A stretch of DNA of 64,000 nt from Rhodopseudomonas pentothenatexigens (lineage in GTDB: Bacteria > Pseudomonadota > Alphaproteobacteria > Rhizobiales > Xanthobacteraceae): NCBI RefSeq assembly GCF_900218015.1, contig NZ_UFQQ01000006.1, forward strand, positions 1-64,000. The letters are read 5' to 3'. Made by a program: the position numbers and the translations under genes. Of the stretch, positions 1 to 64,000 are shown piece by piece (within the stretch, counting starts at the first letter, position 1; each line of letters opens with the position of its first letter). The notes below the pieces were generated by a model. It had not been told where the DNA came from and made no database searches. It worked only from the letters and a program-made list of their open reading frames with translations.

Positions 1-77
1 TCGTACTCGGCCATCAGAAACCGCCATTTCTGGATGTAATTCCGCTCGATCGTCCGGTCGAAACTGTTGTCGCGCAT
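1..77 (-). CDS. Partial gene, N-terminus of unknown protein (runs off the left edge)
   Basis: A minus-strand frame opens with ATG at 77 and runs open to the window edge, giving 25 residues that begin MRDNSFDRTIERNYIQKW. A strong Shine-Dalgarno (AGGGAGG) sits five bases before the ATG, so this is probably a real start. The short, charged N-terminus recalls a family of helix-turn-helix integrase/transposase-like proteins, but that is only an impression from memory. The rest of the gene is outside the window, so no function can be assigned. Confidence 0.55.
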   Translation of the reverse strand, partial: MRDNSFDRTIERNYIQKWRFLMAEY

Positions 78-161
78 CGAAGCCTCCCTGATGGGTGGAT
101 TCGATCACCGAATTATTGAACTTGCACAGCAATGACGGGAATGCGACCTCGCGAGGCCGAA

Positions 162-1676
162 CTAACCGGCGGCACGCCACTCCAGCACGCCATCGGCTGC
201 GGTGGCGATCGGTCCGCGCGTGCCGACCGGGCTGCGGTCCATGTTGGTCAGAAATGCCAGCGTCGCCTGATCCTGCGCCGGCACGCGCGCCATTGCGCGG
301 GCGCCATCAGCGATGCGCAGCATCACGACGCCATGCTGGACCTCGCCGCGGCCGTCATAGATCAATGTGAACGTCTCGACTGTGCCGTCACCGCTCGCCT
401 CGGTGGCGAAGCGCGGCACGCTGCCGTAGGCGGCGTCGGCCTTCGCCTGGACGCTGACGTCCTGGCTCAGCGCCTCCTGCGGCAGCGTGCGCGAGACGAT
501 CAACGCGTGATGCTTGGTGACGAAGCCGCCCTGGCCGTAAAGCAGCCCCAGCTTGGCGCGGTCGCGCAGGCGGCGGACCATCGCGCAGGCGGCGTGCGTC
601 ATGTAGGTGTTGAGCGGCGCGCCGAAGAAGGTGAGGCCGCCGGTCACCGTCGGCTCGACGTCGTCGCCGAGGCCGAGCGTGCGCCGCGCCATCTTCGGCA
701 CCACCGGGAAGCACGAATACAGCTCGATCGCGTCGAACGCGCGGCCGTTGCCGCCGACCATCGCCTTGATGGTTTCCAGCACCGCATTCTGAGCGTGGCT
801 CTGCACGAACTGATCGCGGGCGAGATAGTCGCGGGGCTCTTCGGCGGAGGCGCCGCCGTGAATGTAGATCAGCTTGTCTTCCGGGATGCCGGCTTCGCGC
901 GCCTTCGCCAGCGACGTCAGCAGCACCGCGGCGCCGAGATTGACGCTCGGGTTGGCGACCATCAGCTTGGTGTACGGCCACGCGATCAGCCGGTTCTCGG
1001 GCGAGGGCGTGGTGATCTCGTTTGGCGCGAACGCGCGCTTGATCCAGGCGTTCGGATTACGTGCCGCCTCCGCCGCGTAGCGAGACCACAGCACGCCGGA
1101 CTCGTTGAGCGCCTGGCGGGGCGTCTGGCCCCAATGCGCCGCGGTTGCGGCCTCGTAAAGCGGATACACCGTGATCGGCCGCGCGACTCCGAGCGTCGCG
1201 GCGATCGGCTGCTGGAACGCTGCGCCGCGCTTCGGCTCCGGCGCATCGTGGGCGAACGGCGTCCACGGCAGATCGAGCTTGGCGCGCGCCGCCTTGGTGG
1301 CGGTCGATTGCGCCTCGGCGCCGCAGACCACGGCGACCTGGGCGTCGCCGCGGGCGATCCGCAGCGCGGCTTCGTGGATGAAGCGGATCGGGCTCTCGCC
1401 GCCGACCGGCCCGTAGAAGCAGTGCGGCGGCGCGATGCCGAGCCGCGTCGCCAGTTGCTCGGCCGGTGCGTGATAGCGCCAGCTCAGGAAGTTGACGACG
1501 TCGAGCGAGTCGATCTGCGGCAGCAGGCTCGCGGCGCTGTCGTCGTCGGCGCGTTGCACGGCGGCTTCGAGCAGCGCCAGCGGCTCCAGCCCTTGCGCGA
1601 TGTCCTTGGGATGGTCGGCGATTTCGCCGATACCGGCGATGACGGGGATGCGGTCGGGCTGGAGCGTGGTCGGCAT
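162..1676 (-). CDS. Acetyl-CoA acetyltransferase-like (thiolase superfamily) protein
   Basis: This 504-residue protein belongs to the long thiolase-like group usually annotated acetyl-CoA acetyltransferase. It starts MPTTLQPDRIPVIAGIGE, the usual thiolase N-terminus, and carries VVCGAEAQST, a Gly-rich ATVTGGLTFFGAPLN stretch and HAACAMVRRLRD in the positions expected for a thiolase fold. The C-terminal 100 residues form an extra beta-rich domain typical of this longer subfamily. It starts 40 bp after an SDR gene on the same strand, so the two are probably cotranscribed. The likely role is cytoplasmic C-C bond cleavage or formation on an acyl-CoA in a beta-oxidation-like path. The substrate cannot be read from the sequence, and many members lack proven thiolase activity. 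Confidence 0.85.
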   Translation of the reverse strand: MPTTLQPDRIPVIAGIGEIADHPKDIAQGLEPLALLEAAVQRADDDSAASLLPQIDSLDVVNFLSWRYHAPAEQLATRLGIAPPHCFYGPVGGESPIRFIHEAALRIARGDAQVAVVCGAEAQSTATKAARAKLDLPWTPFAHDAPEPKRGAAFQQPIAATLGVARPITVYPLYEAATAAHWGQTPRQALNESGVLWSRYAAEAARNPNAWIKRAFAPNEITTPSPENRLIAWPYTKLMVANPSVNLGAAVLLTSLAKAREAGIPEDKLIYIHGGASAEEPRDYLARDQFVQSHAQNAVLETIKAMVGGNGRAFDAIELYSCFPVVPKMARRTLGLGDDVEPTVTGGLTFFGAPLNTYMTHAACAMVRRLRDRAKLGLLYGQGGFVTKHHALIVSRTLPQEALSQDVSVQAKADAAYGSVPRFATEASGDGTVETFTLIYDGRGEVQHGVVMLRIADGARAMARVPAQDQATLAFLTNMDRSPVGTRGPIATAADGVLEWRAAG

Positions 1677-1716
1677 TTCTTGCTTCTTGTTGATCGGAAG
1701 ATGGAGGCGGGTGTCG

Positions 1717-2496
1717 TCAGAACGCGGTGTAGCCGCCGTCGATCACGAAGGTGTCGGCGGTGTGATACGACGACGCCTTGCTCATCAGGTACACCGCGAT
1801 GCCGCCGAAATCCTCCGGCTCGCCGAACCGCCGCACCGGAATCCGCGGCATCACATTGGCGACGAATTTGTCGTTGCCCATGATGCCGGCGGTCATGTCG
1901 CTCTTGATCCAGCCGGGCAGGATCGCGTTGGCGGTGACGCCGTAGCGGGCGAGTTCGACCGCGAGCGCGCGCACCAGCGCGTTGATCGCCGCCTTGGTGG
2001 CCGCGTAGTGTTCGTTGCGCGCGGTGCCGAAGATCGAGGCGAGGCTCGAGGTCGCGACCAAGCGGCCGAACGGATCGCCATCGGCGGCGCGCTCGGTCAT
2101 GTGCCGCGCCGCGGCCTGGAAGGCGTGGAACACGCCGTCGAGGTTGGTGGCGAACATCGAGCGCCACTGCTCTTCGGTGCGGTCGATGAAGGCCTGTCGG
2201 CCGCCGCCGCCGATGCCCGCATTGGCGAAGCAGCCGTCGACGCGGCCGAACGCCTGCAGCGTCGCGTCCATCGCCGCCTTCACCGAGTCCGGATCGGTGA
2301 CGTCGCAGATCCGCGCTTCGACCTTGCCGGGCATATTCCCCATGGTGGCCAATGCGGCCTGGTTCTTCGCCGTGTTGCGGCCCCAAATCGACACATTGCA
2401 GCCGGCGGTTGCCAGCGCCTGGGCCATGCCGAGGCCGATACCACCGTTGCCCCCGGTGACCACGGCGACGCGGCCGCTCAAATCGAAAATGCTCAT
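1717..2496 (-). CDS. SDR-family NAD(P)-dependent oxidoreductase
   Basis: This is a 259-residue classical short-chain dehydrogenase. The N-terminus MSIFDLSGRVAVVTGGNGG holds the nucleotide-binding TGGNGGIG motif. NAG lies at FANAGIGGGG, and the catalytic Ser and YxxxK appear in ATSSLAS and HYAATKAAINALV. It ends with VIDGGYTAF, a common SDR C-terminus. The start at 2496 is chosen over upstream ATGs because homology begins there and a GGAA sequence lies seven bases upstream. It is the first gene of a two-gene minus-strand unit with the thiolase-like gene, so it probably oxidises a hydroxyacyl-CoA or related alcohol. It diverges from the crotonase gene at 2665. Confidence 0.88.
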   Translation of the reverse strand: MSIFDLSGRVAVVTGGNGGIGLGMAQALATAGCNVSIWGRNTAKNQAALATMGNMPGKVEARICDVTDPDSVKAAMDATLQAFGRVDGCFANAGIGGGGRQAFIDRTEEQWRSMFATNLDGVFHAFQAAARHMTERAADGDPFGRLVATSSLASIFGTARNEHYAATKAAINALVRALAVELARYGVTANAILPGWIKSDMTAGIMGNDKFVANVMPRIPVRRFGEPEDFGGIAVYLMSKASSYHTADTFVIDGGYTAF

Positions 2497-2664
2497 CCAG
2501 CGTTTCCATTTTTGTTTGTCGCGCGCTACACCCTGCATGAACGTGCGCGCACTGTGATCGATGCAGGACCATGGACAAGCGCGTCGCAAAAATCAAATAT
2601 GCTTTCACGTCGCAAAACCCTTCCACAGAGCGGAATAACCGCGAACCGACAGCGCGAGGAAACT

Positions 2665-3465
2665 ATGCAGTTCAAACACGTCACGCTCGAATTCGACGGT
2701 GCCGTCGCGATCCTGAAGCTCGATCATCAGGAGGTGATGAACGCGGTGTCGATCGATATGCTGGGCGGCCTCGGCGAAGCGCTGGACGCGATCGAGGAGA
2801 AGCGCGCCGAGGTGCGCTGCCTGGTGATCACCGGCGCCGGTCGCGCGTTCTGCACCGGCGCGAACCTGCAGGGCCGCAACTCCGGCAACAACATGAGCCA
2901 GAGCGGCAAGGGCGCCGGCGCCGCACTGGAGACCGCGTTCCATCCGTTTCTGCGCCGGCTGCGCCGGCTGCACTGCCCGATCGTCACCTCGGTCAACGGT
3001 CCGGCCGCCGGCGCCGGGATGAGTTTTGCCTTGATGGGCGACATGATCTTGTGCGCGAAGTCGTCGTACTTCCTGCAGGCGTTCCGCCGCATCGGCCTGG
3101 TGCCGGATTGCGGCTCGACCTGGCTGCTGCCGCGTCTGGTCGGCAAGGCGCGTTCGGTCGAATTGTCGTTGCTCGGCGAGAAGCTGCCGGCCGACAAGGC
3201 GCTGGAATGGGGCCTCGTCAATCGCGTGTACGAGGACGCCGAGCTGTGGACCGAAACCATGAAGCTGGCGCACGACCTCGCCAACGGTCCGACCATCGCG
3301 CTGTCGCTGATCCGGAAGCTGTATTGGGATTCGCCGGAGAACTCGTTCGAGGAGCAGCTCAACCTCGAATTCGAATGCCAGCGCGTCGCCGGCTCGACCG
3401 ACGACTTCAAGGAGGGCGTCGGCGCCTTCCTCGAAAAGCGTCGGGCGCAGTTCAAGGGCAAATAA
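2665..3465 (+). CDS. Enoyl-CoA hydratase/isomerase (PaaG-like crotonase)
   Basis: This is a 266-residue crotonase. The oxyanion-hole segments are visible as ITGAGRAFCTGANL and NGPAAGAGMSFALMGD. The active-site segment reads AFRRIGLVPDCGSTWLLPRL. The GLVPD pattern, with Asp where hydratases carry the second Glu, is what is seen in PaaG-type isomerases, so isomerase activity is as likely as hydratase activity. GAGGA lies five bases before the ATG. The gene is followed within 7 bp by the phosphotransferase gene and then the DUF6285 gene, giving a plus-strand three-gene unit. The substrate is unknown. Confidence 0.88.
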   Translation: MQFKHVTLEFDGAVAILKLDHQEVMNAVSIDMLGGLGEALDAIEEKRAEVRCLVITGAGRAFCTGANLQGRNSGNNMSQSGKGAGAALETAFHPFLRRLRRLHCPIVTSVNGPAAGAGMSFALMGDMILCAKSSYFLQAFRRIGLVPDCGSTWLLPRLVGKARSVELSLLGEKLPADKALEWGLVNRVYEDAELWTETMKLAHDLANGPTIALSLIRKLYWDSPENSFEEQLNLEFECQRVAGSTDDFKEGVGAFLEKRRAQFKGK

Positions 3466-3472
3466 GCCGGAG

Positions 3473-4468
3473 ATGGCCGCTGCAGCTTTTGCCGACGCGC
3501 TGAAGCGCAGCGTGGTCGGGTGGTGCATTGGTGCGACCGGCGTTCGTGATCTCGCGCAGCTTTCGGGCGGTGCGAGTCAGGAGACCTGGTCGTTCGTGAT
3601 CGTGCGGCCGGAGGGCGACATCGCCGCGATCCTGCGCCGCTCGCCGCCGGGTTACGGCAGCGTTTCCGGGCGTGCCGCGGGCCTCGATGTCGAGGCCGAA
3701 CTGATGCGGCTCGCCTGCGAGGCCGGCGTGCCGTCGCCGCAGGTGCTGCACGTCCTCACCGAAGCCGACGCGCTCGGCGCCGGCTTCGTGATGCGGCGCG
3801 TCGACGGCGAGACCATCCCGCGCAAGATCCTGCGCGATGCGCAGTTCGCCGAGGTGCGGCCGAAGCTGGCGCGGCAGATCGGCTCGATCCTTGCCGGCCT
3901 CCACGGCATCGACGGCGCCGCGCTACCGAGCTTGCGCACGATCAGCTCGACCGAGGAGATCGGTCTGCTGCGCGACGATTATCGCAGCATGGGCTGGCCG
4001 CGCCCGGCGTTCGAGCTGGCGCTGCGCTGGCTCAGCCAGAACGATCCGGGCGTGTCGAAGGCGGTCACGCTAGTGCACGGCGATTTTCGCCACGGCAATC
4101 TCATCATCGGCTCGGACGGCGTTCGCGCCGTGCTGGACTGGGAACTGGCGCATCGCGGCGATCCGATGGAGGACCTCGGCTGGATCTGCGTCAATTCCTG
4201 GCGGTTCGGCGAGATCGACAAGCCGGTCGGCGGGCTGGGCTCGCGCGAGGAGATGTTCGAAGGCTACGAAGCCGCAGGCGGCCGCGTCGATCCGGATCGG
4301 GTCAAGTTCTGGGAAGTGATGGGCACGCTGCGCTGGGGCATCATGTGTTGCGGCATGATGCAGCGCTTCCGTCAGGGGCCCGATCATTCGATGGAGCGCG
4401 CGATGATCGGCCGCCGCTCGTCGGAGACCGAGATTGATCTGCTGCGCCTGCTGGCGCCGCGCAACTAA
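3473..4468 (+). CDS. Phosphotransferase family protein (APH/ACAD10-type kinase fold)
   Basis: This 331-residue protein has the aminoglycoside-phosphotransferase (protein-kinase-like) fold. The catalytic loop LVHGDFRHGNLIIG (about residues 201-214) and the metal-binding LDWELAHRGDPMEDLGW (about 222-238) are both clear. The N-lobe shows SGGASQETWSF, the Gly-rich loop. In other bacteria and in the N-terminal part of ACAD10/11, such kinases work beside acyl-CoA dehydrogenases, where phosphorylation of a 4-hydroxyacyl-CoA has been shown for the animal enzymes. Its place between a crotonase and a DUF6285 gene, with an acyl-CoA dehydrogenase nearby, fits that role. Antibiotic resistance is unlikely. 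Confidence 0.85.
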   Translation: MAAAAFADALKRSVVGWCIGATGVRDLAQLSGGASQETWSFVIVRPEGDIAAILRRSPPGYGSVSGRAAGLDVEAELMRLACEAGVPSPQVLHVLTEADALGAGFVMRRVDGETIPRKILRDAQFAEVRPKLARQIGSILAGLHGIDGAALPSLRTISSTEEIGLLRDDYRSMGWPRPAFELALRWLSQNDPGVSKAVTLVHGDFRHGNLIIGSDGVRAVLDWELAHRGDPMEDLGWICVNSWRFGEIDKPVGGLGSREEMFEGYEAAGGRVDPDRVKFWEVMGTLRWGIMCCGMMQRFRQGPDHSMERAMIGRRSSETEIDLLRLLAPRN

Positions 4469-4486
4469 TCGACCAGCGAGGTAGCG

Positions 4487-4861
4487 ATGCAGGACGAACC
4501 GAGGCCGGACGAGCTGATCAAGGCGGTCGCCGACTTCCTGCGCGACCAAATCGCGCCGCAGATCACCGGTCACGCCGCGTTCAAGCTGCGGGTCGGCATC
4601 AACGCGCTCGATCTGGTGACGCGGCAATTGACGCTGTCGGCCGAGACCGATGCCGAAGAACACGCCAGCCTGAAGGCGCTGCTCGGCCGCGACGGCTCGC
4701 TGCTCGAATTGAATGCCGAACTCGCAGATCGCATCGCGTCGGGTGCCGTCGATCTGTCGACGCTCGGCGTCAAAGACCATCTGTGGCGCACCACGCTCGC
4801 CAAGCTCGCGGTCGATCAGCCGAACTACGCGAGCTATCGGCGGGAGATGGAACAGAAGTAG
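4487..4861 (+). CDS. DUF6285-type small protein, partner of the phosphotransferase
   Basis: This 124-residue, mostly helical, acidic soluble protein has no catalytic motif that I can recognise. It begins MQDEPRPDELIKAVADFLRD and contains FKLRVGINALDLVTRQL. Proteins of this kind (DUF6285 as I recall) regularly follow an APH-type phosphotransferase and sit near acyl-CoA dehydrogenases, as here. It starts 18 bp after the upstream stop, so co-translation is likely. The conserved pairing suggests a subunit or chaperone role, but this is inference. Confidence 0.75.
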   Translation: MQDEPRPDELIKAVADFLRDQIAPQITGHAAFKLRVGINALDLVTRQLTLSAETDAEEHASLKALLGRDGSLLELNAELADRIASGAVDLSTLGVKDHLWRTTLAKLAVDQPNYASYRREMEQK

Positions 4862-4866
4862 TCAGT

Positions 4867-4963
4867 GTCATTCCGGGGCGCGCGCAGCGCGAACCCGGAA
4901 TCTCGAGGAGATTATCACCTCTGGATTCCGGATTCGCGAGCTGCGCTCGCGTCCCGGAATGAC
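4867..4963. repeat. Palindromic intergenic repeat, family A
   Basis: A 97-bp imperfect palindrome opens with GTCATTCCGGGGCGCG and closes with the complementary CGTCCCGGAATGAC. Internal arms CCCGGAATC and GGATTCCGGATTCGC pair again. Other family A copies start at 27175, 32383, 33126, 35674, 41393 and 55456. Confidence 0.85.
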
Positions 4964-4979
4964 GGACTAATAGTGTTGT

Positions 4980-5061
4980 GTCATTGCGAGGAGCGAAGCG
5001 ACGAAGCAATCCAGCGCTGCGCTTGGGAATTCTGGATTGCTTCGCTGCGCTCGCAATGACG
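4980..5061. repeat. Palindromic intergenic repeat, family B
   Basis: This 82-bp palindrome opens GTCATTGCGAGGAGCGAAGC and closes with CTGCGCTCGCAATGACG. The inner arms read GAAGCAATCCAG and CTGGATTGCTTC. It lies next to the family A copy in the gap between the convergent DUF6285 and crotonase genes. A second copy is at 62443-62523. Confidence 0.85.
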
Positions 5062-5083
5062 TGGAGAGGGCGGTGCGACCGAA

Positions 5084-5863
5084 CTACTTCCCTTGCCAGT
5101 TCGGCGCACGCTTCTCCGAGAATGCCTTCGGGCCTTCGATGTAGTCCTGCGAGGCGACCATCGCCTTCACCGCCGGATAGTCGCGCTGCTCGGCGATCGT
5201 TTGCGGTAATGCGACTTCGAGGCCGCGGCTCAGCGTCTGCTTCGAAGCGCGGATTGACATCGGCGAGTTCTTGCAGATGGTTTCGGCCCAGCGTTCGGCG
5301 GCGGCGAGCGCTTCGCCTTGCGGCACCACTTCGTTGACGAAACCGAGCTCCAGCCCCTCCCGGGCGGGAACGTGGCGGGCGGTGAGGATCATGCCCATCG
5401 CGCGCTTCAGGCCGATCTGGCGGGGCAGGCGGTGCAGGCCGCCGGCGAGCGCGGCGAGGCCGACCTTCGGCTCCGGCAGCGCGAACACGGCGTTCTCAGC
5501 CGCGATGATCAGGTCGCAGGCGAGTGCGATCTCGAAGCCGCCGCCCATCGCGACGCCGTTGACGGCGGCGATGATCGGCTTGTCGCAATCGAACCGCGAG
5601 GTGAGCCCGCCGAAGCCGCTCTCGCCCCAGCCGCGCTTGCCGCCGCTCGCCTGCCACTTCAGATCGTTGCCGGCGCAGAACGCCTTGTCGCCAGCGCCGG
5701 TGACGATCGCCACCCACTGTTCGGGATCGGCGGCGAAATCGTTGAACACGCCTTCGAGTTCGAAATGCGCGTCGGTGTGCAGCGCGTTGTACACTTCGGG
5801 CCGCGACAGCGTGACGATGGTGATCGGCCCCTTGCGGGTGACGGTGGAGAACTGCAGCGCCAT
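5084..5863 (-). CDS. Enoyl-CoA hydratase (crotonase family)
   Basis: This is a 259-residue crotonase starting MALQFSTVTRKGPITIVTLS. Oxyanion-hole segments are GAGDKAFCAGNDLKW and VNGVAMGGGFEIALACD. The active-site segment is FALPEPKVGLAALAGGLHRL. The first catalytic Glu lies in the usual LPEP position, while the second is replaced around GLAALAGG. The start at 5863 is favoured by an AAAGGAAA sequence about eight bases upstream. Upstream ATGs in the same frame encode Ser/Arg-rich sequence without homology. The gene diverges from the acyl-CoA dehydrogenase gene at 5989. A role in acyl-CoA degradation is likely, substrate unknown. Confidence 0.87.
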   Translation of the reverse strand: MALQFSTVTRKGPITIVTLSRPEVYNALHTDAHFELEGVFNDFAADPEQWVAIVTGAGDKAFCAGNDLKWQASGGKRGWGESGFGGLTSRFDCDKPIIAAVNGVAMGGGFEIALACDLIIAAENAVFALPEPKVGLAALAGGLHRLPRQIGLKRAMGMILTARHVPAREGLELGFVNEVVPQGEALAAAERWAETICKNSPMSIRASKQTLSRGLEVALPQTIAEQRDYPAVKAMVASQDYIEGPKAFSEKRAPNWQGK

Positions 5864-5988
5864 CGGCGTTTCCTTTTTTCGTTGAGCAGAATTGTGCGGC
5901 TGAAGCGCGCTTGACTTGTCGTGCGCGGCGCATGTTAATCGCTCGCTTAACAAGATCAACAACAACACGAAGACTGTGGGAGCACGCC

Positions 5989-7263
5989 TTGGATTTCTCT
6001 CTGCCGCCCGATCTGGTCGCCTATCTCGCCGAGCTCGATCGCTTCATCGACGCCAAGATCAAGCCGCTCGAACAGGCCGATGACAACATCCGCTTCTTCG
6101 ATCATCGCCGCGAATGGGCGCGAACTGATTTCGAGAACGGCGGCTTGCCGCGTCACGAATGGGAAGAGCTGCTGCGCAAGGCGAAGGATCTCGCCGACGA
6201 GGCCGGGCATCTGCGCTTCGCGATCCCGAAGCGCTACGGCGGCCAGGACGGCACCAATTTGTGGATGGCGGTGATCCGCGAGCACTTCGCCGCCAAGGGC
6301 CTCGGCCTGCACAACGATCTGCAGAACGAACACTCGATCGTCGGTAATTTTCCGGTGGTGAAGATGCTCGATCTGTACGGCCGCGACGATCAGAAGGCGA
6401 TGATCGACGGTTCGATCAAGGGCAAGTATCGCATCACGTTCGGCTTGACGGAGCCAGACCACGGCTCGGACGCGACCCACATGGAGACGCGTGCAGAGGA
6501 GGCGACTCGCGACGGCAAGAAAGGCTGGGTGATCAACGGCGAGAAGATGTGGACGACGGGCATGCACGTCGCCACGCATTGCGCGCTGTTCGCCCGCACC
6601 TCGGGCAATGACGGCGACGCGCGCGGCATCACCTGCTTCCTGGTGCCGGCCGATGCCCCGGGCGTGAAGGTCGAGGAATATCTCTGGACCTTCAATATGC
6701 CGACCGACCATCCGCGGGTGTCGTTCAAAGATGTGTTCGTCACTGAGGACGCGTTGTTCGGCGAGGTCGGTCGCGGCCTGTCGCTGGCGCAGTGCTTCGT
6801 CCACGAGAACCGCATCCGTCAGGCGGCTTCGTCGCTCGGCGCGGCGGTGTTCTGCATCAACGAGAGCGTCAAATACGCGCGTGAGCGCAAGCCGTTCGGC
6901 GAGGAACTCGCGCGCAACCAGGCTATCCAGTTCCCGCTGGTCGAGCTTGCGACGCAAGCCGAGATGCTGCGCCTCCTGATCCGCAAGACCGCGTGGGAAA
7001 TGGACCAGATGACCCAGGCGCAGGTCGAGCACACGCTGTCCGACAAGGTATCGATGTGCAATTACTGGGCGAACCGGCTATGCGGCCAGGCGGCCGACCG
7101 CGCGATTCAAGTGCACGGCGGCATCGGCTATTCGCGCCACAAGCAGTTCGAACACATCTACCGCCACCACCGCCGCTATCGCATCACCGAAGGCAGCGAG
7201 GAAATCCAGATGCGCAAAGTGGCGGGATTCCTGTTCGGCTACATGGGCGCGAACAAGAGGTGA
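5989..7263 (+). CDS. Acyl-CoA dehydrogenase family protein (TTG start)
   Basis: This 424-residue flavoprotein dehydrogenase has the FAD/substrate-binding segments ITFGLTEPDHGSDATHMETR and WVINGEKMWTTG. Near the C-terminus are IQVHGGIGYSRHKQFEHIYR and RITEGSEEIQMRKVAGFL, where the Glu of TEGSEEIQ corresponds to the usual catalytic base. I place the start at TTG 5989 because GGGAG lies six bases upstream and homology begins at DFSLPPDL. Longer in-frame starts read into Arg/Thr-rich, unlikely sequence. It probably catalyses the first oxidation of a CoA ester, passing electrons to ETF. With the phosphotransferase and DUF6285 genes close by, it resembles the ACAD10/11-like group. Confidence 0.88.
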   Translation: MDFSLPPDLVAYLAELDRFIDAKIKPLEQADDNIRFFDHRREWARTDFENGGLPRHEWEELLRKAKDLADEAGHLRFAIPKRYGGQDGTNLWMAVIREHFAAKGLGLHNDLQNEHSIVGNFPVVKMLDLYGRDDQKAMIDGSIKGKYRITFGLTEPDHGSDATHMETRAEEATRDGKKGWVINGEKMWTTGMHVATHCALFARTSGNDGDARGITCFLVPADAPGVKVEEYLWTFNMPTDHPRVSFKDVFVTEDALFGEVGRGLSLAQCFVHENRIRQAASSLGAAVFCINESVKYARERKPFGEELARNQAIQFPLVELATQAEMLRLLIRKTAWEMDQMTQAQVEHTLSDKVSMCNYWANRLCGQAADRAIQVHGGIGYSRHKQFEHIYRHHRRYRITEGSEEIQMRKVAGFLFGYMGANKR

Positions 7264-7366
7264 GTGCAGCCGGCTTAGTTTAGCGCGTTGACGCGCGCGA
7301 TGGATGCGCGGGTCGAGCCCGCGCATGACGTTTGTCAGGTTGATAGGCATTGCCCCGCCTACAAAC

Positions 7367-7480
7367 GTCATCCCCTGCGCATGCGGGGGATCCAGTATGC
7401 AAGGGCGCTCGTGGCAAATGCACCGCAGAGCGACGAGCGCTCTGCGATACTGGGTCGCCCGGACGAGCCGGGCGATGACG
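7367..7480. repeat. Palindromic intergenic repeat, family D
   Basis: This element begins GTCATCCCCTGCGCATGCGG and ends with GCCCGGACGAGCCGGGCGATGACG. GGGGATCCAGTAT and ATACTGGGTCGCCC form the inner arms. A related half element (GGATGCGCGGGTCGAGCCCG) lies just upstream at about 7300. A second family D copy is at 9304-9407. Confidence 0.8.
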
Positions 7481-7511
7481 GCGGTGGATGTGTGTAGCTG
7501 AACGCCGCCGC

Positions 7512-9140
7512 TCAGTTCACCTGCCGATCCTTGCCGCTCCAATACGGGTCGCGGAGCTGGCGGCGCAGGATTTTGCCGGAGGCATTCCGGGGCAGGGCCG
7601 GGATGAAGTCGATCGACTTCGGGGTCTTGTAGCCGGCGATGCGGGTACGGGTGAAGCCGATGATATCCTGCGCGGTCGCTTCCTTGCCTGGCTTCATCAC
7701 CACCACGGCCTTGACCGCTTCACCCCACTGATCGTCGGGGACGCCGACCACCGCGACTTCGGCGACATCGGGATGATCGCAGATCGCGCTCTCGACCTCG
7801 GCCGGATAGATGTTCTCGCCGCCGGAGATGATCATGTCCTTGATGCGGTCGTGGATGTAGACGTAGCCGTCCTCGTCCATGTAGCCGGCGTCGCCGGTGC
7901 GCAGCCAGTTGTTGGCGTCGATGGTCTTCTTGGTCGCCTCCGGCAGATTCCAGTAGCCCGCCATATTGGAGCCGGAGCGGGTGGCGATCTCGCCGACCTG
8001 CCGCGGCGGCAGCGGATTTCCGTCAGGATCGAGAATGGCGATCTCGACACCCGGCAGCGCCTTGCCGGCCGAGCGCATCCGCTCCAGCCCTTCGACGTGA
8101 TCCTCCGGCGGCAGCGCCACGATGGTGCCGGTGGTCTCGGTCATGCCGTACATCTGCACGAAGCCGCATTTGAAGACCTCGATGCATTCCTTCAGTAGCG
8201 CCGCCGGAATCGGCGAGGCGCCGTACAGCATGTACTTGAGCCGCGAGAAGTCGACTTCGCGCGCGCGCGGCTGGCGCACCACGAATTGCATCGCGGCCGG
8301 CACCATGAACAACTTGGTGATGCCGGACTGTTCGAAGAAATCCAGCACCTTGGTCGGATCGAATTCGCGTGCGATCACGCCTTTGGCGCCATGATAGATG
8401 CTCATCATGCCCCAGCCGGAGCCGCCGATGTGAAACACCGGCATCGCCACCAGCGAGACGTCGTCGGGCGTCCAGGTGTTCCACTCCGGCTTGTTGTCCT
8501 GGCCGGCGCGGACCAGCGACAGGAAGTTGGCGTGGCTGAGCATCGCGCCTTTGGGTTTTCCGGTGGTGCCGGAAGTGTAGAGCTGAATCGCGATGTCGGA
8601 GGGCGCGATCGGCACGTTAGGGTCTTCGGCGCTCTGCGCGTCGCGCCATTTGGTGAAGTCCTGCCATTCCGGCGCGCCGCCTTCGGTGGTGATGATATGG
8701 CGCACGCTGGGGAACTGGTCTTTCAGCCCGCGCACTTGATCGACAAATTCGGGACCGACGAACAGGATCGCCGCCTTGCAGTCCTCGACGATGTAGGCGA
8801 TCTCCGGCCCGGCCAGCCGCCAGTTCACCGGCGCCATCACCGCCTTGGCCTTGATCGCGCCACTCCACAGCTCGAAATAGATATCGCTGTTCTTGCCCAA
8901 ATAGGCGATCCGCTCGTTCGGCTTCACGCCGGAGGCCTGCAGCGCGCGGGCGACTTGGTTGGTGTGGCGGTCGAACTCGGCGAAGCTGGTGCTGCGACCT
9001 TCGAATTCATAGACGATCTCGCCGCCGCGCGTCGCAGCCTGCGCACGGATGACGTCGGCCAGTGTGGCCGGCTCCGACGAGGCAGCCGGCGCAGACGAAT
9101 TGAAGGCGGCCGTGCGGGCCTTCTCCTGAAGGTCGGACAT
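7512..9140 (-). CDS. Long-chain-fatty-acid-CoA ligase-type AMP-binding protein
   Basis: This 542-residue acyl-adenylate-forming enzyme has the P-loop-like motif YTSGTTGKPKGAMLSHANF, the A5 motif MYGMTETTGT, the A7/A8 region WLRTGDAGYMDEDGYVYIHD and the catalytic-Lys C-terminus PRNASGKILRRQLRDPYW. It activates a carboxylic acid with ATP and CoA in the cytoplasm. The start at 9140 has AGGGAG six bases upstream. Chain-length preference cannot be read off. It lies in a cluster of beta-oxidation-like genes on both strands and is probably the activating enzyme for one of those pathways. Confidence 0.9.
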   Translation of the reverse strand: MSDLQEKARTAAFNSSAPAASSEPATLADVIRAQAATRGGEIVYEFEGRSTSFAEFDRHTNQVARALQASGVKPNERIAYLGKNSDIYFELWSGAIKAKAVMAPVNWRLAGPEIAYIVEDCKAAILFVGPEFVDQVRGLKDQFPSVRHIITTEGGAPEWQDFTKWRDAQSAEDPNVPIAPSDIAIQLYTSGTTGKPKGAMLSHANFLSLVRAGQDNKPEWNTWTPDDVSLVAMPVFHIGGSGWGMMSIYHGAKGVIAREFDPTKVLDFFEQSGITKLFMVPAAMQFVVRQPRAREVDFSRLKYMLYGASPIPAALLKECIEVFKCGFVQMYGMTETTGTIVALPPEDHVEGLERMRSAGKALPGVEIAILDPDGNPLPPRQVGEIATRSGSNMAGYWNLPEATKKTIDANNWLRTGDAGYMDEDGYVYIHDRIKDMIISGGENIYPAEVESAICDHPDVAEVAVVGVPDDQWGEAVKAVVVMKPGKEATAQDIIGFTRTRIAGYKTPKSIDFIPALPRNASGKILRRQLRDPYWSGKDRQVN

Positions 9141-9303
9141 TGTCACTCCCTGGATATTATTAGTTGCTTGTTGTTTGCCGGAAGTCTGCCGCGCTTCGCA
9201 GGCAAACACAAGCGGGAGGGAATGTCGCGGGTGAGAAGGAAATGCCGCGGCGAGAGTAGAGCGGGGCGGCGTTGCAGGGCACAATGGCTGCGTACAACAA
9301 CGT

Positions 9304-9407
9304 GGTCATCGCCCGGCTCGTCCGGGCGATCCAGTATTGCAGAGCGTTCGTGGTCAGCCGCAGACGATCCGTATTACTGGATCCCCCGCATCCGCGGGGG
9401 ATGACGG
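9304..9407. repeat. Palindromic intergenic repeat, family D
   Basis: This element runs from GGTCATCGCCCGGCTCGTCC to the matching GGGGGATGACGG, with inner arms GATCCAGTATTG and ATTACTGGATCCC. It occupies most of the 332-bp gap 9141-9472, in which I see no gene. Confidence 0.8.
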
Positions 9408-9472
9408 TGGTGAGCTTGGGGTGGCGTAGCAACCAGCACCGTCGATCCCGGCCATGACGAACTGGCGGCGGT

Positions 9473-10345
9473 TTACCCCCGCTGCGCGCGGTCCTTTTCG
9501 TTCTGGGCCTTGATCGAGGCCTTGGCCTGATCCCAGTCGGCGTCGCTCCAGTCGCGGAGCTGATAGAAGTTGCCGCCCATCGCCAGCCCCTGAGCGCCGT
9601 CCATCGCGATGGTTTCGCCGCTGATCCAGTCGCAGCCGCCGGAGATCAGGAAGGTGGCGAGGTTCTGCAGCTCTTCCATGGTGCCGACCCGGCCCATCGG
9701 GTTCATCTTGATGGTGCGGGCGCCGGCCTCGTCGCCCGGCTTGATCCGCTTGCTCATGCCTTCGGTCGGAATTTCGCCCGGAGCAATGGTGTTGAGGCGG
9801 ATGCCGTAGCGGCCCCATTCGGCGGCGAGCGACATCGTCATGGCGTGGATCGCCGACTTACTCATCGCCGACGGCACCACATAGGGGCTGCCGTTGCGAA
9901 CCCAGGTGGTGGTGATCGACACCACGTTGCCGCGATGGCCGCCGGCGATCCAGCGCTTGCCGACCGCGTGGGTGACGTAGAAAGTGCCGTGCATCACGAT
10001 GTTGGCGACCGCGTCGAAGCCGCGGGGCGACAGGTCTTGTGTCCGCGAGATGAAATTTCCCGCCGCGTTGTTGATCAGGTCGGTGAGCGGCCCGCTCTCG
10101 AAGATGGTCTCGACCATGTGGTCGACCGCCTGAGAGTCCCGAATGTCGACGCCGTAGGTCATCACCTTGCCGCCGTACTGATCCATCAGTTCGGTCGCGG
10201 TGTCGTCGCACACGCCCTTGCGGCGGCCGCAGATGTGCACTTCGGCGCCGAGTTGCAGGAAGCGCGCGGCCATCGCCTTGCCGAGGCCGGTGCCGCCACC
10301 GGTGACGAGGATGCGACGGCCGGCGAGAAGCTGATCTGTGAACAT
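9473..10345 (-). CDS. SDR-family oxidoreductase of the 2,4-dienoyl-CoA reductase type
   Basis: This 290-residue SDR starts MFTDQLLAGRRILVTGGGTG, with the dinucleotide motif TGGGTGLG and NNAAGNFISRT. The usual YxxxK is replaced by PSAMSKSAIHAMTMSLAAEWG. The same substitution, followed by the same LAAEWGRYG run, marks mitochondrial DECR1-type 2,4-dienoyl-CoA reductases. The product therefore probably reduces dienoyl-CoA with NADPH during oxidation of unsaturated acids. The gene diverges from a crotonase gene at 10455, which could be its isomerase partner. The exact substrate is inferred, not shown. Confidence 0.82.
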   Translation of the reverse strand: MFTDQLLAGRRILVTGGGTGLGKAMAARFLQLGAEVHICGRRKGVCDDTATELMDQYGGKVMTYGVDIRDSQAVDHMVETIFESGPLTDLINNAAGNFISRTQDLSPRGFDAVANIVMHGTFYVTHAVGKRWIAGGHRGNVVSITTTWVRNGSPYVVPSAMSKSAIHAMTMSLAAEWGRYGIRLNTIAPGEIPTEGMSKRIKPGDEAGARTIKMNPMGRVGTMEELQNLATFLISGGCDWISGETIAMDGAQGLAMGGNFYQLRDWSDADWDQAKASIKAQNEKDRAQRG

Positions 10346-10454
10346 GAAGAAAACCGCCCGGAAAAGTTGAAGCTGGCCGTTAATTAGGCGATTGACTAAA
10401 TCCCGACAACGCTTTTCTGTAGCGCCGCAACACAAAACAACGAAGGGACTGCCG

Positions 10455-11267
10455 ATGAACGATCGCGTTTCGGTGACGATCACCGACGGCGTCGCCGATG
10501 TCCGACTGGTGCGCGCGGACAAGATGAATGCGCTCGATGCCGCGATGTTCGAGGCGTTGGTCAGCACCACCGAACGGCTGGCGAACGAGAAGGGCGTGCG
10601 TGTCGTGGTGCTGTCCGGCGAGGGCAAGGCGTTCTGCGCCGGCCTCGACATGGGACGTTTCGCCGCGATGAAGGAAAGCGGCGGCAACGGAATTCCGGGA
10701 GGCGAATTTCGCGACCTGACCAAGCGCACCCACGGCCAGGCCAATGCGCCGCAGCAGGCGGTGTGGGGCTGGCGGATGCTGCCGGTGCCGGTGATTGCTG
10801 CGGTGCACGGCGTCGCATTCGGCGGCGGCTGTCAGCTCGCGCTCGGCGCCGATATCCGGCTGATGGCGCCGGACGCCAGGATGTCGATCATGGAGATCAA
10901 ATGGGGCTTGGTGCCGGATATGGCCGGCACGCCGATCCTGGCGACGCTGCTGCGCGACGACGTGCTGCGCGAATTGACCTACACCGGCCGCATCGTCACA
11001 GCGCAGGAGGCGGTGAGCATCGGCCTCGCCACCCGGATCGTCGACGATCCGTATCAGGCCGCGTTGGAGATGGCCCGCGAGATCGCCGGGAAGAGTCCGG
11101 ACGCGATCCGCGCCGCCAAGCGGATGATGAACAGCGTCTCTGTCGATCCGGGCCCGGCGCTGCTCGCCGAAAGCGTCGAGCAGCAGAAGCTGATCGGCTC
11201 GCCGAACCAGACCGAGGCGGTGCGGGCGAATCTGGAAAAGCGTTTGCCGAACTTCACAGACGCATAG
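10455..11267 (+). CDS. Crotonase-family enoyl-CoA hydratase/isomerase
   Basis: This 270-residue crotonase starts MNDRVSVTITDGVADVRLVR. Oxyanion-hole segments are LSGEGKAFCAGLDMG and VHGVAFGGGCQLALGAD, and the active-site region is SIMEIKWGLVPDMAGTPIL. Glu in MEIKWG and Asp in GLVPD are in the places where dienoyl-CoA isomerases and PaaG-type enzymes hold acidic residues. AGGGA precedes the ATG by seven bases. With the divergent DECR-type gene it may handle double-bond shifts in unsaturated acyl-CoAs, which is an inference from context. Confidence 0.87.
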   Translation: MNDRVSVTITDGVADVRLVRADKMNALDAAMFEALVSTTERLANEKGVRVVVLSGEGKAFCAGLDMGRFAAMKESGGNGIPGGEFRDLTKRTHGQANAPQQAVWGWRMLPVPVIAAVHGVAFGGGCQLALGADIRLMAPDARMSIMEIKWGLVPDMAGTPILATLLRDDVLRELTYTGRIVTAQEAVSIGLATRIVDDPYQAALEMAREIAGKSPDAIRAAKRMMNSVSVDPGPALLAESVEQQKLIGSPNQTEAVRANLEKRLPNFTDA

Positions 11268-11299
11268 CGCTACGCGGCAAATACATGACTTATCGAGTG

Positions 11300-11326
11300 G
11301 ACGCCGCGCGCATCGCGCGGCGTCTT
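11300..11326 (+). terminator. GC-rich hairpin after the crotonase gene
   Basis: A perfect 11-bp inverted repeat (GACGCCGCGCG, loop CAT, CGCGCGGCGTC) is followed by only a short TT. It lies 33 bp after the crotonase stop. The stem is strong but the U-tract is weak, so it may be an attenuating or RNA-stabilising structure instead of a full terminator. Confidence 0.55.
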
Positions 11327-11419
11327 CACGTATAAGCCCCGCATCGTCTCGCCGCAGTGTGCGCCCGCGATCGCGGGGCGTCGCGGCCAAACCCCGACCT
11401 CGAGAATCGGAGAGTAACA

Positions 11420-12964
11420 ATGTCCGAGAACCAACTCTATCACGGCATCATTTCGGGCGACCGTCGCCGCAGCTTCGACGAGGTGAGCGCGCGCGTCGCG
11501 GCCATCGCCGGCGGCCTGCAGGCACTCGGGGTGAAGCCCGGCGATTGCGTCTGCGTGCTGATGCGCAACGACATCGCCTTCATGGAAGCGGTGTACGGCG
11601 TGATGACGCTCGGCGCCTATGCGGTGCCGGTGAACTGGCATTTCAAGCCGGAGGAAGTCGGCTACATCATAGGCGATTCCGCCACGCGGGTGCTGATCGG
11701 GCACGCCGACTTGCTGCACAGCGTCGCCGCCGCGATTCCGGCTGACCTCACCGTGCTCAGCGTGCCGACGCCGCCGGAAGTGATCGCCAACTACAAGATC
11801 GCGCCGGATCATCTGTCGCCGTCGAGCAATGCGATCGATTTCGACGGCTGGCTTGCGCAGCAAAAGTCGTATGACGGTCCGGCGCAGCCGCAGCCGCAGA
11901 ACATGATCTACACCTCCGGCACCACCGGCCATCCGAAGGGCGTCAAGCGGTTCGCGCCGACGCCGGAGCAGGCGGCGCATGCCGAGAAAATGCGCGCGAC
12001 GATCTACGGCCTCAAGCCGCAGGTGCGCGCGCTGTGCCCGGGCCCGCTGTATCACTCGGCGCCGAATTCGTTCGGCATCCGCGCCGGCAAGCTCGGCGGT
12101 GTGCTGGTGCTGATGCCGCGCTTCCACCCGGAGGAGTTCCTGGCGCTGGTGCAGGAGCACAAGATCGACACCGTGTTCATGGTGCCGACGATGTTCATCC
12201 GGCTGATGAAGCTGCCCGCGGATGTGCGCGCCAAGTACGACGTCTCGTCGCTGCGCCACGTCATCCACGCCGCGGCGCCGTGCCCGGCCGACGTCAAGCG
12301 CGCGATGATCGAGTGGTGGGGGCCGGTGATCTACGAATTCTACGGCTCGACCGAATCCGGCGCGGTGACGTTCGCCACCTCCGAAGACGCGTTGAGCAAG
12401 CCCGGCACCGTCGGCAAGATTGCGCACGGCGCCGAGTTGAAGTTCATCGACGACGACGGCAACGAAGTGCCGCAGGGCGAGATCGGCGAGATCTTCTCGC
12501 GGATCGCGGGCAATCCGGACTTCACCTATCACAACAAACCGGAGAAGCGCGCCGAGATCGATCGCGACGGATTCATCACCTCCGGCGACGTCGGCTATCT
12601 CGACGACGACGGCTACGTCTTCATCTGCGATCGCAAGCGCGACATGGTGATCTCCGGCGGCGTCAATATCTACCCGGCCGAGATCGAGGCGGCGCTGCAC
12701 GCCGTGCCGGGTGTGCACGATTGCGCGGTATTCGGCATTCCCGACGCTGAGTTCGGCGAGGCGCTGATGGCGATGCTGGAGCCGCAGCCGGGCGTGACGC
12801 TGGACGAGAATTTCATCCGGACGCAGCTCAAGCTGGCGCTGGCCGACTACAAGGTGCCCAAGCACATCAAGATCATGCCGGAGTTGCCACGCGAAGATTC
12901 CGGCAAGATCTTCAAGCGCCGCCTGCGCGATCCGTATTGGGCGAACGCCGGCCGGGTGATCTAG
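11420..12964 (+). CDS. Acyl-CoA synthetase (AMP-binding)
   Basis: This is a 514-residue adenylate-forming ligase. Motifs are IYTSGTTGHPKGVKRF, EFYGSTESGAVTF, FITSGDVGYLDDDGYVFICD and the C-terminal catalytic-Lys segment PREDSGKIFKRRLRDPYW. The start at 11420 has GGAG seven bases upstream, and earlier in-frame ATGs give no homologous sequence. It activates an unidentified carboxylic acid to its CoA ester. Its TAG stop overlaps the TAG stop of the convergent histidine-kinase gene within the palindrome CTAG (12961-12964). Confidence 0.9.
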   Translation: MSENQLYHGIISGDRRRSFDEVSARVAAIAGGLQALGVKPGDCVCVLMRNDIAFMEAVYGVMTLGAYAVPVNWHFKPEEVGYIIGDSATRVLIGHADLLHSVAAAIPADLTVLSVPTPPEVIANYKIAPDHLSPSSNAIDFDGWLAQQKSYDGPAQPQPQNMIYTSGTTGHPKGVKRFAPTPEQAAHAEKMRATIYGLKPQVRALCPGPLYHSAPNSFGIRAGKLGGVLVLMPRFHPEEFLALVQEHKIDTVFMVPTMFIRLMKLPADVRAKYDVSSLRHVIHAAAPCPADVKRAMIEWWGPVIYEFYGSTESGAVTFATSEDALSKPGTVGKIAHGAELKFIDDDGNEVPQGEIGEIFSRIAGNPDFTYHNKPEKRAEIDRDGFITSGDVGYLDDDGYVFICDRKRDMVISGGVNIYPAEIEAALHAVPGVHDCAVFGIPDAEFGEALMAMLEPQPGVTLDENFIRTQLKLALADYKVPKHIKIMPELPREDSGKIFKRRLRDPYWANAGRVI

Positions 12965-15747
12965 CTCGCCGCGCTCTTGTGTTGCCGGCGGGCGTCGTCC
13001 TCAGCCGGCCGGTGATCGCCGCGAGCCAGTGCGGCGCGCACCAGCCGTGCCAGGTCGGCACGACGGAACGGCTTCGTCAGCAGCAGCACGCCGGGATCGA
13101 GCCGGCCGTGATGCATGATCGCGTTCTCGGTGTAGCCGGAGGTGTACAGCACCTTGACGGGCCGCAGCCGCGCCACCGCGTCGGCGAGCTCGCGGCCGTT
13201 CATGCCGCCCGGCATGATGATGTCGGTGAGCAACAGGTCGAACGGTGTGCCGCGCCGGACTTCGGCGATCGCTGCGGCGCCGTCCGCCGCCGCGATGGTG
13301 CGATAGCCGAGACCGCGGAGCTGTGTCAGCGCGAAGTTGCGCACAAGCTCGTCGTCTTCGACCAGCAGGATGGTTTCGTTGCCGCCCTCCACCGCGGTGA
13401 TCGAAGGCGGAGCGTCGACATCGACGTCGGCGCGGGGCAGATACAGCCTGATCGTCGTGCCGTGCGCCGGTTCGCTGTAGATCTGGATGTGGCCGCCCGA
13501 CTGCTTGACGAAGCCGTACACCATGCTGAGGCCGAGGCCGGTGCCCTTGCCGACGCTCTTGGTGGTGAAGAACGGCTCGAACGCTTTTTCCAGTACGTCC
13601 GGCGCCATGCCGGCGCCGGAGTCGGTGACCGCGATCATCACGTAGCGGCCCGACTTCACCTCTGGATGATGCTCGGCGTAGTCGTCGTTGAGCGTCACGT
13701 TGGCGGTTTCGAACAGCAACGCGCCGCCGGCGGGCATCGCGTCGCGGGCATTGACGGCGAGGTTGAGCAGCGCCGACGACAATTGTGAGGGGTCGATCAG
13801 CGCCGCCTCGACCTGCGGATCCAGCCGCAGGTCGATCTCGATGTGCTCGCCGAGGGTCGGTCGCAGCAACTGCTTGATGTTCGCCACTACCGTGTTGACG
13901 TCGATGCTGCGCGGCTGCAGCGGCTGCTTGCGGGCGAAGGCCAGCAACTGCCGGGTGAGATCGGCGCCGCGCTCGGCGGCCTGGTCGATCATCTTGGCGA
14001 TGGCGAGGAGGTCGGGCCGGTCGGCGAGCTGGTCGAGCAGAATCTCCGCGGTGCCGCTGATCACCGTCAGCATGTTGTTGAAGTCGTGGGCGACGCCGCC
14101 GGTGAGCTGGCCGATCGCCTCGAGCTTCTGCGCCTGATGCAGCCGCCGCTCGGTCTCCTTCAGCTCGGAGACGTCGCTGAACACCACCACGGCGCCGCTG
14201 ATGACCCCGTCGGCATCACGGATCGGCCGCGCATTGCCGGAGACGTCGACCACCTTGTTGCTGCCGAGCACGTGCACCATAAGCTCGAAACGATCGACCA
14301 ACTCGCCCCTCAGGGCCCGCCGTCCGGGGCGCTGCGCAACCTCGAGCGGCGTCACGCCGTCGGTCAGGAACAACTCGATGGAGCTTTCCCAGGTCGGGCC
14401 GGTCAGGCCGGACGGCGGCGTGCGCAGCGCCACGGCTGCGGGATTCTCGTAGATCACCTGTCCCTCGGTATCGACCAGCAGCACCGCTTCGGCCATCGCG
14501 TTGGTGATCGACTGAAAGATCTCCTTCTCGCGGCTCAGCGCCGCGGTCTTGGCCTGGGATTCCCGAAGCGTCGCGGAAAACGCCTCGGCCAGTACGCCGA
14601 TCTCCCCTCCGGCGCTGCGGGGCAGCGCGAGTGTCCCGCCGTCGCCGACATTCGCGACCGCACGGATGATGTCCGACAGCGGCCGTGCCAGACTGCGGGC
14701 GAACGCCACCGCCAGCAGCGTCGCCACCAGCACCGCGAGGCTGCCGCCGATCAGCGTCGATTTCGCCCACGCCAACATGGGGCCGCGGATCATGTCCTGC
14801 TCGGCGATGGTTTCGACCAGTGCGAGCGGCACGTCGCGGCCGACGCTCATCGGTTGATAGGCGACGCCGAACCGGTCTCCGTCGCGGTTGGTGATGACGG
14901 CGGGCGTCCAGCGGCCGTTCCCCAGAGCTTCGGCGAGTGCAGGAAAATCCTGCTTCAGCGTTGAAGAGAAACCGAGCGTCGCGCTGTCTTGCGGCCTCTC
15001 GGGATGAAACAGGTAGTTACCCTTCTGGTCGACGACATAGATCTTGGGTGAGGCCAGCGACAGATCTTTCAGCCGCTGGAACGGACGACGCAGATCGATG
15101 GTTGCGGCCAGGATGCCGAAGCGCCGCCTGTCGTCGGCGAACACCGGAGTGACGACGCGGATGACCGGTCGCAGCTCCGGGGACGCCTGGCCGGACCGCT
15201 CGTCGATCGACTCGAATTCCACGCTGGAAATCAGCATCTCGCCGTCGGCCGCGGCCATGCCGAGCTGAATGATCGGCCGTCCGCTCGCCAGCGACAGCTC
15301 GTGATCCGGAACAAGGCGGACCTTGCCGCTGGCCAGACGCTCGACCCGGACGATGTCGCGACCTTGATCGGCGACGCCAATCAATCGGTAGCGCGCAAAG
15401 TCGGGCTTGTTTTCCAGTTCCAGTGCGAGGCGCCGGGCGATCCGTTCGCGCCATTGCGGCAGCCTCTCGCCGGCGATCGTCTTCGATTGGTCGACGCTGA
15501 GTTCGATCAGTTCGTTGATGCCGATGATGCGGCGAAAGCCCATCAGATCGGCGGCGGCGCCGTTGACGAGGTGGGACAGCTCGCGCGCCTGCCAGCTCGC
15601 ATTGGCATTGAGGCCCGCCAAGGTTCGTTCGATTGCGACCGGCGCGATGTTGCGATAACCGAGATAGCCGACTCCCACCGCAGTCAGCACCACCGTCGAC
15701 GCCAACAGGATCGCCAGTCTGGTCGAAAGTGTCAGGCCCTTGCGCAA
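12961..15747 (-). CDS. Membrane hybrid sensor histidine kinase with C-terminal receiver domain
   Basis: This 928-residue hybrid kinase is translated from TTG at 15747, which has GGGAGG eight bases upstream. Longer ATG frames enter the LysR gene. Order of parts: a TM helix at about residues 11-33, a large periplasmic cache-like sensor domain, a second TM helix, a HAMP-like linker, a PAS domain ([20 protein letters not shown]), HisKA with phosphoacceptor His in [16 protein letters not shown], HATPase ([29 protein letters not shown]), and a receiver domain ([11 protein letters not shown], phospho-Asp in [10 protein letters not shown]). No separate response regulator gene lies beside it, so it is orphan and may act through its own receiver. 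The ligand is unknown. Its stop overlaps that of the acyl-CoA synthetase gene. Confidence 0.9.
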
Positions 15748-15877
15748 GCTGCTGCCCTCCCAGGGCGGAATGCTACGCTGGCGTTTCGCGCGGTCGCAAC
15801 GACGTCGCACACGCGCGACGATGTTATCCTTGGTTAGTTGTGCAGCGAACCGCTGTTGTGTGTGGAACCATGAATTA

Positions 15878-16798
15878 TCACCGGTGATTCGGGTACCCAA
15901 ATCCCGGTGAACCCGTAGGCGTCGCCGACAATTCAGCAAGTAGTGCATTCTCGGCGCGGCTCTGGCTGTGTTCCTTGTGGCGCAGCAAGTGGAACACGCG
16001 CCGCGGCAGATCGAATCGCAGGAGGTGCAGCGTGCCGGCGGCGAGCGAAGGCGAGGCGACCAGCGCGGAGATCGCGGTGGCGCAGTCCGAGCTTTCGACC
16101 GCTGCGCGGATCGCTTCGTTGGAGGGCAGTTCCAGGCGCACGTCGAGATCGGACAAAGCCAGTCCGGCGCGGCGCAGCGTCGCCTCGAACATCGCACGCG
16201 TGCCGGAGCCGCGTTCGCGGAGCACCCAGCCGGTTGTGCTGAGCTTGGCCGCCGTCAGCCGCGCCAGCGTGCGCCACGGATGGTCGTGGCCGACCACGAT
16301 CACCAGTTCGTCGCCGCCGATCGGCGTGGCGCTCAGCAGCGGCTCGTCGACCTCGCCTTCGACCAGGCCGAGATCGGCGCGGCCGTCGCGCACCGCGGCG
16401 GCGACCTGTTCGGTGTTGGCAATCGTCAGCTGCAGCGTGATGCCGGGATAGCGCTGCCGGAACCGCAGCAGCCGCTGCGGCAGCCAGTAATTGCCGACGG
16501 TCTGGCTGGCGGCGAGGCTGAGCGAGCCACGCTTCAGGCCGGCGATGTCGTCAAGCGCCTGGGCCGCGGCGCGGGCGCGGGCGAGCACGGCGCGGGCTTC
16601 GCCGAGGAAATCGCGCCCGGCCTGGGTGAGCACGATGCCGCGGCCGACGCGGTCGAACAGTTTGACGCCGTGACGCGCTTCCAGCGCGGCGATCGCCGCG
16701 CTGGTGGCCGATTGGGTCAGGTGCAGTCCGCTCGCGGCGCGGGTCATGTGTTGCTGTTCGGCGACCGCGATGAAGATGCGGAGTTGCTCCAGTGTCAT
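15878..16798 (-). CDS. LysR-family transcriptional regulator beside a YeiH-type exporter
   Basis: This 306-residue LysR regulator has the N-terminal winged [23 protein letters not shown] and [21 protein letters not shown] substrate-binding domain follows, beginning about residue 90 with [20 protein letters not shown], a start typical of CysB/CbbR/YeiE-like regulators. Its ATG overlaps the TGA of the upstream exporter gene (ATGA), so it is translated in the same operon and is not divergent, unlike most LysR genes. E. coli yeiE-yeiH is a comparable pair. It probably controls the exporter from the AT-rich promoter around 17900. The inducer is unknown, though a sulfur oxyanion is possible. Confidence 0.9.
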
Positions 16799-17859
16799 CC
16801 GTGCCATCCTGTGAGTTTGATCAGCGCCAGCGAGAAGCTGGCGATGAACAGCGCGGCGGTGAGGCCGAGCAAAGCGGGGCGCAGTCCGCGCGCGGCGAGC
16901 TTGCGCAGGTCGGTCTCCAGCCCCATCGCGGCCAACGCCATCGACAGCAGGAACGCGGTGACCGCGACGATCCAGCCCCTGGCCTCGTGCGGGATGTCGA
17001 CGACCTGATTGACGCCGATCATCGCCACGAAGCCGAGCACGAACCACGGCATCGGCGGTGTCACGCTGTGGTCGCCGGCGGGTTGATGCCGGGCACGGCG
17101 GCGCGCCATCATACCGAGGCCGATCACCAGCGGCGCCAGCATCATCACCCGCGACAGCTTGGCGATGGTGCCGAATTCGCCGGCGCTCTGCCCGCCCTGG
17201 AAGCTGGCGGCGACGACCTGCGCGATCTCGTGGATCGAGGCGCCGGTCCACAGCCCGAAGCCGTGGGCGTCGAGCCCAAGCACGCCCTGCAGCAGCGGAT
17301 AGATCACCATCGCCAGCGAGCCGAACACGGTGACGCAGGCGACCCCGTAGGCGACGTCCTCGTCGTCGGCCCGGGTGACGGTGTTGGTGGCGATGATCGC
17401 GGAGGCGCCGCAGATCGAGGTGCCGGCGGCGATCAACTCGGCGAGCTTGCGGTCGACGCCGAGCAGCCGGCCGAACCATACCGTGAAGCTGAAGGTGGCG
17501 AGCAGCGTCGCGGCGATGATCGCGAGGCCCTCGCCGCCGACCTCGATCAGTTGGGCGGTGGTGAGCTGCAGTCCGAGCAGGATGATGGCGAAGCGCAGCA
17601 CGCGGCGCAGGCTGAACTTGACGCCAGGCACCGCCCAGGACGGCGTGCCGACCGTATTGTGCGCCACGATGCCGATCAGGATCGCCAGCAACATCGGCGA
17701 GAGGCCGGGCATCCCCGGAATGGCACGTAGGCCGACCGCGGCGGTGGCGATCGCGGCGGTCACCAGCACCCCGGGCGCGATCGCGGCGAGGTGGCGCCCG
17801 AGATGGGCGGCGCGGCGATGAGGGTGCGGCTTGGGTTTGGCATCGGCTATCACGGGCAT
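16795..17859 (-). CDS. YeiH/UPF0324-family putative sulfate exporter
   Basis: This is a 354-residue inner-membrane protein with about ten hydrophobic helices. Recognisable family segments are [40 protein letters not shown] and [20 protein letters not shown], which are hallmarks of the UPF0324 (YeiH) family often annotated as putative sulfate exporters. Function in this family is poorly proven, so transport of sulfate or a related anion is an annotation-based guess. The gene leads a two-gene operon with the LysR regulator. A His/Lys-rich N-terminal tail (residues 8-22) is probably cytoplasmic. Confidence 0.85.
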
Positions 17860-17909
17860 GGGATCGGCTCCTTGTCGGCCGATCCATCACGTCTGCTGAA
17901 CAATCAATC

Positions 17910-17922
17910 AAACAGATTGTTT
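17910..17922. promoter_or_regulatory. Possible LysR operator upstream of the exporter operon
   Basis: The 13-bp palindrome AAACA-GAT-TGTTT has the T/A-rich dyad form of LysR-type binding sites and lies 51 bp upstream of the exporter ATG, in an AT-rich tract (about 17895-17955) that stands out from its GC-rich surroundings. Binding by the adjacent LysR protein is inferred. Confidence 0.4.
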
Positions 17923-18112
17923 TTGTTGAATCAATAGATTTAACTTATCAATTGCCGCGGTCGGCAGTTCCGTGTTGCTGGAACCGAAAACCCAGCCGCT
18001 CGTTGCCCCGCACGTCGCTGCAGCCGCAGTTGGCAGCTTGCTTACCAAAGCACGTGATCGGCCGGCCGCGATTCCGGGTTCCGTGCTACAAGGGGCTGCT
18101 GGAGGAACGATC

Positions 18113-18913
18113 ATGACCGACATGCACTCCGATGCGCCCCATACCAAATGGCACTCAGGTCTCGGTGGCTTTATGCTGCGGGAGTGGCCCTATCTGCTGA
18201 TGCTGCTGTTGGCGGTGGTGGGCGTTGCCTACACCAGCTTCGTGCAGGATAGTCTGTACTGGGTGATCCTGACGCCGCTGATCGGGCTGATCTGCATCGC
18301 CGCCGGCTGGCCCGAGACCGAAACCAGCGAGCACCGGGTGCGGCTGGTGCTGACCCAAGTGCTGCATTGGGGCGCGGTGCTGGTCGCGATGGAGCTGATG
18401 TCGCTGCAGGTGACACGGCAGGTCAGCGGGCTCGCCAGCGCGCTCGGCGTGCTGACGCTGCTGGGACTCGGCACCTTCACCGCCGGGCTGCACATGCGGA
18501 CCTGGAAGGTGGCGGCGGTCGGCGTGATCCTCGGTATCAGCGTGCCGGCGATCGCCTTCCTGCAGCAATCCTCGCTGCTGATCCTGCTGATCGTCGGCCT
18601 GGTGATCGCGATCATCATCCCGTTCTTCTGGGCCAAGCGCCCCCACCAGCCTGAGGCGACGGCAGCGCCGCTGTTCGAGCAGCCGTTCGCCCCCTCGACT
18701 GCGCCGCCGCCGGCCGGCACCAGTGCACGACCGGTGCCGCAGCCGCCGCTCTACGAAACGCCGGTGTCTGCACCCATTCCGATGCCGCCGCCGCCGGCGC
18801 CCGCCCCGACGCCGAGCGTCGCCGAGCCGGCCGCGCCGCCCCCCGATACCACGCGGCCGGACAGTGAGCCGCCGCCGGATAACGTCCGCAACATTTCCGG
18901 CGCGCCGCGCTGA
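18113..18913 (+). CDS. Multi-pass membrane protein with Pro/Ala-rich C-terminal tail
   Basis: This 266-residue protein of unknown function is translated from ATG 18113, with GGAGGA seven bases upstream. Residues about 20-180 hold five or six hydrophobic helices (for example WPYLLMLLLAVVGVAYTSF and SSLLILLIVGLVIAIIIPFF). The last 85 residues are a low-complexity tail rich in Pro and Ala, probably cytoplasmic and disordered. No catalytic motif is seen. It lies 93 bp before ppc on the same strand. I do not recognise a characterised family. Confidence 0.8.
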   Translation: MTDMHSDAPHTKWHSGLGGFMLREWPYLLMLLLAVVGVAYTSFVQDSLYWVILTPLIGLICIAAGWPETETSEHRVRLVLTQVLHWGAVLVAMELMSLQVTRQVSGLASALGVLTLLGLGTFTAGLHMRTWKVAAVGVILGISVPAIAFLQQSSLLILLIVGLVIAIIIPFFWAKRPHQPEATAAPLFEQPFAPSTAPPPAGTSARPVPQPPLYETPVSAPIPMPPPPAPAPTPSVAEPAAPPPDTTRPDSEPPPDNVRNISGAPR

Positions 18914-19006
18914 CCGGCTCCGACGATCGGTCTGCACCGCCATTCTTGGCCTTGCGTGCGGTGCACAAAATACTTCAGGATACCGGCCTGGTCCTGGAGT
19001 ACTGCG

Positions 19007-21814
19007 ATGTCGTCGTTGAGTCTGCCCACCGACCCTGAACCGGCGCCCGATCGTCCCGACGACTCCGCGATCGAGGCCGAGACCCGGCTGCGCAACGACA
19101 TCCGGCTGCTCGGCCGGATCCTCGGCGATACCGTGCGCGAGCAGGAGGGCCAGTGCGTGTTCGATCTGGTGGAGAACATCCGCCAGACTTCGATCCGCTT
19201 CCACCGCGACGACGACAAGACCGCGCGCGCCGAGCTCGCCGCCATCCTCGACGGCATGTCGATTCCCGACACGATGCGGATCGTGCGCGCTTTCAGCTAC
19301 TTCTCGCACCTCGCCAACATCGCCGAGGACCAGAACAACATCCGCCAGATGCGCGCCGGCTCGACCGCCGGTTCGGCACCGCGCGCCGGGCTGCTCGCCA
19401 AGACGCTGGCGCATGCGCGGGCCGAGGGGATCACCGCCGCCGAGCTGCGCAAGTTCTTTGCGACGGCACTGGTGAGCCCGGTGCTGACTGCACATCCGAC
19501 CGAGGTGCGCCGCAAGAGCACGATGGACCGCGAGATGCAGATCGCATCGCTGCTCGATCAGCGCGACCGTGTCCAGCTCACCGCCGACGAATGGGCCGAC
19601 AACGAGGAGCGGCTGCGCCGCGCCGTCGAGACGCTGTGGAAGACCAACCTCTTGCGCCGGACCAAGCTGACCGTGCTGGACGAAGTCACCAACGGCCTGT
19701 CGTTCTACGACTACACCTTCCTGCGCGAGGTGCCGCGGCTGCACAGCGCGCTGGAGGATCGGCTCGCCGATGCGGCGAAGGCCGAAGGCGTCAACAGCGC
19801 AGGCGAGCTGGCGAGCTTCCTGCGGATGGGAAGCTGGATCGGCGGCGACCGCGACGGCAATCCGTTCGTCACCGCCGAGGTGCTGCACGGCACGTTGAAG
19901 CTGCAGAGCAGCCGCGTGCTGCGCTATTATCTCGAAGAGCTGCACGAACTCGGCTCGGAATTGTCGCTGGCCTCGCATCTCGCCGGCATCACCGACACCG
20001 TCAAGGCGCTGGCCGAAACCTCGCCCGACACCTCGCCGCATCGGAAGTACGAGCCGTATCGCCTCGCGGTGTCCGGCATCTATGCGCGGCTCGCAGCGAC
20101 GGCGGTCGCTCTCGAGGTCGAGAACCTCCGCGCCCCGGTCGGCGAGGCCGAGCCCTATGCCAGCGCGCAGGACTTCAAGGCCGATCTCGATGCCATCCAT
20201 CTGTCGCTCACCGCGCACAATTCCGGCGTGATCGCGCGCGGCCGGCTGCGCCAGCTTCGCCGCGCGATCGACTGCTTCGGCTTCCATCTCGCCAGCCTGG
20301 ACATGCGGCAGAACTCGGCGGTGCACGAGCGCACCATCGGCGAGCTGATGGACGCGGCGCGGCCCGGCACCTCCTATGCGGTGCTCGACGAAGAAGCGCG
20401 GATCGCGCTGCTGATCAGCGAGCTGCGCAGCACCCGTCCGCTGACCTCGATGTTCGTCAAATACAGCGACGAGACCGTCGGCGAGCTCGCGGTGTTCCGC
20501 GAAGCCGCGAAGGCGCACGCGACCTACGGGGCGGCAGCGATCCCCCAGTGCATCATCTCGATGACCAAGGGCGTCTCCGACCTCTTGGAAGTCGCGGTGC
20601 TGCTCAAGGAGGTCGGGCTGATCGATCCGTCCGGGCGCAGCGCCATCAATGTGGTGCCGCTGTTCGAGACCATCGAGGACCTGCAGGCCTGCGCCAAGAT
20701 CATGGACCGGCTGCTGGCGATTCCGGAATATCGCCGGCTGGTCGACAGCCGCGGCTCGGTGCAGGAGGTGATGCTCGGCTATTCCGACAGCAACAAGGAC
20801 GGCGGCTTCGTCACCTCGGGCTGGGAGCTGTACAAGGCCGAGATCGGGCTGATCGAGATCTTCGAGCACCATGGCGTGCGGTTGCGGCTGTTCCATGGCC
20901 GCGGCGGCTCGGTCGGCCGCGGCGGCGGCCCGAGCTACGACGCCATCGTGGCGCAGCCGGGCGGCGCGGTGAACGGCCAGATCCGCATCACCGAGCAGGG
21001 CGAGATCATCACCAGCAAATATTCCAACGTCGAAGTCGGCCGGAACAACCTCGAGATCCTAGCCGCCGCGACGCTGGAGGCGAGCCTGCTGCAGCCGAAG
21101 CGGGTGGCACCGCATCGCGACTATCTCGAAGCGATGGAGCAGCTCTCGGCGCTCGCCTTCAAGGCGTATCGCGGCCTGGTGTACGAGACCGACGGCTTCG
21201 TCGATTACTTCTGGGCTTCGACGGTGATCAACGAGATCTCGACGCTGAACATCGGCAGCCGCCCGGCCTCGCGCAAGAAGACGCGCGCGATCGAGGATCT
21301 GCGCGCGATCCCCTGGGTGTTCTCATGGGCGCAGTGCCGGCTGATGCTGCCGGGCTGGTACGGCTTCGGCAGCGCGGTCTCGGCCTGGGTCACCGAGCAT
21401 CCGGAGAAGGGCATCGCCTTCCTGCAGACGATGTATCAGGAGTGGCCGTTCTTCCGCACGCTGTTGTCGAACATGGACATGGTGCTGTCGAAGAGCTCGA
21501 TCGGCATCGCCTCGCGCTACGCCGAGCTGGTCGAAGACACCGCGATCCGCGACAGCATCTTCGGCCGCATCCGCGCCGAATGGCATTCATCGATCGACTA
21601 TCTGCTGGCGATCATGCAGCAGGACCACTTGCTGCAGAGCAATCCGTTGCTCGAACGCTCGATCCGCCACCGCTTCCCGTATCTCGATCCGCTGAACCAC
21701 GTCCAGGTCCAACTGCTGCGCGAACACCGCAGCCACGATCCGGACGAACAGGTGCTCCGCGGCGTGCAACTGACGATCAACGGGATCTCGGCGGGGTTGC
21801 GGAACAGCGGGTGA
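19007..21814 (+). CDS. ppc: Phosphoenolpyruvate carboxylase
   Basis: This 935-residue protein of normal bacterial length carboxylates phosphoenolpyruvate with bicarbonate to oxaloacetate, refilling the TCA cycle. Family signatures are clear: [13 protein letters not shown] with the catalytic His (about residue 163), [19 protein letters not shown] with the mobile catalytic loop, [23 protein letters not shown] and [19 protein letters not shown]. The C-terminal [15 protein letters not shown] ends at the position used for aspartate inhibition in homologues, with Ser where Thr is common. The start at 19007 has GGAG eight bases upstream. It is probably monocistronic, and the AT-richer accessory island begins just after its stop. 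Confidence 0.97.
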
Positions 21815-21942
21815 GGGGGGCGAGACAGATTGAGCCGTATGTCTATCAAGCTGCTTCCCGCGAGCACTCAAAGTGGAGAATGCAGCGTTGCTAGGCAAGC
21901 CAAGGAACTATAGCCATTGAGGTCGATACACTGAGACGTATG

Positions 21943-22125
21943 CTACCTCCCAGTCTGATCGAGATCAGAGCCACATTTCTTGGAAGCGCTCACAGATTCC
22001 CGAAAATGCTCATTCGCCACCTCCGCTTGTTGTCTGCGAAGCTCAAGATCAAAGGCAGCGCCAGCGCGATAGAACCGTTCTTGCCAAACAGGATCTTGGG
22101 TCTCTAAGGGGCGAAAGTCCGTCAT
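21943..22125 (-). CDS. Small hypothetical protein downstream of the methyltransferase
   Basis: A 60-residue ORF begins MTDFRPLETQDPVWQERFYR and is rich in charged, helix-forming residues. I choose ATG 22125 over the ATG three codons earlier because GGAG lies nine bases upstream of it, while the earlier ATG directly abuts that GGAG. It follows the methyltransferase stop by about 20 bp on the same strand, so it could be cotranscribed and function with it. There is no recognised domain. It could still be a chance ORF, as the region is short. Confidence 0.45.
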   Translation of the reverse strand: MTDFRPLETQDPVWQERFYRAGAAFDLELRRQQAEVANEHFRESVSASKKCGSDLDQTGR

Positions 22126-22146
22126 CCCTTGCATCTCCAGAGGGTC

Positions 22147-24552
22147 TTAATTCCTACGAATTGTGAAATGCAGAACGGATCTTGTCAAGGCACGGCTACT
22201 TCGCCAGTAGTATGGCGAGTCAAATAATACCCTAACAGAGGGACGCGTCTCGCCAACGTTCACAACCTTGGCGCTATTTTGAGCTGCCTCCGCGATGAAC
22301 GCCCTAACAAACCAAGACTTCCTCGCATACGATGGGATGTTCTGGCCGTTATGTGATTGCTCAGGAAGGCATATCACTGCTTGCCCTCCGTCATTCATTG
22401 AACGAACGATCGCGCCGGGCAACTCTCGGTATAGATCCAAGTTCTTCTCATAGTCGTCCGTATTGAAGGCGTAAGGCGGGTCTGTAACTAGTAAATCAAC
22501 TTGTCTTTCAAGATCCTTCAGCAAGTCTAAAGCACTCACCTGCCCACCATCTTGCAGCACAAAACCCGCCTCTTTGCTGCCGACTGCAATCCGCGGCGAG
22601 ATGATCTCAGGGCAATACCATCCTTTCTGAATTAGTAGTCTCTCCCCGAGTGTTACAACCTGATCTTCGGGGCGCATCTCACGGATCTTTGACAAATTTT
22701 TACACTGGCTTTTAAAAGTGTCGAGCTCAGATTGAACTGCCTTGGTTAATATTTCGATCTGCCGATCTCTCTTCTTTCCCTCGCGGTACAGGGATGGTCC
22801 GACTCGCAAAATGGATCTCCAAACCAAATAGATTAGCAGCCGCAACGCTAACGAACGTTGGTTTGAAAACGCCGTCAAAACCTCGCTGAAATCAGCTTCG
22901 CGCAACGTCCGAATTCCGGCCTGCGTTCTAGATGGTGCGGGTGCATTGCTTCTAAGGTGCTCCAAGAGGCGGGCGGCGGCCCATGGGAAGGCTTGTTTAA
23001 CCGAATCCAAGGAGGTTGCTTGCGTCCTTGTTGATATTGTCGTTGCCTCTTCTAGGGCGTCTCCTAGCATCTGCTTTAGATTTGTGCTCGTGATACAGCT
23101 TAGCAAATTCAGAATGCCGTCGATTGATAGTGGCAGCGTAGCAAGTGGCGCTAGAAGGTTATTCTTACAATCGTCATCATTTTCTTGGTCTTTCTGTGGA
23201 AGGCTGAAGAACAGCAGATTGTCATTGCGCGCGAACTGCGCCGGCTTTGACAAGTCTCCGGCAATAAATCTCACACTTCCTGGTAGCTTGTGTGCTTCCA
23301 AGATCGATGTGCCAGAGCCGACAAACGGGTCGCAAACCACCAATGGTCTGTCGCGTTGCCGTCCCATCAAATTGGGAAGACATAGATTAAGCATGGCTGC
23401 GGTTAGCGTGTGAGGTGCTGTGACTGGCGCGTACCACCCCGGCTTTGACTCATCAAAGATTACAAATGGGGATGAGTTGCGAAACTGTCTCGCGTACAGG
23501 ATAAGGTACTGTTTGTTTGAACGGCTGCCACGTTCATCTATGCCGAAATCTCGAAGAAGAAATAAGCAATGATCATTGAGTCTTTGATTGTTCTTTTCAA
23601 AATCACGGATCTCAGTGTGTGGGTCCTCCTCGCCGGGCATTGGGCTGACTATTCGCGCTAAATCTCTGTCCAGCAAGATGGCATCCCAGAAGTCACCAGC
23701 TGGCTGTCCACCTATAAAGTACTTATCTTTCGGGATTCTGGTCTGAACAATACCCGATCCTCCACCTGCGTCTGGACGTGAATGGTCGTAAGGATCGAGG
23801 TGTTCATTTGCCATCAAGAAAAAAGGAAGTCGGCCGCTTGATCCGCTCGCCTCCGAAATGCTCGCGTGGTAGCGCCTTAGGCTTACAATGCATGCAGATG
23901 CTTCAAATTTTGCTGCGTTTCTAATATATAGTAATTGTCCAGCTGAATGGATGTATCCGGATCTGCCAACGATTGATGCCGTGTCAATCTCTAAATCCTT
24001 CGAGATGGCAACTGCGCACGTCGAGTGATATGCGTCGAGTATGATCAGGCCACGGAGGCTGGCGCCGTGAATTCCGGATATTCGCGACGATGTTCTTTCA
24101 ACAACTAATTTCTTCAGTTCGGAATAGCGGTGCGAGTTAGATAGTTGAACGTAGTTATTTGCGAATTTGTTCTTGTCGTTACTGGTTGCGTATAGTGCCG
24201 AGATTTTTTCAGATAGTTCTTGAAATTCCTGTGTTGGGGATACGAGGGTGTCCCATATGGTTGCTAGGTCATGTCTCAGTGAGCGAGATGAGTGAAAAGA
24301 AATATAGATATTCTCTTTCTTTGGGGTGACGCTATATCTCAATAGACTTCTTAGTTCTCCGTATGAAATTGAGGTGACGCTACATCCGTACCGTAAAACA
24401 AATAGGTGACTCTCGAGGTGGTAGTAATCTGTGGTAAAGTAGTTAGCGAAAACTAATGATAGATTTTGTTCGGGCCCTCCATCGAGATGTTGTTCTAGTG
24501 TGCTCTCAATTGAATTCATTAATGCTCGATAGAGTGCGTCGTTGGCCGGCAT
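22147..24552 (-). CDS. Large SAM-dependent methyltransferase with DPPY motif (probably DNA- or RNA-modifying)
   Basis: This is an 801-residue protein. A SAM-binding motif I of the CDPFVGSGTSILEA type lies at residues 407-420, preceded by WYAPVTAPHTLTAAMLNL. The catalytic motif TDPPYAFN lies at 690-697, typical of amino-methyltransferases acting on adenine N6 or cytosine N4. The 270 residues between them form a large, mostly helical insert. The first 370 residues have no motif I know and may bind the target. The order motif I, insert, DPPY differs from the common beta-class order and recalls TRM11-like and COG1743-type enzymes. No restriction endonuclease lies beside it, so it is an orphan modification enzyme or part of an undescribed system. 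Codon use is AT-richer than its neighbours, suggesting transfer. Confidence 0.8.
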   Translation of the reverse strand: MPANDALYRALMNSIESTLEQHLDGGPEQNLSLVFANYFTTDYYHLESHLFVLRYGCSVTSISYGELRSLLRYSVTPKKENIYISFHSSRSLRHDLATIWDTLVSPTQEFQELSEKISALYATSNDKNKFANNYVQLSNSHRYSELKKLVVERTSSRISGIHGASLRGLIILDAYHSTCAVAISKDLEIDTASIVGRSGYIHSAGQLLYIRNAAKFEASACIVSLRRYHASISEASGSSGRLPFFLMANEHLDPYDHSRPDAGGGSGIVQTRIPKDKYFIGGQPAGDFWDAILLDRDLARIVSPMPGEEDPHTEIRDFEKNNQRLNDHCLFLLRDFGIDERGSRSNKQYLILYARQFRNSSPFVIFDESKPGWYAPVTAPHTLTAAMLNLCLPNLMGRQRDRPLVVCDPFVGSGTSILEAHKLPGSVRFIAGDLSKPAQFARNDNLLFFSLPQKDQENDDDCKNNLLAPLATLPLSIDGILNLLSCITSTNLKQMLGDALEEATTISTRTQATSLDSVKQAFPWAAARLLEHLRSNAPAPSRTQAGIRTLREADFSEVLTAFSNQRSLALRLLIYLVWRSILRVGPSLYREGKKRDRQIEILTKAVQSELDTFKSQCKNLSKIREMRPEDQVVTLGERLLIQKGWYCPEIISPRIAVGSKEAGFVLQDGGQVSALDLLKDLERQVDLLVTDPPYAFNTDDYEKNLDLYRELPGAIVRSMNDGGQAVICLPEQSHNGQNIPSYARKSWFVRAFIAEAAQNSAKVVNVGETRPSVRVLFDSPYYWRSSRALTRSVLHFTIRRN

Positions 24553-24741
24553 GGCGTGAATCCCGTATAAATGAATCGATCAGCTATAGGTTTTGATGTG
24601 CGTGTGTCAATTGCGACGAATAGATGTTTGTGGGCGTGTCTTTGGTGTGGCGGGTTGTCTTGAGTGGGTATGTTGTTCGTTAATTGAGAGGGGGCGTACA
24701 GAGGGGGTAACCGGCTGACAGTGCCGCGGTGAGCGGGGGTG

Positions 24742-24945
24742 TCAGCTGATTACTTTCGTGTCTTGTTTTCCGACTTGCCTTCTCTCCTTCGTTTGCTGTG
24801 GCGAGGGTAGGTCTTCAATGATGGCGGTGGCGGTCGTTCGGCCGTTCATGCCACGGCCTTGGTTGGGGCGACGCTGATTGTAGGCGGCCAGGTGGTCGAG
24901 CGCGGTCTACATCTGGTTGACCGTTTCGTATTGGTTGCGGCTGCC
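24742..24945 (-). pseudogene. Remnant of an IS481-like transposase C-terminus
   Basis: Minus-strand translation gives YETVNQM, an in-frame TAG, then TALDHLAAYNQRRPNQGRGM, NGRT, and a Lys/Gln-rich tail ending in TGA at 24742. The YNQRRPxQGRGMNGRT pattern is the conserved end of the integrase catalytic region in IS481/IS3-type transposases. No N-terminal part, catalytic DDE residues or terminal inverted repeats remain, and the stop codon interrupts it. It marks an old insertion at the right side of the methyltransferase island. Confidence 0.6.
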
Positions 24946-24996
24946 TTCGACCCGACCGATTTCATCTGCGTTCAGCATCCACCGAGGACGTCCACC

Positions 24997-25326
24997 ATGA
25001 AGTGGCTCTATCTTCTGATCGCGATCGTCGCCGAGGTCGTCGGCACGTCGGCGCTGAAGGTGTCGCAGGGGTTTACGGTACTGCTGCCGTCGGCGCTGGT
25101 TGTCGTCGGGTATGGCGCAGCGTTCTACTCTTTGTCGCTGACGTTGAGCAGCATCCCCGTCGGTATCGCCTATGCGCTGTGGTCCGGGATCGGGATCGTG
25201 CTGATCTCTGCGGTCGGGTGGCTGTGGTTCGGTGAGGCTTTGGATGTGGCGGCGATGATCGGTATCTCTTTCATCATCATCGGCGTCGGCATCATCAATT
25301 TCTTCTCGAACGTGTCGGCACATTAG
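24997..25326 (+). CDS. Small multidrug resistance (SMR) efflux protein
   Basis: This 109-residue, four-helix inner-membrane protein starts MKWLYLLIAIVAEVVGTSAL, with the essential proton/substrate-coupling Glu in helix 1 (residue 13). Helix 3 shows GIAYALWSGIGIVLISAVGW and the C-terminus ends with FIIIGVGIINFFSNVSAH. This is the EmrE pattern, not a SugE/Gdx one, because of the GIAYAxWSGIGIV segment. It works as a dimer exchanging protons for quaternary ammonium or other cationic drugs. GAGGA lies nine bases before the ATG, and longer in-frame starts overlap the transposase relic. Confidence 0.92.
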   Translation: MKWLYLLIAIVAEVVGTSALKVSQGFTVLLPSALVVVGYGAAFYSLSLTLSSIPVGIAYALWSGIGIVLISAVGWLWFGEALDVAAMIGISFIIIGVGIINFFSNVSAH

Positions 25327-25733
25327 CGTCCGGCATCGTCGCGCCGGCCTCTCTCCGCGAGCGCGGATAATTTCGGCAACGCGGTTGAGTTCGGTGCGCT
25401 GCCGCGTGCCCGCTCATCCGTTGAAAATTGCATCCGGATACCGCGAGCGCTGTATCCTGCTACTGTCAGGTAGATTAGTAGTTAGGATCGTGCCGCAAAT
25501 CGCAGCGTGTCTGCTCAGTTAGTAATCACGCAGCGGCGCAGGTCAAACTTTCGTCAGGATGGTGGCCGGCGCTCCGATGGCGCTAACTGGCAAGACCCTG
25601 CCCGACCATTTGCTGGAGATCGTGGCGGCGGTTCGACCATGCGAACTTGCGCGTTCGCAGCGCCATGTCGGCTCGGCTTCGGTGGCTGAAGGCTCCGGCA
25701 CGCGGCGCGAGCGCGGCGGAGAAGGGGCGTCCG
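25327..25733. other. 407-bp intergenic stretch without a supported gene
   Basis: I see no ORF with a credible start and coding character here. The part 25430-25560 is somewhat AT-richer and may contain the promoter of the OmpA-like gene at 25734. No repeat of families A-E is present. Confidence 0.6.
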
Positions 25734-27083
25734 ATGCTGTATCTCGTCACTCATTACTGGATCTGGCTGGCGGCGGCGTTCGTCGTCGGAGCGGTCACGC
25801 CGCTGCTCGCGGACAAATTCGGCTGGGCGGCCGACCTCGAGAATTACTGGGTGAGCCGGGTCGGCGTGGTGCTGGCGGTGGCGCTGGTGCTGGTCGCCGC
25901 GCAGCTCGCCTCCGGCAAGGCCGAGCTGATGCTGGAAGCCGGCGTCGGGCTGGTGATCGCTTACTTCGTCGGCGGCCTGGCCGGCGGCGTCGCGCCGGGC
26001 CTGCTGCCGGTGCGGTTCGAGGGCTGGTGGGTCGGCCTGTTCGTGACCGGCCTGATCCTGGCGGTGTTCGGCATCACCACGCTGCCGAAGCTGGAGCCGG
26101 ACCTGCGCGAGCGCGTCGCCGAGGTGGTGAAGGAAGCGGGCGCCGATCCGTTGAACTTCGACGTCGCCGGGCGCGACGTGCTGCTGCCGGCCGATCTGGG
26201 CAACGACAAGGTGCGCGCGGCGTTGGGCGAGCAGATCGCCAAAGTGCCGGGCGTGCGCCGGGTGACCGATGTCGACGAACTGAGCGGCGCGGCGCTGGCG
26301 GCCAAGACGGTCGCCAAGCTGCAGGCGGACGCCGAAGCCAAGGCCAAGGCGGAGGCCGAAGCCGCCGCGCAGGCCGCCGCCGCGAAGGAAGCCGAAGCCA
26401 AGGCCATGGCCGCGATGGACGCGGCGCAGAAGCGCGCCGCCAAGGCGAAGGCCGATGCCGAGGCGAAGGAAGCTGCCGCAAAGGCGGCCGCCGAAGCTGC
26501 GGCCAAGGAAGCCGCTGCGAAGGAAGCCGCCGCCAAGCAGGCCGCAGAGCAGGCGGCTGCCGAAGAGGCGGCGAAGAAGGCGGCCGATCAGGCCGCAGCC
26601 AAGCAGGCGGCGGCCAAGGCCGCCGAGGAGGCCGCCGCGAAGCCGGCGGCGGTGAAGCCGGCCGCGCCTGCGGCCGAGATCAAGACCGCGAGCGCCACCG
26701 GTGAGCTGCCGGTCGCCTCCACGCAGGATTGCCAGGGGCGGGTGACCGCCGTGGCCTCGGCCGAGAAGATCAGTTTCGAGCGCCGCGGCGCGGTGATCGA
26801 CAAGGCGTCGCAGCCGCTGCTCGACAAGCTCGCCGCGGCGATCAAGCAGTGCCCGGCGGTGACCATCGAGGTCGCCGGCTACACCGACGCCGCCGGCAAG
26901 AAGTCCGCCAACGTCGCGCTGTCGAAGCGCCGCGCCGAGGCAGTGGTGGCAAGCCTGACCAAGGCCGGGATCGGCCCGGTCAAGCTGGTGGCGGCGGGCT
27001 ACGGCTCGGCCAAGCCGATCGCCGGCAACGACACCGCCGAAGGCCGGGCGCAGAATCGCCGGATCGAATTCGTGGTGAAGTAA
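25734..27083 (+). CDS. Membrane-anchored BON/OmpA-domain envelope protein with Ala/Lys/Glu coiled coil
   Basis: This 449-residue protein has four N-terminal hydrophobic helices within the first 120 residues. A BON-like domain follows (about 122-175: PDLRERVAEVVKEAGADPLN, then GVRRVTDVDE). Next comes a long Ala/Lys/Glu-rich region (about 185-320) expected to form an extended coiled coil, and a C-terminal OmpA-type peptidoglycan-binding domain (about 345-449) with VAGYTDAAGKKSANVALSKR and AEGRAQNRRIEFVV. The layout suggests a tether from the inner membrane to peptidoglycan. AAGGGG lies six bases before the ATG. It is likely monocistronic, with a terminator after it. Confidence 0.87.
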   Translation: MLYLVTHYWIWLAAAFVVGAVTPLLADKFGWAADLENYWVSRVGVVLAVALVLVAAQLASGKAELMLEAGVGLVIAYFVGGLAGGVAPGLLPVRFEGWWVGLFVTGLILAVFGITTLPKLEPDLRERVAEVVKEAGADPLNFDVAGRDVLLPADLGNDKVRAALGEQIAKVPGVRRVTDVDELSGAALAAKTVAKLQADAEAKAKAEAEAAAQAAAAKEAEAKAMAAMDAAQKRAAKAKADAEAKEAAAKAAAEAAAKEAAAKEAAAKQAAEQAAAEEAAKKAADQAAAKQAAAKAAEEAAAKPAAVKPAAPAAEIKTASATGELPVASTQDCQGRVTAVASAEKISFERRGAVIDKASQPLLDKLAAAIKQCPAVTIEVAGYTDAAGKKSANVALSKRRAEAVVASLTKAGIGPVKLVAAGYGSAKPIAGNDTAEGRAQNRRIEFVVK

Positions 27084-27114
27084 CTCCCCCTCCAAGATGC
27101 TTCACCCGACGGAA

Positions 27115-27140
27115 AAGCCCGCCGCGAGGCGGGCTTCTCT
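27115..27140 (+). terminator. Rho-independent terminator after the OmpA-like gene
   Basis: A GCCCGCC-GCGA-GGCGGGC stem-loop (27117-27134) is flanked by AAAA upstream and TTCTCT downstream, 33 bp after the stop codon. The A-rich and T-rich flanks extend the stem, as in typical intrinsic terminators. Confidence 0.8.
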
Positions 27141-27174
27141 GTGCGCGTAAACTGCAGGGCTGTTAGTTCTTCGA

Positions 27175-27291
27175 GTCATTCCGGGGCGCGAGCGCAGCTC
27201 GCGAACCCGGAATTCCAAGTTTGTAGCGACGGCCGGGTGCTCCACAGCTCCGGATTCCGGGTTCGCGCCTGGCGGCGCGCCCCGGAATGAC
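27175..27291. repeat. Palindromic intergenic repeat, family A
   Basis: This 117-bp element opens GTCATTCCGGGGCGCGAGCG and closes GGCGCGCCCCGGAATGACG, with inner arms CCCGGAATTCC and GGATTCCGGGTTCGCG. It lies in the gap between the convergent OmpA-like and SDR genes. Confidence 0.87.
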
Positions 27292-27333
27292 GTGCTGGTG
27301 TGTAACCGACGCTCGTCGCGGAGCTGATCGAAC

Positions 27334-28248
27334 TTACACCGGATCCCAGTTGAATATGTCGGCGGAGCGGTCGAGCTTGTAGAACGAGCCCTTCAGCGCC
27401 GGCATGCCGTGCTCGGCGAGGCTTTCGCAGGTCCAGCCGCCGTCGCGGTGCACCGAGCGGATCGGGCGCGACTGGCCCATCAGGAAGATCTCGTTCATCC
27501 GCACCGCGAAGATCTGGCCGCTGACGTCCTTGGCGGCGTCGCCGAGCAGATACACCGACAGCGGCGCGATCTTCTCCGGGCCCATCTGCTGCATCCGCGC
27601 GACGCGGGCCTTCTCGGCCTCGGTCTCGGTGGGGATGGTGCCGATCAGCCGGCTCCAGGCGAACGGTGACACGCAGTTGGAACGGACGTTGAAGCGGTTC
27701 ATGTCGAGTGCGATCGACTTCGACAGGCCGACGATGCCGAGCTTGGCAGCGGCGTAGTTGGCCTGGCCGAAATTGCCGATCAGCCCCGAGGTCGAGGTGA
27801 AGTGCACGAACGAGCCGCTCTCCTGCTCGCGGAACAGCCGGGCGGCGGCGTGGCTGACGTAGAACGTGCCCATCAGGTGTACCTTGATCACCTGCTCGAA
27901 CGCATCGATGCTCATGCGGTGGAAGATCGCGTCGCGCAGGATACCGGCGTTGTTCACCACGCCGTCGAGCTTGCCGTAGGTGTCGACCGCCTGCTTGACG
28001 ATCTTGCTGGCGGGAATCGCCTCGGCGACGGTCTCGAAATTCGCGACCGCGGTGCCGCCTTCCTTCTTGATCTCCTCGACCACCTGCTCGGCCGGCGAAG
28101 CGTCGGTGCCGGAGCCGTCGGAGGCGACGCCGGGATCGTTGACGACCACCTTGGCGCCTTCGCGCGCCGCGAGCAGCGCGATCTCGCGGCCGATGCCGCG
28201 CCCCGCGCCGGTGACGATGATGACTTTTCCGTCCAGTGCCTTGGCCAT
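27334..28248 (-). CDS. SDR-family (3R)-hydroxyacyl-CoA dehydrogenase-like protein
   Basis: This is a 304-residue SDR starting MAKALDGKVIIVTGAGRGIG. It has NNAGILRD, the catalytic Ser in FTSTSGLIGNFGQ and Tyr/Lys in NYAAAKLGIVGLSKSIALD. The ND pair in VVVNDPG and the extra 50 C-terminal residues match the dehydrogenase unit of peroxisomal-type multifunctional enzyme 2 (HSD17B4-like). It probably oxidises a 3-hydroxyacyl-CoA. It is followed by a palindromic repeat and, further upstream on the same strand, by the thiolase-like and DUF35 genes at 28472-30030, which may form the same functional unit. Confidence 0.85.
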   Translation of the reverse strand: MAKALDGKVIIVTGAGRGIGREIALLAAREGAKVVVNDPGVASDGSGTDASPAEQVVEEIKKEGGTAVANFETVAEAIPASKIVKQAVDTYGKLDGVVNNAGILRDAIFHRMSIDAFEQVIKVHLMGTFYVSHAAARLFREQESGSFVHFTSTSGLIGNFGQANYAAAKLGIVGLSKSIALDMNRFNVRSNCVSPFAWSRLIGTIPTETEAEKARVARMQQMGPEKIAPLSVYLLGDAAKDVSGQIFAVRMNEIFLMGQSRPIRSVHRDGGWTCESLAEHGMPALKGSFYKLDRSADIFNWDPV

Positions 28249-28299
28249 GTTGTTGTTTCCGTTGTTGGCGTTTGGTCGTTGATGGTGCCGCTGCATTCA

Positions 28300-28441
28300 C
28301 CTCTCCCCGCGCGCGGGGAGAGGTCGACCGGCGAGCGTGAGCGAAGCCGGGCGGGTGAGGGGGCGCTTCCACGCGGCCGAGCGGCTCAGACTCGTGGAGG
28401 CACCCCCTCACCCCAACCCTCTCCCCGCACGCGGGGAGAGG
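28300..28441. repeat. Palindromic intergenic repeat, family E
   Basis: This element begins CCTCTCCCCGCGCGCGGGGA and ends AACCCTCTCCCCGCACGCGG, GGAGAGG. Between them are GGGTGAGGGGGC and CACCCCCTCACCCC arms. It separates the SDR and thiolase-like genes. The second family E copy is at 38292-38491. Confidence 0.8.
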
Positions 28442-28471
28442 GAGCGCGCCTCACGGCGCCGATAGTCAGAA

Positions 28472-29611
28472 CTACTTCTCGTTGGTGAAGATGATCGTGC
28501 CGGAGGCCGCGAACATGCCGCCGACGCCGTGGCAGACCGAGATCTTCGCGCCTTCCACCTGTGCCGGCGCAATGCCGCGCATCTGCCGGACGCTCTCCTG
28601 CAGCGCGTACATGCCGTACATGCCCGAGTGCATGTAGGACAGGCCGCCGCCGTTGGTGTTGAGCGGCAGCTTGCCGCCGGGGCGGGTGTTGCCGTCGGCG
28701 ATGAATTGGCCGGTTTCCTCATAGGGCATGAAGCCGAGGTCGCCGAGGCCGAACAGCGGCAGGTGCGCGAACGCGTCGTAGATCATCAGATGATCGACGT
28801 CGCTGTGGCTGATGCCGGCCTCGCGGAACGCGGTCGGGCCCGCCACCTTGAAGGCCCGCGAGGAGTTGAAGGTCTCCATCTGGCTGACCATCGGGGTCTC
28901 GACGCTCTCGCCGGTGCCGAGCACATAGACCGGCTTGTGCGGGAAGTCCTTGGCGCGATCGGCCGAGGTCATGATCAGCGCGCCGCCGCCGTCGGTGACG
29001 AGGCAGCACTGCAAGAGGCGGAACGGATAGGCGATCATCCGCGAGTTGAGCACGTCCGCGACGGTGATCGGGTCCTTCATCATCGCGCGCGGATTCTTCG
29101 CCGCCCATTCGCGCTGCACCACCGCCACCGAGGCGATCTGCTCGTGGGTGATGCCGTGGGTCTTCATGAAGCGCAGCACAGGAATCGGGAACTGGCTCGG
29201 CGGCCCATAGATGCCGTAGGGCGCTTCGAACTGGCCCTGCAGGCTGTCGGCCTGGAACGAGCGCGGCAGCTTGCCGATCATCGACTTGCCGCTTTCGGCG
29301 TGGGTGATCAGCACGGTCTTGCACAGCCCGGCCTCGATCGCCGCGGCGGCGTGGCGGACGTGCAGCATGAACGAGCAGCCGCCGACCGAGGTGCCGTCGA
29401 CCCAGGTCGGGGTGATGCCGAGATAGTGGGCGATCTGCTGCGGCGTCTCGACCGCGGTGGCGATGCCGTCGATGTCCGACAGCTTCAGCCCGGCGTCGGC
29501 GATCGCGTTGAGCGCGGCGTCGGCGTGGAGCTGGATCTGCGACATGTCGGGAATGACGCCGAGCTTGGTGGTCTCGGCGGCGCCGACGATAGCAACCTGA
29601 TTGCGACGCAT
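28472..29611 (-). CDS. Thiolase-like acyl-CoA enzyme paired with a DUF35 protein
   Basis: This 379-residue protein of the SCP2-thiolase/lipid-transfer group begins MRRNQVAIVGAAETTKLGVI. Candidate active-site segments are VGGCSFMLHVRHAAAAIEAG with Cys79, GGGLSYMHSGMYGMYALQES with a conserved His, and VCHGVGGMFAASGT near the end. Members paired with a DUF35 partner include true thiolases and retro-aldol lyases such as the Ltp2/ChsH2 system of steroid breakdown. The reaction here is therefore C-C cleavage of an acyl-CoA by one of these two routes. Its ATG (29611) lies six bases after the DUF35 stop region, so the two genes are translated together. Confidence 0.85.
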   Translation of the reverse strand: MRRNQVAIVGAAETTKLGVIPDMSQIQLHADAALNAIADAGLKLSDIDGIATAVETPQQIAHYLGITPTWVDGTSVGGCSFMLHVRHAAAAIEAGLCKTVLITHAESGKSMIGKLPRSFQADSLQGQFEAPYGIYGPPSQFPIPVLRFMKTHGITHEQIASVAVVQREWAAKNPRAMMKDPITVADVLNSRMIAYPFRLLQCCLVTDGGGALIMTSADRAKDFPHKPVYVLGTGESVETPMVSQMETFNSSRAFKVAGPTAFREAGISHSDVDHLMIYDAFAHLPLFGLGDLGFMPYEETGQFIADGNTRPGGKLPLNTNGGGLSYMHSGMYGMYALQESVRQMRGIAPAQVEGAKISVCHGVGGMFAASGTIIFTNEK

Positions 29612-29616
29612 GGTGC

Positions 29617-30030
29617 TTACCCCTTCGCCGGACGGAATTGCGGAAGGGTGAGATTGTCGTCGATGGTCTGGAAGGTGACTTCCAGCTTCATGTCGAGCTC
29701 GAGCGCTTCTGGAGTCTGCGGACACTCCAGGATGTTGCTCATCATCCGCGGGCCTTCTTCGAGCTCGACCACCGCGATGGCGTAGGGCTCGGTGAAGCCG
29801 GCCGCCAGCGGGCGATGATTGATCACGTAGGAATACAGGGTACCCTTGCCGGAAGCCTTGAACACGCTGACCTCGCGTGAGCCGCATTTCGGGCAGAACG
29901 GGCGGGGCGGGAAGTACGCGTGGGCGCAGGAATCGCAGCGCTGAAGCCGCAGTTCGCCTTGCTTGGCGCCGTCCCAGTAGTGCTGGGTTTCCGGAGTGAT
30001 CTTGGGACGTGCGCGTGCGGGTTCAGCCAT
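29617..30030 (-). CDS. DUF35 / zinc-ribbon OB-fold protein, partner of the thiolase-like enzyme
   Basis: This 137-residue protein has an N-terminal helix, a rubredoxin-like zinc ribbon with four Cys (CDSC at about 32-35 and CPKC at about 46-49) in the pattern CDSCAHAYFPPRPFCPKCGS, then an OB-fold acyl-CoA-binding domain (GTLYSYVINHRP, EPYAIAVVELEEGPR). Proteins of this family (ChsH2/DUF35) pair with a thiolase-fold subunit and are needed for its activity. It is the first gene of the minus-strand pair, five bases before the thiolase-like gene. Confidence 0.88.
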   Translation of the reverse strand: MAEPARARPKITPETQHYWDGAKQGELRLQRCDSCAHAYFPPRPFCPKCGSREVSVFKASGKGTLYSYVINHRPLAAGFTEPYAIAVVELEEGPRMMSNILECPQTPEALELDMKLEVTFQTIDDNLTLPQFRPAKG

Positions 30031-30090
30031 GTCTTAGTTTTCTCCCTGAGCTGGCTCGTGGGCCCATCGGTTGTGGCGTCTTGATGCGAT

Positions 30091-30131
30091 ATCGCCCCGC
30101 CAGCGTCAACACGCGCAGAGCGCGGGGCGAT
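30091..30131. repeat. Perfect 10-bp inverted repeat in the divergent promoter region
   Basis: ATCGCCCCGC (30091-30100) and its exact complement GCGGGGCGAT (30122-30131) flank a 21-base loop, in the gap between the divergent DUF35 and amidase genes. It may fold in the leader RNA of the DUF35 operon or be a DNA-level site. It is not a family A-E repeat. Confidence 0.5.
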
Positions 30132-30146
30132 GCGCGTGAATTGTAT

Positions 30147-30159
30147 TCCGCAAAGCGGA
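30147..30159. promoter_or_regulatory. Possible IclR-type operator palindrome
   Basis: TCCGC-AAA-GCGGA within GTATTCCGCAAAGCGGACAA forms a short exact dyad with the look of IclR-family sites (TTCCGC...GCGGAA-like). It lies between the divergent DUF35/thiolase-like genes and the amidase genes. No IclR gene is in the window, so the regulator is unknown. Confidence 0.35.
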
Positions 30160-30322
30160 CAATCGTCGCGCCCGAGCGATGCGCCGGGCGCGGGGCCGAA
30201 GCCACCGCGGCGGCGGATGGCAAAGCCTGACTTTCCGCGCTACTGAATAAGCCGACGATCCTCATCTGCGATCGAGGCGTGCCGCGGCGCGCTGCCGATC
30301 GGCTCGCAGCGGAATGACCAGC

Positions 30323-31672
30323 ATGACCCGACATCCTACCCTCGCCGCCCTGGCGGCCGATCTCGAAGCCGGCCGCACCACCGCCCGCAAGCTGGTGGAG
30401 GACTGTCTGGCGCGGATCGCCGATCCGGCCGGCGAGGGCGCGCGCGCTTTCATTCACGTCGACCGCGACGCCGCACTGCAGGCGGCGGATGCGATGGACA
30501 AGCTGCGCGCCGCCCGGGCGGCGCCGTCGCCGTTCGCCGGCATTCCGATCTCGATCAAGGATCTGTTCGACATCAAGGGCCAGGTGACCCGCGCCGGGTC
30601 GCGCGCGCTCGACGACAATCCGCCGGCCGACAGCGATGCGCCCGCGGTGGCGCGGCTGCGGCGCGCCGGCTTCGTGGTGATCGGCCGCACCAACATGACC
30701 GAGTTCGCCTATTCGGGCATCGGCATCAATCCGCACTACGGCACGCCGAAAGCCGTCTATCGCCGCGACGTCGGCCACGTGCCGGGCGGCTCGTCGTCGG
30801 GCGCGGCGGTCTCGGTGGCCGACGCCATGGCGCATGCCGGGCTCGGCACCGACACCGGTGGCTCGTGCCGCATCCCCGCAGCGTTCAACGGCATCGTCGG
30901 CTACAAGCCGTCGCAATATCGCGTGCCGCGCGAAGGCGCGGTGCCTCTGTCGTTCTCGCTCGACAGCATCGGGCCTCTGGCGCGCAGCGTCGCATGCTGT
31001 GCCACGCTGGATGCGATCCTCGCCGACCAGCCGGTGGGGCCGCTGGTTGCCCGCCCGCTGAAAGGCATGCGGATCGCGGTGCCGACCACGGTGGCGCTCG
31101 ACGATCTCGATGCCGCCGTTACTGCCGCGTTCGACCGCGCGTTGAAGACGTTGTCGAGCCACGGCGCGATCATCGAGAAGATCGAGGTGCCGGAATTCGC
31201 CGAAGTCGCGCCGCTCGGCGCCAAGGGCGGCTTCCCGGCGGCCGAGAGCTACGCCTGGCACCGCTATCTGATCGTCGCGCAGGGCGACGTCTACGATCCG
31301 CGGGTGCGCGCGCGCATCCTGCGCGGCGAGACCCAGAGCGCCGCCGACTACGTCGATCTGGTGAACGCGCGCAAATCGCTGATCGCGCGCGCCTCGGCGC
31401 GGCTGGCGCCGTACGACGCGGTGGCGATGCCGACCACGGCGATCGCCGCGCCGACCATTGCCGAGCTGGCGGACGACAAGGCGTTCACCAAGGCCAATCT
31501 GCTGACGCTGCGGAACTGCACGCTGATCAACATGATCGACGGCTGCGCCATCTCGCTGCCGTGCCACCAGGACGGCGAGCCGCCGATCGGGCTGATGCTG
31601 GCAGGGGTGAACGGCGCCGACCGCGAGATCTTCGAGGTCGCCGCCGGCCTGGAGGCGGTGATCCGTGGTTGA
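30323..31672 (+). CDS. Amidase (amidase-signature family)
   Basis: This is a 449-residue amidase-signature hydrolase. The Ser-cisSer-Lys triad region is clear: Lys in IPISIKDLFDI (about residue 77), the Gly/Ser-rich GHVPGGSSSGAAVSVADAMA (about 151-170), and the nucleophile Ser in GTDTGGSCRIPAAFNGIVGYK (about residue 179). It cleaves an amide C-N bond in the cytoplasm. I choose ATG 30323, since GGAA lies about nine bases upstream, while ATG 30314 directly abuts that sequence. The DUF2848 gene overlaps its 3' end by 8 bp, so both form an operon. The substrate is unknown; such pairs are common in amide or ureido-acid catabolism. Confidence 0.88.
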   Translation: MTRHPTLAALAADLEAGRTTARKLVEDCLARIADPAGEGARAFIHVDRDAALQAADAMDKLRAARAAPSPFAGIPISIKDLFDIKGQVTRAGSRALDDNPPADSDAPAVARLRRAGFVVIGRTNMTEFAYSGIGINPHYGTPKAVYRRDVGHVPGGSSSGAAVSVADAMAHAGLGTDTGGSCRIPAAFNGIVGYKPSQYRVPREGAVPLSFSLDSIGPLARSVACCATLDAILADQPVGPLVARPLKGMRIAVPTTVALDDLDAAVTAAFDRALKTLSSHGAIIEKIEVPEFAEVAPLGAKGGFPAAESYAWHRYLIVAQGDVYDPRVRARILRGETQSAADYVDLVNARKSLIARASARLAPYDAVAMPTTAIAAPTIAELADDKAFTKANLLTLRNCTLINMIDGCAISLPCHQDGEPPIGLMLAGVNGADREIFEVAAGLEAVIRG

Positions 31673-32351
31673 TCTCACCTTCACGCTCGACGCTGCCGGC
31701 AGCCGCACCCAGCTGACGCTGCCGATCACCACTGCGGTGATCGCCGGCTGGACCGGGCGCGATCCGGTGGCGCGCGATCACCACATCGCCGAGCTCGAAG
31801 CGCTCGGCATTGCGCGGCCCGCATCGACTCCGATCTACTACCGCGTCGCCGCGGCGCGGCTCACCACCGCGCCGACGATCGAAGTTTCGGGCGGCGAGTC
31901 GTCGGGCGAGGTCGAGTTCGTGCTGATCGGCCATCAGGGCCGCATCCTGGTCGGCGTCGGCTCCGATCACACCGACCGCAAGGTCGAGGCGTATGGCGTC
32001 ACCGTGTCGAAGCAGATGTGCGACAAGCCGCTGGCGCCCTCGCTGTGGGAGTTCAGCGAGGTCGAGCCGCATTGGGATCGCATCGTGCTGCGGTCCTACG
32101 CCGCGATCGGCGGGACGCGCGTGCTGTACCAAGAGGGCACGCTCGATGCGATGCTGCCGGCGCGCGACCTGATCGCCCGCGGCTTCGGCGGCGGCACCCT
32201 GCCGGACGGCACCGCGCTGTTCGGCGGCACCTTCGCCGCCAAGGGCGGCATTCGCCCGGCGTCGCGGTTCGAGTTCGAGATCGACGATCCTGTGCGCGGC
32301 CGCATCATTCGCCACGGCTATGACGTGGTGGAGCTGCCGATATTGGGGTGA
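31665..32351 (+). CDS. DUF2848 protein (FAH-like fold), GTG start
   Basis: This 228-residue soluble protein belongs to the DUF2848 family. It starts at GTG 31665, inside the end of the amidase gene (8-bp overlap). Typical segments are VEFVLIGHQGRILVGVGSDH, DRKVEAYGV and KQMCDKPLAPSLWE. The fold is thought to resemble fumarylacetoacetate hydrolase, but no enzyme activity is established. The overlap with the amidase makes a joint pathway likely, perhaps processing the acid released by the amidase. Confidence 0.8.
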   Translation: MVDLTFTLDAAGSRTQLTLPITTAVIAGWTGRDPVARDHHIAELEALGIARPASTPIYYRVAAARLTTAPTIEVSGGESSGEVEFVLIGHQGRILVGVGSDHTDRKVEAYGVTVSKQMCDKPLAPSLWEFSEVEPHWDRIVLRSYAAIGGTRVLYQEGTLDAMLPARDLIARGFGGGTLPDGTALFGGTFAAKGGIRPASRFEFEIDDPVRGRIIRHGYDVVELPILG

Positions 32352-32382
32352 ACGTGGCGAGGTAAGCGCCATCACCACCACC

Positions 32383-32494
32383 GTCATTCCGGCGCGCCGC
32401 CAGGCGCGAACCCGGAATCCCGGGGTTGTGACGAAGGCTGGCGGCGCAGAACAGCCCGGGGTTCCGGGTTCGCGCTCCGCGCACCCCGGAACGA
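32383..32494. repeat. Palindromic intergenic repeat, family A
   Basis: This 112-bp element opens GTCATTCCGGCGCGCC and closes GCGCACCCCGGAACGACG, with inner arms CCCGGAATCCCGGG and CCCGGGGTTCCGGG. It lies between the convergent DUF2848 and thioesterase genes. Confidence 0.83.
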
Positions 32495-32523
32495 CGATGC
32501 TAGTCGGTCAGGAGTGCAGCCTT

Positions 32524-32967
32524 TCACTCCTTCGCCTTGATCACGCTGAAGCTGCCGTTGGCGCGGGCGCAGCGGGTGCCGTCTGCGGTGACGAAGCATT
32601 GCGCGACGCACAGCTTGGCTCCGACCTTGATCACCTCCGGTTCGATCTGTAGCCATTGGCCGATCTTGGCGGGACCGATGAAGTCGATCGCCAGCGACGC
32701 CGTCAGCAGCCGCGCGCCGCCGCCGAGCTTCAGCCCGCAACTGTAGCCCATCGCATTGTCGGCCAGCGCCGTGATCAGCCCGCCATGGGCGAGGCCGCGC
32801 GAATTGGTGTGGCACTCGCGAATCCGCAAGCCCAGCATCACCGCCTCCGCGGTTGTCTTGGCATAGAGCGGCTCCCACGGCGCGGTGAGCGGGCTCGAAC
32901 GGGCATGACGAATGAATCCTGCGGGAATGCCGTCGGTCCCGGTGGTGTCGGTCGGATCGGTGGTCAT
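32524..32967 (-). CDS. PaaI-type hotdog-fold thioesterase
   Basis: This is a 147-residue hotdog thioesterase translated from ATG 32967. The signature RGLAHGGLITALADNAMGYS places Gly-His-Gly-Gly and the downstream acidic Asp as in PaaI/YbgC relatives. GARLLTASLAIDFIGPAKIG and the C-terminal CARANGSFSVIKAKE complete the fold. It hydrolyses an acyl- or aroyl-CoA, substrate unknown. Upstream in-frame ATGs (up to 33108) encode Arg/Pro-rich sequence without homology. It stands alone between two palindromic repeats. Confidence 0.85.
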   Translation of the reverse strand: MTTDPTDTTGTDGIPAGFIRHARSSPLTAPWEPLYAKTTAEAVMLGLRIRECHTNSRGLAHGGLITALADNAMGYSCGLKLGGGARLLTASLAIDFIGPAKIGQWLQIEPEVIKVGAKLCVAQCFVTADGTRCARANGSFSVIKAKE

Positions 32968-33125
32968 GCGCCTCGTCGCTCGCCTCGCTGCATCAACCGC
33001 CTTTAGACCGCACCGCAACACTGCCGGCAACGCCGACAAAGTTTGAAGTGCGGTTTGAAAGGGTGTTTGAAACGGCCGGCAGGGGGCGCTCTGATTGCAC
33101 GGCTGCATTCGACAGCCTGGCGTTC

Positions 33126-33270
33126 GTCATTCCGGGGCACGCGCGTCAGCGCGTGAGCCCGGAATCCATAACCACAGCCCTGATTAGAGCTTGCGGAGGT
33201 TCGATCGTCCCAGAACACATGCGCAGGGCTTATGGATTCCGGGCTCGCGCTCCGCGCGCCCCGGAATGAC
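33126..33270. repeat. Palindromic intergenic repeat, family A (long)
   Basis: This 145-bp copy opens GTCATTCCGGGGCACGCGCG and closes GCTCCGCGCGCCCCGGAATG, AC. Its loop is longer than in other copies and contains CCCGGAATCCATAA and TTATGGATTCCGGGC arms. Confidence 0.85.
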
Positions 33271-33308
33271 AATGGCTAAGCCGTGAATGGCGGCGGCTCT
33301 GCGTCGCC

Positions 33309-34511
<1,203 letters not shown>

Positions 34512-34577
34512 TTACGGGACCGTCACGGAGCCGTCTAGCCGCCGTCGGATGTCTAGCAGCTATTACGCTGCGGTCTC

Positions 34578-34607
34578 TTGCAATGATGGTTATAACCTAT
34601 AACAATG
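34578..34607 (+). promoter_or_regulatory. CouR-type operator in the pobA-tarP intergenic region
   Basis: The 15-bp dyad GTTATA-ACC-TATAAC (34589-34603) is perfect in its 6-bp arms and also contains the exact palindrome GGTTATAACC. It has the same arm sequence and spacing as the site in the couA promoter (38622) and resembles that near couR (47896). A TTGCAA -35-like hexamer lies at 34578. I infer control of tarP, and possibly of divergent pobA, by CouR. Confidence 0.7.
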
Positions 34608-34651
34608 CGCCCCAAAGGCCGATTGAAGCCGACCAAAGGGAGTGAAGCTCG

Positions 34652-35662
34652 ATGAGGAAGACTCTGCTCGCGCTGCTGCTTGCCGCCAGCGTGACGCCGG
34701 CGCTTGCGCAGGACAAGACCGTCAATTGGAAGGTCTCGTTGTGGGTGCCGCCGGCCCATCCGCTGGTGCCGGCCACCAAGGCCTGGGCCGAGGACATCCA
34801 GAAGGCGTCCGGCGGCACCATCCGGATGACCGTGTTCCCGTCCGAACAGCTCGGCAAGGCGTTCGACCATTACGACATGGCGCGCGACGGCATTGCCGAC
34901 GTCACCTACGTCAATCCCGGCTATCAGCCCGGCCGCTTCCCGATCGTCTCCGCCGGCCAGCTTCCGTTCGTGTTCAAGGACGGCAAGAAGGGCACGCTGG
35001 CGCTGAACGAGTGGTACCACAAATATGCCCCGACCGAGATGAAGGACACCAAGCTGTGCTTCGCCTTCATCCACGATCCGGGCGCGTTGCACGGCAAGAA
35101 GAAGGTGCTGCTGCCGTCCGATATGAGCGGCCTGAAGGTGCGGCCGGCGCAATCCACCATCGGCGAAATGGTGAAGCTGTTCGGCGGCACCAACGTCCAG
35201 GCCTCGGCGCCCGAATCGCGCGACGCGCTGGAGCGCGGCGTCGCCGACGAGATCACCTTCCCGTGGGGCTCGGTGTTCCTGTTCGGCATCGACAAGGTGG
35301 TCAAGTATCACATGGACGTGCCGCTCTACACCACGGTGTTCACCTACAATATCGGGCTGAAGGCCTACAACGCACTGTCGGACGCACAGAAGAAGATCAT
35401 CGACGATCACTGCACGCCGGAATGGGCCTCCAAGGTCACCGACCCCTGGACCGATTTCGAGGCCAACGGCCGCACCAAGATGAAGGCGTTGAAGGACCAT
35501 GAAGTCTATCCGCTGACCGACGCCCAGCTCGCCGAATGGAAGAAGGCGACCAAGCCGCTGCGCGACAGCTGGGCCGAGCAGGTCAAGAAGTCCGGCGGCG
35601 ACCCCGCTGCGATCGAGGCCGAGCTGCAGAACGCTCTGAAGAAGTACGACGCGGGGTTGTGA
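34652..35662 (+). CDS. tarP: TRAP transporter substrate-binding protein (aromatic acids)
   Basis: This is a 336-residue periplasmic DctP-type binding protein. The first 19 residues (MRKTLLALLLAASVTPALA) are a clear Sec signal peptide with AxA cleavage before QDKTVNWK. The mature part shows WAEDIQKASGGTIRMTVFPS and a DALERGVADEITFPWGSVFL region typical of the family. Placed with tarQ and tarM downstream, in the order known for the R. palustris TarPQM system, it delivers p-coumarate and related hydroxycinnamates to the membrane subunits. GGGAG precedes the ATG. A CouR-type palindrome lies 49 bp upstream of the start codon. Confidence 0.9.
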   Translation: MRKTLLALLLAASVTPALAQDKTVNWKVSLWVPPAHPLVPATKAWAEDIQKASGGTIRMTVFPSEQLGKAFDHYDMARDGIADVTYVNPGYQPGRFPIVSAGQLPFVFKDGKKGTLALNEWYHKYAPTEMKDTKLCFAFIHDPGALHGKKKVLLPSDMSGLKVRPAQSTIGEMVKLFGGTNVQASAPESRDALERGVADEITFPWGSVFLFGIDKVVKYHMDVPLYTTVFTYNIGLKAYNALSDAQKKIIDDHCTPEWASKVTDPWTDFEANGRTKMKALKDHEVYPLTDAQLAEWKKATKPLRDSWAEQVKKSGGDPAAIEAELQNALKKYDAGL

Positions 35663-35673
35663 GCTTCTCCGCG

Positions 35674-35769
35674 GTCATTCCGGGATGCGCGCATCGCGCG
35701 CAGACCCGGAATCTCTGACCCACGATCGAGATTCCGGGTTCGCTCGCTGCGCGAGCGCCCCGGAATGAC
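35674..35769. repeat. Palindromic intergenic repeat, family A (between tarP and tarQ)
   Basis: This 96-bp element opens GTCATTCCGGGATGCGCGCA and closes GAGCGCCCCGGAATGACG. It sits in the only wide gap of the tarPQM operon, so it may set RNA stability and separate the binding-protein level from that of the membrane subunits. Confidence 0.83.
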
Positions 35770-35809
35770 GTTTCATCGTGACTGACGCAGTCGCAACGAT
35801 CGAGCCCCG

Positions 35810-36382
35810 ATGATTTCCCCTCCCGACGACAAGCTTCGTGATCGGCTGCCTGGCGCGCTGACGACGCGGCGCTTCGCCAGCGACGGCATGGACCGTTTCA
35901 TCGACGCGATCGAATGGATCGCCGCGTTCTTCGTCGGCATCGTCGCGCTCAACACCTTTCTCGCGGTGTTCATGCGCAAATTCTTCGCGGTGACGATCCC
36001 GGACTACTACAATTTCGGGCAGTTCATGCTCGGCGTGCTGATCTTCTGGGGCATCGCGGCGACCAGCTATCGCGGCAGCCACATCACCGTCGATCTGCTG
36101 TGGGCGGCGGCGTCGCCGCGCTGGCAGCGCATCATCGACATCTTCGCCACGCTGGTGCTGCTGTTCGTCGTCACCGTGCAGACCTACACGCTGTTCGACA
36201 AGGTGGTGACCACCAGGGCCGACCACATCGTCACCATGGATCTGCAGATCCCGATCTGGCCGTTCTACCTGCTGGCTTGGCTCGGCGACGTCTCCGCCGT
36301 GCTGCTGATCGCGATCCGAACCTTCCGGCTGATCTTCCATCCGGAGCAGATGCGCGAAGTGCGCATGAAGCCGGTGGAGTAG
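35810..36382 (+). CDS. tarQ: TRAP transporter small membrane subunit (DctQ-type)
   Basis: This 190-residue protein has four hydrophobic helices (for example FIDAIEWIAAFFVGIVALNT and LLAWLGDVSAVLLIAI) and the typical DctQ segment SYRGSHITVDLLW. It forms the membrane complex with the large subunit in Na+ or H+ driven uptake. The start at 35810 has a poor ribosome-binding site. An internal ATG at 35888, just before the first helix, is an alternative. It is separated from tarP by a repeat, and the next gene follows after 7 bp. Confidence 0.88.
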   Translation: MISPPDDKLRDRLPGALTTRRFASDGMDRFIDAIEWIAAFFVGIVALNTFLAVFMRKFFAVTIPDYYNFGQFMLGVLIFWGIAATSYRGSHITVDLLWAAASPRWQRIIDIFATLVLLFVVTVQTYTLFDKVVTTRADHIVTMDLQIPIWPFYLLAWLGDVSAVLLIAIRTFRLIFHPEQMREVRMKPVE

Positions 36383-36389
36383 GGCTGCG

Positions 36390-37697
36390 ATGCTGAGCAA
36401 CGAAACAGTCGCCGTCATCGGCTTCGTCACTTTGTTCGTGCTGATGCTGCTGCGCGTGCCGGTCGGCATGGCGATGGGCCTCGTCGGCGTCGCCGGCTTC
36501 GGCTATCTCACCGGCTTCGAGCCGGCGCTGAAGCTGGTCGGCCAGACCACGATGCGCACCGTCACCGACTATTCGTTCGGGGTGATCCCGATGTTTCTGC
36601 TGATGGGCGCGTTCGTGTCCGCGTCGGGCATCAGCCGCGAACTGTTCCGCGCCGGCAACACCTTCGTCGGGCATTGGAAGGGTGGCCTCGGCATCGCCAC
36701 CATCGGCGCCTGCGGCGGCTTCGCGGCGATCTCCGGCTCCTCGGTCGCGACCGCGGCGACGTTCTCGGCGGTGGCCTATCCGGAGATGCGCCGCTACGGC
36801 TATCCGCAGTCGTTCTCCACCGGGGTGATCGCGGTCGGCGGCACGCTCGGAGCGATGCTGCCGCCGTCGACCGTGCTGGCGGTGTACGGCATCATCACCC
36901 AGCAGGACATCGGCAAGCTGTTCATCGCCGGCATCCTGCCGGGGCTGCTCGCGATCGTGATGCATATGATCACGATCTGGATCATCGGCGTGGCGCGGCC
37001 GGGCTTCCTGCCGGCCGGGCCGAAGAGCTCGTGGAGCGAGCGCCTCGCCGCGTTCCGCGACGTATGGTCGCCGCTGCTGCTGTTCCTGTTCGTGATCGGC
37101 GGGCTGTACGGCGGGTTCTTCATTCCGACCGAGGCCGGAGCGGTCGGCGCGGTCGGCGCCTTCCTGATCGGGGTGGCGCGCGGCAAGCTGAACCGCGACG
37201 GCATCCTGCAGTCGCTGCTGCAGGCGACGCGGACCGCGGCCGCGGTGTTCACCATCCTGATCGGCGCGATCTGCTTCGGCTATTTCCTCACCATCACCCA
37301 GACCCCGCAGCACATCACCGAGTTCCTGACCGGGCTGGGCATCGGACCGTACGGCGTGCTGGCGCTGATCCTGCTGATGTACCTCGTGCTCGGCTGCGTG
37401 ATGGACGCGATGGCGATGGTGATCCTCACGGTGCCGATCGTGTTTCCGCTGATCACCGCGCTCGGCTTCGATCCGATCTGGTTCGGCATCGTCATCGTGA
37501 TGACGGTCGAGCTCGGCCTGATCTCGCCGCCGGTCGGCATGAACGTGTTCGTCATCAAGAGCGTGATCAAGGATGTCAGTATGTCGACGGTGTTCAAGGG
37601 GGTGGCGCCGTTCGTGATCACCGACCTGATCCGGCTGATGATCCTGATCGCATTCCCGATCATCGCGGTCTGGCTGCCGATGCGGATGATCGGGTAG
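36390..37697 (+). CDS. tarM: TRAP transporter large membrane subunit (DctM-type)
   Basis: This 435-residue protein has about twelve hydrophobic helices, as usual for DctM. Conserved segments are VPIVFPLITALGFDPIWFGI, ISPPVGMNVFVIKSV and GGTLGAMLPPSTVLAVYGII. It forms the ion-coupled translocation channel and works with tarQ and the binding protein tarP for uptake of p-coumarate and related aromatic acids. It begins 7 bp after tarQ, so the operon continues here. A family C repeat lies after the stop. Confidence 0.92.
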   Translation: MLSNETVAVIGFVTLFVLMLLRVPVGMAMGLVGVAGFGYLTGFEPALKLVGQTTMRTVTDYSFGVIPMFLLMGAFVSASGISRELFRAGNTFVGHWKGGLGIATIGACGGFAAISGSSVATAATFSAVAYPEMRRYGYPQSFSTGVIAVGGTLGAMLPPSTVLAVYGIITQQDIGKLFIAGILPGLLAIVMHMITIWIIGVARPGFLPAGPKSSWSERLAAFRDVWSPLLLFLFVIGGLYGGFFIPTEAGAVGAVGAFLIGVARGKLNRDGILQSLLQATRTAAAVFTILIGAICFGYFLTITQTPQHITEFLTGLGIGPYGVLALILLMYLVLGCVMDAMAMVILTVPIVFPLITALGFDPIWFGIVIVMTVELGLISPPVGMNVFVIKSVIKDVSMSTVFKGVAPFVITDLIRLMILIAFPIIAVWLPMRMIG

Positions 37698-37707
37698 TTC
37701 GAAGACG

Positions 37708-37797
37708 CCGTCATGGCCGGGCTCGTCCCGGCCATCCGGGTCTTTGCTGATCATCGACGCCGCAAGACGTGGATGCCCGGCACAGGGCCGGTGACGA
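37708..37797. repeat. Palindromic intergenic repeat, family C
   Basis: This 90-bp element opens CCGTCATGGCCGGGCTCGTC and closes GATGCCCGGCACAGGGCCGG, TGACG. It lies between tarM and the DUF3237 gene. Family C copies also lie at 53975, 58571 and, in coding sequence, 62985. Confidence 0.83.
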
Positions 37798-37806
37798 CCA
37801 AAATGG

Positions 37807-38277
37807 ATGGATGCGATGACCCCGACCCTCGAAACCAAATACGCCTTCACCATCACCGCGCGGATCGGCGAGGTGACGTCGGTCGGCGAGATCGGAACCG
37901 GCGTGCGCCGGATCATTCCGATCCTCGGCGGCGAGGTGAAGGGGGAGGGGATCAACGGCCGAGTGCTGCCGTTCGGCGCCGATTTCCAGATCATCCGCCC
38001 GAACGAGCTGATCGAGCTGGAGGCCAAATATGCGTTCGAGACCGACGACGGCGCGGTGGTCTATGTCGAGAACGTCGGCATCCGGTTCGGGCCGGTCGAA
38101 CTGTTGCAGAAGCTGAAGCGCGGCGAGCCGGTCGATCCCAAGCAGATCTATTTCCGCACCCGGCCGCGGTTCGAGACCGGCCATCGGAACTATCAGTGGC
38201 TGATGCAGCATCTGTTCATCGGCTCTGCCGCCCGCCACGCCGACCGCGTCGTGATCGACGTGCATCAGGTGTTGTGA
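37807..38277 (+). CDS. DUF3237 protein of unknown function in the coumarate locus
   Basis: This is a 156-residue soluble protein of the DUF3237 family, a small beta-barrel group. Family segments are RIIPILGGEVKGEGINGRVL, PFGADFQIIRPNELIELEAK and YFRTRPRFETG. No enzyme activity is known to me. The start may be ATG 37807 or 37816 (MTPTLETK). Its position between the tarPQM genes and couA, and its conservation in aromatic-acid loci in general, suggest a role in handling aromatic or hydroxycinnamoyl compounds, which is inference only. Confidence 0.78.
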   Translation: MDAMTPTLETKYAFTITARIGEVTSVGEIGTGVRRIIPILGGEVKGEGINGRVLPFGADFQIIRPNELIELEAKYAFETDDGAVVYVENVGIRFGPVELLQKLKRGEPVDPKQIYFRTRPRFETGHRNYQWLMQHLFIGSAARHADRVVIDVHQVL

Positions 38278-38291
38278 GGCCACCTTCCTAA

Positions 38292-38491
38292 CCTCTCCCC
38301 GCCTTTTGCGGGGAGAGGTCGACCCGGCGGAGCGCAGCGGAGCCGGGGCGGGTGAGGGGCCTGGCACTGAGGCTCGACGGGAAGGGCCCATTCGGTCGCT
38401 CCGGCGAGCCTTTCTGTTATCACTGCGGATGTGGGTACGCAGTGCCCGGCCCCTCACCCCAACCCTCTCCCCGCAGAAGAGCGGGGAGAGG
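38292..38491. repeat. Palindromic intergenic repeat, family E
   Basis: The 200-bp copy opens ACCTCTCCCCGCCTTTTGCG and closes CCCTCTCCCCGCAGAAGAGC, GGGGAGAG. The arms GGGTGAGGGGCC and GGCCCCTCACCCC lie between. It occupies half of the 379-bp gap before couA; the rest holds the couA promoter and no gene that I see. Confidence 0.8.
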
Positions 38492-38599
38492 GGGCGGGCG
38501 CGCTTGCTGGCTGCGCTGCTGTGCCACGCCGCAGGCGCCACATCCAGCGGCAGCCGTTGATGAGCCTCAGTCCCCCGCTTTTACACGGCAATGCCGATT

Positions 38600-38636
38600 G
38601 ACGCCGGGCTCGAGTGATTGTTATGATCTATAACTA
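38600..38636 (+). promoter_or_regulatory. couA promoter with embedded CouR operator
   Basis: TTGACG (38600-38605) and TATGAT (38624-38629), 18 bp apart, make a good sigma-70 promoter. The dyad GTTATG-ATC-TATAAC (38622-38636) covers the -10 box, so a bound repressor would block RNA polymerase. The CouR protein of R. palustris is known to repress couAB and to release DNA on binding p-coumaroyl-CoA. The exact base contacts here are inferred from the dyad. Confidence 0.75.
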
Positions 38637-38656
38637 TTCTGCACAGGACGTAATAA

Positions 38657-39463
38657 GTGCTCACAGGAAACGCTCAGGCCGCGACCCTCGCGGACCCCTC
38701 GACGCTTGTCGTCGACACCGTCGGCCCTGTGCTGACGATCGGTCTCAATCGCCCAAAAAAGCGCAACGCCCTCAATGACGGGCTGATGGCGGCGCTGAAG
38801 GACTGCCTTACCGAGATTCCGGACGAGATCCGCGCGGTGGTGATCCACGGCCACGGCGATCACTTCTCCGCCGGCCTTGATCTGTCCGAACTGCGCGAGC
38901 GCGACGCCACCGAGGGGTTGGTGCATTCGCAGACCTGGCACCGGGTGTTCGACAGAATCCAGTATTGCCGGGTGCCGGTGATTGCGGCGCTGAAGGGCGC
39001 GGTCATCGGCGGCGGGCTCGAGCTCGCCTGCGCGGCGCATATCCGAGTCGCCGAGGCGTCAGCCTACTATGCACTGCCGGAAGGCAGCCGCGGCATCTTC
39101 GTCGGCGGCGGCGGCTCGGTGCGGCTGCCGCGGCTGATCGGCGTGGCGCGGATGGCCGACATGATGCTGACCGGCCGGGTGTACTCCGCCGCCGAGGGTG
39201 TGGTGCACGGCTTCTCGCAATATCTGATCGAGGCCGGCTCGGCCTACGACAAGGCGCTGGAGCTCGCCAATCGGGTGGCGCAGAATGCGCCGCTGACCAA
39301 TTTCGCGGTACTGCAGGCGCTGCCGATGATCGCCGAGGCCAATCCGCAGACCGGCTTGTTGATGGAATCGCTGATGGCGACGGTGGCGCAGAGCGACCAG
39401 GAAGCCAAGACACGGATTCGCGCTTTCCTCGATCACAAGACCGCCAAGGTTCGGCCGAGCTGA
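38657..39463 (+). CDS. couA: p-Hydroxycinnamoyl-CoA hydratase/lyase-type crotonase (GTG start)
   Basis: This 268-residue crotonase starts at GTG 38657 with AGGA nine bases upstream. Oxyanion-hole segments are GDHFSAGLDLSELR and LKGAVIGGGLELACAAHI. The active-site segment AYYALPEGSRGIFVGGGGSV carries the LPEG Glu. In R. palustris the couA product hydrates p-coumaroyl-CoA and cleaves it to 4-hydroxybenzaldehyde and acetyl-CoA. The gene is followed within 12 bp by the CoA ligase gene, giving the couAB operon. Its promoter holds a CouR-type operator. Confidence 0.9.
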   Translation: MLTGNAQAATLADPSTLVVDTVGPVLTIGLNRPKKRNALNDGLMAALKDCLTEIPDEIRAVVIHGHGDHFSAGLDLSELRERDATEGLVHSQTWHRVFDRIQYCRVPVIAALKGAVIGGGLELACAAHIRVAEASAYYALPEGSRGIFVGGGGSVRLPRLIGVARMADMMLTGRVYSAAEGVVHGFSQYLIEAGSAYDKALELANRVAQNAPLTNFAVLQALPMIAEANPQTGLLMESLMATVAQSDQEAKTRIRAFLDHKTAKVRPS

Positions 39464-39475
39464 TATGGAGCCGTG

Positions 39476-41371
39476 ATGGACGCCATGACCGATCCCGTTG
39501 CATTCGCCGCCAATGCCGCCGGGCGCGAGGCGGCCCATCCGCTGCGCGACATCTCGTTCGGCGAAATTGGTATCGCCACCGAGCGCAGGCCGGATGGCAC
39601 GATCTATGTGCGCTCGACCACGACGCTCACCGACTACCCGGTGCGGATCACCGACCGGCTGCATCACTTCGCCGAAGCTGCACCCGATCGGGTTTTCATG
39701 GCCGAACGCGACGGCGAGGGCGGCTGGCGCAGGATCAGCTACGCCGAGATGCTGCGCGCCGCGCAGGCCATCGCCTCGGCGCTGATCGCGCGCGGGCTGT
39801 CGGCGGAGCGGCCGGTGATGATCCTGTCCGGCAATTCGATCGACCATGCGATGGTGATGTTCGGCGCGCTGTATGCCGGCGTCGCGATGTGTCCGGTGTC
39901 GCCGCCGTATTCGCTGGTCTCCAAGGATTACGGCAAGCTGCGCCACATCGTCGGGCTGCTGACACCGGGCCTGATCTTCGCCGACGACATCACCGCGTTT
40001 GCGCCCGCGATCCTTGCCACCGTGCCGGCAGAGGTCGAACTCGCCGCGACCCGCGGCACGGTCGATGGCCGCAAGGTGACGTCGCTCGCCGAACTGCTGG
40101 CCACGCAGGAGCATCCCGAGCTTGCCGCCAGGCACGAGGCGATCGGCCACGACACCATCGCCAAGTTTCTGCTGACCTCCGGGTCCACCGGCAATCCGAA
40201 GGCGGTGATCAACACTCAGCGGATGATCTGCGCCAACCAAGTGATGATCCGCGAGGCGATGGCGTTCCTGAAAGACGAGCCGCCGGTGATCGTCGACTGG
40301 CTGCCGTGGAATCACACTTTCGGCGGCAATCACAATATCGGGCTGACGCTGTTCAACGGCGGCTCGATGTATATCGACGACGGCAAGCCGACGCCGGCCG
40401 GCATCGCCTCTACCATCCGCAATCTGCGCGAGATCGCGCCCACCGTGTACTTCAACGTGCCGAAGGGCTACGAGTCGTTGCTGCCGGTGCTGCGGGAAGA
40501 CCAGCAGCTGCGCAAACTGTTCTTCAGCCGGCTGCACGCGATGTTCTTCTCCGGCGCGAGTCTGGCGGCGCATGTCTGGAACGGGCTCGACGAGGTCGCT
40601 GTGGCCGAAACCGGTGCGCGGGTGCCGATGCTCACCGGCCTCGGGGCCACCGAGACCGCGCCGTTCTTCATGTCGGTGACGCCGCAGACCAGTCGGTCGG
40701 GCCATGTCGGTCTGCCGGTGCCCGGCAATGAGGCCAAGCTAGTGCCGAACAACGGCAAGCTCGAAGTCCGCGCCAAGGGCCCGAACATCACCCCCGGCTA
40801 TTGGCGTGCGCCGGAGTTGACCGAGAAGGCGTTCGACGAGGAGGGCTTCTACAAGCTCAACGACGCGCTGAAGCCGGTCGATACCAATGACCTCTCGCGC
40901 GGCTTCGATTTCGACGGCCGCATCTCCGAGGACTTCAAGCTGGCATCCGGCACCTGGGTCAGCGTCGGCCCGCTGCGTGCCAAATTCATCGCCGCCTGCG
41001 CGCCTTTGGTGCGCGACGTGGTGATCGCCGGGCTCGACCGCGACTACGTCACCGCGCTGGCGATCCTCGATCCGGACGGTTGCAAGCTGATCAACGCCAC
41101 GCTGCCGCTCGACGATCTCGCCGGCATGGCGACCGATGATCTGATCCGCGACGCGTTCCGTGAGCGCTTCGCCGCGCTGCTGCCGCAGGCGACCGGCTCG
41201 TCGAACCGCATCACCCGTGCGGTACTGCTCGGCGAACCTCTTTCAATCGACAAGGGCGAGATCACCGACAAAGGCTCGGTCAACCAGCGCGCCGTGCTCG
41301 AACATCGCGCCGGCCTGATCGCCGACCTCTATGCCGAGCCACCGCCGGACCATGTGATCGCGCTGGAGTAG
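39476..41371 (+). CDS. couB: Hydroxycinnamate-CoA ligase (feruloyl-CoA synthase type)
   Basis: This is a 631-residue adenylate-forming ligase, longer than usual acyl-CoA synthetases, as is typical for feruloyl-CoA synthases. Motifs are LLTSGSTGNPKAVINTQRM, LTGLGATETAPFFMS, GFDFDGRISEDFKLASGTWV and the C-terminal Lys segment SIDKGEITDKGSVNQRAVLE. It activates p-coumarate and probably ferulate or caffeate with ATP and CoA. The start at ATG 39476 has GGAG five bases upstream; a GTG at 39473 is also possible. It is cotranscribed with couA. Its product p-coumaroyl-CoA is also the CouR inducer, closing a feedback loop. Confidence 0.92.
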   Translation: MDAMTDPVAFAANAAGREAAHPLRDISFGEIGIATERRPDGTIYVRSTTTLTDYPVRITDRLHHFAEAAPDRVFMAERDGEGGWRRISYAEMLRAAQAIASALIARGLSAERPVMILSGNSIDHAMVMFGALYAGVAMCPVSPPYSLVSKDYGKLRHIVGLLTPGLIFADDITAFAPAILATVPAEVELAATRGTVDGRKVTSLAELLATQEHPELAARHEAIGHDTIAKFLLTSGSTGNPKAVINTQRMICANQVMIREAMAFLKDEPPVIVDWLPWNHTFGGNHNIGLTLFNGGSMYIDDGKPTPAGIASTIRNLREIAPTVYFNVPKGYESLLPVLREDQQLRKLFFSRLHAMFFSGASLAAHVWNGLDEVAVAETGARVPMLTGLGATETAPFFMSVTPQTSRSGHVGLPVPGNEAKLVPNNGKLEVRAKGPNITPGYWRAPELTEKAFDEEGFYKLNDALKPVDTNDLSRGFDFDGRISEDFKLASGTWVSVGPLRAKFIAACAPLVRDVVIAGLDRDYVTALAILDPDGCKLINATLPLDDLAGMATDDLIRDAFRERFAALLPQATGSSNRITRAVLLGEPLSIDKGEITDKGSVNQRAVLEHRAGLIADLYAEPPPDHVIALE

Positions 41372-41392
41372 CGGATGCGAAACTCAGCGTTC

Positions 41393-41492
41393 GTCATTCC
41401 GGGGCGCCGCGCAGCGGCGAGCCCGGAATCCATAACCACCGCCAGGGGATATGGATTCCGGGCCCGCGCCAAGGGGCGCCTCCCGGAATGAC
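41393..41492. repeat. Palindromic intergenic repeat, family A
   Basis: This 100-bp element opens GTCATTCCGGGGCGCCGCGC and closes GGCGCCTCCCGGAATGACG, with arms GGAATCCATAACC and GGATATGGATTCCGGG. It lies between couB and the thioesterase gene. Confidence 0.83.
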
Positions 41493-41526
41493 GAACTTGG
41501 ATGTTCTTGTTTGGGATTAGCGCTAC

Positions 41527-41946
41527 ATGTTCACCAACCGCCGCGACGTGCAGATCCAGTGGGGCGATTGCGACCCGGCGGATATCGTCTACTACCCGCG
41601 CTACTTTGCCATGTTCGACGATTCCACCTCGGCGCTGTTCGTCGCCGCCGGGTGTTCGAAGCGTGATCTGATCAAGATCCATGGTCTGGTCGGAATTCCG
41701 ATGGTCGACACCCGCGCCAAGTTCTACATCCCCTCGACCTATGGCGATGTGATCAGCATCGAGAGCCGGATCGAGCGGTTCGGGCGTTCGAGCTTCGAGG
41801 TGCTGCACAAGGCGTTCAAGGGCGAGCAATTGGCGCTCGAAGGCTTCGAGACGCGGGTGCTGGTCGGCCGCGATCCGGCCGAACCGGGCCGGCTGAAATC
41901 GGTGCCGGTGCCCGAGGAGGTGAAGGCCAGGTTCATGCGGGGCTGA
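41527..41946 (+). CDS. 4-hydroxybenzoyl-CoA thioesterase-type protein
   Basis: This 139-residue hotdog-fold thioesterase opens MFTNRRDVQIQWGDCDPADI, followed by VYYPRYFAMF. The GDCDPADIVYYPRYF segment with its catalytic Asp is the mark of the Pseudomonas-type 4-hydroxybenzoyl-CoA thioesterase group. It would release 4-hydroxybenzoate or another aromatic acid from CoA. Next to couAB and with pobA in the same region, it may return CoA esters to free acid for the aerobic route or relieve CoA trapping. The role in this locus is inferred. Confidence 0.87.
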   Translation: MFTNRRDVQIQWGDCDPADIVYYPRYFAMFDDSTSALFVAAGCSKRDLIKIHGLVGIPMVDTRAKFYIPSTYGDVISIESRIERFGRSSFEVLHKAFKGEQLALEGFETRVLVGRDPAEPGRLKSVPVPEEVKARFMRG

Positions 41947-42025
41947 CTCGCCGCCGGTGATGCCGTAAACAGGACGATAAGATCGCGCCGAACACGGCCG
42001 ATATCATAAGAGGGAGGAGGAGAAC

Positions 42026-43183
42026 GTGACCAAGTTCAAGCTGTCCGCTGCGGCGATCGCCGTGGCCCTCGCGTTGCCGGGGCTTTCCGGTACCGCGCTC
42101 GCCGAAACCAACGAAATCACCATCGGTATCACCGTCACCACCACCGGCCCCGCCGCGGCGCTCGGCATTCCGGAGCGCAACGCGCTGGAATTCGTGGCGA
42201 AGGAAATCGGCGGCCATCCGCTCAAGGTGATCGTGCTCGACGACGGCGGCGACCCGACTGCCGCCACCACCAACGCGCGGCGTTTCGTCACGGAGTCCAA
42301 GGCAGACGTGATCATGGGCTCGTCGGTGACGCCGCCGACCGTGGCGGTCTCCAACGTCGCCAACGAAGCCCAGGTGCCGCACTTCGCGCTGGCGCCGCTG
42401 CCGATCACCCCGGAGCGCGCCAAGTGGTCGGTCGCGATGCCGCAGCCGATCCCGATCATGGGCAAGGTGCTGTACGAGCACATGAAGAAGAACGGCATCA
42501 AGACCGTCGGCTACATCGGCTATTCGGACTCCTACGGCGACCTGTGGTTCAACGACCTGAAGAAGCAGGGCGAGGCGATGGGGCTGAAGATCGTCGCCGA
42601 GGAGCGCTTCGCGCGGCCCGACACCTCGGTCGCCGGGCAGGCCTTGAAGCTGGTCGCCGCCAATCCGGACGCGATCCTGGTCGGCGCCTCCGGCACCGCC
42701 GCGGCGCTGCCGCAGACCACGCTGCGCGAGCGTGGCTACAAGGGCCTGATCTATCAGACCCACGGTGCTGCCTCGATGGACTTCATCCGTATCGCCGGCA
42801 AGGCCGCCGAGGGCGTGCTGATGGCATCCGGTCCGGTGATGGATCCGGAAGGCCAGGACGCCAGCGCGCTGACCAAGAAGCCCGGCCTCGAGCTCAACTC
42901 GGCGTATGAAGCCAAGTACGGCCCGAACAGCCGCAGCCAGTTCGCCGCGCATTCGTTCGACGCCTTCAAGGTGCTGGAGCGGGTGGTGCCGGTGGCGCTG
43001 AAGACCGCCAAGCCGGGGACGCAGGAGTTCCGCGAAGCGATCCGCAAGGCGCTGCTCACCGAGAAGGACATTGCGGCGAGCCAGGGCGTGTACAGCTTCA
43101 CCGAAACCGATCGCTACGGCCTCGACGACCGCTCGCGGATTCTGCTGACGGTGAAGGACGGCAAGTACGTGATGGTCAAGTAA
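42026..43183 (+). CDS. couP: ABC transporter periplasmic binding protein for hydroxycinnamates
   Basis: This is a 385-residue LivJ-type binding protein starting at GTG 42026, with a strong GGAGGAGG upstream. The first 26 residues are a signal peptide (ALALPGLSGTALA cleavage region). The mature part begins TNEITIGITVTTTGPAAAL and has two lobes typical of branched-chain/aromatic binding proteins (MGSSVTPPTVAVSNVANEAQ, GYIGYSDSYGDLWFNDLKK). In R. palustris the equivalent protein, CouP of CouPSTU, binds p-coumarate and related lignin-derived acids. It stands apart from its membrane and ATPase genes, with a diguanylate cyclase gene between them, and ends with a strong terminator. Confidence 0.9.
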   Translation: MTKFKLSAAAIAVALALPGLSGTALAETNEITIGITVTTTGPAAALGIPERNALEFVAKEIGGHPLKVIVLDDGGDPTAATTNARRFVTESKADVIMGSSVTPPTVAVSNVANEAQVPHFALAPLPITPERAKWSVAMPQPIPIMGKVLYEHMKKNGIKTVGYIGYSDSYGDLWFNDLKKQGEAMGLKIVAEERFARPDTSVAGQALKLVAANPDAILVGASGTAAALPQTTLRERGYKGLIYQTHGAASMDFIRIAGKAAEGVLMASGPVMDPEGQDASALTKKPGLELNSAYEAKYGPNSRSQFAAHSFDAFKVLERVVPVALKTAKPGTQEFREAIRKALLTEKDIAASQGVYSFTETDRYGLDDRSRILLTVKDGKYVMVK

Positions 43184-43218
43184 CCCCGAAGGCCGGCGGC
43201 ATCCGCCGACGTCTTGCG

Positions 43219-43249
43219 AAAGCCGGCTCCGCGTGGAGCCGGCTTTTTT
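43219..43249 (+). terminator. Strong intrinsic terminator after couP
   Basis: An 11-bp perfect stem AAGCCGGCTCC-GCGT-GGAGCCGGCTT followed by TTTT, 36 bp after the couP stop, is a textbook Rho-independent terminator. It separates couP from the downstream cyclase gene, which therefore probably has its own promoter. Confidence 0.9.
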
Positions 43250-43496
43250 GCTGCGCGGTCCGCTCGCGCACCGTCAACGGGGTGCTCCTGCATCGCCGAA
43301 AGTTCCGGCACGGCCTTAGCGTCGCGTTAAGGCTGATGCTTCGAATTGCGCGGAGTTAACGTGACCGGAACGCAGCCTCTGGTAGGACTACCAGGATGCA
43401 ACGGACCTTGCGCGGAGAGTGTCGCGCATCGGGCCGGCGACCGGCGGCCGAAGCGGTTACGCTTCCGCGCCGGCACGACCCCAACGACGGTGACAG

Positions 43497-44351
43497 ATGT
43501 CGAACCAGATCGTCACGCAGCATGACGCGATCCGTTACACCGCGGGCAGGGTGGCGGTCGCGGCCGGCGTGACGACGATCGTCACCATCGCCTTTCTGAT
43601 CTCCGACCTCGGCACCGACTGGAGCGCGACGGTCGAGGTCGGCGCGGTGGTGAAGGCTTCGCTGCTGGTCGCGCTTGGCGTGTCGACGATCCTGTCCGGC
43701 GCGATGGCCTACCGCTCCGCGCGGCTGATGCGCCAACTGACCTCGACCCGGGCCGAACTGGTGCGGATGTCGCGCACCGATCCTCTGACAGGTCTGCTCA
43801 ACCGGCGCGGCTTCGACGAGGCCGCTGCCACCAAGCTCGCGCAGGCGAAGCTCGCCGGGCAACGGGTCGTGGCGCTGATGTGCGACCTCGACCGCTTCAA
43901 GGCGATCAACGATCACTACGGCCACAATATCGGCGACCGCGTACTGGTCGAGATCAGCGGCATTCTGCGCGACTTCGCCGCGCCGCGCGGCATGCTGATC
44001 GCGCGCCATGGCGGCGAGGAGTTCGCCGGCCTGATGGTCGGCGTCAGCGACGAGGAGGCGAACGGCTACGCGCTGGAGCTGTGCCGGCTGTGCGCCACCG
44101 AGGTCGCGTGCGACGGCCGGCTGGTTACGGTGACGATGAGTTTCGGTCTGGCCGCCTATGGCGGCGGCGAACTGTCGGCGCTGATGCGCCGCGCCGATCT
44201 CGCACTGTATCGGGCCAAGGATCTCGGCCGCAACTGCGTGGTGCAGCTCGACGACGGCGACGTCTTTCCGACCGCGCCCGCCGCGCCGTCAGGCCGGGTG
44301 CGAGAAGCCGAGATAGCTCGCGACCACCGCCTCGTTGCGGGCGACCTCTGA
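43497..44351 (+). CDS. Membrane-bound diguanylate cyclase (GGDEF)
   Basis: This 284-residue protein has two predicted TM helices (about residues 17-38 and 50-72) and a short coiled segment. A GGDEF domain follows (about 92-250) starting SRTDPLTGLLNRRGFDEAAA, with the active-site signature RHGGEEFAGL. The GGEEF form and the metal-binding DLDRFKAINDHYGHNIGD indicate an active c-di-GMP synthase. No RxxD inhibitory site precedes the signature, so product inhibition may be absent. It has no separate sensor domain. Its 3' end overlaps the convergent ABC ATPase gene by 63 bp. Its place between couP and the ABC genes is constant with the known locus layout. Confidence 0.88.
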   Translation: MSNQIVTQHDAIRYTAGRVAVAAGVTTIVTIAFLISDLGTDWSATVEVGAVVKASLLVALGVSTILSGAMAYRSARLMRQLTSTRAELVRMSRTDPLTGLLNRRGFDEAAATKLAQAKLAGQRVVALMCDLDRFKAINDHYGHNIGDRVLVEISGILRDFAAPRGMLIARHGGEEFAGLMVGVSDEEANGYALELCRLCATEVACDGRLVTVTMSFGLAAYGGGELSALMRRADLALYRAKDLGRNCVVQLDDGDVFPTAPAAPSGRVREAEIARDHRLVAGDL

Positions 44352-45008
44352 GGCCGGCCCGTCGAGCACGAATTCGCCGAGCTCCATCACATAGGCGCGG
44401 TCGGCGATGCCGAGCGCCGCCTTGGCGTTCTGCTCCACCAGCAGCACCGACACGCCGGCATCGCGCAGCTCGCCGACGATGCGGAAGATGTCGGCGACGA
44501 TGATCGGGGCAAGTCCGAGGCTTGGCTCGTCGAGCATCAACAACTTCGGCGCGCCCATCAGCGCACGGCCCATCGCCAGCATCTGCTGTTCGCCGCCGCT
44601 CAATGTGCCGGCGAGCTGCTTGCGGCGTTCCTTGAGCCGCGGAAACAGGGTGTAGACGCGCTCCTGTGACTGCGCCGCCACCGGCTTGGCGATCCGGAAG
44701 GCGCCGAGCTCGAGATTGTCCTCCACCGTCATGGTGGCGAACAGCTCGCGATGCTCGGGCACCAGTGACAGGCCGCTCGCGACGCGATCCTCGATGTCGA
44801 GCCGCGCGATATCGACGCCGTCGAACGTCACCTGGCCCTTCAGCGGCAGCACGCCCATCGCGGCGCTGAGCAGCGTAGTCTTGCCGGCGCCGTTGGCGCC
44901 GACCACGGTGACGATCTCGCGCGTCCGCACCTCCAGCGACACGTTCCGCACCGCTTCGACCTTGCCGTAGGACACCGAAACGCCGGACACCGAAAGCAGT
45001 GCGGTCAT
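44289..45008 (-). CDS. Aromatic-acid ABC transporter ATPase (LivF type)
   Basis: This is a 239-residue ATPase. Walker A is VVGANGAGKTTLLSA, the signature motif is LSGGEQQMLAMGRAL and Walker B is LLMLDEPSLGLAPI. A LivF-type C-terminus ends with VVASYLGFSHPA. Its ATG overlaps the stop of the upstream permease-ATPase fusion gene (ATGA), so translation is coupled. With the fusion protein and the LivH-type permease it powers uptake of the ligand bound by couP; this is the transport part of CouPSTU. The 3' end overlaps the convergent diguanylate cyclase gene by 63 bp. Confidence 0.9.
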   Translation of the reverse strand: MTALLSVSGVSVSYGKVEAVRNVSLEVRTREIVTVVGANGAGKTTLLSAAMGVLPLKGQVTFDGVDIARLDIEDRVASGLSLVPEHRELFATMTVEDNLELGAFRIAKPVAAQSQERVYTLFPRLKERRKQLAGTLSGGEQQMLAMGRALMGAPKLLMLDEPSLGLAPIIVADIFRIVGELRDAGVSVLLVEQNAKAALGIADRAYVMELGEFVLDGPASEVARNEAVVASYLGFSHPA

Positions 45009-46774
45009 GCCAGCGCTCCGAGATAGGCCTTGATCACGTCCGGGTTGGTCTTGATCGCGTCGGGCGTGCCTTCGGCGATCCGCGTGCCGAAGTCGAGCAC
45101 CACGATGCGGTCGGCGAGGTCCATCACGAAGCCCATGTCGTGCTCGACCAGCAGCACCGACATGCTGCCGGCCTTGAGCTGGCGCAGCAGCGCGGCGAGA
45201 CGCTGCTTCTCCAGGTGGCGCAGCCCGGCGGCGGGCTCGTCGAGCAGCAGCAGTTCCGGATCGGCGCACAGCGCGCGGGCGATCTCGACGATGCGCTGCT
45301 GGCCGAGCGACAGGCTGCCGGCAAGCTGATCGATCTCGGCGCCGAGCCCGACCCGTTCGATCTGTCGCGTGGCCTCGGCGAGCAGCTTGGCCTCGTCGCC
45401 GCGATCGAACCGCAGCATGCTGGTGATCGCGCCGGAGCGGCCGCGCAGATGCGCGCCGATCGCGACGTTCTCCAGCACGGTCATGTCCGGCACCAGCTTG
45501 ACGTGCTGGAAGGTGCGGGCGATGCCGAGCTTCACCACCTCCTGCGGCGGGGTGTTGTCGACCGGCTTGCCGTGCACTTCGATCCGGCCACCGGTGGTGG
45601 TGAGGATGCCGGTGATCAGGTTGAAGGTGGTCGACTTGCCGGCGCCGTTGGGGCCGATCAGCGCGACGATCTCGGCGGCGTTGACCTCGAACGACACATC
45701 GTTGACGGCGACCACGCCGCCGAACTGCTTTCGCGCCCGCTCGACTTTCAACAGCGGTGCGGCGGAGCTGCCCACCCGTTCACGTGCGGGCAGGCCGCCG
45801 GCCTTTCCGGTGGCGGTGCGGCGAAACTTCAGCGGAACCAGATTGGCGAGCCACGGCCACACGCCGCCGGGTGCAAGCTGCAGCAGCACCACCAGGAGGA
45901 TGCCGAACACGATGATCTCGAGCTGGCCCTGGCCGCCGAACAGCAGCGGCAGATAGCCCTGCAGCACCTCTTTGAGGATGATCACGATCGCGGCGCCGAG
46001 CACGCCGCCCCAGACGTAGCCGGCGCCGCCGACCACGGCGATGAACAGATATTCGATGCCGGCCTGCGGCCCGAACGGCGTCGGATTGACGTTGCGCTGG
46101 AAGTGCGCGTACAGCCAGCCCGACAGCCCGGCCAGCACCGCGGCGTAGATGAACACCAAAAGCTTGGCGCGCGCGGTCTGCACCCCGAAGGCTTCGGCGG
46201 CGACGTGGCCGCGGCGCAGCGCGCGGATGGCGCGGCCGGTGCGGCTGTCGAGCAGGTTCATGGTCAGCACCGCGCTGATCAGCACCATCGCCCAGATCAC
46301 GAAATAGATCGAATAGGGATCGTACATGTCGATCGGGCCGATCGACAGCGGCGGCACCCGCGAGATACCGTCGTTGCGGCCGAGGAAGTCGAGCTTGCTG
46401 AACAAATAATACAGCGCGATGCCCCAGGCGATGGTGCCGAGCGGCAGATAATGGCCGGACAGCCGCACCGTCATCAGTCCGAGCAGCACCGCGGCGATGC
46501 CTGCGACGACGAGCGAGGCCGGCAGCGTCAGCCACGGCGACAGGCCGTAGACGGTGGTGATGTAGGCGGTGGTGTAGGCGCCGAAGCCGCAGAACGCGGC
46601 CTGGCCGAACGAGGTGAGCCCGCCCACGCCGGTGAGCAGCACCAGGCCCATCGCGACCAGCGCCGCCAGGCCGATATTGTCGAGCAGCACGATCCAGAAC
46701 GGCGGAATCCCCGGGATCAGCGGCAGCACCGTCATCACGGAGGCGAACAGGAGAACAGGCAGCCAACGCGGCAT
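45005..46774 (-). CDS. Fused ABC permease-ATPase (LivM-LivG type) for aromatic acids
   Basis: This is a 589-residue fusion. Residues 1-330 form a LivM-type permease with eight or more helices (for example [20 protein letters not shown] and [20 protein letters not shown]). A short linker at about 320-340 precedes a LivG-type ATPase with Walker [19 protein letters not shown], signature [17 protein letters not shown] and Walker [13 protein letters not shown]. The same domain pair is encoded by two genes in most branched-chain amino-acid systems. It overlaps the downstream ATPase gene and follows the LivH gene after 6 bp, so the three minus-strand genes form one operon. Confidence 0.9.
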
Positions 46775-46780
46775 CGCGCT

Positions 46781-47821
46781 TCAGTCCTTCTCTTCTTCGA
46801 CCGCAGGCGCGGCGAGCGAGCGCAGCACCAGCACCGGCAGGATCAGCGTGAAGACGATCACCTCCTTGTAGTTCGAGGCGTAGAACGAGGAGAACGACTC
46901 GACGATGCCGACCACGAGCGCGGCGACCGCGGTCAGCGGATAGCTCACCAGCCCGCCGATGATCGCGGCGACGAATCCCTTCAGCCCGATCAGGAAGCCG
47001 GTGTCGTAATAGAGCGTGGTGATCGGCACGATCAGGATGCCGGAGATCGCGCCGATCACCGAGGCGAGCAGGAACGCGATCTGGCCGGAGAGCGAGGTGC
47101 GGATGCCGACCAGCCGGGCGCCGAGCCGGTTGACCGCGGTGGCGCGCAGCGCCTTGCCGTAGCGGGTGAAGCCGAAGAACAGCCACAGCGCCGCCATCAG
47201 CGCCAGCGTGATGCCATACACGGCGAGACTCTGGCCGGTGAACAACAGCGGCCCGACGCTGAGCGCCACGTCGGACAGCGGCGGCCCGCGCAGGCCTTCG
47301 GCGCCGAAGAACACCAGGCCGAAGCCCTGCAGCGCCAGATGGCAGCCGACCGAGGCGATCAGCAGCACCAGAACCGAGGTGTGAGCCAGCGGCTGGAAGG
47401 CGATGCGATACAGAAACAGCCCGATCGCGGCGACGATCAGCAGCGACAGCGCGATGTTGACGGCGACGCCCGGCTTGTGTGCCGGCAGCCACGTCGCCAA
47501 CGCCAGCACCACGGCGGGAAACACGATGTAGATCAGCGCGGCCCGCACCACCTTGGCAAGGTGCAGCGACTTGCGGGCGCCGAACAATTCGAAACCGAAT
47601 GCGACCACACCCATCACCAGCGCAAGCTGTGCAGTGCCGGGGACGCCGCCGGCCGACAGCGTCGCGTAGGTGAGGGCGCCGAAGGTGATGAATTCGCCCT
47701 GGGGGATCAGAATGACGCGCGTCACCGCGAACACCAGCACCAGCGCCAGGCCGAGCAGTGCGTAGATCGCGCCGTTGGTGACGCCGTCCTGCAACAGGAA
47801 CAGCAGAATCGTGGTGTTCAC
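46781..47821 (-). CDS. ABC transporter permease (LivH type), GTG start
   Basis: This 346-residue permease starts at GTG 47821, with GGGAGG about ten bases upstream. It begins [20 protein letters not shown] and has about nine hydrophobic helices. The LivH signature [29 protein letters not shown] is seen near the N-terminus, and [20 protein letters not shown] in the second half. An acidic C-terminus follows. It is the first gene of the minus-strand ABC operon that serves couP. A CouR-type palindrome lies 75 bp upstream, shared with divergent couR, so the transporter is probably under the same regulator. Confidence 0.9.
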
Positions 47822-47895
47822 GCGAACGTCCCCTCCCGCGAAGGCGTCGTTGCACGCCTTCGTCCGCCGGCAGTTGTATTCTGCTCGGGCTATTT

Positions 47896-47910
47896 GATAT
47901 GGTGCATAAC
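47896..47910. promoter_or_regulatory. CouR-type operator between couR and the ABC operon
   Basis: GATATG-GTG-CATAAC forms a 15-bp dyad (5 of 6 arm pairs) with the same arm length and 3-bp spacer as the sites upstream of tarP and couA. It lies 77 bp before couR and 75 bp before the permease start, in an AT-rich segment. It would allow CouR to control both divergent units, including its own gene. Confidence 0.62.
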
Positions 47911-47987
47911 AATTATCGATTATAAGCTCAAGGCCCCGCGAACCCGTCGTACCGCGGTTTGCGCTGATCAGGATCACGAGCCCGGCG

Positions 47988-48506
47988 ATGACCGCATCGA
48001 AGACCGCCGCCGCCGTCAAGCCGGCACGCGCCGCGCGCAAGGAGCCGCCGGCCGAGGCTGCCGCCGAGACCTCCGAACTGATGATGGGGGAGTTGTCGGA
48101 GCTGCTCGGCTACGCGCTGAAGCGCGCCCAGCTTCGCGTGTTCGAGGACTTTCTGCAATCGGTGGCGCCGGTGCAGCTGACCCCGGCGCAGTTCTCGGTG
48201 CTGCTGCTGCTCGACGCCAATCCCGGCCGCAACCAGACCGAGATCGCCACCACGCTCGGCATCCTGCGGCCCAACTTCGTGGCGATGCTCGACGCGCTGG
48301 AGAGCCGCGGCCTGTGCCAGCGCACCCGCTCGCCGAGCGACCGCCGTTCGCATATCCTGATGCTGACCGACAAGGGCCGCGCCACGCTGGCGCGCGCCAA
48401 GAAGCTCGTCGCTACCCGGCACGAGGCCCGGCTCACCGAACTGCTCGGCCGCGACAACAGCGAGGCGCTGCTGGCGATGCTGGCGAAGATCGCGCGCGAA
48501 TTCTGA
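47988..48506 (+). CDS. couR: MarR-family repressor of coumarate catabolism
   Basis: This is a 172-residue MarR regulator. A 30-residue Ala/Lys-rich N-terminal extension precedes the winged-HTH domain. Helix-rich dimerisation segments surround [40 protein letters not shown] with the recognition helix, and the wing [20 protein letters not shown]. The R. palustris CouR protein is known to repress couAB and to be released by p-coumaroyl-CoA. The three dyads at 34589, 38622 and 47896 are its likely sites. It diverges from the ABC operon. Confidence 0.92.
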
Positions 48507-48530
48507 GTGCCGCGGTCGAGCCGCTTCGGC

Positions 48531-48917
48531 TCAGCTCTTTTTGAAGCACCGCTTGTCGTTGCCCGGGCAGGGATCGACCTCCTGCACCGAGGCGGTGATC
48601 GACTCGAGCTCGAACGCCGCGCGCTTTCGTTTCGCCACCAGGAAGCGGTCGACGAACGCCACCGAGGTCGCCTTCAGGGTGACGACGGCTTCGGCGCGTT
48701 CGGCGCGGGCGATGAAGTCGTCGGCTTCTTCGGGCGTCAGCGATCGGCAGAACCGCACGACCGCCGCAGCCGGCGATACGTAGCGGGTGAACGGTCCGGG
48801 CGCCGGCTTGTTGGCGGCCCGCTTCGGTACTGCCGATTTCGATGCTGCCTCCGCTTTCGATTTTGCGTTCGACTTCGCTTTCGGCTTTCTTGCCAATCCC
48901 CGCGCGCCGCTCGCCAT
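48531..48917 (-). CDS. Hypothetical small protein with Lys/Ala-rich N-terminus
   Basis: This 128-residue protein of unknown function starts MASGARGLARKPKAKSNAKS from ATG 48917, which has AAGGAG six bases upstream. The longer start at 48935 overlaps the upstream gene's stop. Residues 1-45 are rich in Lys, Ala and Ser and likely disordered and nucleic-acid-binding. Residues about 50-125 hold a helical domain (RFCRSLTPEEADDFIARAER) and a Cys-containing tail ending CPGNDKRCFKKS. It follows the lipoprotein gene closely, so they may be cotranscribed. No family is recognised. Confidence 0.7.
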   Translation of the reverse strand: MASGARGLARKPKAKSNAKSKAEAASKSAVPKRAANKPAPGPFTRYVSPAAAVVRFCRSLTPEEADDFIARAERAEAVVTLKATSVAFVDRFLVAKRKRAAFELESITASVQEVDPCPGNDKRCFKKS

Positions 48918-48931
48918 GATCGTCTCCTTGG

Positions 48932-49978
48932 TCATTGGGCAGGGTAGAGTTGCAGCTCACGACGTTTCATCTGATCGATCGCGATCACGGCGAGGACTTC
49001 GGACGGCGTGCCGCCGCCAGTGACACGATCGCCGACATAGAGGGTCTGCGAGCCGCTGCCGCTCTTGCGCGCTGCAGCGGCCGGGGCGCCGGTGCGCGGC
49101 GCCGTGAACAGATAGGTCCGCAGCGTGGCGAGGTCGGCGACGCGGTCGCCGGCGAGCGCCAGCGCAATCGCGACCTGATGCACGTCGCTGCGTTTGGCGC
49201 TCGCAGTCAGTTGCGCGTCGGCGAGTTCGAACGCGGAGGTGACGCGGGTGAAGACCACGCTCGGCGTCGCGCTGGCGTTCAGGGTGGTGGTGAATACCAG
49301 CTTGTCGGTCATCGCCGGGACCGCGCCGGAGTTGCTGCCGGCGAGGTTGCCGAACAGCGTCAGCTCGATGAAATCCTTGACCAGCTTGTCGACGCCGATC
49401 CGCCCGGTGATCGGATAGATGTAGTTCGCCGCGACGATCTGTCCGTCGCAATAGCGGCCTCGCGCCGGGTCGTTCAACGTCTTGAGCAGATAGCCGAAGG
49501 TGTCGGTGACGGTGAAGGTACGTTGGTTGCTGCGCTTGCGCAGCGCGCCGGCGCCGACGTTCAGCCTGAACACGTGCTCGGGCAGGATCCGCAGCAGGTT
49601 GGCCTGCGAGGTCAGGTCGTTGTCCTCGGTGATGTTGAGGTCGAAATTATAGGCGACACCGGTCTTGTAGAACGTGTCGATCATGGTCCGGACCTTGCCG
49701 TAGGCGAGACCGGGAAACAGCTCGGGACCGAACGCGCTGGTCGCTTCGCGGTCCTGGGCGTAGGTGGCGCTGAGCTGCTGGGCGATCGCATCGCCATTGG
49801 CGGCCAGCTTGTCGACCCAAGCGATCACCACGGTCTGCACCGCGTCACGCGTCTCGCAACGGATGCGCTTGACGATGTCGGGCGTGTCCACGCCGGAGAA
49901 ATCCTCCGGCAGCGGGTGGATCGCGCACCCGGTCAGCACCAACAATGCGATGGCAGCCGAAACGATGCTCTTCCACAT
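48932..49978 (-). CDS. Predicted lipoprotein of unknown function
   Basis: This 348-residue protein opens MWKSIVSAAIALLVLTGCAI, a lipoprotein signal peptide with the lipobox LTGC (lipidated Cys18). The mature sequence is mixed alpha/beta without known catalytic motifs, with a segment FGYLLKTLNDPARGRYCDGQ and a Ser/Gly/Ala-rich stretch near residue 315. It is probably anchored to the inner or outer membrane facing the periplasm. It is upstream of the small Lys/Ala-rich protein gene. I know no described function. Confidence 0.8.
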   Translation of the reverse strand: MWKSIVSAAIALLVLTGCAIHPLPEDFSGVDTPDIVKRIRCETRDAVQTVVIAWVDKLAANGDAIAQQLSATYAQDREATSAFGPELFPGLAYGKVRTMIDTFYKTGVAYNFDLNITEDNDLTSQANLLRILPEHVFRLNVGAGALRKRSNQRTFTVTDTFGYLLKTLNDPARGRYCDGQIVAANYIYPITGRIGVDKLVKDFIELTLFGNLAGSNSGAVPAMTDKLVFTTTLNASATPSVVFTRVTSAFELADAQLTASAKRSDVHQVAIALALAGDRVADLATLRTYLFTAPRTGAPAAAARKSGSGSQTLYVGDRVTGGGTPSEVLAVIAIDQMKRRELQLYPAQ

Positions 49979-50109
49979 CGCGATGCCTCGGACAATGACG
50001 CGAACTACAAAGGAACGACAACCTGAAATAATCGCCGACTATACGCCGGCGCGCCGCGGAGTCTGTGGTTTCGATGCAACTATGAGGCGAATTCGTTCCG
50101 GCGTCGGTG

Positions 50110-51840
50110 TTACGGAAGTACTTCCCGGCGCTCGGCGAGGCGGGCGTCGAGGGCGGCGCGCTTGTCGGCGAGCAGGCCGTGGTCGGCGGCTTCGATGACG
50201 TCGAACAGCTCCTGCGCTTCGGTGATCCGGGTCACGGTGACGTAGTCGGCACCGGCCTGGTACATCGTCTCGACATCGGTCAGCAGATCCGCCGTGGCGA
50301 CGATCTGCGCGGTCGGATTGAGGGCCCTGACGTGGCGCACCAGCCGCTCGTTGGTGGCGCCCTTCAGCAGCGAATCCGGCACGCTGAGGATGATGATCTC
50401 GGCCTTGCCGACGCCGGCATGCAGCAGGGTGTCGACGTTGCTGATGTCGCCGTAGATCACATGCATGCCGCGCTCGGTGAGGGTGCGGTACACCGTCGGG
50501 TTGAAGTCGATCACGCTGATCTGCTTGAGCCGCTCCGGCGCGTGGCGTTCGATCTCGCTGACCAGTGCACTGGCGGCGCGGAAGAAGCCGAGGATGACGA
50601 TGCGGTGCACCGCGCCGTGGCCGGCCTCGGCGGCAGCGTCGGCGCCGCTCTGCTGCTGGCCGAGATCGCGCAAGCCGAACCGGGTCAACGTGCCGATCGC
50701 GCGGCGGGTGATCGTATCGCTGCGCATGATCACGAAGGTCGACAGCACCGCCAGCAGCACGAAGGCGAACGAGGCGGCGCTCGCGGTCTGGGTGCCGATA
50801 TGGCCGGCGGCGACGCCGGTCTGGATCACCACCAGCGAAAACTCGCTGATCTGCGCCAGATTCAGCGCCGGCAGCAGGCTGGCGCGCAGGCCCTGCTTCA
50901 TCAGATACAGCGGCAGGAAGGTGGTGAGCAGCCGGCTCGCCAGCGTGAACACGGCGATCGCCAGCGCCAGCCCGATCACCGAACCGTTCGGGATCGGAAT
51001 CGTCATGCCGAGCGCGACGAAGAACAGGGTGATGAAGAAGTCCCGCAGCGTCGTCACCTTGGCGGTGACGTCGAGCGCGTAGGGGAAGGTCGACAGCGAC
51101 ACGCCGGCGACCAGCGCGCCCATCTCGCGCGACAGGTGCAGGTGCTCGGCGATTCCGCCGATCAGGAAACACCAGGCCAGTGCGCCGAGCAGCACCAGTT
51201 CGGGGGTGCGGGCGATGCGGTGGAACAGCCAGGGCAGCACGTAGCGCGACAGCAAGAGCGCGGTCGCCACCAGCGCTGCGACGCGGCCGACCGACAGCAG
51301 CAGCACGCCGATCTGCAGATCGGCCAGGCTGGGCTGTACCGCCAGGAACAGGATGGCGAAGATGTCCTGCAGCACCAGGATACCGAGGGTGATCCGGCCG
51401 GGCAGGGTGTCGAGCTCGCGCTTCTCGTACAACACCTTGACGATGATCACGGTGGAGGACAGCGCGCACGCCACCGTCAGATACAGCGCATCGAAATGAC
51501 CGCCGCCGAACGCCAGCCCGATGCCGACGAAGAACGCGATGCCGAGCAGCACGCCGCCGGCGATCTGACCGCCGGCAGCCACCAGGATCACCGGGCCGGC
51601 ACGGATGATCTTCTTCAGGTCGATCTCCAGCCCGATCATGAACAGCATGAAGATCAGGCCGAGCTCGGAGATCACCGCGATCGAGTTCTCCGACTTGACC
51701 CAGCCGAGCCCGAATGGACCGATCACGAAGCCGGCGACGAGATACGCGAGGATCAGCGGCTGGCGGAAGAAATGCGCGGCCAGTCCGAGCAGCCAGGCGA
51801 ACAGGATGCTCAGCGTGATATCGCCAATCAGTTCGTGCAT
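50110..51840 (-). CDS. CPA2-family cation/proton antiporter with C-terminal nucleotide-binding-like domain (KefB/YbaL type)
   Basis: This 576-residue protein starts MHELIGDITLSILFAWLLGL from ATG 51840. About twelve hydrophobic helices (residues 1-400) hold CPA2 segments such as LILAYLVAGFVIGPFGLGWV, ELGLIFMLFMIGLEIDLKKI and SSTVIIVKVLYEKRELDTLPG. The C-terminal 160 residues resemble a TrkA-N/RCK domain (IVILGFFRAASALVSEIERH, then VIYGDISNVDTLLHAGVGKA). The usual GxGxxG nucleotide loop is replaced by GFFRAAS, so nucleotide control may be altered. It exchanges K+ or Na+ for H+. Its 519-bp upstream gap to the cyclase has no supported gene. Confidence 0.87.
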   Translation of the reverse strand: MHELIGDITLSILFAWLLGLAAHFFRQPLILAYLVAGFVIGPFGLGWVKSENSIAVISELGLIFMLFMIGLEIDLKKIIRAGPVILVAAGGQIAGGVLLGIAFFVGIGLAFGGGHFDALYLTVACALSSTVIIVKVLYEKRELDTLPGRITLGILVLQDIFAILFLAVQPSLADLQIGVLLLSVGRVAALVATALLLSRYVLPWLFHRIARTPELVLLGALAWCFLIGGIAEHLHLSREMGALVAGVSLSTFPYALDVTAKVTTLRDFFITLFFVALGMTIPIPNGSVIGLALAIAVFTLASRLLTTFLPLYLMKQGLRASLLPALNLAQISEFSLVVIQTGVAAGHIGTQTASAASFAFVLLAVLSTFVIMRSDTITRRAIGTLTRFGLRDLGQQQSGADAAAEAGHGAVHRIVILGFFRAASALVSEIERHAPERLKQISVIDFNPTVYRTLTERGMHVIYGDISNVDTLLHAGVGKAEIIILSVPDSLLKGATNERLVRHVRALNPTAQIVATADLLTDVETMYQAGADYVTVTRITEAQELFDVIEAADHGLLADKRAALDARLAERREVLP

Positions 51841-52359
51841 GCACCTGCCGCCGTGGAACGCTCTGGCGCGAACAATAAAGGGACAGCCAAGCCGAGACAA
51901 CGCATCGGGAGTCCGGCTCGCGAAACGGAACGCCGTCGCTTCGGCGATCCCGTGATTCTCCATCTGGAATGCCTGATTCTGTCCGCCGGTGCACCGGCTT
52001 TGGCGCGATCGCCGACCGCGGTGGCATCCGTGTGCGCGCTCCGCTAACCGCTGCCGGCCGCAGCGCGCACCATCGCGGGCTCGATCGCTGTGCCGGCCGG
52101 TTCCAGCCCGTCGATCGATCAGGCCGGGTCGGAGGCGGTTCGTCGCTGACGCTGAGTATCCGCAACGGCGCCACGCCTTCATTTCGCAGGACGGCCCGAT
52201 CTCGAGGACGCGCGGTCTGGGAGAGCCGGCGGCCGCCGCGAGGTGCGCCCCGCTGCCCCGATTGGTCGGCTTATTGGTAGCCTTGCACCTCGGATGCTTC
52301 CCTTTATACCGCCTGCGCTTTAGGTTGCGGGCCACGGCGGCAATCGGGACGGGCGCGGC
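51841..52359. other. 519-bp intergenic stretch between divergent antiporter and cyclase genes
   Basis: No ORF with coding character, repeat of families A-E, or RNA gene is evident. It is GC-rich throughout except for a short TTTATA near 52310, which could be part of the cyclase promoter. It could contain a decayed gene that I cannot identify. Confidence 0.5.
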
Positions 52360-53934
52360 ATGGACAATTCAGACACCGACAATCTGCGCGCCCGCGGATG
52401 GTGGACCGGGCTTTCGATCGCGATGCTGCTGCTCGGTCTGCCGCTGGCGGTGTGGCTGGACCTCACCACCCTCGCCGAGGCGGCCTTGCGCCGGCAGGCG
52501 TCCGACCTGAATTCGGTCATCAAGAGCGTCCGACACTATTACGCCGCCAACGTGGTCGGCCGGATTCTGGCCCATCCCGGCCAGGTCCAGGTGATCCACG
52601 ACTACGAGACCGTGCCAGGTGCCATTCCGATCCCGGCGACGCTGTCGCTCGAGCTTGGCAAGGTGATCGGCGAACAGCAGAGCAACATCACCTACCGCTT
52701 CGTCTCGGATTATCCGTTCGCCAATCGCGCGCCGCACCAGCTCGACGTCTTCGAGCGGGATGCGCTCGCGGCGCTGCGCAAAGACGCCGGCGAGAACATC
52801 GTCTCGGCCTCCGCCGGGCTGTTCAGCGACAGTGTCCGGCTGGTGTCGCCGGTGACGATGGCGCCGGCCTGCGTCGCCTGCCACAACACCCACCCCGAAA
52901 GCCCGAAGCGCGACTGGAAGGTCGGCGACGTCCGCGGCATCCAGGAGGTGATGATCACCCAGCCGATCGCCGCCAACCTGTTCTCGTTCAAGTTCCTGCT
53001 GGCGTATTTCGTGCTGGCGGCGGTGTGCGGGGTGTCGTTCCTGACGATGCAGCGCCGGCAGTCCCAGAAGATCGTCGCGATGAACCGCGAGCTCGAGACC
53101 AACAACGATTTCCTGGCCTCGCTGTCGATGAAGATCTCGCGCTATATCCCGCCGCAGATCTACAAAAGCATCTTCTCCGGGCAGAAGGACGTCGTCATCC
53201 ACACCGAGCGCAAGAAGCTGACGATCTTCTTCTCCGACATCCAGAACTTCACCGCCACCACCGAGCGGCTGCAGCCCGAGCTGATCACCCAACTGCTCAA
53301 CGAGTATTTCACCGAGATGTCGGAGATCGCGCATCGCCATGGCGGCACCATCGACAAGTTCATCGGCGATGCGATGCTGATCTTCTTCGGCGATCCGGAG
53401 ACCAAAGGCGACCGCGCCGACGCCCAGGCCTGCGTGCGGATGGCGTGGGCGATGCAGCGCCGGCTGTCCGAGCTCAACGCCAAGTGGCGCGCCGCCGGGA
53501 TCGAGCAGCCGTTCCGGTCGCGGATCGGGATCAATTCCGGCTATTGCAACGTCGGCAATTTCGGCAGCGCCGACCGGATGGACTACACCATCATCGGCGC
53601 CGAGGCGAACCTCGCCGCGCGACTGCAATCGATCGCCGAACCCGGCGGCATCGTCATCAGCTACGAGACCTACGCGCTGGTCAGCGACGTCGTCGACGCC
53701 CATGCACTGCCGTCGATCACCATGAAGGGCATCAGCCGCGAGGTGGTGCCGTATGCGGTCGATCGTCTGCGCGACGGCCGCGACAGTTCCGACGTCGTGA
53801 TCGAGAAGCTGCCGGGCCTGGATTTCTACCTCGACGCCGCGGCGATGAATCCCGCCGACAGCGCCAAGGTCCGCGCCGTGTTGCAGCAGGCGCTGTCCTC
53901 GCTGGAGCGGCGGCAGGAACGGGCGGCGGAGTGA
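52360..53934 (+). CDS. Membrane class III nucleotidyl cyclase with haem-binding sensor domain
   Basis: This is a 524-residue protein. TM helix 1 (about 17-35) and TM helix 2 (about 210-230) enclose a periplasmic domain of the DUF3365/Tll0287 type with the c-type haem motif Cys171-Val-Ala-Cys174-His175 (APACVACHNTHPE). A short coiled linker leads to a class III cyclase domain (about 285-440) with metal-binding Asp in FFSDIQNFTATTER and in DKFIGDAMLIFF. The C-terminal pair DYTIIG and NLAARLQ carries the adenine-selecting Asp408 and transition-state Asn417/Arg421 positions. It probably makes cAMP in response to redox or gas binding at a periplasmic haem. No effector gene is adjacent. Confidence 0.87.
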   Translation: MDNSDTDNLRARGWWTGLSIAMLLLGLPLAVWLDLTTLAEAALRRQASDLNSVIKSVRHYYAANVVGRILAHPGQVQVIHDYETVPGAIPIPATLSLELGKVIGEQQSNITYRFVSDYPFANRAPHQLDVFERDALAALRKDAGENIVSASAGLFSDSVRLVSPVTMAPACVACHNTHPESPKRDWKVGDVRGIQEVMITQPIAANLFSFKFLLAYFVLAAVCGVSFLTMQRRQSQKIVAMNRELETNNDFLASLSMKISRYIPPQIYKSIFSGQKDVVIHTERKKLTIFFSDIQNFTATTERLQPELITQLLNEYFTEMSEIAHRHGGTIDKFIGDAMLIFFGDPETKGDRADAQACVRMAWAMQRRLSELNAKWRAAGIEQPFRSRIGINSGYCNVGNFGSADRMDYTIIGAEANLAARLQSIAEPGGIVISYETYALVSDVVDAHALPSITMKGISREVVPYAVDRLRDGRDSSDVVIEKLPGLDFYLDAAAMNPADSAKVRAVLQQALSSLERRQERAAE

Positions 53935-53974
53935 TATCGAGCCGTTCGGGATTGGGTACACGTCCGACCACCGC

Positions 53975-54063
53975 GTCATGGCCGGGCTCGTCCCGGCCAT
54001 CCACGTCTTGCTCGCGCAACTGACTGCGAGACGTGGATGCCCGGGACAAGGCCGGGCAAGACG
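53975..54063. repeat. Palindromic intergenic repeat, family C
   Basis: This 89-bp element opens CGTCATGGCCGGGCTCGTCC, continues CGGCCATCCACGTCTTG, and closes with AGACGTGGATGCCCGGGACA, AGGCCGGGCAAGACG. It lies between the convergent cyclase and glycerate kinase genes. Confidence 0.85.
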
Positions 54064-54120
54064 CGTGGAAACGAAACGGCCTGATTTAGAGGCTGTCTAT
54101 GGCGAGCGACGCGGAAGTCG

Positions 54121-55401
54121 TCACACCAGGATCACCCGGATGTCGTTGACATTAGTGAGCGTCGGCCCGGTGACGACGAGATCGCCGGTTTGCTCGAACA
54201 AGCCGGTGGCGTCGTTGTCGGCGAGGTAGGCGGCCGGGTCGAGCTTCCGTTCCGCGATTGTCGCGAAGGTGCGGGCATCGATGATCGCGCCGGCGGGATC
54301 GTCGGCGTTGCCGGCGCCGCCGTCGGCACCGTCGGTGTCGGCTGCGAGCGCGGCGATGTCGGACAGATCCGACAGCTGCTGCGCCAGCGCCAGCCCGTAT
54401 TCCTGGTTGGGGCCGCCGCGGCCCTGGCCGCGCACCGTCACCGTCAATTCGCCGCCGGACAGGATTGCCAGCTTGCGCCCCGCAGCCCGAGCCTCCCGCG
54501 CGAGCCGGGCATGCGTGGCTGCAACGTCCCGGGCCTCGCCTTCGAGATCGGCGCCGAGATCGGCGACCTCGTAGCCGGCGTCGCGCGCGACTTGGATCGC
54601 CGCATCGAGCGACTGCCGCGGCCGCGCGATGATCTCGAACCGCGCGCGCGCGAACGCGGCATCGCCATCCTTGCAGCTTTCGTTGCGCTGATCGTTCAGC
54701 GCGGCGGCGACCGCCGGATCGAGCTGCAGATCGTAGCGGGCCACCAGCGCACGGGCATCGGCCAGCGTGGTCGGGTCCGGCACCGTCGGGCCCGATGCGA
54801 TTGCGGACGGCTCGTCGCGCGGCACGTCGGAGATCGCCAGCGTCACTATCTCTCCGGCGTGCTGGCCGGCGCGGGCGAGGCGGCCGCCTTTGATCCGCGA
54901 CAGGTGCTTTCGGACGGTGTTGACCTCGCCGATCGGCGCGCCGGAGCGCAGCAGCGCGCGGGTGGCCTGCTGCTTCTGCGCCAGCGTCACACCTTCGGCC
55001 GGAGCGATCCAGTTGGCCGAACCCCCGCCCGACAGCAGCACCAGCAGCAGATCATCCGGCGTCGCGGTGGCGGCTAGGTCGAGGCTGGTCTCTGCGCCGC
55101 GGATGCCGGCGGCATCCGGCATCGGGTGTCCGGCCTCGATCACCTCGACGCGGCGGGTCGGCACGCGGTGGCCATGGCGCGTGGTGGCGATGCCGGCCAG
55201 CCGCGACGGTTCCAGTCCCAATGTGTCGAGGTAGTGCCGCTCGGCGGCGGCGGCCATCGCGGCGGCACCCTTGCCGGCTGCGAGGCAGATGATCCGGCCA
55301 CGCGGCGCCGGCGGCAGATGCGCGGCGAGAATGCGGTCGGGATGCGCGGCGGCGACGGCCGCATCGAAGATGGCGCGGAGCAGCGGGCGATGATCGATCA
55401 T
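54121..55401 (-). CDS. Glycerate 2-kinase (MOFRL family)
   Basis: This is a 426-residue protein of the GckA/TtuD family, often mislabelled hydroxypyruvate reductase. Family segments are LLVLLSGGGSANWIAPAEGV, IGEVNTVRKHLSRIKGGRLA and AILSGGELTVTVRGQGRGGP, followed by NQEYGLAL. The C-terminal MOFRL domain ends with ALAADTDGADGGAGNADDPA and GDLVVTGPTLTNVNDIRVIL. It phosphorylates D-glycerate to 2-phosphoglycerate, linking glyoxylate, tartronate or serine-cycle carbon to glycolysis. It stands alone between two repeats. Confidence 0.9.
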   Translation of the reverse strand: MIDHRPLLRAIFDAAVAAAHPDRILAAHLPPAPRGRIICLAAGKGAAAMAAAAERHYLDTLGLEPSRLAGIATTRHGHRVPTRRVEVIEAGHPMPDAAGIRGAETSLDLAATATPDDLLLVLLSGGGSANWIAPAEGVTLAQKQQATRALLRSGAPIGEVNTVRKHLSRIKGGRLARAGQHAGEIVTLAISDVPRDEPSAIASGPTVPDPTTLADARALVARYDLQLDPAVAAALNDQRNESCKDGDAAFARARFEIIARPRQSLDAAIQVARDAGYEVADLGADLEGEARDVAATHARLAREARAAGRKLAILSGGELTVTVRGQGRGGPNQEYGLALAQQLSDLSDIAALAADTDGADGGAGNADDPAGAIIDARTFATIAERKLDPAAYLADNDATGLFEQTGDLVVTGPTLTNVNDIRVILV

Positions 55402-55455
55402 GCGCCCGTTGTGGCAGGCGCGCCCCGGGCCGGCAAGTGACGGCCGCCTCAGGCC

Positions 55456-55553
55456 GTCATCCCGGGCGCTCGCGCAGCGAGCGAACCGGGATCCAGAGGT
55501 TCAGGGCAGTTCGGGATTCCGGGTTCGCCGCTCCGCGGCGCCCCGGAATGACG
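55456..55553. repeat. Palindromic intergenic repeat, family A
   Basis: This 98-bp element opens GTCATCCCGGGCGCTCGCGC and closes CGCTCCGCGGCGCCCCGGAA, TGAC, with arms CCGGGATCC and GGGATTCCGGGTTC. It lies between the glycerate kinase and binding-protein genes. Confidence 0.82.
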
Positions 55554-55568
55554 GTGCGTGTGAAGCTA

Positions 55569-56804
55569 CTAGCCGCCGTTCGGCGAGTGCACTTCGCCTT
55601 CGATCACGTCGCCGAACAGCTTCCAGTTCTCGCCTTCGAACCGCATCATCTGCAACTGCTCGATCGGTGCGAAGTCGGTCGCCGAGGTGTTCAGCGTGAT
55701 GCCGGGCAGCAACCCGCCGAGCTGCACGCCCTTGAGGTTCGCCGCCTGCTTCATCACGTTCTCACGGCTGAGGTCGTCGCCGCACTGCTTGATCAGCACC
55801 GCAACGGTCTCGGCGATGTTGTAGCCGGTGGTGAACGAACTGTCGGCCCGGCTGGCGTCCGGCGCGTACTTGGCCATGAACTCGTAATACGCCTTCATGC
55901 CCGGGTCGTTTTCCCACTGCTTGTCGGTGGCGTCCTTGGCGTAGGCGGCCGATACGATGCCCTGGGCGTTGGCGAAGCCGGCCGGCTTCATCACGCTGCC
56001 GGTGGAGGCCGAGACGTTCGGCACGATCATCATCGGCTTCCAGGCGAGCTCGGCGACCTTCTTGATGGTCTGCGCGGCGAATTTCGGCGTCGCGAAGATC
56101 ACCAGCACGTCCGGCTCGGCGGCCTTGATCTTGACGATGTGAGAGTCGACGGTCGGCTCGGTCAGCTCGTAGCTGTCCTCGATCACGACCTGCGACGCCT
56201 TGGCGCCGAGACCGTCCTTGAGACCCTTCAGATAGTCCTTGCCGAAATCGTCGCCCTGGTACAGCACGGCGATCTTGGCGTCCGGCTTCTCCTTCAGGAT
56301 GTACTTGGCGTAGATCCGGCCTTCGCTCTGGTAGCTCGGCAGCCAGCCCATCGTCCACGGGAAGTGCTTCGGATCGTTCCACTTGGTGGCGCCCGACGCC
56401 AGGAACAGATGCGGCACCTTCTTGGCGTTGAGATATTTCTGGATCGCGGTGTTCGACGGCGTGCCGAGCGGCGAGAACATGAACAGCACTTCGTCGCTCT
56501 CGACCAGCTTGCGGGTCTGCTCGACGGCCTTCGGCGGCGAATAGGCGTCGTCGTAGGAGATGTAGACGATCTTGCGGCCGTTGATGCCGCCCTTGTCGTT
56601 GATCATCTTGAAATAGGCTTCCTGCGCCCGGCCGACGCTGCCATAGGCGGAGGCGGGGCCGGAATACGGCACGATGTTGCCGATCTTGACTTCGGTGTCG
56701 CTGGCGCCGGGGCCGTATTTCTTCTGCGCCATCGCCTGGCCGCTCGAAGCGGTCAGCAGGGCGACGGTCGCCAGGGTGGCGATCGATCTGGAGAGGGCCG
56801 ACAT
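55569..56804 (-). CDS. ABC transporter substrate-binding protein (LivJ type), orphan
   Basis: This 411-residue periplasmic binding protein starts at ATG 56804. A signal peptide of about 26 residues (LATVALLTASSGQAMA) precedes the mature start QKKYGPGASDTEVKIGNIVP. Family segments are YGSVGRAQEAYFKMINDKGG, FSPLGTPSNTAIQKYLN and DSHIVKIKAAEPDVLVIFAT. It belongs to the branched-chain amino-acid/aromatic-type group. No permease or ATPase genes are adjacent, so it may share membrane parts with another system. R. palustris has many such lone binding proteins, and the ligand is unknown. Confidence 0.87.
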   Translation of the reverse strand: MSALSRSIATLATVALLTASSGQAMAQKKYGPGASDTEVKIGNIVPYSGPASAYGSVGRAQEAYFKMINDKGGINGRKIVYISYDDAYSPPKAVEQTRKLVESDEVLFMFSPLGTPSNTAIQKYLNAKKVPHLFLASGATKWNDPKHFPWTMGWLPSYQSEGRIYAKYILKEKPDAKIAVLYQGDDFGKDYLKGLKDGLGAKASQVVIEDSYELTEPTVDSHIVKIKAAEPDVLVIFATPKFAAQTIKKVAELAWKPMMIVPNVSASTGSVMKPAGFANAQGIVSAAYAKDATDKQWENDPGMKAYYEFMAKYAPDASRADSSFTTGYNIAETVAVLIKQCGDDLSRENVMKQAANLKGVQLGGLLPGITLNTSATDFAPIEQLQMMRFEGENWKLFGDVIEGEVHSPNGG

Positions 56805-57028
56805 CAGGGGAAATCCTCGCTGTTGTTGTTGGTCTTGCGGCGCACACGCTGCGCTGCAGCGTTGGCAGTGCAGCGGAGGGTTAGCCGGTTCGGCGCGGTT
56901 GCTCAACCCGCGCAAGTTGCGACGGTTACCAAATTTCGCGGCCATTCCGTCGAATGGAAATAGATGCTGCCGAAGACGTGCTCCAGGCGCGCTGATGCCG
57001 CGCTGCGTCATCGTCGCGTCACACGATG

Positions 57029-58516
57029 CTAAGCCGCATCCGCCTTGTTCAGATGCGCGGCGACGAGTTTCAGGTCGTCGACGAAGCGGGCGTATTCGCG
57101 TTGTCTGGCCTCGGCGTCCGGCAGGCGCAGCAGATAGGACGGATGCACCGTGACCAGCACCTGCGGGCCGTCGTCGCGGTCGATCAGGTGGCCGCGATTG
57201 GCGTTGATCGGGGTGGTCTTGCCGAGCACGCTCTGCGCTGCGGTGGCCCCCATCGCCACCACCAGCAGCGGCTGCACCGCGGCGAGCTCGCGCTCGTACC
57301 ATTGCCGGCACGCCTTGATCTCCGGCGTGTTCGGCTTCTGGTGCAGACGGATCTTGCCGCGCGGCACGAATTTGAAGTGCTTCACCGCGTTGGTGACGTA
57401 AGTCTTGTCGCGGTCGACCCCGGCTTCCGCCAGCGCGCGGTCGAGCATCTGCCCGGCCGGGCCGACGAACGGCTTGCCGGCAAGGTCCTCCTTGTCGCCG
57501 GGCTGCTCGCCTACCAGCATCACGGTGGCGTGCGGCGGGCCTTCGCCGAACACGGTCTGGGTGGCGTCCTTCCACAGGTCGCAGGCGCGGCAATCTTTCG
57601 CTTCCTCGCGGAGATTCGCCAGCGTGTCGGCCTTCGGTTTGGCCCTCTTCATCGGCTGCTCCTGTCGCTGCGGTTTCTTCGGCTCTGTCGCCTCGGCCGC
57701 GACCATCGCATGCGCCTGGCGTTCGGCGTGTTCGATCAGCGGCCGGATCAGCGCCGCTTCGGGCAGATTGCGCCAATACTTCTTCGGCATCTCGGCCTGC
57801 ATCGCCTTGGTCTTCAGCCGCGCCGGATTGAAGATGCTGGCATAGTAGGTGCGCCAGGTTTGTTCGAGGCGATCCTCCGATGGCGCCATCGCCTTGGTGA
57901 CGCCGGGCGTGATCGCGATGGCGTGGCCGTCCCAATGCGCGCAGACGTCCGGTGTCAGGATCGACCATTCCATATCGGCGAAACGGCGGGCGAAGAACGG
58001 CGCGGCCAGCTCGACGATATGGTGCTCGGGCTCGAACCAGGCGACATAGCGCGACTTCGGTTCGCGGCCGATCTCGCGGAAGCGGACGAAGGCGTGCATC
58101 TTGTGCTCGTCGCGCCGCACCGCCTTGGCCATCGCCGAAAGCCGCGCCACGTCCGGGTCGGTCGCGACCTGCATCAGCTCGGGATTGGCGCGCAGCCGCC
58201 ACAGCAGTTGATACAGATATGCGAAGCGCTGCGGATCGCGGTGCAGGATCGCGGTCTGCGCCAGCTCGATGAAGCGGGCAGGGACATTGAAGGTTCGCGC
58301 GGGGGAAGGCGATTGTGCAGCGTGCGAGAACGGCGCGGCCGTTTCGGCAAAGGCTCCCGCATCCGGTGCCAACCCCGCTGCGTCGAACAGCTCGGGCTCG
58401 TCGCCGGCCACGCTCCAGGTGATATCCGCCGGTGCCACGTCCGCCAGCACCAGCTCCCGCGCCGCCTTGCGCCAGCCGTCGAAATCGGTCTCGCTGTCGA
58501 GCCGGATGCGGTGCAT
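57029..58516 (-). CDS. udgX: UdgX-type uracil-DNA-binding protein fused to a DUF4130-like N-terminal domain
   Basis: This 495-residue protein starts at ATG 58516; longer frames read into a family C repeat. The N-terminal 240 residues match the DUF4130 domain (probable DNA metabolism protein), with VAWFEPEHHIVELAAPFFAR and MEWSILTPDVCAHWDG. The C-terminal 190 residues are a UdgX-type family 4-like uracil-DNA glycosylase with VGEQPGDKEDLAGKPFVGPA at about 335-353, and GKIRLHQKPNTPE holding His392 at the place where UdgX forms a covalent bond with the DNA. HPSYLLR contains His458. UdgX excises uracil and stays linked to the abasic site. The gene follows a radical SAM gene on the same strand. Confidence 0.9.
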   Translation of the reverse strand: MHRIRLDSETDFDGWRKAARELVLADVAPADITWSVAGDEPELFDAAGLAPDAGAFAETAAPFSHAAQSPSPARTFNVPARFIELAQTAILHRDPQRFAYLYQLLWRLRANPELMQVATDPDVARLSAMAKAVRRDEHKMHAFVRFREIGREPKSRYVAWFEPEHHIVELAAPFFARRFADMEWSILTPDVCAHWDGHAIAITPGVTKAMAPSEDRLEQTWRTYYASIFNPARLKTKAMQAEMPKKYWRNLPEAALIRPLIEHAERQAHAMVAAEATEPKKPQRQEQPMKRAKPKADTLANLREEAKDCRACDLWKDATQTVFGEGPPHATVMLVGEQPGDKEDLAGKPFVGPAGQMLDRALAEAGVDRDKTYVTNAVKHFKFVPRGKIRLHQKPNTPEIKACRQWYERELAAVQPLLVVAMGATAAQSVLGKTTPINANRGHLIDRDDGPQVLVTVHPSYLLRLPDAEARQREYARFVDDLKLVAAHLNKADAA

Positions 58517-58570
58517 GGTGGTGATCGCTTCGTCTCCTTGTTCAATTAGTTGAGGACCACTTTTCAACGC

Positions 58571-58657
58571 GTCATGGCCGGGCTCGTGCCGGCCATCCAC
58601 GTTTTTTGCCGGACGCACCGGAAGGCGTGGATGCCCGGGACAAGCCCGGGCATGACG
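58571..58657. repeat. Palindromic intergenic repeat, family C
   Basis: This 87-bp element opens GTCATGGCCGGGCTCGTGCC and closes GATGCCCGGGACAAGCCCGG, GCATGAC. It lies in the 166-bp gap between the radical SAM and udgX genes, inside the likely operon. Confidence 0.85.
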
Positions 58658-58682
58658 GAGGTTGTTACTTGGTCGCGGGCCT

Positions 58683-59933
58683 CTAAAACCCAAATCCCAG
58701 TTGCTGCGCCTTCGGCCGAAACCGCTCCGCCAGCCTTGCGCCGTCGAGTTGGTAAGCCGGCGGGCGGTGGTCGGGGAGAACGATGAACGGCAGCGCCTTG
58801 TTCCGTGGGATGTGGAGTTTGGCGAGGTCCGCGCTGCGGATCGCGCTGTGGCGGCGGGTGTCGATGATGCGGTCGACCGCCTTGCGGCCGAAACCCGGAA
58901 TGCGCAGCAATTCCTCGCGGCTGGCGCGGTTGACGTCGAGCGGGAAGCGGTCGCGGTGGCGCAGCGCCCAGGCGAGCTTCGGGTCCATCTCCAGCGACAG
59001 CATGCCGGCGGCGGGATCGATGATCTCGCCGGCGTCGAAGCCGTAGAACCGCATCAGCCAGTCGGCCTGGTACAGCCGATGCTCGCGCACCAGCGGCGGT
59101 GCCTGCAGCGGCAGCGCCCGGCTGGAATCCGGGATCGGGCTGAACGCCGAGTAGTACACCCGCTTCAGATTGTACGAGCCGTAAAGGTTCGCGCTGGTGT
59201 CGAGGATGGTCTGGTCGGTGGCGCTGTCGGCGCCGACGATCATCTGCGTGCTCTGGCCGGCCGGTGCGAAGCGCGGCGGCTTGGCGCGGGTGGGTGTCTT
59301 CCGTGCCTCGGCCTTGGCCTCGGTCGCTTCATCCAGCTTCAGCCGCAGCCGGCCCATGGTGCGGCGGATGGCGCGGACGTCCTTTTCCGGCGCCAGCTTT
59401 GCCAGGCTGGTCTCCTCCGGCACCTCGATGTTGATGCTGAGACGGTCGGCATAGCGGCCGGCCTTGGCGATCAGCGCGTCGTCGGCTTCCGGAATCGTCT
59501 TCAGATGAATGTAGCCGCGGAACTGATGCTCCTCCCGGAGGCGCCGCGCCACTTCGACGATCTGCTCCATGGTGTAGTCGGCGCTGCGGATGATGCCCGA
59601 GGACAGGAACAGCCCCTCGATGTAGTTGCGGCGATAGAAGTCGAGCGTGAGCTGCACCACCTCGTCGACGGTGAAGCGGGCACGCGGCACGTTCGACGAC
59701 GCACGGTTGACGCAGTACAGGCAGTCATAGGCGCAGGCGTTGGTCAGCAGCACCTTGAGCAGCGAGATGCAGCGGCCGTCCGGCGCATAGGAATGACAGA
59801 TCCCCATGCCGGGCGCGGTCGAGCCGAGCCCCTTGCCGTCCCGACTGTCGCGTTTCTCCGTCCCGCTGGAGGCGCAGGAGGCGTCGTATTTCGCCGCGTC
59901 CGCCAGGATGGCCAGCTTGCGCTGCACGTCCAT
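58683..59933 (-). CDS. Radical SAM protein linked to uracil-DNA repair (TIGR03916-type)
   Basis: This 416-residue radical SAM protein starts at ATG 59933. The [4Fe-4S] motif is Cys67-Ala-Tyr-Asp-Cys71-Leu-Tyr-Cys74 (LLTNACAYDCLYCVNRASS), the CX3CX2C pattern. The C-terminal part has a helix-hairpin-helix-like DNA-binding segment (EELLRIPGFGRKAVDRIIDT). Members of this family are annotated as putative DNA modification/repair radical SAM proteins and are usually linked to a UDG-family gene, as here with udgX downstream. The reaction is unknown. An SOS box lies 94 bp upstream, so the pair is probably induced by DNA damage. Confidence 0.9.
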   Translation of the reverse strand: MDVQRKLAILADAAKYDASCASSGTEKRDSRDGKGLGSTAPGMGICHSYAPDGRCISLLKVLLTNACAYDCLYCVNRASSNVPRARFTVDEVVQLTLDFYRRNYIEGLFLSSGIIRSADYTMEQIVEVARRLREEHQFRGYIHLKTIPEADDALIAKAGRYADRLSINIEVPEETSLAKLAPEKDVRAIRRTMGRLRLKLDEATEAKAEARKTPTRAKPPRFAPAGQSTQMIVGADSATDQTILDTSANLYGSYNLKRVYYSAFSPIPDSSRALPLQAPPLVREHRLYQADWLMRFYGFDAGEIIDPAAGMLSLEMDPKLAWALRHRDRFPLDVNRASREELLRIPGFGRKAVDRIIDTRRHSAIRSADLAKLHIPRNKALPFIVLPDHRPPAYQLDGARLAERFRPKAQQLGFGF

Positions 59934-60026
59934 GCTTGGAATCTCCTTGATTCATCTCGCGAAAAAAATTGCCGCCAGACCTCGGTGCGATCCCGATTGA
60001 CTCCGCCCGGGAGCAGGGATTTATTA

Positions 60027-60041
60027 GAACATATCATGAAC
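60027..60041 (-). promoter_or_regulatory. Alphaproteobacterial SOS (LexA) box between rSAM/udgX and imuA
   Basis: Plus-strand GAAC-ATATCAT-GAAC is, on the minus strand, GTTC-ATGATAT-GTTC: a perfect match to the direct-repeat SOS box of alphaproteobacteria (GTTC-N7-GTTC). It lies 94 bp from the radical SAM start and 61 bp from the imuA start, in the only gap between the divergent genes, so LexA may control both. Confidence 0.88.
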
Positions 60042-60102
60042 AAATGAGCCGGCAACGGGTTCATCGAATCCGAAAAAACGGCAACGGACAAAGGAGCGGC
60101 GC

Positions 60103-60888
60103 ATGGACGGCGCCCGCCTCGGTATGCTTGCGCGCCTGCAGGGCGAGATCGACCGGCTGGAAAGCGGGACGGCGGAGACGCTGCGCCGCGTGCCGCTCGG
60201 CCATGACGGCGTGGATGCGGTGCTGCACGGCGGCCTGATGCAGGGCGCGCTGCACGAAGTGTTCTGCGACGGCCGTCACGCCTCCGCGGCAACCGGCTTC
60301 ATCGCCGGCGTGGCGCAACTGCTCGCGGAGGCGCGCTATCTGCTCTGGATCCGCCAGGATTTTTCCGCGCGCGAGAACGGCGAGCTGGCGATGGCAGGCC
60401 TCGCCGAACTCGGCTTCGACCCGCGCCGGTTGGTGATGGTACGCGCGCACGATGCCGACAGTGCGCTGCGCGCCTCTGCCGATGCGCTGGCCTGCAGCGG
60501 CCTCGGCGCGGTGATCACCGAGCTGTGGGGCGAGACCCGCGCGTTCGATGCCGTCGCCTCGCGCAAACTGACGCTGGCGGCGCAGCAGTCCGGCGTCTCC
60601 GCCTTGATGCTGCGGATCGCCGCCGCCCCGCAGGCCTCCACCGCCGAGACGCGCTGGGTGGTGCGCGCGGCGCATTCGCCGCCGATCGAAGGCTGGGGCG
60701 CCCCGGTGCTCGATACCTCGCTTGTTCGCAATCGTCGCGGCCAGACCGGTCGCTGGATCATGGAATGGAATTGTGATGCGTGCCGCTTCCGTGAACCGCA
60801 GACGCATTCTCGGCCTGTGGCTGCCGAGGCTGTCGACCGACCGGGTCGAACGTCAGTCGCTGTCTCCGAGCAGCGCCTCGCCGGCTGA
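60103..60888 (+). CDS. imuA: ImuA, SOS mutagenesis protein (RecA-like)
   Basis: This 261-residue RecA/SulA-like accessory protein is encoded from ATG 60103 with AAGGAG seven bases upstream. Typical segments are MDGARLGMLARLQGEIDRLE, GHDGVDAVLHGGLMQGALHE and LLWIRQDFSARENGELAMAG. ImuA belongs to the ImuA-ImuB-DnaE2 mutasome that carries out error-prone synthesis after DNA damage. An SOS box lies upstream. The imuB frame starts 113 bp before the imuA stop, so the two are translationally coupled. Confidence 0.92.
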   Translation: MDGARLGMLARLQGEIDRLESGTAETLRRVPLGHDGVDAVLHGGLMQGALHEVFCDGRHASAATGFIAGVAQLLAEARYLLWIRQDFSARENGELAMAGLAELGFDPRRLVMVRAHDADSALRASADALACSGLGAVITELWGETRAFDAVASRKLTLAAQQSGVSALMLRIAAAPQASTAETRWVVRAAHSPPIEGWGAPVLDTSLVRNRRGQTGRWIMEWNCDACRFREPQTHSRPVAAEAVDRPGRTSVAVSEQRLAG

Positions 60889-62374
60889 CGCTGCGCGCAC
60901 GCCCCGCGTGGTCGCCGCCAAGCGCGACAACGCGCTGGTGGTGGTGGCGTGCGACGCGCGCGCCAGCCGGGGCGGGGTGCTGCCCGGGATGCCGCTCGCC
61001 ACCGTGCGGGCGATGCATCCGGCGCTCGATGTGATCGATCATGATCCGCACGCCGATGCGGTGCTGCTGAATGCAATCGCCGACTGGTGCGATCGCTTCA
61101 CGCCGCTGGTGGCGCTCGACGGCGCCGACGGGCTGCTGCTCGATATCACCGGTTGCGCGCATCTGTTCGGCGACGAGGCGAAGCTCCTCAACACGCTGAC
61201 CGCGGCGCTGACGCGGCAGGGCTTTGCGGTCAGCGCCGCGATCGCCGGCACCGCGGTGGCGGCGCGGGCGCTGACCCGCGGCGGCTCCGGCCTGATCGTC
61301 GCGCCGGGCGACGAGCCGCGCGCGGTGGCGCCGCTGCCGGTGGCGGCGCTCGGGGTCGATGAGGCGATCGTGCGCGGTCTGCGCCGCGCCGGGCTCAAGA
61401 CCGTCGGCGAGGTGCTGGCGCGGCAGCCGTCCGAACTCGCGGCACGGTTCGGCGAAGGGTTCGTCGCGGTGCTGCGCCAGGCGACCGGCGAGGACGACGC
61501 GCCGATCTCGCCGCGGCGGCCGGCGCCGGACTACGTGGTCGACAAGAATTTTCCCGAACCGGTCGCGACCACCGAGGTCATTCTGCCGACGCTGCTGGCG
61601 CTGGCGCGGCTGCTGATCGCCGCGATGGAGCGGAGTGGCAAGGGTGCGCGGCAGCTCACCGCCAGCCTGTTCCGCAGTGATGGCGCGGTGCGCAGCATCA
61701 GCGTCGAGACCGGACAGCCGGTGACGCGGGTCGAGGTGGTGCAGCGGCTGTTCGCCGAAAAGCTCGATGCGCTGAACGATCCGCTCGATCCCGGTTTCGG
61801 TTTCGATCTGATCCGGCTCGCCGCCAGCGTCAGTGTGGCGGTGACCGAGGCGCAGCGCGGTTTCGACACCACCGCGCATCAGGCCGAGGACGTCGCCCTG
61901 CTGGCCGATACGCTGGCGGCACGGCTCGGCGCGCGGCGGGTGGTGCGTTATCTGCCGCAGGATACGCACATCCCGGAGCGCGCCGCGCTGGCCGTGCCGG
62001 TGCAGCATTGTCCGCCGGAGCCGGGCGATGTGCCGTGGCCGGCGCGCGCCGACGAGCCGCCGCTGCGGCCGCTGCGGCTGCTGCAACAGCCCGAACCGAT
62101 CGAGGTGCTGGCCGGCGTGCCGGACGGCCCGCCGGCGCAGTTCACCTGGCGCCGCGTCATCCATCGCGTCGCCCGCGCCGAAGGCCCGGAGCGGATCGCG
62201 ACAGAGTGGTGGCGCGCCGCCGAGCCCGGCCTGACCCGCGACTATTTCCGGATCGAGGACGAGGAAGGCGCGCGGTTCTGGCTGTATCGCGATGGCCTCT
62301 ACAACGTTGAAGTCACGCCCCAGCCCGACGGCAGCGGCCAGCCGCGCTGGTACATGCATGGGCTGTTTGCTTGA
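60776..62374 (+). CDS. imuB: ImuB, Y-family polymerase-like SOS mutasome subunit
   Basis: This is a 532-residue protein. The start at ATG 60776 (MRAASVNRRRILGLWLPRLS) is chosen over TTG 60722 because homology begins near RRILGLWLPRLSTDRVER. It overlaps imuA by 113 bp. Y-family polymerase segments are seen (TPLVALDGADGLLLDITGCA, GVDEAIVRGLRRAGLKTVGE and LARQPSELAARFGEGFVAVL). Catalytic acidic residues of active Y polymerases are not conserved in ImuB, which acts as a hub binding the beta clamp and DnaE2. It lies between imuA and dnaE2, separated from dnaE2 by a family B repeat. Confidence 0.92.
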   Translation: MRAASVNRRRILGLWLPRLSTDRVERQSLSPSSASPADAARTPRVVAAKRDNALVVVACDARASRGGVLPGMPLATVRAMHPALDVIDHDPHADAVLLNAIADWCDRFTPLVALDGADGLLLDITGCAHLFGDEAKLLNTLTAALTRQGFAVSAAIAGTAVAARALTRGGSGLIVAPGDEPRAVAPLPVAALGVDEAIVRGLRRAGLKTVGEVLARQPSELAARFGEGFVAVLRQATGEDDAPISPRRPAPDYVVDKNFPEPVATTEVILPTLLALARLLIAAMERSGKGARQLTASLFRSDGAVRSISVETGQPVTRVEVVQRLFAEKLDALNDPLDPGFGFDLIRLAASVSVAVTEAQRGFDTTAHQAEDVALLADTLAARLGARRVVRYLPQDTHIPERAALAVPVQHCPPEPGDVPWPARADEPPLRPLRLLQQPEPIEVLAGVPDGPPAQFTWRRVIHRVARAEGPERIATEWWRAAEPGLTRDYFRIEDEEGARFWLYRDGLYNVEVTPQPDGSGQPRWYMHGLFA

Positions 62375-62442
62375 GGGATGGACGAGGTGTTTAGCCCAGC
62401 CTCACCCCGTCATTGCGAGGAGCGGTGCGCACCGCCTCTCAC

Positions 62443-62523
62443 CGTCATTGCGAGCGTAGCGAAGCAATCCAGCTCCGTGCACTGCGCTGGATTGCTTCGT
62501 CGGCTTCGCCTCCTCGCAATGAC
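62443..62523. repeat. Palindromic intergenic repeat, family B
   Basis: This 81-bp element opens GTCATTGCGAGCGTAGCGAA and closes TTCGCCTCCTCGCAATGAC, with arms GAAGCAATCCAG and CTGGATTGCTTC. A half copy (GTCATTGCGAGGAGCG) lies just upstream at about 62409. It separates imuB and dnaE2. Confidence 0.85.
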
Positions 62524-62558
62524 GAATTCAACGATTGAGTTTTAGAACCGAGACGCCC

Positions 62559-64000
62559 ATGAGCGCGCCGCGTTACGCCGAAATCGGCGTCACCACCAAT
62601 TTCTCGTTTCTCGAAGGCGGATCGCATCCGCAGGACTATGTCCATGAAGCGAGCCGGCTCGGGCTCGACGCGATCGGCATCGCCGATCGCAACACGCTGG
62701 CCGGCGTGGTCCGCGCCTACAGCGAACTCGACAACGAGGACTTGGCTTACAAGCCCAAGCTGCTGATCGGCGCGCGGCTGTGCTTCATCGACGGCACGCC
62801 GGACGTGCTGGCCTATCCGACCGATCGCGCCGCCTACGGCCGCCTCTGCCGCCTGCTCAGCGCCGGCAAGCTGCGCGCCGGGAAGGGCGAGTGCCATCTG
62901 ACGTTCGCGGATTTAGAGGAGTTCGCCCACGAGCCTGCCACACCTAGCGATAGGGCTTCGGCTACTATCCACCAACTCCACTCCCCGTCATGGCCGGGCT
63001 TGACCCGACCATCCACGGCTCCGAGCAAGGCCGTGCTGGTGTCCGTGGATGCCCGGGTCAAGCCCGGGCATGACGGTGGAACGGTTACGGGTCGTCATTC
63101 GAAGATATTGCTGGTCGTCATGCCGGCCTATCGCTTCCAGACCAAAGCGATTGCCACCGCACTCGAACGCCTCACCGCCCTCAACGCCGGTGCCGTCTGG
63201 CTCGGCCTCGCGCCGTATTATCGCGGCGACGACAAGCGGCGGCTCGATCGGCTGCGCCGCATCGCGGCGGCAGCGAAGGTGCCGTGCATCGCCACCAACG
63301 ACGTACTGTATCACCACCCGGCGCGGCGCGCGCTGCAGGACGTGCTGACCTGCGTCCGCGCCAAGACCACGATCGACAAGGCCGGCCGCAAACTGGAGGG
63401 CAATGCCGAGCGGCATCTCAAGCCCGCCGCCGAGATGGCGCGGCTGTTCCGCGCCGATCCGGACGCGATCGCCGAGACGCTCAGGTTCGCGGGTCGCATC
63501 GGCTTCACGCTGGACGAACTGAAATATCACTATCCCGACGAGCCGGTGCCGCCCGGCAAGACCGCGCAAGCGCATCTGAAGGACCTCACCGAGCAGGGCA
63601 TCCAGCAATATTTCCCGCACGGCATCAGCGACAAGCTGAAGGCCACCATCGCCAAGGAACTGGCGATCATCGAACGGCGCGGCTACGCGCATTATTTTCT
63701 CACCGTGCACGACATCGTCCGCTATGCGCGCTCGCAGAATATCCTGTGCCAGGGCCGCGGCTCGGCGGCCAATTCGGCCGTCTGCTACGTGCTCGGCATC
63801 ACCTGCGTCGATCCGACCGAGATCGACCTGTTGTTCGAGCGCTTCGTCTCCGAGGAGCGCGACGAGCCGCCGGACATCGACGTCGATTTCGAGCATTCGC
63901 GCCGCGAAGAGGTGATGCAATATATCTATCGCCGCTACGGCCGGCATCGCGCCGCGATCGTCGCCACCGTGATCCATTATCGGCCGCGCTCGGCGATCCG
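62559..64000 (+). CDS. dnaE2: DnaE2 (ImuC), error-prone DNA polymerase III alpha subunit, partial
   Basis: The gene starts at ATG 62559 and is open to the window end, giving the first 480 of an expected 1050-1100 residues. The N-terminal PHP domain shows [20 protein letters not shown] and [20 protein letters not shown]. The palm region begins [20 protein letters not shown] and has [20 protein letters not shown] with catalytic Asp residues. Together with imuA and imuB it performs translesion synthesis. A family C palindrome (62985-63076) is embedded in frame and adds about 31 palindrome-encoded residues (143-173) plus flanks between [10 protein letters not shown] and [11 protein letters not shown], which are adjacent in related proteins as I recall. 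No stop results, so the protein is probably made with an extra loop. The ribosome-binding site is weak (GAG at -7). Confidence 0.88.
62985..63076. repeat. Family C palindromic repeat inside the dnaE2 coding region
   Basis: This 92-bp element, from CCGTCATGGCCGGGCTTGAC to CGGGTCAAGCCCGGGCATGA, CGG, has a nearly perfect palindromic structure (GGCCGGGCTTGACCCG against CGGGTCAAGCCCGGGC). It is read in frame as [31 protein letters not shown]. The inserted length keeps the frame of dnaE2. This recalls the palindromic elements in coding genes of Rickettsia. Confidence 0.85.

Follow-up and report, generated by a model that had tools for sequence, protein, structure and literature searches.

Palindromic repeats within coding sequences

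The closest described relatives of the element studied here are the CGTC-tagged REPs of Di Nocera, De Gregorio and Rocco (2013, PMC3733652). That paper reports CGTC-3 REPs in all six R. palustris strains examined; head-to-head dimers are the usual form, mostly as heterodimers, and families 3 and 4 have a 9-bp stem starting with A-T pairs and a 5-nt loop. It also mentions REPs inside DnaE2, UvrA, RecB and other repair genes (its text names no species for DnaE2) and states that, recB apart, the REPs of same-category genes occupy different sites. The authors speculated that REPs modify repair proteins, and placed RPE-4 and RPE-6 among the CGTC repeats. REPs in R. palustris and in DnaE2 genes have been published in this work, and the dnaE2 insert described below is of that known kind.

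Rickettsia palindromic elements (RPE) have a size of 105–146 bp and are in-frame palindromes in conserved Rickettsia proteins, according to a review (PMC2229807).

The dnaE2 locus and its palindrome

The window, i.e., the whole stretch of 64,000 nucleotides of Rhodopseudomonas pentothenatexigens DNA that was analysed, ends within dnaE2 (imuC). The first 480 codons of the gene lie at 62559..64000 on the plus strand, from an ATG at 62559, and the frame runs past the end of the window; it is 1191 aa long in the genome. Pfam recognises a PHP domain (residues 12–106) and DNA_pol3_alpha in the product. The upstream neighbour is imuB (60794..62374, plus strand, IMS domains in Pfam), whose product is the mutasome partner of DnaE2. 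The gene imuA (60103–60888) has no Pfam match and is assigned from position and gene order alone. The gap between imuB and dnaE2 contains a second CGTC-type palindrome of another sort (62408–62524, CGTCATTGCGAG...). No Rfam match was obtained in the whole window at gathering thresholds.

The palindrome in the dnaE2 frame (62986..63075) is, from its inverted repeat and unit patterns, a head-to-head heterodimer of two 32-nt REP units whose CGTC tags point outwards. The left unit (62986..63017, plus strand) has a stem with 8 of 9 bp paired and the right unit (63044..63075, minus strand) a stem with 9 of 9 paired; they are separated by a 26-nt spacer, called type A (63018..63043). Both units have an unpaired CGTC tag at one end, a 9-bp stem beginning with A-T pairs, a 5-nt loop (CTTGA) and a short unpaired CCA tail. 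The inverted repeat has arms of 46 nt which are 83% complementary (62985–63030 and 63031–63076). The element proper measures 90 bp, and the 92 bp given by the initial annotation are reached if one more complementary pair is counted. By its sequence features, the palindrome is a CGTC-tagged REP, with described characters which are common to families 3 and 4.

The unit patterns, with up to 3 mismatches, have 6 and 4 matches in the window, whereas 100 shuffles of each gave 0 on average. Three other dimers are present, at 37709–37799 (with a degenerate right half, 8 mismatches), 53974–54063 and 58570–58657. Reading of the ORF list places these copies, which start at 37709, 53974 and 58570, between genes, as the initial annotation had claimed, although the last lies within an upstream TTG extension of an ORF; the other long ORFs that cover the three copies look like antisense or out-of-frame shadows. 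The claim that a palindrome of a dispersed family lies in the open frame of dnaE2 is thus borne out by the inverted repeat, by the copies and by the 480 codons open in the window.

In the genome of the same strain, a one-unit pattern with up to 2 mismatches finds 45 + 46 units (0 + 0 with the reversed control), and these 91 units are dispersed; to judge from the loci placed, the copies are mostly intergenic, as in CGTC REPs. Among the 22 best-match loci, dnaE2 included, 21 full dimers of 83–92 bp could be placed. The length is divisible by three in 10 of the 21, and 70 of their 126 reading frames are open. An ORF spans the dimer at 11 of the 21 placed loci, and dnaE2 is the only one of the 11 with a Pfam match. 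The ten other ORFs were considered as real genes and rejected: none (0/10) has a Pfam match and they look like antisense shadows.

The loop in the protein

The palindrome is part of an expanded loop of 186 nt, or 62 codons (62925..63110, plus strand); R. pseudopalustris, whose allele is empty, has 15 nt in its place. The net gain is 57 residues in the window, only 30 of which come from the palindrome that the initial annotation held to encode the extra peptide; variable PSASIHQ-like stretches lie 5′ of it. The number of these PSASIHQ-like heptads (62925–62985 here; also seen in L003 and L011) differs between species. The loop had been located in the PHP-domain part of the protein, which may hold for the PHP region in a broad sense, but the Pfam domain covers residues 12–106 only and the insert comes after it.

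For the 480-residue fragment, an AlphaFold2 model based on 50 aligned sequences has a mean pLDDT of 76.7 and a pTM of 0.62. Residues 127–178, between a helix (116–123) and a strand (183–188), are below pLDDT 50, whereas the adjoining blocks reach about 92. The structures of DNA polymerase III alpha subunits in the PDB align at residues ~12–57 and then from ~220. The extra loop of about 57 residues is predicted to be disordered, in agreement with the added loop proposed earlier.

The remainder of the gene looks functional. Upstream of the loop, the differences by codon position are 0.08/0.04/0.28; the third-position excess is retained, a pattern as under purifying selection. Downstream, the PDIDVDF motif, which has a catalytic role, is invariant across 50 sequences.

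Presence of the insert in the genus

The insert occurs at the dnaE2 site in 15 of the 16 Rhodopseudomonas genomes: 12 have the 90-bp element, two have decayed in-frame versions and one is partial (G014, in which a contig end cuts the loop). The insert is not a feature of this strain alone: it is widespread in the genus, and its kind appears in PMC3733652. R. pseudopalustris (G012) is empty, with SQGLS where the others have the loop. The segments that flank the loop are contiguous in the R. pseudopalustris, Afipia and Bradyrhizobium alignments, as the initial annotation had stated for related proteins. For 19 dnaE2 genes, a tree that leaves out the loop gives the R. pseudopalustris branch a support of 57; this species may have branched off before the insertion or have lost the insert. 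G006 and the genome of L043 are displaced in this tree, as both have a divergent allele in the downstream part of the gene. Such a divergent downstream allele is seen in L007, L010 (the loci of G015 and G006) and L043, the gene being a mosaic between species.

The 14 complete insert-bearing loops have lengths of 123 to 228 nt, all multiples of three, and the phase of the element is identical in all 14. A frameshift, which the initial annotation named as the sign of an assembly error, was therefore not seen (14/14 complete loops in frame). An artefact of reading frame or assembly, with the region untranslated, is extremely improbable: one and the same frame is kept in the 14 complete loops and the partial one of the 16 genomes, and a long open frame follows, with the motif that is invariant in 50 sequences. 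Homologues with the same residues and no palindrome had also been named as evidence against an insertion. R. faecalis (G001) and JSC-3b (G003) come weakly close to this case, having shortened remnants of 87 and 75 nt in which related residues are kept and no inverted repeat of score ≥12 remains. Their REP units are still recognisable, so these loops are read as decayed.

As a control, none of 11 partial DnaE1 frames of the genus (2850–3039 nt) contains an inverted repeat of score ≥13.

Variation of the arms and of the spacer

In the 11 genomes with full flanks, variation at silent positions is about ten times lower in the arms (0.025) than upstream (0.28) or downstream (0.27), and no value as low as that of the arms occurs in any of the 444 windows (21 third positions each) taken from the flanks. 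At codon positions 1 and 2, the arms have a variation of 0.073, versus 0.08–0.09 in the flanks. The spacer varies by 0.52 overall in the same 11 genomes, and by 0.57/0.52/0.47 according to codon position. The low silent variation of the arms, together with a spacer that is variable at all codon positions, points to arms held as DNA. To judge from these alignments, it is at the DNA level that the arms are kept close to the family consensus; the loop peptide looks unconstrained.

These data bear on the idea that the added residues have been retained because they tune the activity of DnaE2 or the contacts it makes in the mutasome. The retention of the insert in 15 of 16 genus genomes and the recurrence of DnaE2 and ImuB inserts in other taxa (see below) would agree with it, as would the speculation of Di Nocera et al. 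about modified repair proteins (PMC3733652). However, the element has no third-position excess, its spacer varies at every codon position, unrelated spacers replace one another and R. pseudopalustris lacks the insert altogether, which makes such an adaptive role unlikely.

The hairpin itself could also be kept, as RNA or DNA, to limit the synthesis of DnaE2 by an effect on translation, RNase or transcription. The arms are conserved at silent sites, and the RNA fold of the palindrome (−85.9 kcal/mol, z −8.05) is more stable than that of any of 200 shuffles. On the contrary, the intergenic copies at shared loci (two sets of three) differ at just 0–2 of 32 arm positions across species, while their spacers differ far more, so the conservation of the arms looks like a property of the family. 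Moreover, the palindrome decayed in two species in which the frame was kept. A role of the hairpin in limiting DnaE2 is therefore improbable, and the evidence favours a DNA-level process, rather than selection on the protein, as what shapes the dnaE2 palindrome.

At one shared intergenic locus, the element of L291 appears flipped relative to its flanks in comparison with L326, L327 and L330, which would fit an inversion of the palindrome.

At least four unrelated spacer types occupy the dnaE2 site across the genus. Between G000 and G005, 21 of the 26 spacer positions are different, whereas there are 2 differences in the next 35 nt and 3 in the next 120 nt. Conversely, G006 and G005 have identical spacers (0/26) and right arms (0/32), with 22/120 and 21/120 differences in the flanks; G006 has the G005 spacer within a G015-like gene. 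These two patterns suggest that loops were swapped in short tracts between species. In the 16 genomes searched, the type A spacer has matches with up to 2 mismatches in 8 genomes, all of them at dnaE2 (three other matches have 3 mismatches), and type B occurs at two dnaE2 genes alone.

Ectopic donors of the spacers were sought for types A and B in the 16 genomes, and none was found. Local mutation driven by the palindrome was also considered, since third-position diversity is high just after the loop (0.50). It was rejected because insert-free relatives are equally or more diverse there: five related genomes that have no insert at this place reach 0.61.

The different spacers could also mean that each Rhodopseudomonas species acquired its own insert at one site, instead of sharing a single old insertion. 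The four or more unrelated spacer types would fit, as would the residues that precede the element in G008, G001 and G003, which differ from those of the other species. In most species of the genus, however, common loop residues surround the element; the phase is the same in 14 of 14, and short-tract exchange accounts for at least one swap. Independent insertions are accordingly quite unlikely.

Origin of the insert

The observations are most probably explained, with high confidence, by the in-frame insertion of a REP dimer into a tolerant loop of DnaE2 in a Rhodopseudomonas ancestor, with arms held by a process acting on DNA. A head-to-head CGTC dimer, from a family of about 90 units in the genome, would have inserted in frame in the ancestor of most Rhodopseudomonas. 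Its persistence would be owed to a loop tolerant of inserts and to the many open frames of the repeat, which leave the gene working. The arms may be kept near the consensus by recombination among the copies or by selection acting on the hairpin, rather than by selection on the peptide, and the loops would occasionally be exchanged between species by short-tract recombination. The tolerant places of DnaE2 and ImuB would have taken in different palindromes in other Alphaproteobacteria. On sequence grounds, the in-frame insertion of the REP is real and apparently old, and the SOS polymerase that carries it looks functional. It is a clean case of a dispersed palindrome that was built into a conserved enzyme and has been retained across most of a genus.

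Recurrence in other DnaE2 proteins

The sample consisted of 205 DnaE2: that of the window genome, 79 of a set of 80 (the fragment L042 was omitted), those of 120 regions, and five more genus loci. The 120 regions come from 80 of the 87 class genomes with a match and from 40 of the 124 family genomes outside the genus, mostly from the top of the list. The sample thus leans to unbroken genes, 7 class genomes with shorter or broken matches and 84 of the 124 family genomes being left out. Clustering at 95% identity gave 196 proteins, of which 195 cover place 1, 191 cover place 2 and 182 nearly the whole gene. Palindromes were retained at a score ≥13 with loops up to 60, and positions refer to the empty DnaE2 of R. 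pseudopalustris. Chance palindromes were excluded by eye: of 37 listed, those of L192, L239 and L212 were not retained, being chance repeats of the coding sequence or part of an N-terminal extension. The repeats of L046 and L110, which are seen only if longer loops are allowed, are not counted.

The 34 inserted palindromes that are left, many of which share descent, occur in 33 of the 196 DnaE2, and all lie at reference positions 126–138 or 805–855. The first place has 16 (10 in Rhodopseudomonas, 2 in Bauldia, 2 in Sphingomonas, and those of G027 and G052) and the second has 18. The families differ, including CGTC types with different stems and GGGGAG-like repeats. The G027 insert belongs to a CGTC repeat of which this genome has 49 units, the two in dnaE2 among them, and the G285 insert belongs to a repeat with 7 matches in its genome, itself included. 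Weaker inverted repeats (score 12) are scattered along dnaE2. At least 20 extra residues are present at positions 120–145 in 46 proteins and at 800–860 in 44, most of them without a palindrome, and this clustering of length variation at both places points to tolerant loops.

The statement about two places is valid for the sampled DnaE2 only, since nine family genomes left out of the sample (G232, G292, G240, G213, G301, G256, G332, G236 and G317, with frames of 1226–1367 aa) have DnaE2 matches that break near position 555–560. A third insertion place is possible there, in genomes outside the sample; among the 196 DnaE2, no insert of ≥12 residues was found at 530–600.

ImuB and the neighbouring genes

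ImuB was found in 184 of 200 loci, and 20 inverted repeats were listed. Ten of these, in 9 proteins, lie mainly in columns that few ImuB have, 7 of them near reference positions 24–32; the repeat of L220, at the extreme N-terminus, may fall outside the gene. The imuB genes with in-frame palindromic inserts, mostly after ~24–32 residues, are those of L047, L061, L044, L058, L066, L198, L276, L277 and perhaps L220. Bauldia litoralis (L047), Sphingomonas YR710 (L061) and L276 have inserts in both ImuB and DnaE2.

In the 120 regions, palindromes with homology on both sides are found in 8 of 120 dnaE2, compared to 5 of 673 other genes (Fisher p = 1.5e-4 as scored), and 3 of these 5 are in the 104 imuB-like genes. 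Without the cases judged by eye to be chance (L192 in dnaE2, L207 in imuB and two in L270), the counts become 7/120 for dnaE2, 2/104 for imuB and 0/569 for the others (p = 4e-6 for dnaE2). As dnaE2 is longer and better covered by homologues, its neighbours make an imperfect control.

From the sequences compared, we take this recurrence to mean that SOS mutasome proteins have loops tolerant of inserts, into which palindromes were inserted repeatedly. It could be taken further: imuB-dnaE2 would be a preferred home of in-frame palindromes across Alphaproteobacteria, at fixed loop positions and for unrelated families, drawn or kept there by something about these genes, such as single-stranded DNA and transcription during the SOS response or a selective benefit of length-variable loops, so that the insert would be a recurrent modulator of induced mutation. 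This extension is rather doubtful. What is striking in the results is that inserts recur at the same places of mutasome proteins.

Comparison with known systems

A literature search with peptide strings of the inserts gave no match. Recurrence at two places, inserts in ImuB and DNA-level conservation of the arms were not found among the matches listed.

By its described characters, the element resembles RPE, as the initial annotation had proposed: both are palindromes in frame in conserved proteins, translation being inferred here from the frame. The likeness is of a broad kind only, as RPE are Rickettsia elements of 105–146 bp, whereas this one is 90 bp long and found in Rhodopseudomonas. The enterobacterial ERIC/RU-1 fusions, described in the same review (PMC2229807), also consist of a small repeat fused in frame, but the element is different, has target duplications and occurs in other hosts.

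The CGTC-3 REPs of R. palustris, as PMC3733652 describes them, share with the dnaE2 element the tag, the stem and loop lengths, the tail, the head-to-head heterodimers, the dispersed copies and the host genus; the likeness is by description, and the features tested also fit family 4. As for the REPs of repair genes in the same paper, the common point is a REP inside dnaE2. What differs here is that several families recur at two places of DnaE2, that ImuB has inserts too, and that the arms are conserved as DNA. Since inserts recur in DnaE2 and ImuB, what was speculated in 2013 on the REPs of repair genes can be put to the test, as a choice between loop tolerance and an effect on induced mutagenesis.
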